From: Nitrospirota bacterium
GTDB lineage: Bacteria > JACPQY01
DNA: 35,185 nt
Direction of reading: 5' to 3'
Assembly (NCBI GenBank): GCA_016190245.1
Contig: JACPQY010000020.1
Location: 1-35,185, forward strand
Part shown: piece after piece, positions 1-35,185 of the stretch
How the letters are laid out: every line of letters begins with the position of its first letter
How positions within the stretch are numbered: the stretch's first letter is position 1
Notes under the pieces: generated by a model
Seen by the model: the letters and a program-made list of their open reading frames with translations, nothing else
Told to the model about the DNA's origin: nothing
The model's database searches: none
Made by a program: the position numbers and the translations under genes

Positions 1-112
1 CATGAACAACAAGATCAAGCTGGTCAGCCACCGGTCCTTCGGCTTCCGCAAGCTCGACACGTACATCACCAACATCTATCACAACTGCTCCAACCTCCCG
101 CTACCCTCGTAA
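1..112 (+). CDS. ISL3-like transposase, C-terminal fragment (cut by window edge)
   Basis: The frame open from the left edge encodes 36 residues ending in TAA at 110-112. It begins MNNKIKLVSHRSFGF, which resembles the conserved C-terminal end of ISL3-family DDE transposases (NxKIK, then an aromatic-Gly-Phe motif). Only this tail lies in the window, so catalytic residues cannot be checked and it is unknown whether the element is intact. No obvious terminal inverted repeat is seen in the 250 bases that follow. The family call rests on one short motif. Confidence 0.5.
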   Translation, partial: MNNKIKLVSHRSFGFRKLDTYITNIYHNCSNLPLPS

Positions 113-373
113 CCCCATGTACCCAAAATGCAGACGAGCCTGAATAAAGGGGGCTAAACTAATCTCCTGGATTGACGATAAATGATCGGTAAGTGAATGA
201 ATGATGCGGTCTCCGGTTCGGCGACCGAACCTGACCCTTCACTCGAAGACATGGTAATAGAATTCCCCTAGTGTGCAGAATATGGTGCACGGACGCATCC
301 ATTTCACCTCCCACCGCCTCCTCACGGGTCCGTCGCCGGGCTGACTCGCCCCCACGAGCCATGTGGATTCCTG
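113..373. other. Non-coding gap with one perfect hairpin
   Basis: No convincing gene. The stretch holds a perfect 7-bp hairpin with a 3-base loop (GGTTCGG at 215-221, CCGAACC at 225-231). There is no T-run after it, so it is not a classical terminator. The right end of the upstream insertion sequence may lie here, but its boundary cannot be placed. Confidence 0.4.
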
Positions 374-1237
374 ATGAACGGGGCAAAACTTCTCGGAAAG
401 CTGTTTCGCCTGGTGTTTCATTCAAGCGCGGATGCCTACGCGTTTGCGGTGGCAAGGCGTTACTATGCGCGCGACCGGCAGAAGGACGCCGCGCTGGCCC
501 GCCGAATCAGAGAACTGGGCGATGTCTCCGCCCATTTTTCGTTCTTCCGGCAGGAAGGGAACGGCCTCCTCCACTTGGAGGCTCAACTCGCCCGGCTGAC
601 CCTGAAGTTGACGGAACGTCTCAAGGCCGGGGAAGGGAACGGCGGACCCATCCTCGATGCGGGCGATTCCGACGGCCTTCTCCTCACCGCCATGGGTCTT
701 GCCCACCGAGGCGTCAGCCTCAACCTGCTTGATGTCTGTGTCCGATCATCCCGCTCCCGCGGCTTGGCGGCGGTTCGGGCCGACATCGAGGAACTCCCCT
801 TCGAGGACCGTACCTTCGACGCCGTGTTCTGCTTCGAGGCCGTGGAGCACTTGGAAAATCCCATCCACGGTCTGAGGGAATTGGCTCGAGTCACTCGACA
901 TCGCCTGTACATCACGGTCCCCTATGTTGAGAGCACACGAATCCATGAGGACAATTATACAAGGCACCTCCCCAAGCCGGATCCCGAGCCGGAACACCAT
1001 GTGTTCGAGTTCTGCCCGGAGGACATGAGAAAGATCCTAACGCATACGGGCCTCGAAATCCTCCAATACGACAAGCTTGATATTTTCGGGCCGATTCGAA
1101 GACCCTGGCACCGGTTCTTTCTCCGTGCGTTCTACGATCCGTCCTTCTTCCCGGCTTTCCAGTTCTACGAATTGGCGCCCAAGGGAAATCCTTGGGTGCG
1201 TACGCTTCCATCCGGCGGATGGCGTGAGCACCATTGA
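374..1237 (+). CDS. Class I SAM-dependent methyltransferase
   Basis: The 287-residue protein has a Methyltransf_11-type core. Motif I is a degenerate glycine loop (ILDAGDSDG, residues about 92-100). An acidic residue at the end of the second strand (LLDV) and the block DRTFDAVFCFEAVEHLENP follow, which is typical of class I O- or C-methyltransferases. The C-terminal third is rich in His, Phe and Pro and probably forms the substrate lid. The substrate is unknown. No strong Shine-Dalgarno precedes the ATG at 374, and no better start is visible. It converges on the nuclease-like gene at 1254. This family often modifies lipids, quinones or glycans, but nothing nearby points to one. Confidence 0.8.
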   Translation: MNGAKLLGKLFRLVFHSSADAYAFAVARRYYARDRQKDAALARRIRELGDVSAHFSFFRQEGNGLLHLEAQLARLTLKLTERLKAGEGNGGPILDAGDSDGLLLTAMGLAHRGVSLNLLDVCVRSSRSRGLAAVRADIEELPFEDRTFDAVFCFEAVEHLENPIHGLRELARVTRHRLYITVPYVESTRIHEDNYTRHLPKPDPEPEHHVFEFCPEDMRKILTHTGLEILQYDKLDIFGPIRRPWHRFFLRAFYDPSFFPAFQFYELAPKGNPWVRTLPSGGWREHH

Positions 1238-1253
1238 CCCTGGCTGCGAACCG

Positions 1254-1775
1254 CTACACCAGCCGGATGCCGAGCCGGGAACACTCGTGAATCAGCCAGG
1301 GGTCTTTGGCCAGTGTCACCAACACCTTGTGTGCCCCCCTCAATCCCATCACCCCAATCGCCAATTCCGCCTTGTCGTTGAAGCGTAAGACCTGCTCTTC
1401 GTCCACGGTCGACTTGATCTCAAAAACATAGGCCTCCCCGTTTCGGACCAGAATGTCGATCTCGTACTCCCGCCCGGGCGGGCCGATCCGGCCCTCGGGG
1501 TCCCGCAGGCGTTGCCTCAATTTTAGATGCTCCGGCTGGATGTCGTACATTCCCAGTGCCAACTGCATCGCGCCAGCCACCGTGTCCTCAAGGTTTTTCC
1601 CCGCCCGGTTCTGGAAACCACCGACCACGATGCCGACCCAGTCCCGGAGCGCCTCGAATCGTTTGTCCATGGCCTCGAACCGACCGGCAAAATCCTCTCT
1701 CAGTTCCTTGAGGGCGTGCAGGAACTCCGACCTCGTGACGTATCCGTTGCGTCTTTCGTCCCCTCGCCGTCTCAT
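1254..1775 (-). CDS. Coiled-coil PD-(D/E)XK nuclease-like protein (DUF3782-like)
   Basis: The protein has 173 residues. Residues about 17-47 form a heptad-rich helix (ELREDFAGRFEAMDKRFEAL). The C-terminal half has the PD-(D/E)XK core signature: Asp107 in EIDI, then Glu119-x-Lys121 in YVFEIKS, with Glu63 as a possible first acidic residue. This layout matches the small coiled-coil plus restriction-like-fold family often annotated DUF3782 or 'PD-(D/E)XK nuclease family protein'. Its cellular role is not established. It sits alone, convergent with the methyltransferase, with only 16 bases between the genes. Gene call is firm; nuclease activity is inferred from residue pattern only. Confidence 0.75.
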   Translation of the reverse strand: MRRRGDERRNGYVTRSEFLHALKELREDFAGRFEAMDKRFEALRDWVGIVVGGFQNRAGKNLEDTVAGAMQLALGMYDIQPEHLKLRQRLRDPEGRIGPPGREYEIDILVRNGEAYVFEIKSTVDEEQVLRFNDKAELAIGVMGLRGAHKVLVTLAKDPWLIHECSRLGIRLV

Positions 1776-2055
1776 ATCTCCTCGAGGCTATCCCCTCCGC
1801 TCCCGTGCGTCAAACCGTGCGACCGGCTGGGGATATCTCCGCGAGCCCGCGCGGCGACGCGGGCGGGACTCGCGGGAAGGGCTTCGCGGCTTCGGGGTCA
1901 AGTCCACACTCGACACACGTCGAGCCGACTTTGCCTTCTTGTGCGATCTCGCCGGTGCGGCGAACGTGATCGGCACGATCCTGATACAGCGACGCGGCAG
2001 GGCTGAAGTCAAGGCCGGGCGTCGCACCTTATTCCGCAGGCAAGCGTGGCCATTT
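1776..2055. other. Gap without a convincing gene
   Basis: Short open frames exist on both strands but are Arg/Pro/Ser-rich and lack ribosome-binding sites. One minus-strand frame contains a CxxC pair (STCVECG), which alone is too little to call a decayed transposase zinc ribbon. No repeats of note. Confidence 0.4.
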
Positions 2056-2185
2056 CGTAGGGGCGACCTTCCGGCCTTCGCAGCCGAAGCATCTGCTTCG
2101 GCGGAGTAGGCTGGTCGCCCTCCTGCGGGATGGCAAGCCTGCCGCGGCGGGCAAGTCCGCCGCGGCGGACAAGCCGCCTCCTACG
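2056..2185. repeat. Branched palindromic intergenic repeat, copy 1 (long form)
   Basis: The element is closed by CGTAGG (2056-2061) pairing with CCTACG (2180-2185). Inside, GGGCGACC (2061-2068) pairs with GGTCGCCC (2113-2120) around a perfect 9-bp hairpin at 2083-2102 (GCCGAAGCA/TGCTTCGGC). Two further hairpins follow at 2137-2152 and 2155-2170, the second being the perfect palindrome GTCCGCCGCGGCGGAC. Related shorter copies lie at 25406-25464 and 33815-33871. Confidence 0.7.
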
Positions 2186-2323
2186 CGCCATCACCCACCG
2201 GGCGGGGCCTCTGGGGTCGGTTGTACAGATTGAAATCTGGCAGCGGCGGGCGATCATGGCCGGAGTCCTGTTTGACCGCGTCGCGCAGGGGGCGGTATCG
2301 TAGGCCCGACACAGCCTGTTGCT

Positions 2324-2397
2324 GCGCCTGTAGCTCAATTGGAGAGAGCACCTGCCTTCTAAGCAGGGGGTTCCGTGTTCGATTCACGGCAGGCGCA
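2324..2397 (+). tRNA. tRNA-Arg (anticodon TCT)
   Basis: A full cloverleaf can be drawn. The acceptor stem GCGCCTG (2324-2330) pairs with CAGGCGC (2390-2396). The D stem GCTC/GAGC has loop AATTGGAGA. The anticodon stem CCTGC/GCAGG holds loop CTTCTAA with anticodon TCT at 2358-2360. The T stem CCGTG/CACGG holds loop TTCGATT. The discriminator is A2397 and no CCA is encoded. It decodes AGA (and possibly AGG). It stands alone, with the palindromic repeat upstream and a bidirectional hairpin downstream. Confidence 0.95.
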
Positions 2398-2430
2398 TGA
2401 TGCCTTGTCCTCGCGGCTCCCGCGGAGTCC

Positions 2431-2446
2431 GCCGTGGCGGAGAAGG
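2431..2446. repeat. Short TCCGCC/GGCGGA palindrome
   Basis: TCCGCC, two bases, GGCGGA immediately after the tRNA. The same core recurs at 2156-2169 and 34043-34056, suggesting a small dispersed palindrome. Confidence 0.45.
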
Positions 2447-2479
2447 CGAGGCGATTCATCCGGCAGGGGCAGGCGCACT

Positions 2480-2519
2480 CTGAAATCTGAAATCTGAAAT
2501 TCCAAATCTCAGATTTCAG
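2480..2519. terminator. Bidirectional hairpin built from 7-bp repeats
   Basis: CTGAAATCTG (2480-2489) and CAGATTTCAG (2510-2519) are perfect 10-bp inverted arms. The left half is also a direct 7-bp repeat (CTGAAAT three times). It lies between tRNA-Arg (plus) and a minus-strand gene ending at 2527, so it can serve both as terminator; T-runs are weak, which keeps confidence moderate. Confidence 0.5.
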
Positions 2520-2526
2520 GGGCGGG

Positions 2527-2907
2527 TCAGCTAATGTGGGTGTGGAACGCGCCCTTGATGTGGCCGAGGTCCGACAGGATCTCCTCGACGAGGTGGCTGG
2601 CCTCCCCCCACAGGGGCTCGCCCATCTCGGCTCGAAGCAGCGGGTCCCGCATGTCGTCCCTCATCTCCAAGTAAGCGTGCTCGATCTCAATGATCTGCTC
2701 GAGGAGGAAATTCTCCAGGTCACGCAGGTCTTCCGCCCTCGGGGTGGAGTCCGATCCACGCGTGCGCCGGCTGGGGCGCTTGCGCCTGGCCGGGTCTCCG
2801 CGGTGGGCGCGCGTCTCGTGAATCAGCGCCGAGAGCCGACGGGATCGGGTGCGGACGGCCCTGTACAGCTTGAGGAGATGCTCGGTCGCCGCCTGGCTCT
2901 CCAGCAT
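2527..2907 (-). CDS. Small helical protein of unknown function
   Basis: The 126-residue product is not recognised. It is almost entirely predicted helix. An N-terminal helix (residues 1-35) leads to a basic Arg/Ser-rich linker (about 36-57). An acidic helical half follows, with the patches DLRDLENFLLEQIIEIEHAY and SHLVEEILSDLGHIKGAF. The amphipathic acidic helices could form a four-helix or DksA-like hairpin, but no zinc-binding cysteines are present. AAGGTG lies 6 bases upstream of the ATG. It is divergent from the YjbQ-like gene. The plus-strand frames opposite it look like shadows. Confidence 0.55.
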   Translation of the reverse strand: MLESQAATEHLLKLYRAVRTRSRRLSALIHETRAHRGDPARRKRPSRRTRGSDSTPRAEDLRDLENFLLEQIIEIEHAYLEMRDDMRDPLLRAEMGEPLWGEASHLVEEILSDLGHIKGAFHTHIS

Positions 2908-3061
2908 GGGCGCACCTTACCGCACTGTGAGGCGCGCAGCAAGGATCAAGCCCGGGCGTTCGGGGTCTTGTGCTTGGGCGGCGGGTGTTGTACGAGGGGA
3001 TGGGTCCTTGGTTGCGCGTTGCATGATGCGCAAAGCCCCGGTGCGGAGAGGGCCCACCCGA

Positions 3062-3481
3062 ATGAAGGTGGTCACTGAGACGCTCGGTTATCAGACCACG
3101 CCCGAGACCGACGTTCTGAACATCACGGACGACGTGGCCTCGGTGGTCGAGCGTTCCGGCTTGGCCTGTGGCCTGGTGCTGGTGTTCGTGCCGGGTTCCA
3201 CGGCCTCCGTGACCACGATCGAATTCGAGAGCGGGGCAGTGAGGGATTTGAAGCGGGCCATCGAGCGCCTCGCCCCGAAGGGTCCGGCCTACGAGCACGA
3301 CCGACGTTGGGGGGACATGAACGGCTACGCGCACGTCAGGGCCGCCTTGCTCGGCCCGTCAGTGACCGTGCCCATCTCAGACGGGAAGCTCATGCTCGGG
3401 ACCTGGCAGCAGATCGTGCTGTGCGATTTCGACAATCGCAGTCGCCGCAGGCAGGTTCTGGTGCAAGCTGTGGGCGAATGA
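3062..3481 (+). CDS. YjbQ/UPF0047 family protein
   Basis: The 139-residue protein matches UPF0047 over its full length. It shows the GSTASVTTIE strand, the core YEHD...DMNGYAHVRAALLGPS, and the signature LGTWQQIVLCDFD. Members form a trimeric beta-sandwich, and some are annotated as secondary thiamine-phosphate synthase; the physiological role is unsettled. The ATG at 3062 is chosen because GGAGAGG lies at 3045-3051, 10 bases upstream, and homology starts here. An in-frame ATG at 3022 would add 13 unconserved basic residues. The first His of the usual HTTAS motif is replaced by Pro-Gly-Ser. Confidence 0.85.
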   Translation: MKVVTETLGYQTTPETDVLNITDDVASVVERSGLACGLVLVFVPGSTASVTTIEFESGAVRDLKRAIERLAPKGPAYEHDRRWGDMNGYAHVRAALLGPSVTVPISDGKLMLGTWQQIVLCDFDNRSRRRQVLVQAVGE

Positions 3482-3517
3482 CCCCCGCCGGGGCACATCC
3501 ATGAGGATTCCTGGGCA

Positions 3518-3526
3518 TGCTATAAT
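3518..3526 (+). promoter_or_regulatory. Extended -10 promoter upstream of the MglA-like gene
   Basis: TGCTATAAT is a perfect TATAAT (3521-3526) with the extended TGn motif. No good -35 is visible at 3498-3503, which is usual for extended -10 promoters. Transcription would start near 3533, giving a leader of about 107 bases. The leader contains a 7-bp hairpin (GCTCGAA 3559-3565, TTCGAGC 3574-3580) and a 36-codon ORF (3543-3653) that overlaps the next start codon out of frame. Confidence 0.6.
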
Positions 3527-3639
3527 GCAGGGGTCCAACACAATGAACTTCTCGACGAGCTCGAAGAAAAGTTTTCGAGCGAGGCGAGGCGGAGTCGAGA
3601 ACCCCAAGTGCATGATGTTGGACGATCCAACCACCCTCC

Positions 3640-4227
3640 ATGGCGTTCGTTGATCGCCTCAACAGGGAAGTTGTGGCGAAGGTCGTCTATTGGGGGGCCG
3701 CGGGGAGTGGGAAATCGGAGAACCTGCGCGCCATCATGGGCGCGTCACCTGAGGCGACCTTCCCCCTGAACCTCCCCGAACCGGACGGGCGATGGGTGGA
3801 ATGCATCGTCCTGCGTCTGGGCGAGCTGTCCGGATATCAGGTTTCCGTCCAGTTGTGCGCCCCGAGGGACCTGCCCGATCCGGAGCAGGGCAGGGACCTG
3901 CTGAAGGGCGCCGACTCTGTGGTGTTTGTTGTCGACTCGGCCCCCGCGCGCGAGGCGGAGAACCTGCGGGCCCTCGAGTCCCTGCGCCAGGGTGTGGGGG
4001 GAAACGGCAGCGGAGCCCTCGGTCCTCACCTCGTCGTGCAGTACAACAAGCGCGATCTCGAGGACGCCTGCCCGATGGAAGTTCTGCGGGCGGCGATCCC
4101 GGTTGTGCCCGAGCGGGAGGTCGAGGCGGCGGCGGCGCGCGGAGAGGGCACGATGGAGACACTCAAGGAAGCGCTCCGGATCGCGCTCGTGCAACTCAGG
4201 GCCGAATTGACGGTGGGGGTGGGGTGA
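3640..4227 (+). CDS. MglA-like small Ras-family GTPase, divergent switch regions
   Basis: The 195-residue protein resembles MglA, the polarity GTPase of gliding and polar motility. It shares the opening pattern NREVVAKVVYWG, a P-loop GAAGSGKS (residues 19-26), the LKGADSVVFVVDS strand, and VVQYNKRDL with the NKxD guanine-specificity motif (136-139). It departs from MglA in two places. The switch I region lacks the usual Thr-Leu-Phe-Phe-Asp block (it reads DGRWVECIVL). The switch II motif, normally TVPGQ, reads LCAPRD (about 72-77). The P-loop is GSGKS rather than the MglA GLCGKT type. No mglB or roadblock gene is adjacent. Nucleotide binding is likely; normal GTP hydrolysis and GAP response are doubtful. 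No strong Shine-Dalgarno precedes the ATG, but homology supports this start. Confidence 0.8.
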   Translation: MAFVDRLNREVVAKVVYWGAAGSGKSENLRAIMGASPEATFPLNLPEPDGRWVECIVLRLGELSGYQVSVQLCAPRDLPDPEQGRDLLKGADSVVFVVDSAPAREAENLRALESLRQGVGGNGSGALGPHLVVQYNKRDLEDACPMEVLRAAIPVVPEREVEAAAARGEGTMETLKEALRIALVQLRAELTVGVG

Positions 4228-4283
4228 GGCGGATGATGCGCCGGCGAGCTCAACTGGGGGGGGGGATCCGGGACTGATCGGGG

Positions 4284-4312
4284 TTGACGAGGGACCCACC
4301 CCCGTGTAAAAA
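4284..4312 (+). promoter_or_regulatory. Sigma-70-like promoter of ppdK
   Basis: TTGACG (4284-4289), a 17-base spacer, then TAAAAA (4307-4312). The -35 matches consensus at 5 of 6 positions and the -10 at 4 of 6. The predicted start near 4319 leaves a leader of about 54 bases with a strong AGGAGG at 4358-4363. Confidence 0.5.
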
Positions 4313-4372
4313 CACGCCCAGCGAACCGCGGAGCGGCAAGCTCTGCACCGTTCACACAGGAGGATGCAGGTG

Positions 4373-7234
4373 ATGGGTATGCAGGAGAAAGGCAAAGTTA
4401 GGCGGTACGTTTACTTCTTCGGAAACGGTCGGGCCGACGGTAACGGGAAGATGAAGGACATCCTCGGAGGCAAGGGTGCAGGTCTCGCCGAGATGACAAA
4501 CCTGGGCATTCCCGTGCCCCCCGGATTCACCATCTGTACGGAGGCGTGCAAGCTCTTCTACGCCCACCAGCGTCATCTCCCCAAGCCCGTCGAAGACGAA
4601 GCCCTGCGCCACTTGCACCGGCTCGAGAAGGCCGTGAGGCGTCGTCTGGGCGACGGCAACGATCCTCTTCTGGTCTCTGTCCGCTCGGGCGCGAAATTCT
4701 CCATGCCGGGGATGATGGACACGATCCTCAACCTGGGGCTCAACGACCGCGCGGTGATCGGTCTCGCGACGCAGACGAAGGACGAGCGATTCGCCTGGGA
4801 TTCCTATCGCAGATTCATCGCGATGTTCTCGGATGTCGTGCTGGAGGTGGAGAAGAAGAAGTTCGAGGAGAAGCTGAGCGAGATCAAGCGCAAGTTTGGG
4901 CGATCGCAGGACGTGGAGCTCACCGCGGAGGAGCTTAAAGAACTGGTGGGCGAGTTCAAGGCCCTCGCGTGCCGCGAAAGCGGCCGCGACTTCCCGCAGG
5001 ACCCTCTGCGCCAACTCCAGATGGCCCGGGATGCGGTGTTCAACTCGTGGAACAATGATCGGGCCGTGTTCTACCGCAAGCAGTACGGCATCCCGGACGA
5101 CATCGGCACGGGGGTGAACATCCAGGCCATGGTTTTCGGGAACATGGGCTACACGTCGGCCACGGGCGTTGGGTTCACGCGCAATCCCTCCACCGGTCAC
5201 AAGGAGTTCTATGGCGAATATCTCGTCAACGCCCAGGGCGAGGACGTCGTCGCGGGGATTCGGACACCGCGCCCCATTCGTCACCTCAAGGAGGACATGC
5301 CCCAGGCGTACCGGAAGCTGCGCGAGGTGACGCGCCGGCTCGAGCGGCACTTCCGCGACGTCCAGGATTTCGAGTTCACGATCGAGCAGGGGAAGCTCTG
5401 CATGCTCCAGACCCGCAACGGCAAGCGCACTGGGCTGGCCGCGGTCAAGATCGCGGTGGACATGGCGCGCGAGAAACTCATCACCAAGCGCGAGGCGATC
5501 ATGCGCGTGGACGCGGAGCAGCTCGCGCAGTACCTCTTCCCCGTCTTCGACTCCTCAAGGGAGGGCTCGGCCACGGTGTTGGGGAAGGGACTCCCCGCAG
5601 GACCGGGAGCCGCCACAGGCCGGATCGCACTCACCCCGGATCGGGCCGTCGAGATGGCTCGTGGTGGGGAGCGCGTGATCCTGGTCCGCGGTGAGACGAG
5701 CCCGGATGACATCCACGGCATGAACGCCTCCGCGGGCATCCTGACCGGCCGAGGAGGGATGACCTCGCACGCCGCCGTCGTCGCGCGGCAGATGGGAAAA
5801 GTCTGCGTGGCCGGCTGCAGTTCCCTTGAGATCAACGAGTCCTCCCGTGTCGTCCGCGCCGGCGGCCGCGTCCTCCCGGAAGGAAGCTCCATCTCGCTCA
5901 ACGGCTTTACCGGGACCGTCTACGAGGGCGAGGTGCCCGTCATGCCCTCCGAGGTGATCCAGGTCATCCAGGACAAGATGAGCGCGAAGGATTCAGACAA
6001 GTACCGCTACTTCTCCACCCTCCTCAAGTGGGCGGACGAGGTGCGGCAACTTCGCATCCGGGCCAATGCCGACATTCCGGACCAAGCCTGCATTGCGCGG
6101 GGCTTCGGGGCGGAGGGCATCGGGCTCTGCCGAACCGAGCACATGTTCTTCGCGGAGGACCGGCTGCCCATCATGCAGCAGATGATCCTGGCGCGAACCC
6201 GCGAGGATCGCCTCCAGGCCCTCCAGAAGCTCCTCCCTCTCCAGCGCAATGACTTCATCGGCCTCTTCCGAGCCATGCGCGGCTATCCCGTCACGATCCG
6301 GTTCCTTGATCCGCCCCTGCACGAGTTTCTCCCCAAGCGTGAAGAACTGCTCGTGGATCTGGCCCGCGCGGAAACAAAAGCCAACGGCGAGGACTTGGAG
6401 CTGAAGCGAAAGCTCCTCAACCGCGTCGAGGAGCTCTACGAGTTCAATCCCATGCTCGGATTCCGCGGGTGCCGCCTCGGCATCGTCTACCCGGAGATTT
6501 CCGAGATGCAGGCGCGCGCCGTCTTCGAGGCCGCCTGCACAGTGGCGAAGGAGAACATCCGTGTCATGCCCGAGGTGATGATCCCGCTGGTCAGCATGGA
6601 TACCGAGATGCGCGCCCAGAAGCGGATCGTTCACCGGGTGGGCCTGGAGGTGATGAAGCGAGAAGGGATCAAGGTCAAGTACACGGTGGGCACGATGCTC
6701 GAACTGCCCCGCGCGGTGGTAACCGCCGACCAGATCGCCGCGGAGGCGGAGTTCTTCTCGTTCGGGACCAACGACCTGACGCAGACGACGTTCGGGTTCT
6801 CGCGCGACGATTCCGGCCGCTTCATCAATTACTACCTCAACAGCTCCAATACCTGCACCATGTGCAGTTCCACCCAGATCGATCGCAAGGCGGGTGTGTG
6901 CAAGGTGTGCAAGGCCGAGGTGGACGTGGGAGGTCCGAACATCATCGAGGCGGATCCCTTCTCCACCCTCGACCGCGCCGGTGTGGGCGAGATGGTGCGG
7001 ATCGGGGTGGAACGGGGGCGGTCGCGCCGGCCCGATCTGAAGACGGGCGTCTGCGGAGAGCACGGCGGCGATCCGCGCTCCATCCATTTCTTCCACAGCA
7101 TCGGTCTCGACTACGTGAGCTGCTCGCCGTACCGCGTGCCGATCGCGCGGCTCGCGGCGGCGCAGGCCGCCATCACCGGAAAGGATTCCCGGAATTCGGG
7201 GGGGCGGAACGGCACCCGTCAGGCCGCGCGCTGA
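4373..7234 (+). CDS. ppdK: Pyruvate, phosphate dikinase with an inserted Cys4 motif
   Basis: This enzyme interconverts pyruvate + ATP + Pi and phosphoenolpyruvate + AMP + PPi. The protein has 953 residues; most bacterial PPDKs have about 870-890. The N-terminal ATP-grasp domain opens with LGGKGAGLAEMTNLGIPVP. The swivelling phosphohistidine domain has GGMTSHAAVVAR with His466. The C-terminal PEP/pyruvate barrel ends with VCGEHGGDP, where Cys894 is the expected acid/base. Between GFSRDDSGRF and the ADPFSTLD strand is an insertion carrying Cys828-x2-Cys831-x11-Cys843-x2-Cys846, a zinc-ribbon-like set. The ATG at 4373 is chosen because AGGAGG at 4358-4363 sits 9 bases upstream; the in-frame ATG at 4364 directly abuts it. 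It heads the plus-strand run into rimI. Confidence 0.96.
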   Translation: MGMQEKGKVRRYVYFFGNGRADGNGKMKDILGGKGAGLAEMTNLGIPVPPGFTICTEACKLFYAHQRHLPKPVEDEALRHLHRLEKAVRRRLGDGNDPLLVSVRSGAKFSMPGMMDTILNLGLNDRAVIGLATQTKDERFAWDSYRRFIAMFSDVVLEVEKKKFEEKLSEIKRKFGRSQDVELTAEELKELVGEFKALACRESGRDFPQDPLRQLQMARDAVFNSWNNDRAVFYRKQYGIPDDIGTGVNIQAMVFGNMGYTSATGVGFTRNPSTGHKEFYGEYLVNAQGEDVVAGIRTPRPIRHLKEDMPQAYRKLREVTRRLERHFRDVQDFEFTIEQGKLCMLQTRNGKRTGLAAVKIAVDMAREKLITKREAIMRVDAEQLAQYLFPVFDSSREGSATVLGKGLPAGPGAATGRIALTPDRAVEMARGGERVILVRGETSPDDIHGMNASAGILTGRGGMTSHAAVVARQMGKVCVAGCSSLEINESSRVVRAGGRVLPEGSSISLNGFTGTVYEGEVPVMPSEVIQVIQDKMSAKDSDKYRYFSTLLKWADEVRQLRIRANADIPDQACIARGFGAEGIGLCRTEHMFFAEDRLPIMQQMILARTREDRLQALQKLLPLQRNDFIGLFRAMRGYPVTIRFLDPPLHEFLPKREELLVDLARAETKANGEDLELKRKLLNRVEELYEFNPMLGFRGCRLGIVYPEISEMQARAVFEAACTVAKENIRVMPEVMIPLVSMDTEMRAQKRIVHRVGLEVMKREGIKVKYTVGTMLELPRAVVTADQIAAEAEFFSFGTNDLTQTTFGFSRDDSGRFINYYLNSSNTCTMCSSTQIDRKAGVCKVCKAEVDVGGPNIIEADPFSTLDRAGVGEMVRIGVERGRSRRPDLKTGVCGEHGGDPRSIHFFHSIGLDYVSCSPYRVPIARLAAAQAAITGKDSRNSGGRNGTRQAAR

Positions 7235-7249
7235 GGACAGGGAGGCCGA

Positions 7250-7777
7250 TTGAGCCTCCTTCCCCCACCGGAGCGCCCCGGGGCGCTCATCAGCACCGTG
7301 ATTGTCCGGATGGTGCTGGACGACCTGCCCGAGGTGCTGGACATCGAGGCAGCCTCCTTCCCTTCCCCCTGGCCGCGGTCGTTCTTCAAGGCGGAGCTGC
7401 GGAATCCGCTGGCGCGATCCTCGGTGCTGCGCGCGCAGTTCGAGACCCACTCGCGTTGCGCGGGCTACATCTGTACGTGGTTTGTGAGGGATGAGCTGCA
7501 TATCCTGAACCTCGCCATCCACCCGGCCCTGAGAAGGCGCGGCCTTGGCGATCGGTTGCTCGGGCATGCGCTGCAGGAGGGCGTTGAAGCGGGACTGGGG
7601 TTGGCCACGCTGGAGGCACGGCCCTCGAACCAGGCGGCCCTCGCGCTCTATCGCAAGGCGGGTTTCCGGCCCGTCGGAATCCGTCCGAACTACTACTACG
7701 ACACGCGCGAGGATGCGGTGGCCATGAACCTCAGCCTGGCCGAGTGGGCCGACAGACTGCGGGGCGGCGCGAAGTAG
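7250..7777 (+). CDS. rimI: RimI-like ribosomal-protein N-acetyltransferase (GNAT)
   Basis: The 175-residue GNAT protein uses acetyl-CoA to acetylate alpha- or epsilon-amino groups; RimI acts on ribosomal protein S18. Visible family marks are DIEAASFPSPWP near the N-terminus and LHILNLAIHPALRRRGLGDRLL, which holds the acetyl-CoA pyrophosphate loop RRxGxG. The NQAALALYRKAGF helix and the PNYYYD tail are both typical of RimI. The start is TTG at 7250 with GGAGG at 7241-7245. A GTG at 7301 would remove 17 unconserved residues. It follows ppdK by 15 bases and precedes pyrD by 6, so one transcript is likely. Substrate assignment is by family only. Confidence 0.85.
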   Translation: MSLLPPPERPGALISTVIVRMVLDDLPEVLDIEAASFPSPWPRSFFKAELRNPLARSSVLRAQFETHSRCAGYICTWFVRDELHILNLAIHPALRRRGLGDRLLGHALQEGVEAGLGLATLEARPSNQAALALYRKAGFRPVGIRPNYYYDTREDAVAMNLSLAEWADRLRGGAK

Positions 7778-7783
7778 CGGCGA

Positions 7784-8623
7784 GTGGGCATCCGGATTGG
7801 GCCTCTGGAACTCTCCTGCCCGGTCATCCTCGGGTCCGGTGTGGCCGGCAACGGCGAGTTCGTACCCGAGTTCTTCGACGTGCGCCGGCTCGGCGCCTTC
7901 GTCACGAAGGGTCTCACGATCGAGCCACGAGGCGGGCATCCCCCCCCGCGACTGGCGGGCGTGCCGGGCGGCATGGTCAACGCCATCGGGCTTCAGAACG
8001 TGGGGGTCGAGCGTTTCGTGCGGGAGAAATGGCCTCTCCTGAAGGGGTGGGGAATCCCGATCATCGCGAACCTCTATGGTTTCAGCCTCGATGAAGCGGC
8101 AAAGCTCGCTGAATGTCTGGAAGCCGCCGAGGGCCTCTCCGGGCTCGAGGTGAACCTGTCCTGCCCCAACGTGCATGGGGGCGGCCGCGAAGTGGGCGAT
8201 GACCCTGACGCGGCATCGCGCTGGATCGAGGCGGTGAGACGGAAGACACGCCGGTGCGTGATAGCGAAACTCCCGCCCTCGGGCTCAAGACCTGTCGAGG
8301 TGGCCCGCGCCGTCGAGCGCGCCGGGGCGGACGCGATCTGCGTGGGGAATACACTCAGGGTTTTCCCCGTCCATCCGGTGACAGGCGGGCCCCTTCTCTC
8401 CAACGGCTTCGGCGGATTCTCGGGTCCAGCCCTCAAACCCCTCGTTCTCGGACAGATCCGGTTCCTCCGTGAGGAAGTGAAGTGCGCGATCGTGGCCTGC
8501 GGCGGCGTGCGAAGGCCGGCGGACGTGCGCGACTACCTGGCGGCCGGTGCGGCCGCTGTGGAGGTGGCCACGCTGCACCTGTTCAATCCCCGGGCTGTGG
8601 CGAAACTGGCCCCCGCATCATGA
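7784..8623 (+). CDS. pyrD: Dihydroorotate dehydrogenase, class 1 type
   Basis: This FMN enzyme oxidises dihydroorotate to orotate in pyrimidine synthesis. The 279-residue protein has PVILGSGVAGNGEF, an FVTKGLTIEPR strand (Lys42), GGMVNAIGLQN and the motif VNLSCPNVHGGG. Cys127 marks the cysteine-base class 1 enzymes; class 2 uses serine. CVGNTLR and the glycine-rich CGGVRRPADVRDYLAAGAAAVEVAT complete the FMN-phosphate site. A class 1B enzyme would need a PyrK partner, which is not seen here, so the electron acceptor is uncertain. The GTG start at 7784 fits the homology. It is 6 bases from rimI. Confidence 0.92.
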   Translation: MGIRIGPLELSCPVILGSGVAGNGEFVPEFFDVRRLGAFVTKGLTIEPRGGHPPPRLAGVPGGMVNAIGLQNVGVERFVREKWPLLKGWGIPIIANLYGFSLDEAAKLAECLEAAEGLSGLEVNLSCPNVHGGGREVGDDPDAASRWIEAVRRKTRRCVIAKLPPSGSRPVEVARAVERAGADAICVGNTLRVFPVHPVTGGPLLSNGFGGFSGPALKPLVLGQIRFLREEVKCAIVACGGVRRPADVRDYLAAGAAAVEVATLHLFNPRAVAKLAPAS

Positions 8624-8678
8624 GAGGTGCGCGGGTCTTCCGCCGGCAGGCCGGCAGCGGCGCTGAGAGGAGGTGACC

Positions 8679-9203
8679 ATGCCCTTGTGGCCGTTCCACG
8701 GAATTCAACCCCGCGTGCCGGCATCGGTCTTCGTGGCCCCCAATGCCTACGTGATCGGTGACGTCACGCTCGGGGAAGAAGCCAGTATCTGGTTCGCCGC
8801 CACCGTCCGCGGCGATGTGAACCCCATCACGATCGGGGCTCGCACGAACATCCAGGACGGTTCCGTGGTGCATGCCACGAAGGACAAGTGGGTGACCCGT
8901 ATCGGAGCGAACGTCACGGTGGGCCACGCCGCCGTGCTCCACGGCTGTGTCGTGGCAGACCACGTCCTCGTTGGCATGCGCGCCGTCGTCTTGGACGGCG
9001 CGGAGGTCGGGGAGTTCGCCTTGATTGCGGCCGGTTCGCTCGTCACCGAGGGGATGAAGATCCCCCCCCGGAGTGTGGTGATGGGTTCGCCGGCCAAGGT
9101 GGTTCGCTCCCTGCGCCCGGTCGAGGAGGAGTGGCTCCGCCTCGGCGCCGAGAACTACGTGGCGTACGCCCTCGAGTTTTCACGAATCGCGGGAAGCCGG
9201 TGA
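8679..9203 (+). CDS. Gamma-class carbonic anhydrase-like protein
   Basis: The 174-residue left-handed beta-helix protein belongs to the YrdA/Cam family. Hexapeptide repeats run from about residue 20 to 150. The three metal ligands are present as His65, His83 and His88, with the accompanying Arg44-Gly-Asp46 and Gln59-Asp60. Members may hydrate CO2, but many bacterial homologues show little activity, so the biochemical role is open. The ATG at 8679 is chosen over the in-frame GTG at 8673 because GAGAGGAGG ends at 8673, giving a normal spacing of about 5. Its stop TGA overlaps the GTG proposed for the next gene. Confidence 0.88.
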   Translation: MPLWPFHGIQPRVPASVFVAPNAYVIGDVTLGEEASIWFAATVRGDVNPITIGARTNIQDGSVVHATKDKWVTRIGANVTVGHAAVLHGCVVADHVLVGMRAVVLDGAEVGEFALIAAGSLVTEGMKIPPRSVVMGSPAKVVRSLRPVEEEWLRLGAENYVAYALEFSRIAGSR

Positions 9204-10231
9204 TTTCGGGTCAGGGACTGGCGGCTCTCAGGGACCGGCGGGCCGGCTCACGGGCTCACCGCCGTGGAACGGGGCGCAGCAGGCTCACGGGCTCACGTCT
9301 GGCGCGCGTCGCCTCCCTCGACCTCGGTACGAACACCTTCCGCGCCCTCATCGCGGACGCGCACGGGGCGCAGCTCGCCCCTGTGAAGGTGCTTCACCGC
9401 ATCACTCGGCTCGGGCAGGATCTCCACCGCCGCTCGACCTTCCATCCCGATGCAGTCCGGCGCAGTCTTGCCGCGGCCGATGCCTTCCACCGTGCCTTCA
9501 ACTCGGCCGGTGTCACCTGGACGGGGGGAATCGCTACCGAGGCGTTCCGTCGCGCGGGTGATGGTCCCCGGCTCCTCGAGGAACTCCGTGAACGACATGG
9601 CTGGGACGTCCGAATCGTGCCCGCCCAGATCGAAGCCTCCTTCGCGTTGCGCGGGGTGGCGTACGGCCTGGGGAGGAGACGACGCCCGTACGTCCTGATC
9701 GACATCGGTGGCGGGAGCACCGAATTCATCCGGGCGGACGCTGCCACGCCCAAGATCATGACGACCCCATTGGGTGTCGTGCGACTCACCGAGCGGTACC
9801 TGAATCATGACCCTCCGCGGGCGGGTGAGATCGCCGCTCTCATCAGGGCTGTGGACGGTGGTGTGGGTGCCGTCAGGCGACGCCTCGGCGGCGGCGTGCG
9901 CGCGCTGGTGGGAACGGCAGGCACGGTGACCACGCTGGCCGCTATGAAGTTGCGCATGAGGAACTACGAGGCCTCGCGCATCACCGGGACCGAGCTGGGC
10001 CGGAGCGAATTGGAGGGGATGTTCAGCGAACTGGCCGGTGTTGGGGCGCGAAGGAGACTCCATTGGCCCGGCATGGAGCGTGGACGTGAGGACCTCATTC
10101 TCGCAGGCATCGCCATCCTCACCCGCACACTCGAACGCTTCGACCTGCAAACCCTCACGGTCTGCGACGCCGGCATCCTGGAGGGCATCCTGCTCGAGCG
10201 CCGCCTTTTCACGGCTCGGGCGAGACGGTAG
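9200..10231 (+). CDS. ppx: Ppx/GppA-family phosphatase
   Basis: This ASKHA-fold family includes exopolyphosphatase and pppGpp phosphatase. The 343-residue product has phosphate-1 SLDLGTNTFRALIAD, phosphate-2 VLIDIGGGSTEFI and the GTAGTVTTLAAM adenosine-type loop, all in the expected order. It ends near residue 340 without the HD-like C-terminal domain of long Ppx enzymes, like the short two-domain form. The start is uncertain. GTG at 9200 overlaps the upstream TGA (GTGA) and would couple translation, but it adds about 36 Arg-rich residues before the first motif. That stretch encodes two copies of GGCTCACGGGCTCAC (about 9244 and 9282). No canonical start lies closer to the conserved domain. 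Confidence 0.85.
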   Translation: MISGQGLAALRDRRAGSRAHRRGTGRSRLTGSRLARVASLDLGTNTFRALIADAHGAQLAPVKVLHRITRLGQDLHRRSTFHPDAVRRSLAAADAFHRAFNSAGVTWTGGIATEAFRRAGDGPRLLEELRERHGWDVRIVPAQIEASFALRGVAYGLGRRRRPYVLIDIGGGSTEFIRADAATPKIMTTPLGVVRLTERYLNHDPPRAGEIAALIRAVDGGVGAVRRRLGGGVRALVGTAGTVTTLAAMKLRMRNYEASRITGTELGRSELEGMFSELAGVGARRRLHWPGMERGREDLILAGIAILTRTLERFDLQTLTVCDAGILEGILLERRLFTARARR

Positions 10232-10300
10232 AATAGCCGCCCAGATGGGTGGGCACGGCCCGCCCGGCAGGATGCGAGCGAAGAGCCCAAGGAACAAGGG

Positions 10301-11047
10301 TTGGCGGTGAGAGCCCATCGCCGAGGGCGAGGAAGCCCCCTGCTTGCACCGGTCTCTGTCACGCTCGTTTTGCTGGCTTCAGGATTCGGGCTTCAGACGG
10401 CCGCCTGCATTTCCTCGGGCCACTACCACAACGTCAAACGCGGGGAAACGCTCACCCAAATCGCCGGCGAGTATGATGCCGATCTCATCGAGCTCGTGCT
10501 CATCAACGACCTCCGGGATCCGGGCGCGCTCAGGGAGGGGCAGCTCATCTATGTCCCGCGGGTTCAGGGAAAGCGGCGCAAACAGATCGAAGCACGTGCC
10601 TCTCCACCACCGCCCCCGCCCCCCCCGAAACCCGCTCGACCGGGGCGTGCCCCCAGCCCTCCCGCACAGGACAAGGGCTCTCGCTTCCTCTGGCCGGTAC
10701 GGGGATCCATCACCTCGGGATTCGGCGTGCGCAAAGACCAGCGCCACCAGGGGATTGACATCTCCGCCCGGGAGGGGACGTCGTTCTTCGCAGCCGACTC
10801 GGGGAAAGTCGTCTACAGCGACGACAAGCTTGCGGGCTACGGCAAACTCATCATTCTTAGACACACGGGCGACTACGCGACGGTTTACGCCCACGCGGAC
10901 CGGATGCTGGTGAAGGCGGGGGAACTGGTGGAGCGCGGCCAAGAGATCGGGAGGGTGGGGCAGACGGGGCGCGCGTCCGGACCCCACCTCCACTTCGAAG
11001 TGCGCTACAAGAACATCGCGCACGACCCGCTCCGGTTCTTGCCGTAA
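10301..11047 (+). CDS. LysM-M23 (LytM) peptidase, NlpD/EnvC-like
   Basis: The 248-residue exported peptidoglycan protein has a basic N-terminus and a hydrophobic segment (about 14-33) ending in TAAC (Cys36), a weak lipobox. A LysM domain follows (about 41-87, HNVKRGETLTQIA), then a proline-rich linker (about 100-125) and an M23 domain (about 128-248). Zinc ligands are His149, Asp153 and His231, with His198 and His229 as active-site histidines, so unlike EnvC/NlpD activators the site looks intact. It probably cuts peptide cross-links or acts in cell separation. TTG at 10301 is chosen because AAGGA lies 7 bases upstream; GTG at 10307 is the alternative. Confidence 0.88.
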   Translation: MAVRAHRRGRGSPLLAPVSVTLVLLASGFGLQTAACISSGHYHNVKRGETLTQIAGEYDADLIELVLINDLRDPGALREGQLIYVPRVQGKRRKQIEARASPPPPPPPPKPARPGRAPSPPAQDKGSRFLWPVRGSITSGFGVRKDQRHQGIDISAREGTSFFAADSGKVVYSDDKLAGYGKLIILRHTGDYATVYAHADRMLVKAGELVERGQEIGRVGQTGRASGPHLHFEVRYKNIAHDPLRFLP

Positions 11048-11101
11048 CGGTCCGGACCCCGGCTTGTGGGGACACGGGAGCCGCACTAGGATACGCGCGT
11101 C

Positions 11102-11551
11102 GTGTTGTACCTGCACGGGCGACCGTCTGCCAAGCGCCGGTCGGCGCCGGGACGGCGCCCGGAAGCCAGGGCGGTCGAACCGACCGAGCCGGCTCGGGTG
11201 CGCCTGCGGGTGGGTCACCGCGAGGCGGAGGGGATGTTGGATGCCACGCAGAGTGGCGCCACGGTACTTGCCCACCTCCCTCTGGCCGATGGGTTGCGAA
11301 AGGTGGACTCGATCCTTCTCATCAGGCGGAAGCTCCCGCTCGATCCAACTGTGGCCGTTCCCCGCGATGCGCGCCCGGGCGAAATCCTCTACTGGGTTCA
11401 GAAGGGCCTCGTGCTCGTCTGCTTGGCACGGCAGATACACCCTCTCGACCCGGCCGGTCGTTTCATCCGGCTGGGCGAGTTGAAGGGCCGGTGGCGCGCC
11501 GGTCTGGGGAGGACACGGGCAGTGGCGGAGGTGACCCTTGAGCGGATCTGA
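11102..11551 (+). CDS. Cyclophilin-like fold protein (TM1367/DUF3830-like)
   Basis: The 149-residue protein has a poorly conserved basic N-terminus. From residue about 32 it shows the pattern of the small cyclophilin-like family. A strand (RVRLRVGHREAEGML) is followed by the TVLAHLPLAD helix. Next comes a predicted strand that would hold the conserved EI[YF] motif, here changed to DSILLI. It ends with the turn ARPGEILYWVQKGLVLVCLA. Members lack the proline-isomerase active site of true cyclophilins and their function is unknown. The GTG at 11102 or a later start (GTG 11174 region) cannot be decided. An overlapping frame at 11064-11483 is Arg/Ser-rich and looks like a shadow. Family call is tentative. 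Confidence 0.55.
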   Translation: MLYLHGRPSAKRRSAPGRRPEARAVEPTEPARVRLRVGHREAEGMLDATQSGATVLAHLPLADGLRKVDSILLIRRKLPLDPTVAVPRDARPGEILYWVQKGLVLVCLARQIHPLDPAGRFIRLGELKGRWRAGLGRTRAVAEVTLERI

Positions 11552-11583
11552 TACAGTGCGCCGCTCATAGGCGGGAGGGCGAC

Positions 11584-12723
11584 ATGGACCCATCGGCAGC
11601 CTCAGCCCATACGGACAGCCAAGCCGCTTCTCCGCAGGCGCGAACCATCCCCTTGTTCGCGCGCTTCCCGGGCCTGCGGGAGGACGTCCCCTGGCTCAGC
11701 CTCACGCGGTACCCTTCTCCCACTCGGCGCCTCTTCTCGGCGGGCCGCAAGCTCGGTCACCCCCACCTCTGGATGAAGTGCGACAACACACTCGGCACGC
11801 AGTACGGAGGCAACAAGATCCGCAAGCTGGAGTTCATCCTGGCGGAGGCGCGCCAGCGCGGAGACGAGGAGATCATCGTGGTTGGAGGCATCGGCTCGCA
11901 TCATGTGCTGGCCTCCGCCGTCCATGCGAAGCAGATGGGCCTCAAAGTGCACGCGGTCCTTTTTCCCCAGCCGCCGTCGCCTCATGTGGAGGAGGTGCTT
12001 CGAGCCGTCGTCTCCCTCGGCGTCGAGTGTCACCTGTGCACGAATCGGGCATGGATGATTCCGAAGGTTCTCCTCGAATACGTGCGACGCTACCTTGTGC
12101 GGGTTTCGAAGGCGCCCTACGTCGTCTATCCCGGCGGGTCGTCCGCATTGGGCAGTCTGGGCTACGTGAACGCCGCGCTGGAACTGCGTGCTCAGGTGGA
12201 TGCCGGTGACGTGCCGCAGCCGGGCGTCATCGTGGTCCCTCTCGGCTCCGGAGGGACGATGGCCGGCCTCCTCGTGGGGCTCCAGTTGGCGGACCTTTCG
12301 AGCCAAGTCGTGGGAGTTCGCGTCGTCGAAAGAACCGTCTGCAACCGCTTCGTCGTCGCCAGCCTCGCCAACAGGATCGTGGACTACCTGCTTCGATTGG
12401 ACCCCAACCTTCCGCTGCACCCGGTCAAGCCGGCCGAGGTTCTGGTGGAGGGCGACTACCTGGGCCGCGGCTACGGCTGGCCCACGGAACAGGCCGAGGA
12501 GGCCATCCGTTTTGCACGCACCCAAGAGAAGGTCGTGCTCGAAGCGACGTACAGCGGCAAGGCCTTTGCCGCGGCGATGGCCTACTCGCGCGTCCACAAG
12601 GGCATCCCGATCCTGTTCTGGAACACGTACAACTCGCGTCCCATGCGGTCGTTGATCCACTGTTCTGTGGACGATCTGCCGCCTCGCTTCAAGGCGCTTC
12701 TCGCCCGTTCCCACCCCACGTAG
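11584..12723 (+). CDS. PLP-dependent ACC deaminase / D-cysteine desulfhydrase family enzyme
   Basis: The 379-residue fold-type II PLP enzyme carries YGGNKIRKLEFILAEA, where the Lys after Asn is the Schiff-base lysine. IGSHHVLASAVHAKQMG contacts the cofactor, and the phosphate loop is VPLGSGGTMAGLLVG. The C-terminal segment VVLEATYSGKAFAAAM is also typical. Relatives are 1-aminocyclopropane-1-carboxylate deaminase and D-cysteine desulfhydrase. Substrate cannot be assigned from sequence. The asparagine-serine pair seen in characterised members (SNH) is SHH here, which hints at a different substrate. GGCGGGAGGGCGAC before the ATG provides the ribosome site. Confidence 0.85.
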   Translation: MDPSAASAHTDSQAASPQARTIPLFARFPGLREDVPWLSLTRYPSPTRRLFSAGRKLGHPHLWMKCDNTLGTQYGGNKIRKLEFILAEARQRGDEEIIVVGGIGSHHVLASAVHAKQMGLKVHAVLFPQPPSPHVEEVLRAVVSLGVECHLCTNRAWMIPKVLLEYVRRYLVRVSKAPYVVYPGGSSALGSLGYVNAALELRAQVDAGDVPQPGVIVVPLGSGGTMAGLLVGLQLADLSSQVVGVRVVERTVCNRFVVASLANRIVDYLLRLDPNLPLHPVKPAEVLVEGDYLGRGYGWPTEQAEEAIRFARTQEKVVLEATYSGKAFAAAMAYSRVHKGIPILFWNTYNSRPMRSLIHCSVDDLPPRFKALLARSHPT

Positions 12724-12775
12724 CCTCTCCTTCCACCTTTCTCCTTCGCCCTTTCACCTTCCTGCCTGCCCCCCC

Positions 12776-12833
12776 CCGGCACTTTCTTCCTGAGGCATAG
12801 ACGAACGTGCCGGAAGGACACGGTACCGGTACC
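12776..12833. promoter_or_regulatory. Palindromes upstream of the flagellar cluster
   Basis: A 7-bp inverted repeat CCGGCAC (12776-12782) / GTGCCGG (12807-12813) is followed by the perfect 12-bp palindrome GGTACCGGTACC (12822-12833). They lie about 60-115 bases before a sigma-54-like site, where activator sites could be. Binding is inference. Confidence 0.35.
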
Positions 12834-12892
12834 ACATCGCGCCGTTTAGATCACTAAGCGATATCACTGAATTATGCCATTCTCGCCGCCAG

Positions 12893-12908
12893 TGGCATGT
12901 TTCTTGAC
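12893..12908 (+). promoter_or_regulatory. Possible sigma-54-like promoter of flgF
   Basis: TGGCATG, four bases, TTGAC matches the consensus TGGCACG-N4-TTGCW except at one -24 position and at the normally invariant -12 C, which is A. The predicted start is only about 5 bases before the flgF ATG, which is a further weakness. Confidence 0.3.
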
Positions 12909-12923
12909 ATTTAGCGATTGGCC

Positions 12924-13715
12924 ATGAGTCTGATGCTTCAAGGGGTTTACGTCTCTGCTGCAGGCGCGGCAATTCAAGAGGAGCGCATGCAGATGTCCTC
13001 GAACAACATCGCCAACGTGAACACCTCGGGCTACAAGAAGGATTCGGTGGCGTTCCGAGATTGGCTTCCTCCCTACGGCACGGAGACGTACGGACCCCGC
13101 ACCTTCCCCCCCTTCCTTCCCGTTCAGTGGTCGTCCCTCATTTTCAAGGACGACAAGCTGTATCCCTACACCGACGAAGTGCGCACCGACTTCTCCCAAG
13201 GGTCGATGGAGGCCACGCAAAATCCGTTGGACGTCGCCATCGAGGGTTCGGGATTCTTCGTCGTCGAGACGCCCAATGGGCCGCGTTACACGCGCGACGG
13301 CAACTTCAAACTCAACAAGGACCACGTTCTGGTCAACTCCCAAGGCCTGCCCGTTCTGGGCGAAAAGGGGCCCATGAAGATCGAGGGAGAGTCCGTGACC
13401 GTCTCCCGCGAGGGCGCTGTGATCGTGGATCAGCGCGAGGTGGACAAGCTCAAGGTCGTCCAGTTTTCCAAGCTCTACACGCTCAAGAAAATCGGCGACA
13501 GCATGTTCCAGAACGACGATCCGACGGGGAATCCGGCGGGGCCGGCGCCCCAGTACACCGTTCGGCAGGGTTTTCTGGAGCTGGCGAACGTGAATCCCAT
13601 CAAGGAAATGATGCACGTGATCGAGCTCATGCGGGCGTATGACACCCAGCAGCGGGCGATCACCACGCAGGACCAGATCAACGGCCGAGCGGTCAGCGAT
13701 ATCGCGAGGATCTAG
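12924..13715 (+). CDS. flgF: Flagellar proximal-rod protein FlgF
   Basis: FlgF is a rod component between the MS-ring side and the distal rod, exported by the flagellar type III system. The 263-residue protein has the rod/hook N-terminal heptad region with SSNNIANVNTSGYKKD. It also shows the NPLDVAIEGSGFFVVETPNG...YTRDGNFKLN core and a C-terminal helix (ELMRAYDTQQRAITTQDQ) that lines the rod. It differs from FlgG by the YPYTDEVRTDFSQGSMEAT stretch. ATG at 12924 gives MSLMLQGVYVSAAGA; there is no clear Shine-Dalgarno, so ATG at 12933 is possible. First gene of the flagellar cluster; a small ORF and flgG follow. Confidence 0.93.
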   Translation: MSLMLQGVYVSAAGAAIQEERMQMSSNNIANVNTSGYKKDSVAFRDWLPPYGTETYGPRTFPPFLPVQWSSLIFKDDKLYPYTDEVRTDFSQGSMEATQNPLDVAIEGSGFFVVETPNGPRYTRDGNFKLNKDHVLVNSQGLPVLGEKGPMKIEGESVTVSREGAVIVDQREVDKLKVVQFSKLYTLKKIGDSMFQNDDPTGNPAGPAPQYTVRQGFLELANVNPIKEMMHVIELMRAYDTQQRAITTQDQINGRAVSDIARI

Positions 13716-13724
13716 GAGTACCCC

Positions 13725-14003
13725 ATGTTGCGAGACCGCCTCAGCACAATCCTCCAGACCGGTGAACGTCTGATGGAGGTTCTCGTGAGGCGCGCCGTCC
13801 TGGTCCCCGTGGCATCGCGAATTGCCGGGGGGCGTCCAATCGGCCGAAGAACGGTCCGTACGCGGAGGGTGCAGGCGCGCAGCGGCATGCCCGCCCTCGT
13901 TTCAGCCTGGCCGCGGCTTCTCGGCCTGGGAGCTTTCATCGAGCTCGGCGCGGGCAGGAAGGTGACGCTGACACTGCGCAGCCAGCGGGGAGGCGGGCGA
14001 TGA
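13725..14003 (+). CDS. Small basic ORF between flgF and flgG, unknown
   Basis: The 92-residue product is not recognised. It is strongly basic (many Arg, almost no Lys), with a central hydrophobic patch (SAWPRLLGLGAFIEL). Support for translation is positional: AGGAG at 13714-13718 lies 6 bases before the ATG at 13725. Its TGA (14001-14003) overlaps the flgG ATG (14000-14002) as ATGA, and the gap behind flgF is only 9 bases. flgG has no other nearby ribosome-binding site of comparable strength except GGGGAGG at 13987-13993. The composition is less convincing than the context, so it may be a coupling ORF rather than a functional protein. Confidence 0.5.
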   Translation: MLRDRLSTILQTGERLMEVLVRRAVLVPVASRIAGGRPIGRRTVRTRRVQARSGMPALVSAWPRLLGLGAFIELGAGRKVTLTLRSQRGGGR

Positions 14004-14791
14004 TCCGCTCGCTCTACACCTCGGCCACGGGCATGAGCGCCCAACAACTCAACGTGGACGTCATCGCCAACAACCTGGCGAACGTGAACACGACCGGCTT
14101 CCGGCGAAGCCGCGTCGAGTTTCAGGATCTTTTCTATCAGACCCTGCGGGCGCCCGGCGCCCCCAGCGTCCTTCTCGGCACGGAGGTGCCCATGGGCCTT
14201 CAAGTCGGCCTCGGGGTCCGTCCGGTCGGCACGAGCAAGATTTTCCTCCAGGGGACGTTCGAAAAGAGCAACAACCCCTTCGACATCGCCATCGAGGGCA
14301 ACGGCTTCTTCCAAGTCCAGAAGCCCAACGGCGAGATCGCGTACACGCGGGCGGGGTCTTTCAGCCCGGACAGCCAGGGCCGTCTGATGACGCCAGACGG
14401 TCTTCTCCTCTCGCCCGAACTCGCCGTCCCCAGCGATGCCGTTCAGGTGAGCATCGAGAAGGACGGCACGGTATCGGCCCTCATCGATGGCGAGATCACC
14501 CCGGTGGAGCTGGGGACCGTCGAACTGGCGCGATTCGTCAATCCCGGCGGCCTCCAGTCCGTGGGCGACAATCTCTTCCTGCCCACCGCGGCCTCCGGCG
14601 AGCCCATTGTGGGCATCCCCGGCGAGGAAGGCTTCGGGCAACTCAGCCAGGGCTTCCTGGAGTCCTCAAATGTAAACACGGTCGAAGAACTGGTGCACAT
14701 GATCCTGGCCCAGCGCGCGTACGAGTTGAACTCGCGCGTGGTGCAGGCTTCGGACGAGATGCTCCAGACCGCGAACGGGCTCAAGAGATAA
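14000..14791 (+). CDS. flgG: Flagellar distal-rod protein FlgG
   Basis: FlgG forms the distal rod that passes through the P and L rings. The 263-residue protein begins MIRSLYTSATGMSAQQLNVD, the near-invariant FlgG start. NNLANVNTTGFRRSRVEFQD, the core NPFDIAIEGNGFFQVQKPNG and the C-terminal polymerisation helix (ILAQRAYELNSRVVQASDEM) follow. Its length equals the usual 260-265. It overlaps the preceding small ORF by 4 bases and is preceded by GGGGAGG. flgA follows after 54 bases. Confidence 0.97.
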   Translation: MIRSLYTSATGMSAQQLNVDVIANNLANVNTTGFRRSRVEFQDLFYQTLRAPGAPSVLLGTEVPMGLQVGLGVRPVGTSKIFLQGTFEKSNNPFDIAIEGNGFFQVQKPNGEIAYTRAGSFSPDSQGRLMTPDGLLLSPELAVPSDAVQVSIEKDGTVSALIDGEITPVELGTVELARFVNPGGLQSVGDNLFLPTAASGEPIVGIPGEEGFGQLSQGFLESSNVNTVEELVHMILAQRAYELNSRVVQASDEMLQTANGLKR

Positions 14792-14845
14792 TCCGGAGCG
14801 GCCGCGGTGAGGCGCAAAGACTAAGAAAGAAGGGAGAAAGAAGGG

Positions 14846-15649
14846 ATGACGCGGGTGGGGGAGTTCTTGACGGTCCGAGCCGGATGCGTCTTCGTCCTCT
14901 TCATCGTGCTGATGTTCGCCGCCAGCGTCCACGCGCGCACAGGGGAAGAGAAGGCGCCGCCACCTTCGAGCGCCTCGGAGCGAGATGCCTCCCCGCCTCT
15001 CGCGGGTGGTGGGGTGACGCTCCAGGCTTCCGTGATCCAGGCGCGCGCAGAGAGCTACGTCCGATCCCTCGTTCCCGAGTACATCGAGGTCGAGTCCATG
15101 GTTTGGTCCGGGCTCGTGGACCTGAAAGACCTCGCGCCGGACGCCGAGCTCAATTTCCGGCCCATGGCGCGCTTCACCTGGTTCGGCCCACAGCGCCTGG
15201 CGCTGGACGTCACGCGCGGCGGCGAGCGTGTCAGGCGTCTCTGGCTGACGTTCGAGGTCCGCGGCCAGGCCCGCGTGGCCTGTGCCGCGCGCGACATCGC
15301 CGCCGGCAGCGCTCTCGATTCAGCCGACATCGAGGTCGGCAGCGTCCCTCTCACCCAGATCCCAGTGGATTTCGCCACCGATCCGACTTCGCTGGTCGGC
15401 CGAAAACTTTCGCGGAGGTACCGCACGGGCGAGCCGCTCTCGGCCCGGCACGTCGCCAAGATCCCAGACGTCCGCCGCGGCGACAAGGTGAGCGTCCTCG
15501 TGGGCAACGCCCGCTTCCAAGTGCAGGCCACGGGTGTGGCCCAGGAGGACGGCAGCGTGGGCGAGGTGATCTTCGTCCGCAACACGGCGTCGGGCAAGAC
15601 CTTTCTGGCCCGCGTTGTGGGAACGCATCGCGTGGAGGTGGTGCTATGA
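14846..15649 (+). CDS. flgA: P-ring assembly chaperone FlgA
   Basis: FlgA is a periplasmic chaperone that helps FlgI assemble into the P ring. The 267-residue precursor has a signal peptide (hydrophobic residues about 12-27, cleavage near VHA-R31). A variable Pro/Ser-rich stretch comes next, and then the C-terminal SAF domain with VACAARDIAAGSALDSADIEV, LVGRKLSRRYRTGEPLSARH and RRGDKVSVLVG. AGAAGGGATG gives a ribosome site close to the ATG. Its TGA overlaps the flgH ATG (ATGA at 15646-15649), indicating coupled translation. Confidence 0.93.
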   Translation: MTRVGEFLTVRAGCVFVLFIVLMFAASVHARTGEEKAPPPSSASERDASPPLAGGGVTLQASVIQARAESYVRSLVPEYIEVESMVWSGLVDLKDLAPDAELNFRPMARFTWFGPQRLALDVTRGGERVRRLWLTFEVRGQARVACAARDIAAGSALDSADIEVGSVPLTQIPVDFATDPTSLVGRKLSRRYRTGEPLSARHVAKIPDVRRGDKVSVLVGNARFQVQATGVAQEDGSVGEVIFVRNTASGKTFLARVVGTHRVEVVL

Positions 15650-16401
15650 CGGCGAACCGGCGCCGCACCCTCTGGCGCCGAGCCCGGCCCAACGGGCCCA
15701 CCGTCTCCGTGGATCAGGGCCTTTTCGCCGCCGGCTCGATACTCGTCACGATGGCCACCATGATGCTCGGATTCGTGGTCTTCGGCTGCGCGGCGGCTCC
15801 CAAGCCGAAAGAACCGGACATCAGCGACAAGATTCTCAAACAGGTCGCCGTGCTCAACACCCCCACCAACGAGGGATCGATCTGGGTGGAGGGCAGCTCC
15901 GCCGGACTGTTCACAGACGTGAAGGCCCGCGTGGTGGGCGACATCGTCGTCGTGCAGATTGACGAGAGCTCCGCGGCCCGCAAGCGCGCGGGTATGAAAC
16001 TGGATCGTGACGCGGGCGTGAGCGGCGCCCTCGAAGGAGCGGACTCCGTCTCCGGCCTCAAGTCTCTCAAAGGCAAGCTCAGCCTCGGGCAGAACTCGAA
16101 TTCGCTGGGCGAGGCCTCCCGCAGCGACAATGTGGTAGCCACGGTCACCGCCTTCGTCACTGAAATGCTCCCGAACGGGAATCTGCGGATCGAGGGCCGC
16201 AAGGACGTCCGGGTGGACAGCGAGAACCAGTACATCTACGTCTCCGGCATCATCCGGCCGAGCGACATCTCACAGACCAACACCGTGCGTTCAACCGGCA
16301 TGGCCGACGCCAAGATCGAGTACAGCGGCGATGGCGCGCTCTCGGACGGCGTTCGGCGGGGCTGGCTCAAGCGCGTTTTCGATTTCGTCTGGCCCTTGTA
16401 A
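15646..16401 (+). CDS. flgH: Flagellar L-ring lipoprotein FlgH
   Basis: FlgH forms the outer-membrane L ring. The 251-residue protein has a long basic N-terminus, a hydrophobic segment (about 27-46) and a lipobox VFGC with Cys48 as lipidated residue. The mature part shows NEGSIWVEGSSAGLFTDVKAR, VGDIVVVQIDESS, the VTAFVTEMLPNGNLRIEGRK strand and ISQTNTVRSTGMADAKIEY, all diagnostic for FlgH. About 28 residues precede the hydrophobic core, so a later start may be used. It overlaps flgA by 4 bases. The following 638 bases before flgI are unusually large for this cluster. Confidence 0.95.
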   Translation: MTANRRRTLWRRARPNGPTVSVDQGLFAAGSILVTMATMMLGFVVFGCAAAPKPKEPDISDKILKQVAVLNTPTNEGSIWVEGSSAGLFTDVKARVVGDIVVVQIDESSAARKRAGMKLDRDAGVSGALEGADSVSGLKSLKGKLSLGQNSNSLGEASRSDNVVATVTAFVTEMLPNGNLRIEGRKDVRVDSENQYIYVSGIIRPSDISQTNTVRSTGMADAKIEYSGDGALSDGVRRGWLKRVFDFVWPL

Positions 16402-16404
16402 CTC

Positions 16405-16498
16405 GTGAGCCGCTAGCCGTGAACAGCGAAAAATGTTTGAGGGCCGTGCAGGAGGCAGGAAGCCTTTCCTGCTCACGGCTCACTGCTCACGGCTCACG
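16405..16498. repeat. Inverted array of degenerate 7-bp repeats after flgH
   Basis: GTGAGCC, GCTAGCC, GTGAACA at 16405-16426 is mirrored by GCTCACG GCTCACT GCTCACG GCTCACG at 16471-16498. The repeat period is 7 and the two arms can pair. It starts four bases after the flgH stop. Confidence 0.65.
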
Positions 16499-16554
16499 CC
16501 GTGAAGAAAGCCCCTCTGCGCCGGGTTCCCCCCTCCCGGCGCTACCTCCATTGA

Positions 16555-16590
16555 GCGGGCTCCCACGGATGGGAGCCCGCTTTTATTTTT
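16555..16590 (+). terminator. Strong intrinsic terminator between flgH and flgI
   Basis: GCGGGCTCCC (16555-16564) and GGGAGCCCGC (16571-16580) form a perfect 10-bp stem with a 6-base loop, followed directly by TTTTATTTTT (16581-16590). It should end transcripts from flgH, so flgI onwards probably needs another promoter or read-through control. Confidence 0.88.
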
Positions 16591-16677
16591 CGGAGTCCAG
16601 CCGCACGACGTTGCGTGGAGAACGCGCGTCGGGCGCGCAGAGGCTCCGGGAAGGGACGGGCCACATCCTCCTCAAAT

Positions 16678-16946
16678 CCCGCCTCCCATCCCAGGAGACG
16701 GGATCCTCCTTCCCCGCCGACTCAGCGGGGAGGTCTCACTCAGACCCTGGCCGTATCCCTCAGTCCCGCCGTCTTGACCGGGCGGTGGGGCCAACCCTAG
16801 AGGGGATCCCCAGCCCCATAGGGCGTTTTATCCTTGTGGCCATGGGCCCCCGGGAGCCAGGAAGGGCATTCGCGTGCCTTTCGGGTTTCCCGGGGGCTTC
16901 CCTCCCCACAGGGAAAAGGCCCGCACGGGCTTCCGGACCGACTCCG
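16678..16946 (+). other. Densely structured non-coding region upstream of flgI
   Basis: Consecutive hairpins can be drawn by eye at 16678-16702, 16709-16733, 16732-16746, 16766-16785 and 16795-16823 (CCCTA-GA-GGGG/CCCC-A-TAGGG, then GCGTTTTAT). Next is 16846-16897, with perfect 10-bp arms GCCCCCGGGA/TCCCGGGGGC enclosing a 7-bp inner hairpin at 16862-16881. The last are 16898-16915 (TTCCCT/AGGGAA) and 16917-16932, with a 4-bp stem at 16934-16946. No known riboswitch consensus was recognised. It could be a structured 5' leader, an independent RNA or a repeat element. Confidence 0.5.
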
Positions 16947-17039
16947 AGCCGTTTCCAGACGAGCATCCCAACGGCGCCGGTTGCAGAGAAGCTTGGCAGG
17001 CCGGGATATTCGGGTTTGAGATCGAGGCTCTCGGGGAGA

Positions 17040-18152
17040 ATGGGCCTCCTCTTCGCCTCTATGTTGCTTGTGACGGTCTGGGCCGGGCTTGGGAATCCAC
17101 GTCCGGCCCATGCCGACCGCGTGAAGGATCTTGTGAACGTCCTCGGTGTGCGCTCGAACCAACTTATCGGCTACGGCCTCGTAGTCGGCCTCGAGGGATC
17201 GGGCGACTCCTTCTTCCGATCCAACTTCACCCAGCAGAGCCTGGCCAACTTTCTCAAGAAACTCGGGATCCTCTTGGACGAGCGCACCGTGCGGAACCTC
17301 CGGCTGCGCAACAGCGCGGCCGTCATGGCCGTGGCCGGTCTTCCCGCCTTCGTGCGCCAGGGGAGCCGTGTAGATGTGATCGTGTCTTCCCTGGGCGATG
17401 CCCGCAGCCTCCAGGGCGGCACTCTCCTCATGACGCCCCTCAAAGGGGCGGACGGCAAGGTCTACGCCGTGGCTCAGGGACCGATTTCCGTGGGCGGATT
17501 CGAGCCGGGAAAAGCCTCCGCGCGCGCCGAGCGAAACCACATGACGACGGGCCGAATCAGCGGCGGCGCGCTCGTGGAGCACGAAGTCGTGATTGATCTG
17601 CAGAAGAAAGAGTCGCTCACGCTCCTGCTGATCAATCCCGACTTCACCACCTCCTCCCGGATCGCCCAGGCCATCAATGCCGGCCTCGGCGGCGATTTCG
17701 CCAGTCCCGTGGATGCCTCCGCGGTTCAACTGCGCATCCCGGAGGATTTCCGGGGCAATGTGGTGGATCTCGTGTCCGCCATCGAGGCCTTGGACGTGGA
17801 GGAATCGTCGAGGGCCCGCGTGGTGATGGACGAGCGGACCGGGACCGTCGTCATGGGCGAGAACCTCCAGCTCAAGCCGGTGGCCGTGGCGCACGGTGAG
17901 CTGCATATCACCATCGCGGAAGAGGGGCAGGAACCGTTGCCGCTCTCGCCGCAGGAGACTATAATTCTACCAAGCAACATGGAAGGCGAGAGCTCCAGGA
18001 AGGAGCGGGTTCTGATGCTGCCTCAGGGCCCCACGCTGGGCGAGATCGTCAAGGCCCTCAATACCATCGGGGTGGAGCCACGGGACTTGATCGCCATTCT
18101 GCAAGCCCTGAGAGCCGCGGGGGCGCTCAATGCCCAGATTGATTTCATGTAG
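17040..18152 (+). CDS. flgI: Flagellar P-ring protein FlgI
   Basis: FlgI builds the periplasmic P ring around the rod. From ATG at 17040 it has 370 residues, the usual size. The signal peptide is MGLLFASMLLVTVWAGL with cleavage after PAHA. The mature N-terminus DRVKDLVNVLGVRSNQLIGY is near-invariant for FlgI. VVGLEGSGDS, AVMAVAGLPAFVRQGSRVDV and the C-terminal LGEIVKALNTIGVEPRDLI also fit. The start is ambiguous: GGGGAGA lies only 1-2 bases from ATG 17040, while TTG at 17016 would give a better basic n-region (RSRLSGR). An open frame extends back to 16419 but is not protein-like. flgJ follows after 56 bases. Confidence 0.95.
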   Translation: MGLLFASMLLVTVWAGLGNPRPAHADRVKDLVNVLGVRSNQLIGYGLVVGLEGSGDSFFRSNFTQQSLANFLKKLGILLDERTVRNLRLRNSAAVMAVAGLPAFVRQGSRVDVIVSSLGDARSLQGGTLLMTPLKGADGKVYAVAQGPISVGGFEPGKASARAERNHMTTGRISGGALVEHEVVIDLQKKESLTLLLINPDFTTSSRIAQAINAGLGGDFASPVDASAVQLRIPEDFRGNVVDLVSAIEALDVEESSRARVVMDERTGTVVMGENLQLKPVAVAHGELHITIAEEGQEPLPLSPQETIILPSNMEGESSRKERVLMLPQGPTLGEIVKALNTIGVEPRDLIAILQALRAAGALNAQIDFM

Positions 18153-18208
18153 GACCGTGGACGCCCGAGGTATTTCCGTACTCGGTCTCGATCCAACGAG
18201 GATCCGCG

Positions 18209-19054
18209 ATGGTTGATCCCCTCGTCCGTTCTCAGGTTCTGGACGAGAAACTTAGAGTTCAGTCTCAGGATACGACTATCGAGCGGTTCAAGCGCCTCCA
18301 GGGCGGCGCCGACATGGATGAGGCGAAGGCGCGGAAGACGGCCCAGGAGTTCGAGGCCTACTTTCTCTATCAACTCGTCAAGGGCATGCGGGAAGCCTAC
18401 ACCGAGGGCGATTCGCTGTTCGAAGGGGAGGGCGGCGGGGGCTTCCAGGGCGACGTCTACAAGGAAATGCTCGATGAGGAGTTCGGGCGCACGATGGCCT
18501 CAAGCGGGGGCGTGGGTGTGGCCGACATGGTTCTGAAGAGTCTGGGTTTGAGCACGAGGGAAGTTGCGCGTCGTCTTCCGCCCGCAGTCGCACGCGGGCT
18601 GGATTCGTATGCCCAAGCCCCGTCTCTGGTGGAGCCCTCGCATCAGGCCCCGTCGCGGGAAGGCATCCTGCTGACCAAGCCGGTGCCCGGGAGTATCACC
18701 TCCGCCTTCGGGACCCGGGTGGACCCCATCACGGGGCGGCTACAGCCCCACGAGGGCCTCGACCTCCGCGCAGCCGAGGGTGAGCCGGTGCGGGCCGCCG
18801 CCTCCGGCATCGTCCTCTTCGCGGGGGAGAAGCCGGGCTACGGGCGGATGGTGGAAATCCTCCACGCCGACGGGTTCACCAGCCTCTATGCCCACCTGAG
18901 CGGCACGCGCGTGGAACGCGGCGAGTTTATCGAGCGTGGAAGAATTCTCGGAGAAGCGGGGGAGACGGGACGATCAACGGGGCCCCACCTGCATCTTGAA
19001 TTCAAGCGAAATGGGACGCCGCTCGATCCCACACCATACTTGAGAAATGTTTAG
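18209..19054 (+). CDS. flgJ: FlgJ rod-cap domain fused to M23 peptidase
   Basis: The 281-residue protein joins an N-terminal rod-binding (rod cap) domain, about residues 35-115 (KTAQEFEAYFLYQLVKGMRE, FQGDVYKEMLDEEFGRTMA), to an M23/LytM peptidase domain, about 155-281. Zinc ligands His181, Asp185 and His262, plus His229 and His260, are present, so the peptidase looks active. In enterobacterial FlgJ the second domain is instead a GH73 glucosaminidase. Here peptidoglycan would be opened for the rod by cutting peptide cross-links. The ATG at 18209 has GAGG at 18199-18202. No signal peptide is seen, consistent with export through the flagellar apparatus. Confidence 0.92.
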   Translation: MVDPLVRSQVLDEKLRVQSQDTTIERFKRLQGGADMDEAKARKTAQEFEAYFLYQLVKGMREAYTEGDSLFEGEGGGGFQGDVYKEMLDEEFGRTMASSGGVGVADMVLKSLGLSTREVARRLPPAVARGLDSYAQAPSLVEPSHQAPSREGILLTKPVPGSITSAFGTRVDPITGRLQPHEGLDLRAAEGEPVRAAASGIVLFAGEKPGYGRMVEILHADGFTSLYAHLSGTRVERGEFIERGRILGEAGETGRSTGPHLHLEFKRNGTPLDPTPYLRNV

Positions 19055-19068
19055 CAACATATTGTAAT
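19040..19068 (+). promoter_or_regulatory. Sigma-70-like promoter upstream of flgM
   Basis: TTGAGA (19040-19045), a 17-base spacer and TGTAAT (19063-19068) each match consensus at 5 of 6 positions. It overlaps the last codons of flgJ. The AT-rich patch also contains the 12-bp palindrome TTGTAATTACAA (19062-19073) across the -10. Confidence 0.6.
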
Positions 19069-19149
19069 TACAAGGTAACCAAAACACCATGGCAAACGGA
19101 TCACTTCAGCCAACCTTGACATCGGCCCTCCGAATCTCGGCGGAACCTG

Positions 19150-19177
19150 ACAGGGTTAGGAAGTTTACAAACCCTGT
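19150..19177. promoter_or_regulatory. Inverted repeat abutting the flgM sigma-28-like promoter
   Basis: ACAGGGTT (19150-19157) and AACCCTGT (19170-19177) are perfect 8-bp arms. The right arm ends directly before the -35 element at 19178. It may be an operator, or a hairpin in transcripts from the upstream promoter; no T-run follows, so it is not a normal terminator. Confidence 0.5.
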
Positions 19178-19204
19178 TAAAGTTCCCCATGGGGCTGCCG
19201 AAGG
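19178..19204 (+). promoter_or_regulatory. Sigma-28 (FliA)-like promoter of flgM
   Basis: TAAAGTTC begins at 19178, and the -10 GCCGAAGG is at 19197-19204. TAAA and GCCG are separated by exactly 15 bases, matching TAAA-N15-GCCGATAA with GCCGA conserved. The spacer holds the palindrome CCCCATGGGG. The predicted start near 19211 leaves a leader of about 20 bases with GAGGAGAAGG before ATG 19232. Confidence 0.7.
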
Positions 19205-19231
19205 TAAAGGTGAGGAGAAGGGATTACGACC

Positions 19232-19543
19232 ATGTCAGCGAGGATAGCCGGTCTTGTATCAAAGCAAGTTGAACAGCTCGTCTCCAACAAGGTTGAGAAG
19301 CGGGATGTCAACCGGAAGGAGAAGTCCGAGTCCACCACCACTCCGTCCGGCGAACGAGTCTCGATCTCCGAGGCCGCACGGGACGTCGCAGCAGCCAAGA
19401 GCCGCGTCTCCCTGCTGCCGGATGTCCGCTCCGAGCGGGTGGAGGAACTGCGGGACGCCGTGGCCAACGGCTCCTACGACGTGGATAGCCACGCCGTGGC
19501 GGATCGTCTCCTCCGCGAGACCCTACTCGACCTGCTTCTCTAG
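19232..19543 (+). CDS. flgM: Anti-sigma-28 factor FlgM
   Basis: FlgM binds FliA (sigma 28) until the hook-basal body is complete, then is exported. The 103-residue protein has the right size. Its N-terminal half is polar and Lys/Ser/Glu-rich, as expected for an unfolded export region. The C-terminal half has VSISEAARDVAAAKSRVSLLPDVRSERVEELRDAVANGSYDVDSHAVADRLL in separate conserved pieces; VRSERVEELRDAVANGSY is the family hallmark. It has tandem sigma-70-like and sigma-28-like promoters and precedes flgN by 60 bases, the usual neighbour. Confidence 0.93.
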   Translation: MSARIAGLVSKQVEQLVSNKVEKRDVNRKEKSESTTTPSGERVSISEAARDVAAAKSRVSLLPDVRSERVEELRDAVANGSYDVDSHAVADRLLRETLLDLLL

Positions 19544-19603
19544 CCGAGACCGCCGCCGCGCGGCGGATCTCGTTGGGGGCGGCTTCGTTCCAAGGAGGGA
19601 ACC

Positions 19604-20110
19604 GTGCCGCTTTCGGCGGGGCTGAACCCGTCCGCCTTTCAGAATTTCATCCGCATTCTGTGCGCCCAGCGGGACGCCCTCACGCTCCTGAAGAAACGCC
19701 TCATTGACCAGCACGCGCACCTGGTGCGGTTTCGAGTGGCGGATCTCGAGACGATCACGCGTGACATCGCCGAGTTGACGGCGAAGATCGCCATGCTCGA
19801 GAAGGAACGGTACGAGTGGGTGAAGGGGAATCTCAGGTCCGCCCACCTCAAACTCACCGAGGTGGTGCCGCTCGCGCCCCCGGCTTCGCGCCCGGCCCTG
19901 CTGGACTTGCACCGGGAACTGCGCGATCTCTCGCGCGAGGTCTCCCGCCTCACACGCGGGAACGCGGAGCTCATGCGCAGCGGAAGCGGCCTCGTCCAGG
20001 GCCTTCTCAACCTGTACCGGCACAGCCTGGCCCCCACGCCGGTCTATGACCGCCATGCGAGCCTGGGCGCGGCCCCAAACCCTGGCGGCACGCTGAGGGC
20101 GCAGATCTAG
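19604..20110 (+). CDS. flgN: Flagellar export chaperone FlgN-like
   Basis: FlgN escorts FlgK and FlgL to the export gate. The 168-residue protein is almost all helical: a long N-terminal coiled coil (residues about 18-75, ALTLLKKRLIDQHAHLVRF and IAELTAKIAMLEKERYEW), then a second helical pair with LLDLHRELRDLSREVSRL. Sequence identity in this family is low; the call rests on helix pattern, the end motif NxELMRSGSGLVQGLLNLY and the position between flgM and flgK. GTG at 19604 has AAGGAGGG 5 bases upstream. The end of the gene runs straight into 7-bp repeats. Confidence 0.82.
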   Translation: MPLSAGLNPSAFQNFIRILCAQRDALTLLKKRLIDQHAHLVRFRVADLETITRDIAELTAKIAMLEKERYEWVKGNLRSAHLKLTEVVPLAPPASRPALLDLHRELRDLSREVSRLTRGNAELMRSGSGLVQGLLNLYRHSLAPTPVYDRHASLGAAPNPGGTLRAQI

Positions 20111-20120
20111 CTCGAAAACC

Positions 20121-20276
20121 GTGAACAGAGAACCGAGAACCGCGAGCGGAGAATCGAGAATCGGGAATCGAGAATCGAAATGCCGACTCTCCGCCGAGGG
20201 GCGGACTCCCGGCTCCCAATCCTCGACCTCCGACTGCCGACTCTCCGCCGAATGGCGGACTGCCGACTGCCGATAA
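20121..20276. repeat. Degenerate 7-bp repeats between flgN and flgK
   Basis: Two blocks of 7-bp period, GAGAATC-like (about 20121-20178) and GACTGCC-like (about 20230-20272), flank inverted cores CTCCGCCGAGGGGCGGA and CTCCGCCGAATGGCGGA. The array reaches to 2 bases before the flgK ATG, leaving no normal ribosome-binding site. Confidence 0.7.
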
Positions 20277-20277
20277 C

Positions 20278-22473
20278 ATGCCCGGCATCGACGACATCCT
20301 CAATATCGCCACCCAGGCGATCACCGTCCACCGGGCGACGATCGAGGTCCTCGGCCACAACATCGCCAATGTCAACACGCCGGGTTACTCGCGCCAGAAC
20401 CCTTTCCTCGAAAACAACTTCCCCAACGATGACTTCTTCGGGAAGATCGGCACCGGCGTCAGCCTTCGCTCGGTGCGGCGCGAGGCCGATGTGTTCCTCA
20501 ATCAGGAGATTTGGACCAACGTGGCGAAGAAGGGGGAACTCTACTCGGAGAACCTCCAACTCAGGCGCATCGAGGAGATTTTCAACGAATCCTCCGAGAC
20601 GGGGCTCAACACCGCCGTCCAGGAGTTCTTCGCGGCATGGAACGACCTCGCGAACATGCCCGACGGCATCGCGGAACGCGAGGCCGTGTTGGAGAAAGGC
20701 CGCGTGCTCCGCGACGCCTTCCGCCGCAACATGGACCAGTTGGACGAGGTCAACCGGCTCATTTCGCCGCGGCTCACGGCCGCCGTGTCCACCGTCAACT
20801 CGCTCGCCCAGGAAATCGCCTCGCTCAACGTCCGCGTGGCCAACACCGAGGGGCAGGACGGGCACGCCAACGACGAGCGCGATCTGCGCGAGCAGAAAAT
20901 GAAGGAGCTTTCGGACCTGATCGGCTTCAGCAGCTATGAAGACCCGAACACCGGCATGGTCACCCTCACGGTGGGCGGGCTCCCTCTCGTCGCGGGCAAG
21001 ACGGCCGGCTCGCTCCAGTCCACGACGCCGACCGCGAGCACCTCTCGGCTCAACTTCGTCCGGGCCGACGGGTCAACGCAGGAGATCACCAATCTCATTT
21101 CGAGCGGCCAGATCAAGGGCCTGCTGGATCTGCGCAACATCACCATTCCCGACATGAAGGACTCGCTGAATACCCTGGCGAGGGAGGTCATCGAGGAGAT
21201 CAACCGCGTTCACTCCAGGGGCGTGGGGCTGGCCACGGACGCGACCGGCAAGTCCGCCGGTTTCACCTCCGTGACGAGCCGTCTCTCCATCGCCCACTCG
21301 ACCACCTTCAACACGGCGGTCTCGAACTCCGGAAGCCCGTTCTCGCTGGTGGATGGCGGCACGTTCACCATCCACGCGTACGATTCGAACGGCAATCTCA
21401 TCGGGCAGAGGACCTTCACGATCGATGCCAACAACAACGCCGCGAGCTTCGGCTCGGGCACGACCAACCACGGCTATCCGCCGGGCACCCTGCAGGAGTT
21501 GGCGAGCGCCGTCAACAGCACGACCTTCGGCCTCGGGGGTGTCGTCACCGCAACGATCGGGACGGTCGGGCCGGGCACCGCAGCCACGATCTCCTTCGGC
21601 GCAGCCGCCGGGACGTCCTATTTCACCTTCTCGGACGACTCGAGCGACTTCCTCGAGGTCATGGGCATCAACACGTTCTTCACGGGCATGGATGCCCGGA
21701 GCTTCGATCTCAACCCGGTGGTGACGAACGACGTGAACAAGATCAACGCCGCCATCGTGGACCGGCGCGCCGTCCTCCAGAACGCCAACACGTACACGGC
21801 CGGAGGCACCACGGGATTCAGCCTGGGCTTTGGGTCGGTCTTCACTCCGGGCACGATGACGATCGACGTGTACGACGCGCAGAACAACATCATCGAGACC
21901 CGGACGATCACGGTGAGCGGCTCCACCCAACTCCTCAGCCTCGGGGCCGGCGGCACGTCCGGCCGGCTCGGATACAACATCAACGAGACCTTCGAGAACC
22001 TCGAGGCCAGCGTGAACGCGGGCGGCACGCTCATCGCCATCCGCCCGACCAACCTGGGCGACCGTTTCGTCATCCGCTCCTCGACCACGAGCATCCTCCA
22101 GAACCTTGCCCTCACGGATCTCACGCCGGGTCCGCGGAACTTCTCGGCCGGCGACAACCGGAACGCGCTGTCCGTCAGCTCTCTCGAGTATTCGCTCGTC
22201 ATGACCGGAGGCACCCAGACCTTCAGCGAGTACTACTCGAGCTTCACCGCCGAGGTCGGATCGGAGGTGGAAAACAACCAGCGGAACCTTGACCAGCAGG
22301 ACCTGGTGGTGCGACAACTTGAGGACTTCCGGGATGAGCGGGCGGGCGTCAACTTGGATGAGGAGCTCGCCAAGCTCATCAAGTTTGAACAGGCCTACAA
22401 CGCGGCCTCGCAGCTTGTCGTGCTCGTCGGCGAGCTGACCGACCGGCTGATCAACTCGCTCGGAGCGGCCTAG
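20278..22473 (+). CDS. flgK: Hook-filament junction protein FlgK (HAP1), long form
   Basis: FlgK is the first hook-associated protein. The N-terminus has HNIANVNTPGYSRQNPFLEN. Residues about 80-215 form the conserved helical part ending NDERDLREQKMKELSDLIGF. The C-terminus has VNLDEELAKLIKFEQAYNAASQLV. At 731 residues it is well above the about 550 of enteric FlgK. The extra length is a central region with two similar units, beginning TFTIHAYDSNGNLIGQRTFTI (in two parts; near residue 362) and TMTIDVYDAQNNIIETRTIT (near 526), each followed by a Gly/Ser/Thr-rich beta segment. The duplication probably makes extra surface domains. flgL starts 2 bases after its stop. Confidence 0.95.
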   Translation: MPGIDDILNIATQAITVHRATIEVLGHNIANVNTPGYSRQNPFLENNFPNDDFFGKIGTGVSLRSVRREADVFLNQEIWTNVAKKGELYSENLQLRRIEEIFNESSETGLNTAVQEFFAAWNDLANMPDGIAEREAVLEKGRVLRDAFRRNMDQLDEVNRLISPRLTAAVSTVNSLAQEIASLNVRVANTEGQDGHANDERDLREQKMKELSDLIGFSSYEDPNTGMVTLTVGGLPLVAGKTAGSLQSTTPTASTSRLNFVRADGSTQEITNLISSGQIKGLLDLRNITIPDMKDSLNTLAREVIEEINRVHSRGVGLATDATGKSAGFTSVTSRLSIAHSTTFNTAVSNSGSPFSLVDGGTFTIHAYDSNGNLIGQRTFTIDANNNAASFGSGTTNHGYPPGTLQELASAVNSTTFGLGGVVTATIGTVGPGTAATISFGAAAGTSYFTFSDDSSDFLEVMGINTFFTGMDARSFDLNPVVTNDVNKINAAIVDRRAVLQNANTYTAGGTTGFSLGFGSVFTPGTMTIDVYDAQNNIIETRTITVSGSTQLLSLGAGGTSGRLGYNINETFENLEASVNAGGTLIAIRPTNLGDRFVIRSSTTSILQNLALTDLTPGPRNFSAGDNRNALSVSSLEYSLVMTGGTQTFSEYYSSFTAEVGSEVENNQRNLDQQDLVVRQLEDFRDERAGVNLDEELAKLIKFEQAYNAASQLVVLVGELTDRLINSLGAA

Positions 22474-22475
22474 TC

Positions 22476-23645
22476 ATGAGCGTGCGCGTCACTCAGAACC
22501 AGCTCTTTCGGAACATCACAGCGGACATCAACGCGAACTACCGGCGAATCTTCGACACCCAGATCAAGATCGGCGCCCAGAAGCGCGTGATCAAACCCTC
22601 CGACGACCCGGTCGCCATCGCGCAGATCCTCGAGTTCCGCCGGGCGGTGGACGACCTCAACCAGTTCGACCGCAACATTGATCAGGCCCGGCGTTTCCTG
22701 CAGGCGAGCGACTCCGCCCTCAATGATGCCCATGACATCCTCACGCGCGCCAAGCAGCTCGCGATCTCAGCAGCGAACACCCCCCTGGACGAGGCCGAAC
22801 GCCAAGCCATGGCCTACGAGGTGGAGGAGATTCAGAACGAGCTGGTCAAGCTGGCCAATACCCAGTTCAACGGACAGTATCTCTTCGGCGGATCGAACAC
22901 CGACACTGCACCCTTCTCGGTCAAGACTCTTTCTGAGAATGTCTCCGACACTGGGAACACGCGTTTCCGCGTCGTGGTCTATTCGGGTCAGGGCATCGAC
23001 GTGTCCGATGCGAACGACATTGACACGGACAGCCTGGCTGCCGGTTCGACGGACGAGATGCCGGACGCCACGAGCGCGGTCTCCGCCGGCAACATCGCCA
23101 ACGCGGTGTACCACCCCGGCACGGGCGCCCCGGTGGCCACCTTCGGCTCGGGTTCCGTACAGAATCAGGCGCGGGTATTGAGCCGCTTCTTCGATGCCGT
23201 CAACATCCAGGTGACGTTCGGCTCAACCGGGAAGGTGCAGATCAACGAGACGGGCCGGATTTTCACCGGAGACGGCAGCAATGACGATGGGGACTCGTCG
23301 GTCAACGTCTTCCGAGCCCTCGATGACCTGCGGATCGCGCTGGAGAACAACAGCCTCGGCGCTGGCGGGATCGGGGGCGTCCAGCAGAGGATCACGGAGT
23401 TGGACTTCGCGATGGAGCGGGTCCGCGAGGCGCAGTCCCGCATCGGCTCCCGCGTCAACCGCGTGGAGCAGGCCGAGAAGGCCCACGAGACCGTCCGCAT
23501 CGCCTCCGAAGACGCCCGGAGCAAGCAGGAAGACCTCGATGTGGCCGCGGCCCTCACCGAGCTCCAACTTGCGCAGACCATCTTCCAAGCGGCCCTCGCC
23601 AGCGCGTCACGCATCATGGGCCTCAGCCTGCTGAACTTCCTGTAG
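22476..23645 (+). CDS. flgL: Hook-filament junction protein FlgL (HAP3)
   Basis: FlgL links the hook to flagellin. The 389-residue protein starts MSVRVTQNQLFRNITADINA, followed by QIKIGAQKRVIKPSDDPVAI and the helix RRFLQASDSALNDAHDILTRAKQLA (in two parts). LANTQFNGQYLFGGSNTDTAPF is diagnostic. The C-terminal coiled-coil segment holds EDLDVAAALTELQLAQTIFQ. It overlaps no gene but follows flgK by 2 bases, consistent with joint export by FlgN. fliW and csrA, which often follow, are absent; the next gene is on the other strand. Confidence 0.96.
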   Translation: MSVRVTQNQLFRNITADINANYRRIFDTQIKIGAQKRVIKPSDDPVAIAQILEFRRAVDDLNQFDRNIDQARRFLQASDSALNDAHDILTRAKQLAISAANTPLDEAERQAMAYEVEEIQNELVKLANTQFNGQYLFGGSNTDTAPFSVKTLSENVSDTGNTRFRVVVYSGQGIDVSDANDIDTDSLAAGSTDEMPDATSAVSAGNIANAVYHPGTGAPVATFGSGSVQNQARVLSRFFDAVNIQVTFGSTGKVQINETGRIFTGDGSNDDGDSSVNVFRALDDLRIALENNSLGAGGIGGVQQRITELDFAMERVREAQSRIGSRVNRVEQAEKAHETVRIASEDARSKQEDLDVAAALTELQLAQTIFQAALASASRIMGLSLLNFL

Positions 23646-23851
23646 GCGGCGCCGCCGCACAACTCCTGCTTTCCCTGGCAACGTCCCGTCCCCCTGTTCC
23701 ATCGAGACGCATGGGGCGGGGATTGCGCGGGTATTCAGCGAGAAGCTGAGGCCGTTTCTCCAGGCTCATCAACCGGGAGGCGATCCGACCCCTTCGCGAG
23801 CAGGGTGCGGCTCGTCAGCCGGGCTGATTCCCTGCCGTGGCGGAGCGGCAC
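23646..23851. other. Convergent gap between flgL and actF
   Basis: About 200 bases with no gene and no T-run hairpin on either strand. Only imperfect GC-rich pairings are seen, so the terminators for the two operons could not be identified. Confidence 0.4.
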
Positions 23852-24877
23852 TCAGGCGGTGGTTTCGAGGACGCGGCGGCGGCGGATGAAGATCCGCCAG
23901 GAGGCGATCCCCACCACGAGCGCAGCCACCACGATGGCGGCGTGCCGGAGAAGGATGCCGTTGGAGAAATGAACGGGATGCGGGTGAACCGCAGGCGCGA
24001 CGATCAGGTAGCGTTCAATGAAGGTGCCGCTGAGGATCAGCAGGGCCACGAAGGAAAGTGCCCCTGCCGTTCGCCGGAGCTGCGTGTTGATGAGGCAGAA
24101 GAAGGGGATGAAGAGCTTGACCGCCATCATCGTCCAGAACAGCCCCGGGGCCCAGTGCCAGATCCGCAGATCCATCGGGGCCACCTCGTACGGGAGGTTG
24201 CCGTACCAGATCACGAGGTAGAGCGAAAAGCCCGTGTAGATCCAGAGGAAGGTGAATCCCAGGAGCAATTGGCCCAGAAGATCAAACTGCTGGACCTGGA
24301 GTTTCGGCCCGAGGGCGCTGCCGCGGAGGAAGGCGAATGTCAGGATCGCCGCGGCCGTCCCGGCTTGGAGGTTCGAGATGATCTGGAAGGGGGGGAAGAC
24401 GGAAGGGTGCCAGTGCGGCTGGAGGTTGGTGCCGAAATCCCAACTGAGAATGGTCTGGGCGGCGAAGAAGAAGATGAGAGTGAAGGCGCTCAGGACGCGA
24501 CGGGGCGTCTCGCCCAGCTTGTCGGCCTTGAAGAACAGGCCCAAGCCCAGAAGGTACACGGCGGCGTTCAGCACGAGCGTGCGGAAGGCCATGTGCGGGA
24601 TGCTGTACCAGTACCCCTCGGCGTGCCCGGCCGTCCAATAGAAGAGCCCGTGCCGTCCCCCCAAAACGAGGACCAGCAACATGAGGATCGCGGGGACCAG
24701 GAGAGCTCCCGCGGATTCCATCGCGGGCTGAAGCGGGCGCGGCCAGGTCGCCTTGACGATGTAGAAGGTGGCCGAGAGGGCGATCCATGCCTGGCTGATG
24801 CCCACGATGAACAGCGTCGTCGCCAGGAAGGCGGCCCACTGGATCGAGCCGGTCCACGCCGCGTGAGTTTCGTGCAT
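23852..24877 (-). CDS. actF: ActF: NrfD-like membrane subunit of alternative complex III
   Basis: The 341-residue polytopic membrane protein has about ten hydrophobic helices with the NrfD/PsrC pattern. Examples are SWDFGTNLQPHWHPSVFPPF and TGFSLYLVIWYGNLPYEV, which match the second NrfD-like subunit (ActF) of ACIII. It is shorter than ActC and lies last in the operon, as ActF does. Its start at 24877 is 1 base after the actD stop codon, so translation is probably coupled. In ACIII, ActC is held to carry the quinol site and ActF is its diverged paralogue. The gene normally between actD and actF (actE) is missing. Confidence 0.85.
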   Translation of the reverse strand: MHETHAAWTGSIQWAAFLATTLFIVGISQAWIALSATFYIVKATWPRPLQPAMESAGALLVPAILMLLVLVLGGRHGLFYWTAGHAEGYWYSIPHMAFRTLVLNAAVYLLGLGLFFKADKLGETPRRVLSAFTLIFFFAAQTILSWDFGTNLQPHWHPSVFPPFQIISNLQAGTAAAILTFAFLRGSALGPKLQVQQFDLLGQLLLGFTFLWIYTGFSLYLVIWYGNLPYEVAPMDLRIWHWAPGLFWTMMAVKLFIPFFCLINTQLRRTAGALSFVALLILSGTFIERYLIVAPAVHPHPVHFSNGILLRHAAIVVAALVVGIASWRIFIRRRRVLETTA

Positions 24878-24878
24878 T

Positions 24879-25379
24879 TCAGCGTCCTCCGGCCGGCCTG
24901 AGCTCCCCGCCGGCCTTCTTGAGAAGGTTCTGCACCTGGGTCAGATGGCCGTCCGGGCACTCGGCCAGGACCACCAGCTTGTCTTCACTTGCGCGCTCTT
25001 CGTACACATCCAGTTTTCTTCGCCACCGGCGCGTGAGGAGGACGAGTCCCGTGAAGGTGCCCAGGAAGCCGAAAAGGTTGGCGCACTCGTAGGCGATGAC
25101 GAGGCCCGGCGGGATCGAAAGGATCGGCTTGCCGCCCGTGATCAGGTTCATGAGGTAGAACGTACCGAGAACGAGGGTCAAGCCGAACATCACGCCGCAT
25201 GCGGCAAACAGGAGCGAGAAGGCCCACACGCGGGCGCTCTTAGGTTTCAGTTCCTCCTGGATCTCCGCGTAGGGGATGGGCGAGTAGCAGAGGATTTCCG
25301 GGTAGCCGGCCCTCTTGAGCTCCCGGATGGCGTGAAGGGCCGCATCCGGAGATGAGTAGGCCGCGAAGGCTTTTACCAC
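24879..25379 (-). CDS. actD: ActD: DUF3341 membrane subunit of alternative complex III
   Basis: The 166-residue protein matches DUF3341. A soluble alpha/beta start (VKAFAAYSSPDAALHAIREL, then EILCYSPIPYAEIQE) leads into two membrane helices (about 51-78 and 89-115). A cytoplasmic tail follows with LVVLAECPDGHLTQVQNLLKKAG. DUF3341 occurs almost only as ActD in ACIII operons, so it strongly supports the complex assignment. It is separated from actC by 123 bases that carry a palindromic repeat, and it overlaps the actF start region. Confidence 0.88.
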   Translation of the reverse strand: MVKAFAAYSSPDAALHAIRELKRAGYPEILCYSPIPYAEIQEELKPKSARVWAFSLLFAACGVMFGLTLVLGTFYLMNLITGGKPILSIPPGLVIAYECANLFGFLGTFTGLVLLTRRWRRKLDVYEERASEDKLVVLAECPDGHLTQVQNLLKKAGGELRPAGGR

Positions 25380-25405
25380 GGGAGCGTGGACCTGCCGGCG
25401 AGATC

Positions 25406-25464
25406 GGACGCATGAGAATGCGTCCCTACGGCCCCCGCCCGTAGGGAGCGATTCCCATCGCTCC
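25406..25464. repeat. Branched palindromic intergenic repeat, copy 2 (between actC and actD)
   Basis: Three perfect hairpins in a row: GGACGCAT/ATGCGTCC (25406-25425), TCCCTACGG/CCGTAGGGA (25423-25447) and GGAGCGAT/ATCGCTCC (25445-25464). The arms overlap by a few bases, so the outer and middle stems could be alternatives. It lies inside the act operon, where it could affect mRNA stability between actC and actD. Confidence 0.72.
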
Positions 25465-25502
25465 GAACGCGTGACCCCGCCGAGAAACGCGGCCTGCCTA
25501 AG

Positions 25503-26813
25503 CTACTCGCTCTCATGGATCTCCTCTTTCACCTCGTACATCGAAACGGACGGGAACAGCTTGCAGAAGATCAGCATGAGGAAGCCGAACATCGCGAACG
25601 TGCCGATGACGATCGAGCTGTCCACCCAGGTCGCCTGGATGTCGCCCCAGGAGGCGGGGATGAAGCTGCGGGTGGTGGAGATGACGATCATGACGCGCTC
25701 GGCCCACATGCCGAGGTTGATCAGGATGGACGACACGAAGAGGAACGGCATCGAGCGGCGGAATCGTCGCGAGATCAGGAAGAGGGGCAGGATGCCCGCG
25801 GTGACGAACATGACCCAGAAGTGCTGGCTGGCCGGTCCCCAGAATCGCGATTCGAGGACGTTCTTGTGGAATGGGTCTCCCGCAAACCACTCCGGCAGCA
25901 CCTCCATCAGACTCAGGTAGAACCAGATGAGGTAGATGCCGAACATGAGCAGGGCGAGCTTGTCCATGTGGTCGTCCGTCACGAGGTGCTTGAGTTTGAA
26001 AAACTTCCTCATCAGGATGAGGAGGGTGATCACGAACGCCACGCCCGAGAAGATGGCGCCGGAGACGAAGTAGGGCGCGAACACTGTGCTGTGCCAGCCG
26101 GGCTGGATGGACATGGCGAAGTCCCACGACACGATCCCGTGCACCGTCGGCACGATCGCCGTGAGGAAGCAGGCGTAGATGGTGTAGGCCTTCTGGAAGA
26201 CGTACCACTCGCGGTTCGTCCCCTTCCAGCCCAGCGCGAGGATGCCGTAGATGGTCCGCTTGATCCCCTTCGAGTTGTCGCGGACGATGGCGAGGTCCGG
26301 GATCATGCCGAAATAGAGGAAGATGCTGCTCCCCACGAGGTAGGAGGAGACGGCGACCGTGTCCCACGCGAGCGGTGAACGGTAGTTCGGCCACAGTTCC
26401 CGCTGGTTGGGGTAGGGAAGGAGCCAGTAGAATTTCCAGACACGCCCCAGATGGATGAGCGGATAGATGGCGGCGCACAGGAGCGAGATGGACGTCATGG
26501 CCTCGGCGATCCGATAAAGGGGTTTTCTCCATTTCACCTTGAGGAGGTGGAGAATGGCGGAGAGGAGGGTGCCCGCGTGGCTGACGCCGATCCAGAAGAC
26601 GAACGTGCCGATGTAGAGGAACCACATGGCGGGGTGGCGCTTGCCGGACATGCCCATCCCGTAATCAATCTGCACGGACCAGGCGTAGCCGCCCCAGGCC
26701 ACGAGTCCGCCTGTGACCAGCACGGCGAGGACGTAGAGGGGGCTCAGGCGGAACATCGTTCGCAGGACGTCCCGGTTGACGTCCGAGAAGCTGATCGGGT
26801 GGTTGGAGGCCAT
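25503..26813 (-). CDS. actC: ActC: NrfD/PsrC-like quinol-site subunit of alternative complex III
   Basis: The 436-residue NrfD-family protein has ten predicted membrane helices. It shows features of ActC: YIGTFVFWIGVSHAGTLLSA, the IVSWDFAMSIQPGWHSTVF motif with its Trp-Asp and His, and NLGMWAERVMIVISTTRSFI near the end. It is thought to carry the quinol oxidation site. The ATG (26811-26813) overlaps the actB TGA by one base (TGATG), so translation is coupled. An open frame continues upstream into actB but is only a shadow. The protein ends with a short acidic cytoplasmic tail (VKEEIHESE). Confidence 0.93.
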   Translation of the reverse strand: MASNHPISFSDVNRDVLRTMFRLSPLYVLAVLVTGGLVAWGGYAWSVQIDYGMGMSGKRHPAMWFLYIGTFVFWIGVSHAGTLLSAILHLLKVKWRKPLYRIAEAMTSISLLCAAIYPLIHLGRVWKFYWLLPYPNQRELWPNYRSPLAWDTVAVSSYLVGSSIFLYFGMIPDLAIVRDNSKGIKRTIYGILALGWKGTNREWYVFQKAYTIYACFLTAIVPTVHGIVSWDFAMSIQPGWHSTVFAPYFVSGAIFSGVAFVITLLILMRKFFKLKHLVTDDHMDKLALLMFGIYLIWFYLSLMEVLPEWFAGDPFHKNVLESRFWGPASQHFWVMFVTAGILPLFLISRRFRRSMPFLFVSSILINLGMWAERVMIVISTTRSFIPASWGDIQATWVDSSIVIGTFAMFGFLMLIFCKLFPSVSMYEVKEEIHESE

Positions 26814-29788
26814 CAGGCGGTCACCTTTCGCAGATACGTCAGAGAGGGCACGGTATTGAGGCTTTCGAGGACCCGATATCCGCGGGCATCCTGCGCTTGG
26901 CGTGTGGCGCGCGCCTCCGGGTCCTTGAGATTGCCGAAGACGATGGCATCGGCGGGGCAGGACTGCTGGCAGGCCGTGAGCACCTCGCCGTCCGCGAGAG
27001 GCCGTCGGCCTCCATCCTTGGCCCGGTCGCTCGCGGTGCGGATGCGTTGGATGCAGAACGTGCATTTCTCCATCACGCCGTCCATTCGCACGCGCACCTC
27101 GGGGTTGTGCTGCCGCTCCAGCGGCGCGGCCCACATCTTCTGGAACTCGAACCAGTTGAAGTAGCGCACCTTGTACGGGCAGTTGTTCGAGCAGTACCGG
27201 GTGCCGACGCAGCGGTCGTACACCATGACGTTCAGCCCCTGTTGGTTGTGGGACGTCGCATAGACCGGGCAGACCGGTTCGCAGGGCGCGTTTTCGCAGT
27301 GCTGGCACATCATCGGGAGGAATCGAGCGGCGGGTCCCTCGGTCGCAAGTAGATTGCCCCCGTCGGGCCAGTAGCGCTCCACGCGGATCCAGCGGAAGTC
27401 ACGCCGTTTCGAGCAGTGGTCCTCGCCCACCACGGGGATGTTGTTCTCGGCGCTGCATGCCACCATGCAGGCGCCGCAACCCGTGCACCGGTCCAGGTCA
27501 ATGGTCATGCCCCACTTCACCTGCTCTCCGTGAAGTGGTTTGGGCGGTGTATGCCGCACACCGTGGGCCGCATCGAGTTCTTTCGCGGAGATGGTCTGGA
27601 TCACGCCCGTGCCCATGTCGTACGGACTTCCCTGTGAGCGGACGACGCGCGCGCGCTTCCCGGTGGGCTTTACCAGTACGGCGGTTGCGGCGAGGGCAAG
27701 GCTCCCGGAGCCCTCGTCCGTTTTCAAGGAAAGGATCGAGAGGGGGTTGATCCCGCGCCCGCTCGCATATCGGCCGTTTTCGCGGTGACCCTGCCCGATG
27801 GGGACCCCCACGACGTCCGGTCGGATCCCGGGGAAGACCAGCACCGGCGCCTCGATGGCGCCCTCGGGGGACTCGACCCTCACCACGTCGCCGTCCTTCA
27901 CGCCGAGGGTCTGAGCCGCATCCGGATGCAGCTCAACGGGGGAGTTCCAAACCACCGTCGTGAGCGGATCGGGAAGTTCCTGCAGCCACGGCAAAGCGGC
28001 GTGACGACCGTCGTAAAACCGGGTGGAGGGGTAGGCATAGAGGACAAACTTGTATTCGGGGCTGGTCGCTTCCGATCGCGAGGCGGCGCCGGCGGCCTCA
28101 CGAAGGCCGTCGAGCAGGCGGGATTCCTTGGGCGTGACGGGGAGGGTGGAGTCCTTCTGGCTCCACCAGCCTCCTGCCGCCACGGCGGCCTGCCAGAATT
28201 CATCGGACGACCCCTTCTGGCCGCTCCCCTTGTGGATAGAGGACCAGCGCTCTCTGAGGAATGTTTCGAAGTTCGCAGCCGGGCGCGGCACGCCGAGGCC
28301 GCCAAGGATGTCGAGCAGCACGTCCTCGGCCGGCCGAGACTCGTGCATCGCGGACACGACGGGGCGGCCGAGATTGGCCACGGTGCGGCCGACGGGGGCC
28401 GCCGGCGTCGCATCCCACCAGGATTCGAGATAGGTGGCCAAGGGGAGCACGAGGTCGCACGCCGCCGAGGTGTCGTTGGGGACCGTGGCAAAGGCGACGC
28501 GGAAGTCCGCCTTGCCAAGCGCATTCGCAAAGCCGAGGCGGCCCGGGAGTGTGAACAGGGGGTCCGTGTCGATGAAGAAGATCGCTTTCACCTGCCCGCC
28601 CTCCAGCGAGGCTTTCAGGCGTGAAAGTCTGGCAAGGTCGGCGGCAGCTGGGGCGGTCTCGGCTTGGAAGCGGACGGTGTCGTTCAAGTTTCCCGTAAGC
28701 CAGTTGAGGATCTGGGCGGCCGCGGCAAGTGCGGTCGCATTGCTGGCCTGGTTGGTTCCCGCAACGACGCACGCGGGCTTCACGCTTGCAAGTTCGCGGG
28801 CTAGGGATTCGAGCCGGTCGGCCTGCACGCCGCTCAACTCGGCCACGCGGGCAGGGTCAAATGCGGCGAGCGCCTCTTTCCAGGCGGTGGCATCAAGGTC
28901 GCCTCGACCCAGGCCGTCGCGCACGATGACGTGGGCGAGCGCGAGGGCCACGGCCGCTTCGGTGCCGGGTTTCGGGGCCAGCCAGACGTCGGCATTGGCG
29001 GCCGTCAGCGAGAGGTGAGGTTCAACGTGAACCCATCGGCCCCGGCGCTCCCGACCGGTGCTTCCATTTCGGAAGACGCCGTAGTCCTGGGTGTAGTGAA
29101 CGGGAGACAACCAAGTCCCGAGCATGTCGGCCCCGAACGAGATGACAAGGTTGGCCTGGTCGAGACGATACACAGGGATTTCGGCCCGCTCGAAGAGCAG
29201 GCGATTCGCCGCGCGAAGCGGCTCGGCGTTCAGGATTTCGTGGACGATGTGCTTGTCGGTTCCCGCACCGAGCGCGCGCAAGAAGGCGTCAACAAGGGCC
29301 TTGCGGCCTGCCGTGAGGTGTGGCGTCACCACGGCCACGCGATCCGACTGGCCCTGCTCGCGCAGGGTTCTAAGGCGGGCAACGACCAACTCGATCGCCT
29401 CGGGCCACGTGGCGGGTTGAAGGGCGCCGGCCGTAGCTTTCTTCAACGGTTGGGTGACGCGGTCCGGGTGATAGAGGAGTTGAAGGCCCGCCTGGCCCCG
29501 GGCGCAGATCCGGCCGTGGTTGACGGGATGGGCGGGGTTTCCTTCGATTTTCTTGGCGTTTCCGTCCAGCACTTTGACTTGGATGCCGCATCCGGCCGGA
29601 CACATCCCGCAGGTGGTCGAGACCCACGTGGGTGCACCGGGCAGGTAGCCCTCGGGATACGAGATTGGGGAAATGAAAGACTTCTTCGGTTGCTCGCATG
29701 CCGCGACGGTGGCGGCCACGGCTGCAACGGCCAGGAATTCACGCCGATCTATCTTGTTCTGTGCTTTGGGTTTCGACTCCCGACTCAC
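26813..29788 (-). CDS. actB: ActB: fused MopB-like and Fe-S cluster subunit of alternative complex III
   Basis: The 991-residue protein has a Tat-type start (KIDRREFL, twin Arg 15-16) with Cys31 after the hydrophobic stretch. It continues into a molybdopterin-oxidoreductase-like domain. In ACIII this domain binds no molybdenum cofactor, but here it keeps a CxxCxxxC...C set (Cys60, 63, 67, 95) that could bind one Fe-S cluster. The C-terminal third is an FdhB-like ferredoxin with CTGCGACMVAC, CQHCENAPCEPVC, CVGTRYCSNNCPY and CTFCIQ groups, as expected for three [4Fe-4S] and one [3Fe-4S]. The start is GTG at 29788, which lies inside an array of 7-bp repeats; no clear Shine-Dalgarno is seen. Confidence 0.93.
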   Translation of the reverse strand: MSRESKPKAQNKIDRREFLAVAAVAATVAACEQPKKSFISPISYPEGYLPGAPTWVSTTCGMCPAGCGIQVKVLDGNAKKIEGNPAHPVNHGRICARGQAGLQLLYHPDRVTQPLKKATAGALQPATWPEAIELVVARLRTLREQGQSDRVAVVTPHLTAGRKALVDAFLRALGAGTDKHIVHEILNAEPLRAANRLLFERAEIPVYRLDQANLVISFGADMLGTWLSPVHYTQDYGVFRNGSTGRERRGRWVHVEPHLSLTAANADVWLAPKPGTEAAVALALAHVIVRDGLGRGDLDATAWKEALAAFDPARVAELSGVQADRLESLARELASVKPACVVAGTNQASNATALAAAAQILNWLTGNLNDTVRFQAETAPAAADLARLSRLKASLEGGQVKAIFFIDTDPLFTLPGRLGFANALGKADFRVAFATVPNDTSAACDLVLPLATYLESWWDATPAAPVGRTVANLGRPVVSAMHESRPAEDVLLDILGGLGVPRPAANFETFLRERWSSIHKGSGQKGSSDEFWQAAVAAGGWWSQKDSTLPVTPKESRLLDGLREAAGAASRSEATSPEYKFVLYAYPSTRFYDGRHAALPWLQELPDPLTTVVWNSPVELHPDAAQTLGVKDGDVVRVESPEGAIEAPVLVFPGIRPDVVGVPIGQGHRENGRYASGRGINPLSILSLKTDEGSGSLALAATAVLVKPTGKRARVVRSQGSPYDMGTGVIQTISAKELDAAHGVRHTPPKPLHGEQVKWGMTIDLDRCTGCGACMVACSAENNIPVVGEDHCSKRRDFRWIRVERYWPDGGNLLATEGPAARFLPMMCQHCENAPCEPVCPVYATSHNQQGLNVMVYDRCVGTRYCSNNCPYKVRYFNWFEFQKMWAAPLERQHNPEVRVRMDGVMEKCTFCIQRIRTASDRAKDGGRRPLADGEVLTACQQSCPADAIVFGNLKDPEARATRQAQDARGYRVLESLNTVPSLTYLRKVTA

Positions 29789-29810
29789 GATTCTCGACTC
29801 ACGATCAACG
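29772..29810. repeat. 7-bp repeats across the actA-actB junction
   Basis: On the plus strand CGACTCC CGACTCA CGATTCT CGACTCA CGATCAA has period 7. It begins inside the actB N-terminal codons and ends at the actA stop (29805-29807). The GTG start codon of actB is part of a repeat unit. Confidence 0.6.
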
Positions 29811-30374
29811 GTGACAGAACCAGCAGTCCTCGGTCATGCTCCCGGGGCTCACGCCGAGTTCCGCTTCTTTCTGCCTATGGCAGGTGAGACACCAACCCAT
29901 CTGGAGCGGGGCCACTCGCGTCAGCACCGCCATCTGTTCAACGGCCCCGTGGCAGTCCTGGCATTGGACGCCGGCCTTGACGTGCCGTTTGTGGGTGAAC
30001 CGGATGAAGTGACGCAGTTGATGGACGCGCACCCACTCGATCGGCTCATTGTTGTTCACGTGCTCGACGAGTTTCTGCACGCCCGGCTTGTCCAGGCCAA
30101 GCCCGACGTGGCACGTCATGCAAAGTTGCAGAGGCGGGGCGCCGGCCTGTTCCGACTGTTCGACGAACACGTGACAAAAGGCGCAGGGGAGCCCGAGCTC
30201 ACCGGCGGCCGCATTCGCGCCCGCGTGGCGGTTGTGCGGGAAGGGGATGGGCTGAGCGGGGGCGGGATCGCCGAACGTCGGTGTCATGAAGGGGCCGTAG
30301 ACGAAGAGGAGAAAACCCACGACACAGGCCGCGCAAAGCGCCGCCAATCCCGCCAGGATCTTCAGAATGTTCAC
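29805..30374 (-). CDS. actA: ActA: pentaheme cytochrome c of alternative complex III
   Basis: ActA takes electrons from the Fe-S subunit toward the acceptor. Five CxxCH haem-c sites are visible in order: CAFCH, CMTCH, CQDCH, CLTCH and CWFCH. Spaced His residues (PHNRHAG, RFTHKRHVKAG) are likely second axial ligands. One N-terminal membrane anchor (about NILKILAGLAALCAACVVGFLLF) precedes the periplasmic part. GTG at 30374 is chosen because a promoter-like pair ends just upstream, with its start near 30403. The frame could extend to GTG at 30419, but that would begin inside the -10 region. It is the first gene of the act operon. Confidence 0.92.
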   Translation of the reverse strand: MNILKILAGLAALCAACVVGFLLFVYGPFMTPTFGDPAPAQPIPFPHNRHAGANAAAGELGLPCAFCHVFVEQSEQAGAPPLQLCMTCHVGLGLDKPGVQKLVEHVNNNEPIEWVRVHQLRHFIRFTHKRHVKAGVQCQDCHGAVEQMAVLTRVAPLQMGWCLTCHRQKEAELGVSPGSMTEDCWFCHR

Positions 30375-30409
30375 TGCACCGGTCCTAATTAGACGTGATA
30401 ATGCGCGTC

Positions 30410-30438
30410 CAATTAACACGCTGGCGGTGGGGTGTCAA
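30410..30438 (-). promoter_or_regulatory. Sigma-70-like promoter of the act operon
   Basis: On the minus strand a perfect TTGACA (30438-30433) is followed after 16-17 bases by TTAATT/TAATTG (about 30416-30410), a weak -10. The predicted start near 30403 leaves about 29 bases before the GTG at 30374. The region is AT-rich compared with its surroundings. Confidence 0.45.
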
Positions 30439-30488
30439 ACGAAAATGAGCCTACGAAATGAATCTTGCTGTGCGACTCGGAACCGCGG

Positions 30489-30722
30489 CTACTTCTTCTT
30501 CGCGGCGGCGGCCCCCGATGCGGTGCCTTTCCCCGCGGGCCGCAGGATCGTCCGGAAGATCTTCCGCGGGTGAGGCTTCCCGAGCAGGACTCGAAGCTTC
30601 CTCTGCGCCCGCTTGAGCTTCTTGCGGGCCGCACGCGCCGCCTCGCCGGATCCGGCCTTCTTGATTCGTTCCTTGAATAGCCCGATCCGCGTCTGAATCC
30701 GTTCCTGTGTGGCGAGAGGCAT
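30489..30722 (-). CDS. Small Lys/Arg-rich protein of unknown function
   Basis: The 77-residue product begins MPLATQERIQTRIGLFKERI and is strongly basic, with RAARKKLKRAQRKLRVLLGKP in the middle (shown in overlapping part) and an AAAAKKK tail. It is helical with a nucleic-acid- or ribosome-binding look, but I do not recognise a family. It starts 6 bases after the aldehyde dehydrogenase stop with AAAGGCC about 10 bases upstream, so it is probably co-transcribed with it. A Lys/Ala-rich tail like this resembles eukaryote-like linker or ribosomal proteins only by composition. Confidence 0.6.
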   Translation of the reverse strand: MPLATQERIQTRIGLFKERIKKAGSGEAARAARKKLKRAQRKLRVLLGKPHPRKIFRTILRPAGKGTASGAAAAKKK

Positions 30723-30727
30723 GAGAC

Positions 30728-32311
30728 TCAGGCCTTTCCCGAGAGGGCGCCAACCACGCGACCGAGGGCGCTCAACCTGTGCCGTGCGCCGCGGCGGAAC
30801 AAGAGCTGCATTCCGTTCTTGAAAATTGCAAACTTCTTTGCATCGTAGGGGTACCACCACGGCCGGGTTCGGATCCAGTTCGGCAGGTAGTCGAGGTGAA
30901 GATGCTTCGGGTACACAAACTCCATCATGCCGATCCGCGAGTGGGATGCTCCGAGGCCGCTTTCCTTCATGCCTTGCCACGGCGTGTCCGTCAGTCCGTA
31001 CGTGTACGCGTGGTCGTTCACGCAGACCGTGCCGGCGTCGATCCGCGCGGCTACCGCCTCCGCGCGCTTCCGGTCCTTGCCCCACACGCTCGCCGTCAGG
31101 CCGTAGTTGGAGTCGTTGGCGAGCGTCACGGCTTCGTCCTCGGTTTCGAACGTCATGATGGGCAGGAGGGGGCCGAATGTTTCTTCGCGGATGCATTTCA
31201 TCCCGTGGTTCACGTCCGTCAGGACCGTCGGTTCGTAGAAGTAGCCCTTTCCCTCGGGCCGCCGGCCTCCGTGCAGAATCTTGGCGCCTTTTGCCACGGC
31301 GTCCTTCACGTGGTCCTCGACGGTTTGTCTCTGCCCCTCGCTCACCATGGGGCCCATCTCCACCTGGTTCGAGGTGTAGGCGCCCACCCTCATCTTCTTG
31401 GTCTCGGCCACGACTTTCTCGATGAAGGGCTGGGCGATTTTCTTGTGGACGTAGACCCGCTCGATGGATGCGCACACCTGGCCGCAGTTGGTGAACGCGC
31501 CCCACACGGCGCCCCTGGCGGCCAGATCGAGATCTACGTCGTCCAACACGACCATCGGGTCTTTCCCGCCGAGTTCGAGCACCACGGGGATGAGGTGGCG
31601 CCCGCAGGCTTCCATAATTCTCTTGCCTACCTCTGTGCTGCCCGTAAAGACGACCTTCTTAATGGGGGGCCGACACAGGACACGCTGGGCGGTCGCGCCG
31701 GAAGTGGTGACCATCTCGAGGGCGCCCTCGGGGAGGTTCCCGCCGCGGGTGAGGATCTCGTGGATTTTCTGAGCGACGAGGGGGACGTCCGAGGCGGGCT
31801 TGAAGACGACCGTGTTGCCCGTGAGGAGCGCGAAGACGATGCCGGACATCGGCAGCGCAAAGGGGAAATTCCAGGGAGAGATCACCGCCACAACGCCCAG
31901 CGGCTCGTAGACCAGCCGGCTGCGCTTCACCTTGGGGAAGGGGAGGAAATGGAGCGGGATGTCCTGCGGCTGGAGAACCTCTTCCGCCTTCTTGGACCAG
32001 TAGGCGATGAGATCGGCCACCGTGAAGAGATCCGCCACCAGCGCCTCGATGCGCGGCTTGCCCTGTTCTTTGCTGATCGTCTCGATGAGCTCGTCCGCGT
32101 GGTCCAGCATGTAGTCATTGGCCTGCCGGAGGTGCTCGGCTCGTTCGGCCAAGGGCATCCGGCCCCACGTCTGGCAGGCCTTCAGGGCGCGAAAGACGGC
32201 GGATTCGACCTCCGTCTCGGACATCAGCGGCACCCGGCCAATCTCTTCCAGGGTGGCCGGGTTGATGCTGGGGATCACCGCGCTCTGGGCCGCCTCACGC
32301 ACGTACGCCAT
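30728..32311 (-). CDS. NAD(P)-dependent aldehyde dehydrogenase family protein
   Basis: The 527-residue protein oxidises an aldehyde to an acid with NAD(P). Visible motifs are VISPWNFPFALPMSG for cofactor binding, VVFTGSTEVGKRI in the Rossmann part, VVLELGGKDPMVV with the general-base Glu, and FTNCGQVCASIERVYV with the catalytic Cys. EETFGPLLPIMTF near the C-terminus also fits. About 40 residues extend beyond a typical ALDH end (basic, aromatic, RTRPWWYPYDAKKF), possibly a membrane-contact tail. The ATG at 32311 starts MAYVREAAQS; AGGAG lies 13 bases upstream. Substrate is unknown; neighbours give no pathway. Confidence 0.92.
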   Translation of the reverse strand: MAYVREAAQSAVIPSINPATLEEIGRVPLMSETEVESAVFRALKACQTWGRMPLAERAEHLRQANDYMLDHADELIETISKEQGKPRIEALVADLFTVADLIAYWSKKAEEVLQPQDIPLHFLPFPKVKRSRLVYEPLGVVAVISPWNFPFALPMSGIVFALLTGNTVVFKPASDVPLVAQKIHEILTRGGNLPEGALEMVTTSGATAQRVLCRPPIKKVVFTGSTEVGKRIMEACGRHLIPVVLELGGKDPMVVLDDVDLDLAARGAVWGAFTNCGQVCASIERVYVHKKIAQPFIEKVVAETKKMRVGAYTSNQVEMGPMVSEGQRQTVEDHVKDAVAKGAKILHGGRRPEGKGYFYEPTVLTDVNHGMKCIREETFGPLLPIMTFETEDEAVTLANDSNYGLTASVWGKDRKRAEAVAARIDAGTVCVNDHAYTYGLTDTPWQGMKESGLGASHSRIGMMEFVYPKHLHLDYLPNWIRTRPWWYPYDAKKFAIFKNGMQLLFRRGARHRLSALGRVVGALSGKA

Positions 32312-32414
32312 GAGGCGCTTATATCTCCTGCCGCCCCGGAATGCAACACCCCCTCCGGCGGGATCAGGGTTGCTTGCGACGCAGGCCTGCGCGAGGTAGG
32401 GGTGGATGCTTCTC

Positions 32415-33347
32415 TCAGCGCGTCGGCGCGCTGCCGATGCCGAGGGGGATTTCGAAGATCGCGCCGCCGAAGAGTTGGGTGGCGTGGATCGAGGTCTCGC
32501 TGAATCCCTTGCCCCTGCCGAACGCGAGGCTGGCGACACCGGGCACGCCGGACACGACCAAGATCGGCTCGGGCGCGGCGGGGTCTATTCGGTAGATCTT
32601 TCCGGCCAGGTTCGCGGCCACGTACACGCGGCCTTTTTCGTCCATCGCAACGCCGTCGTTTGTGGCCACCGCGTCGGGGAGCTTTGCGAGCAGGGCCGGC
32701 GCTCCGGGCGACCCGTTCGCGTCCAGCGGCACCCGCCAAACGCGGGCATCCGGGATGATCGTTCCGACCTCGGCAAAACTCTGCGAGACGAACAGTTCGC
32801 GGCGGTCGAGGGAGAAGACCATGCCGTTGGGTGCCGTGATGCCCTTCAGAAAGACCTGGGAGGGACCGCCCCCCCCCGGCACGAGGTAGATTTCGTCGCC
32901 GATATCGTCCGATACGAGCAGATCGCCATCGTCCCGCACGAGGATGAAGTTGGGATCGGGAATGTCCGTGTTGAGAACGGTCACGTCGCCCGCCGACGTT
33001 ACCTTCAGCACGGTGCCGTCCTTCACGCGCGGTTCCGGCGGACCGAAGGAGGAGCCCCCCTCGGCCACGAGGATGCCCCCCGCGCCGTCGTGCGCGAGCC
33101 CGATGGGGCCCTTCAGGTCAGTCACCTTGCGCGTGGAGCCATCGGCGCCGATCTCCCAGAGGGCCTTGTCGGCCGTCACGAACATCCGCCCGCGGTGATC
33201 GAACGTGATGCCCTCTGCGGACTGAAACGTGCCGCTGAGGAATGTTCGCGGGGTCACCGGCAGCGGGGATTCGACGGACTCGGACGAGCCGTCCCCGCAG
33301 GCGGGGAGGGCGAGCAGCGTGCCGAGCAGGAGGGGGACCGTCTTCAC
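32415..33347 (-). CDS. SMP-30/NHL-like beta-propeller lipoprotein
   Basis: The 310-residue protein has a lipoprotein signal (LLLGTLLALPAC, Cys at about 17). The mature part is built of repeated GITFDHRGRMFVTA, GLAHDGAGGILVAEGG, FILVRDDGDLLVSDD, GMVFSLDRRELFVSQS and GVAMDEKGRVYVAANL blades, the pattern of SMP-30/gluconolactonase-type six-bladed propellers. The later blades carry Asn-Asp-Gly near the central channel, where metal-binding residues sit in enzymes of this fold. Lactonase activity is possible but not shown. A 103-base gap separates it from the aldehyde dehydrogenase. Confidence 0.85.
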   Translation of the reverse strand: MKTVPLLLGTLLALPACGDGSSESVESPLPVTPRTFLSGTFQSAEGITFDHRGRMFVTADKALWEIGADGSTRKVTDLKGPIGLAHDGAGGILVAEGGSSFGPPEPRVKDGTVLKVTSAGDVTVLNTDIPDPNFILVRDDGDLLVSDDIGDEIYLVPGGGGPSQVFLKGITAPNGMVFSLDRRELFVSQSFAEVGTIIPDARVWRVPLDANGSPGAPALLAKLPDAVATNDGVAMDEKGRVYVAANLAGKIYRIDPAAPEPILVVSGVPGVASLAFGRGKGFSETSIHATQLFGGAIFEIPLGIGSAPTR

Positions 33348-33399
33348 GGCGGCGCCATCGTACCAGAAGCCCGCCTTGGCGTCGCTGCGATGGGAGAGT

Positions 33400-33570
33400 T
33401 CAGGCGATCAGGTCCACCATCGTGCCCAGGTCAGCCATCTTGAGCCCGGCTTCAACCGTCGCCCTCACGGCCCGCTCCGCGAATTCGATTTGAGAAGACA
33501 TGGCATCGGCCAGCACCTGCATCAGGACGTCGTAGCCTGGGAGCATCGCGGCCGCCGATATTGAACCCAT
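33400..33570 (-). CDS. 56-residue ORF, possibly YjfB-like motility-associated protein
   Basis: An open frame from ATG 33570 to TGA 33400 gives MGSISAAAMLPGYDVLMQVL followed by ADAMSSQIEFAERAVRATVE and AGLKMADLGTMVDLIA. The two amphipathic helices and the length of about 55-60 residues resemble the YjfB-like 'putative motility protein' group, but the match is by pattern only. GAGAG lies directly before the ATG, which is poor spacing. It sits 52 bases upstream of the propeller gene on the same strand. Confidence 0.45.
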   Translation of the reverse strand: MGSISAAAMLPGYDVLMQVLADAMSSQIEFAERAVRATVEAGLKMADLGTMVDLIA

Positions 33571-33814
33571 CTCTCAGAATTCATCGGCGGCAACGCTCGA
33601 TTCTTGAGCCTCTTCAGAGGTTTCAGATCGCGCCCCGGTCATGACACCCACCCGCTGCAGTCTTGTCACCTCCCACGCCACTGGTGCGCTGCGGAGCCAT
33701 CGCTCACCCCTGCCCGTTCGACGGGAATTCCGCGAGTTCGAGCGATGACGTTTGACGTGGCGGAAGCCCTTGGGTGTGGTGGCACTCGGTTCCTATCCGA
33801 AAAGCCCGGCACTC

Positions 33815-33871
33815 GTAGGGAGCATCTTCAGATACTCCCTGATCCGGGCGGACCCAAGGATCCGCCCCTAC
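33815..33871. repeat. Branched palindromic intergenic repeat, copy 3
   Basis: GTAGG (33815-33819) closes on CCTAC (33867-33871). Within lie hairpin GGGAGCATCT/AGATACTCCC (33818-33839, one mismatch) and hairpin GGGCGGA/TCCGCCC (33846-33867). The layout is a small three-way junction. Confidence 0.72.
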
Positions 33872-33887
33872 TTCCCCTTCTTGGAAG

Positions 33888-33925
33888 TGAACAGCAAGAC
33901 AGTGAACAGCGGGATAGCAAGAGAG
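33888..33925. repeat. GTGAACA-type repeats
   Basis: GTGAACA GCAAGACA GTGAACA GCGGGATA GCAAGAGA lies between two palindromic repeat copies. The unit is the same GTGAACA seen after flgH (about 16420) and flgN (about 20121). Confidence 0.5.
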
Positions 33926-33933
33926 TCATCTTC

Positions 33934-33959
33934 GTAGGGGAGCATCTTCAGATGCTCCC
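33934..33959. repeat. Branched palindromic repeat, half copy 4
   Basis: GTAGGG followed by the perfect 10-bp hairpin GGGAGCATCT/AGATGCTCCC (33938-33959). It equals the first half of copy 3; the second hairpin and closing CCTAC are missing. Confidence 0.65.
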
Positions 33960-34041
33960 TCCTCATGGGCGGGTCTGATGTTTTGGGATAGGCTGTCAGA
34001 ATAGGGGAGGTGGTGGAGTGGCGAGCATCTTGCACAGGCAG

Positions 34042-34057
34042 GTCCGCCGCGGCGGAC
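34042..34057. repeat. GTCCGCCGCGGCGGAC palindrome
   Basis: A perfect 16-bp palindrome identical to the one at 2155-2170 inside repeat copy 1, here without the rest of the element. Confidence 0.6.
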
Positions 34058-34259
34058 TGGCGGAAACCTGGACGCTACGAAGGCACCGCGCGTCCTTGAT
34101 TGTGTAGCGTCCGGTTCCATATTGGAGCCAATGAGATGACGGGGCGCCGATGTTTCCACCGTTTGCGGAGGATGGGGGATCTGAACGGTTACGACGCCCA
34201 CTTCCAGGAAGGGAACGCGGTCGAAATGTGGGGACGGACTGTCTTCGAGCGGCGTTCGG

Positions 34260-34679
34260 TCACTCCCAGGGATTCAACACTTCAGCGCCGCAACGCGCGA
34301 TGTCGCGCACATTGCGCGTTACGACCGTCAGGTGATGAACTACGGCCGTGGCGGCGATGAGGCTGTCCACGGCCGGAAGGGGTTCTCCGCGTGCGGCAGC
34401 CTCGCCCTGCATGCGGCCCCACGCGACCGCCGTTTCCGCGTCCACCGGGAGAATGCGCGCGTAGAATCGCCGGCCTAGATCGTCATCCACCCAATCGCGC
34501 AGCCGCGCCTTGCGCTTCCCGTCGGCCAAGCGCGCGATGCCCTTGTGCAGTTCACCGAGCGTCAGAACGCTCAGAAAGAGGGAAGCTTCGTCCCGCTCGT
34601 CGATCCAGCGGACTACTTTCGGCTCGGGCCGCGGGCGGATCAACTCGGAGATCGCGCTGGTATCGACCAAGTATCTCAC
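34260..34679 (-). CDS. vapC: VapC-like PIN-domain toxin
   Basis: The 139-residue PIN ribonuclease begins YLVDTSAISELIRPRPEP. Acidic residues of the metal site are visible as Asp6, Glu43 (LGELHKG) and Asp105 (PAVDSLIAATA), with Asn123/Asp126 (TRNVRDIARCG) completing it. Family members cut RNA, often tRNA, when freed from the antitoxin. It overlaps the antitoxin gene by 4 bases (ATGA), the usual coupling for these pairs. Confidence 0.93.
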   Translation of the reverse strand: MRYLVDTSAISELIRPRPEPKVVRWIDERDEASLFLSVLTLGELHKGIARLADGKRKARLRDWVDDDLGRRFYARILPVDAETAVAWGRMQGEAAARGEPLPAVDSLIAATAVVHHLTVVTRNVRDIARCGAEVLNPWE

Positions 34680-34927
34680 AGTTGGATGTCGCGACCGGTC
34701 TCGCGGCTGCGCGTCAAATCGAGCTTCGCTCCCTTCAAGGGGGACTCGGCGAAGAATCGCGACAGGCGCGGTCCCCGAGCCACCAATCGCTTGTATTCCT
34801 CATAGGAAAGCAGGACGGCCGCGGGCCTCCCGTGAACGGTGATCGTCTGTGGTCCGCGCTCATGCGCCTGCTCGACGACGTGGCTCAGGCGGTTTTTGGC
34901 CGTTTGGAGCTGCCATTGGGATTCCAT
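34676..34927 (-). CDS. Phd/YefM-type antitoxin
   Basis: The 83-residue protein opens with WQLQTAKNRLSHVVEQAHER, the Phd/YefM DNA-binding N-terminus. It continues with GPQTITVHGRPAAVLLSYEEY, the core strand-helix of the family. The C-terminal part (FFAESPLKGAKLDLTRSRE) is the expected toxin-binding tail. It lies first in the operon and directly behind a palindrome that is probably its own operator. Confidence 0.92.
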   Translation of the reverse strand: MESQWQLQTAKNRLSHVVEQAHERGPQTITVHGRPAAVLLSYEEYKRLVARGPRLSRFFAESPLKGAKLDLTRSRETGRDIQL

Positions 34928-34929
34928 AA

Positions 34930-34944
34930 TCTAGCCTATCTAGA
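34930..34944. promoter_or_regulatory. Likely toxin-antitoxin operator
   Basis: TCTAG, 5 bases, CTAGA is an inverted repeat 2 bases before the antitoxin start codon and across the predicted transcription start. Phd-family antitoxins bind such palindromes to repress their own operon. Confidence 0.6.
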
Positions 34945-34947
34945 CAT

Positions 34948-34977
34948 ATTTTGCCCCCGCCAGGCATCTCTTGTCAA
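34948..34977 (-). promoter_or_regulatory. Promoter of the toxin-antitoxin operon
   Basis: On the minus strand TTGACA (34977-34972), an 18-base spacer and CAAAAT (34953-34948). The -35 is perfect and the -10 matches 4 of 6. The predicted start is near 34941, within the palindrome. Confidence 0.6.
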
Positions 34978-35185
34978 GGGTTGCGCCGGTCACGAGAATA
35001 TCCAGCGTGGCGCAGTGATTTGAGGGGGTGAGACGCCGTTGAGGGCATGTGGGGACGTTTCTCTGAAAGCGGCTGCCTCGTCAAGCCATTTCTTGGTCCT
35101 TTCTTTTGGTCTTCAAATGATTTCGAATCAGGTCCTCACGTATCTCTTCGCCGTCTCGGTGCGGCATGATTCAATTCGAATCCAC
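34978..35185. other. Right-hand end without a firm gene
   Basis: No supported gene. A 28-codon minus-strand ORF (35081-35167, product MPHRDGEEIREDLIRNHLKT...) has no recognised match. The last bases carry the inverted repeat GATTC-AATTC-GAATC (35169-35183) and a related GATTTCGAATC near 35119. Confidence 0.35.

Follow-up and report, generated by a model that had tools for sequence, protein, structure and literature searches.

CsrA is a protein that tunes the building of the flagellum, and the small RNAs of the CsrB/RsmZ type, which sequester it, carry many GGA loops. Among the closest described counterparts of the locus analysed here is the CsrA-FliW system of Campylobacter jejuni. There the flgI and flgH RNAs are CsrA targets, their 5'UTRs being enriched about 170- and 200-fold, respectively, with CsrA, and CsrA was also bound between the genes of polycistrons; CsrA repressed a flgI reporter with FliW as the antagonist, and deletion of fliW lowered FlgI (PMC4894983). 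Hexaloops of the form ANGGAN are bound by RsmE/CsrA, CsrA is antagonised by FliW, and the hairpins obtained by SELEX mostly had at most 4 pairs (PMC7652899). A further point of comparison is the flg-Rhizobiales RNA motif, whose name marks it as a candidate structured RNA linked to genes of the flagellum (RF01736; PMC2864571).

The window, i.e. the whole stretch of 35,185 nt analysed here, belongs to genome G000. It was compared with genome G001 of another genus in the same family, the phylum being represented by these two genomes in the collection. As in C. jejuni, CsrA and FliW are present and GGA motifs are found in hairpins. In C. jejuni, however, these motifs lie near the flgI Shine-Dalgarno site (PMC4894983), whereas here the exact ANGGAN hairpin, a putative site, is located about 470 nt upstream; and, unlike C. 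jejuni, G000 and G001 have a long structured gap between the adjacent flgH and flgI genes. The flg-Rhizobiales motif comes from a different lineage and gave no covariance-model match in the gap even at E up to 5.

Layout of the flgH-flgI gap

A sequence-only reading of the window had reported 638 bases between flgH and flgI, and this spacing was confirmed by the ORF ends: flgH stops at 16401 and flgI has a possible start at 17040, leaving a gap of 16402-17039 (Table 1), with an in-frame TTG at 17016 as a possible alternative start. The further statement that the other flagellar genes are spaced by 0-180 bases does not hold throughout, since flgF and flgG are 284 bases apart if flgF ends at 13715. 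In G001 the gene order is the same, with 765 bases between flgH and flgI. At the FlgI loci of other bacteria the gap mostly measures no more than about 100 bases, signal peptide allowed for, and no homologue of the gap RNA was found at these loci. Four parts could be distinguished in the G000 gap: a palindrome, element I (16500-16590), a run of hairpins forming the structured core, and the final 80 bases adjoining flgI (16960-17039), which are unstructured (z +0.9). The near-unbroken run of stems noticed earlier at 16678-16946 was recovered as the hairpin run 16590-16959.

Table 1. Features of the flgH-flgI region, in positions of the window
Feature	Position	Strand	Basis or remark
flgH (L-ring), upstream gene	15646..16401	+	ORF; tblastn orthology, 70% amino acid identity to G001
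Imperfect palindrome, CTCACGG-type heptamers, dispersed repeat	16404..16498	.	inverted repeat, 26-nt arms
Hairpin 1, element I	16518..16542	+	GCGCCGGG-loop TTCCCCCCT-CCCGGCGC; C to U change in G001 leaves a G-U pair
Single-stranded linker, element I	16543..16552	+	TACCTCCATT, anti-Shine-Dalgarno-like CCTCC; 100% identical in G001
Hairpin 2, element I, terminator-like, 12-13 pairs	16553..16582	+	fold and comparison with G001; one compensatory change, U-A to C-G
ACGGAT hexaloop of hairpin 2 (CACGGATG), putative CsrA site	16565..16570	+	invariant in G001
U-tract	16580..16589	+	lost in G001 (TTTGCTCCTT)
Structured core, hairpin run	16590..16959	+	z about -5 here and in G001
Hairpin A	16712..16730	+	CCCCGC/GCGGGG; C-G to A-U change in G001
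Hairpin B	16732..16746	+	GGTCT/AGACC; C-G to U-G in G001
Conserved block TCAGACCYTGGCCGTWTCCCTC	16740..16761	+	alignment with G001
P1/P2 domain	16831..16914	+	TCCTTGTGG/CCACAGGGA close a 15-pair helix; compensatory change
flgI (P-ring), downstream gene	17040..18152	+	75% amino acid identity to G001

The possibility that flgI extends further at its N-terminus (open frame of 577 codons here and 616 in G001) was rejected, the composition and the substitution pattern being non-coding. GC by codon position is 0.62/0.68/0.71 in the gap frame vs 0.68/0.43/0.81 in flgI, and indels in the alignment of the two gaps do not come in threes. Promoters of the sigma-70, sigma-54 and sigma-28 types were sought within the gap and none was found. 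Elsewhere in the window, sigma-28-like promoter matches were seen 5' of flgM (19178-19204) and of flgK (20250-20276). Searching the gap against Rfam at the gathering threshold gave no match, and the best sub-threshold matches were implausible; the gap RNA fits no known RNA family.

The palindrome directly downstream of flgH has many partial copies across the genome, and at the same spot 3' of flgH in G001 different heptamers of the GTGATGA type are found. It is not part of the conserved RNA. A second dispersed palindrome of heptamer repeats, of the CTGAAAT type, lies at about 2480-2520 of the window. In a search of both genomes for further copies, 16500-16960 proved to be single copy in each.

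Folding and conservation

Against dinucleotide shuffles, z is -7.1 for the sense strand of 16555-17039; for 16590-17039 it is -4.6 on the sense and -1.3 on the other strand. The core has a predicted energy of -198.6 kcal/mol and a z of about -5.0 to -5.7 on the plus strand and -2.2 on the minus strand. In the folding check proposed with the sequence-only reading, the gap is more stable than shuffled controls, with a sense bias (z about -5 vs about -2). Among 370-nt windows taken across the 35-kb stretch (n=118), the two covering the gap region rank 2nd and 3rd lowest in z, and just one or two of 271 windows from other parts of the genome lie that low, which places the region in the lowest 1% (the G000 genome backgrounds used here and below were drawn from 340-375 kb). 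Since single 120-nt windows within genes attain similar z values, the exceptional feature is the long stretch and not each hairpin. Of the earlier description of adjacent, well-paired stems, the run as such stands, with a core z of about -5, whereas the individual hairpins are not exceptional; the stem singled out at 16795-16823 comes out weak in the prediction and lacks an equivalent in G001. Two further stretches of the window with very low z, 1801-2170 and 33601-33970, appear to be rich in palindromic repeats (CCGCCGCGGCGG; GTAGGGGAGCATCTTCAGATGCTCCC).

Over 84 bases (16500-16583), element I shares 90% identity with G001, which is above the range of the flagellar genes (65-80% at the DNA level), and 4-fold degenerate sites of seven flagellar genes show 43% identity between the two genomes. 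The core alignment stands at about 66%, and the blocks TCAGACCYTGGCCGTWTCCCTC, TCCTTGTGGCCAYGGGCCC and CCTCCCCACARGGAAAMGGC in it are nearly invariant; although diverged, the G001 core has a z of -5.0 on the sense and -3.6 on the other strand. It carries a 62-bp insert with a hairpin, flanked by a 7-bp duplication CCTTGCC (L067 3433-3508) and single copy in G001. Consensus folding against column shuffles gave element I a z of -5.3 and the core one of -7.4, compared with +0.8 to -4.35 for 12 coding segments. In the named helices, which were picked with both sequences in view, every variable pair stays standard. Hairpin 2, hairpin A and P2 show double changes; hairpin 1, hairpin B and P1 show wobble changes.

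When the G000 fold was mapped on G001, the whole core kept 33-41% of its variable pairs vs 11-39% in coding controls, and the only standouts were P1/P2 (7/10) and element I (2/2). In the reverse mapping of the G001 fold onto G000, element I fell to 4/8 pairs. Since mapping from a single genome, with two sequences, favours only these parts, support for the structure is good in element I and P1/P2, and in the remainder the structure is plausible. The proposed covariation check was thus positive for element I and P1/P2, while the rest of the core stayed, with two sequences, near the level of the coding controls. A conserved closing helix or switch pairing 16750-16761 with 16910-16922 is not claimed, because as many pairs are gained as lost, and a search of the gap for a conserved anti-Shine-Dalgarno or anti-terminator switch found none.

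Attempts to find the RNA beyond G001 by BLAST in 386 genomes were not successful; the one further match covered 23 nt of the terminator stem and was no better than chance. Covariance models over 98 and 41 genomes and two scans of viral_contigs likewise gave no homologue of the gap RNA. Taken on these data, 16500-16960 is very probably a conserved structured RNA, and the comparison of the two genomes is best read as showing a lineage-specific structured intercistronic RNA.

Terminator-like hairpin and candidate CsrA sites

The earlier claim of a textbook terminator was upheld for G000 alone, where the GC-rich hairpin 2 is followed by a U-tract (16553-16582 with tail TTATTTTT). Hairpin 2 is the sole terminator-like site within 16300-17100 and the strongest of 113 such sites in 375 kb of G000, and in this genome it probably ends or attenuates the flgH transcript together with its U-tract. 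No terminator was found between the core and flgI. By strict criteria, a canonical intrinsic terminator occurs in the 375 kb only at 16553-16589; since terminators with a strong stem and a real U-tract are almost absent there, G000 may use other means of termination. Intrinsic terminators share with hairpin 2 of G000 the GC-rich stem and the U-tract, but here the stem and loop are conserved and the U-tract is not. Because the U-tract is lost in G001 while stem and loop are kept, termination is not the conserved trait; as far as two sequences can tell, selection has kept the stem and loop of hairpin 2 rather than a terminator.

The sequence-only reading missed a CsrA-type loop within this hairpin. 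CCC-ACGGAT-GGG at 16562-16573 is an ANGGAN hexaloop on a 12-bp stem, unchanged in G001; loops of this CANGGANG form are bound by CsrA and RsmE (PMC4894983, PMC7652899). Both genomes encode csrA (PF02599) and fliW, the two genes being neighbours in G000 and near each other in G001. ANGGAN hexaloop hairpins with a stem of at least 6 pairs have a background of 0.013 per kb-strand (340 kb of genome), and 6 were found in 2.0 kb of flagellin leaders, which is about 230-fold up; in the leaders the stems have 6-9 pairs and the Shine-Dalgarno site is often in the loop. Such hairpins number one in the G000 gap (stem 12) and three in the G001 gap (stems of 12, 6 and 7), the two extra ones being located at C30 32190 and 32390. 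Among hexaloop hairpins with a stem of at least 7 pairs, 1/4 in the G000 gap and 2/7 in the G001 gap are ANGGAN, against 0.3% in the background, the ANGGAN test having been chosen after the loop had been seen.

A second site, either at bridging distance or over the Shine-Dalgarno sequence, was also considered. In G000 a GGAGA loop lies about 50 nt downstream and is not conserved; in G001 an ANGGAN hairpin lies 67 nt downstream. The inner loop of P1/P2 reads CAAGGATG in G001, a CsrA-type sequence, and its G000 equivalent is inexact (CAGGAAGG). The bare pattern CCCANGGANGGG shows a modest excess (22 vs 15 in the control for G000, 29 vs 11 for G001). Loops containing GGA are not enriched in the G000 gap, where 2 were counted and 16% of shuffles match this number. 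The gap resembles CsrB/RsmZ-type RNAs in having GGA in hairpin loops, but exact sites number only one in G000 and three in G001, and the GGA-loop count of G000 is not significant; it was rejected as a Csr sponge RNA of the CsrB type.

In the flagellin leaders L105 and L109 of G001 and L106, L107 and L110 of G000, ANGGA motifs lie about 20-80 bases 5' of the genes. Three of them (L105, L109 and L110) have a tandem pair of ANGGAN hairpins in which the second loop holds the Shine-Dalgarno sequence; in L110 an AAAGGA hexaloop on a 9-bp stem is followed by GCTTAC-AAGGAG-GTAAGC with the Shine-Dalgarno sequence in the loop. These tandem hairpins are strong candidates for CsrA sites, their anatomy being like that of C. 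jejuni flaA. Another hairpin in the window, GTTCC-AAGGAG-GGAAC at 19587-19602, has a Shine-Dalgarno-like hexaloop directly 5' of flgN (start 19604) and is possibly one more candidate site.

Discussion

The reading that we prefer, with a probability of roughly 0.45, is that the gap RNA is a CsrA-linked structure of the flagellar mRNA, whose putative CsrA hexaloop couples flgI output to FliW-CsrA, serves as a decoy, or both. It draws on the sense-biased, conserved and single-copy structure, on csrA and fliW in both genomes and on the enrichment of the same loops in flagellin leaders; from these we infer transcription of the gap, CsrA binding and an effect on flgI. The flg transcript would include the gap RNA on its sense strand and CsrA would bind the ACGGAT loop of hairpin 2. 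Free FliW would remove CsrA and so set its activity, and the output of the P-ring gene flgI could thereby be coupled to the FliW-CsrA circuit of flagellar assembly. Alternatively or in addition, the RNA might act as a CsrA decoy borne on the mRNA. The point of action could be termination or attenuation at hairpin 2, the stability of the flgH and flgI halves, or translation of flgI aided by the folded core. With the loop about 470 nt upstream, CsrA is unlikely to act simply by occluding the ribosome site of flgI.

Of the three options offered by the sequence-only reading, a structured leader fared best, given the sense-strand structure, the position kept in a second genus and the lack of a terminator before flgI, though it was borne out in part only. 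Control of flgI by a long structured 5' leader or attenuator could also do without CsrA, operating through a ligand, a protein or the ribosome, with the upstream hairpin merely ending the flgH transcript. The conserved blocks on the sense strand in both genomes fit such a leader, as do the terminator and U-tract in G000 followed by a terminator-free stretch from the core to flgI. However, the gap yielded no promoter-like sequence, no credible Rfam leader or riboswitch and no conserved anti-Shine-Dalgarno or anti-terminator switch, and the 80 bases beside flgI are unstructured, so that we hold control without CsrA to be rather unlikely. Quite unlikely is an independent small RNA, whether this were element I, as an sRNA derived from the flgH 3'UTR, or the core on its own. 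Element I, the best-conserved part, does have an sRNA-like anatomy, with its CCTCC anti-Shine-Dalgarno linker, C-rich loop and terminator, and might act on distant targets; but G001 has lost the U-tract that a defined 3' end would require, and the core has neither a terminator nor a promoter that could be found.

The strong stems, kept even without the U-tract, and the 62-bp insert tolerated in the G001 core might instead point to an element of mRNA stability or processing which protects the flgH end and separates the flgH and flgI parts of a single long transcript with no dedicated regulator. This would leave the invariant loop and linker and the blocks of the core unexplained, and we regard it as very unlikely. 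The lowest probability is given to chance or inserted repeats in GC-rich DNA. The palindrome at 16404-16498 does belong to a dispersed family, as the earlier option of an inserted repeat would have it, and two other low-z stretches of the window look repeat-rich; but for 16500-16960 insertion was rejected on its single copy in both genomes, and G001, of another genus, keeps its position and sequence to a degree far beyond the neutral level.

A wider form of the preferred CsrA-linked reading would be a new family of large, structured intercistronic RNAs (about 450 nt) from a thinly sampled bacterial lineage, with a CsrA-binding terminator hairpin and a folded core jointly setting the P-ring/L-ring ratio of synthesis under FliW-CsrA; this we consider doubtful. 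For candidate CsrA targets in both genomes, the flagellin leaders offer a well-defined set open to testing. If the CsrA-linked reading is right, the FliW-CsrA circuit reaches a lineage with only two genomes in the collection and takes in, beyond the flagellin leaders, a long structured RNA located between the ring genes, and hairpin 2 would be an example of a terminator-shaped hairpin kept for its protein-binding loop, not for termination.
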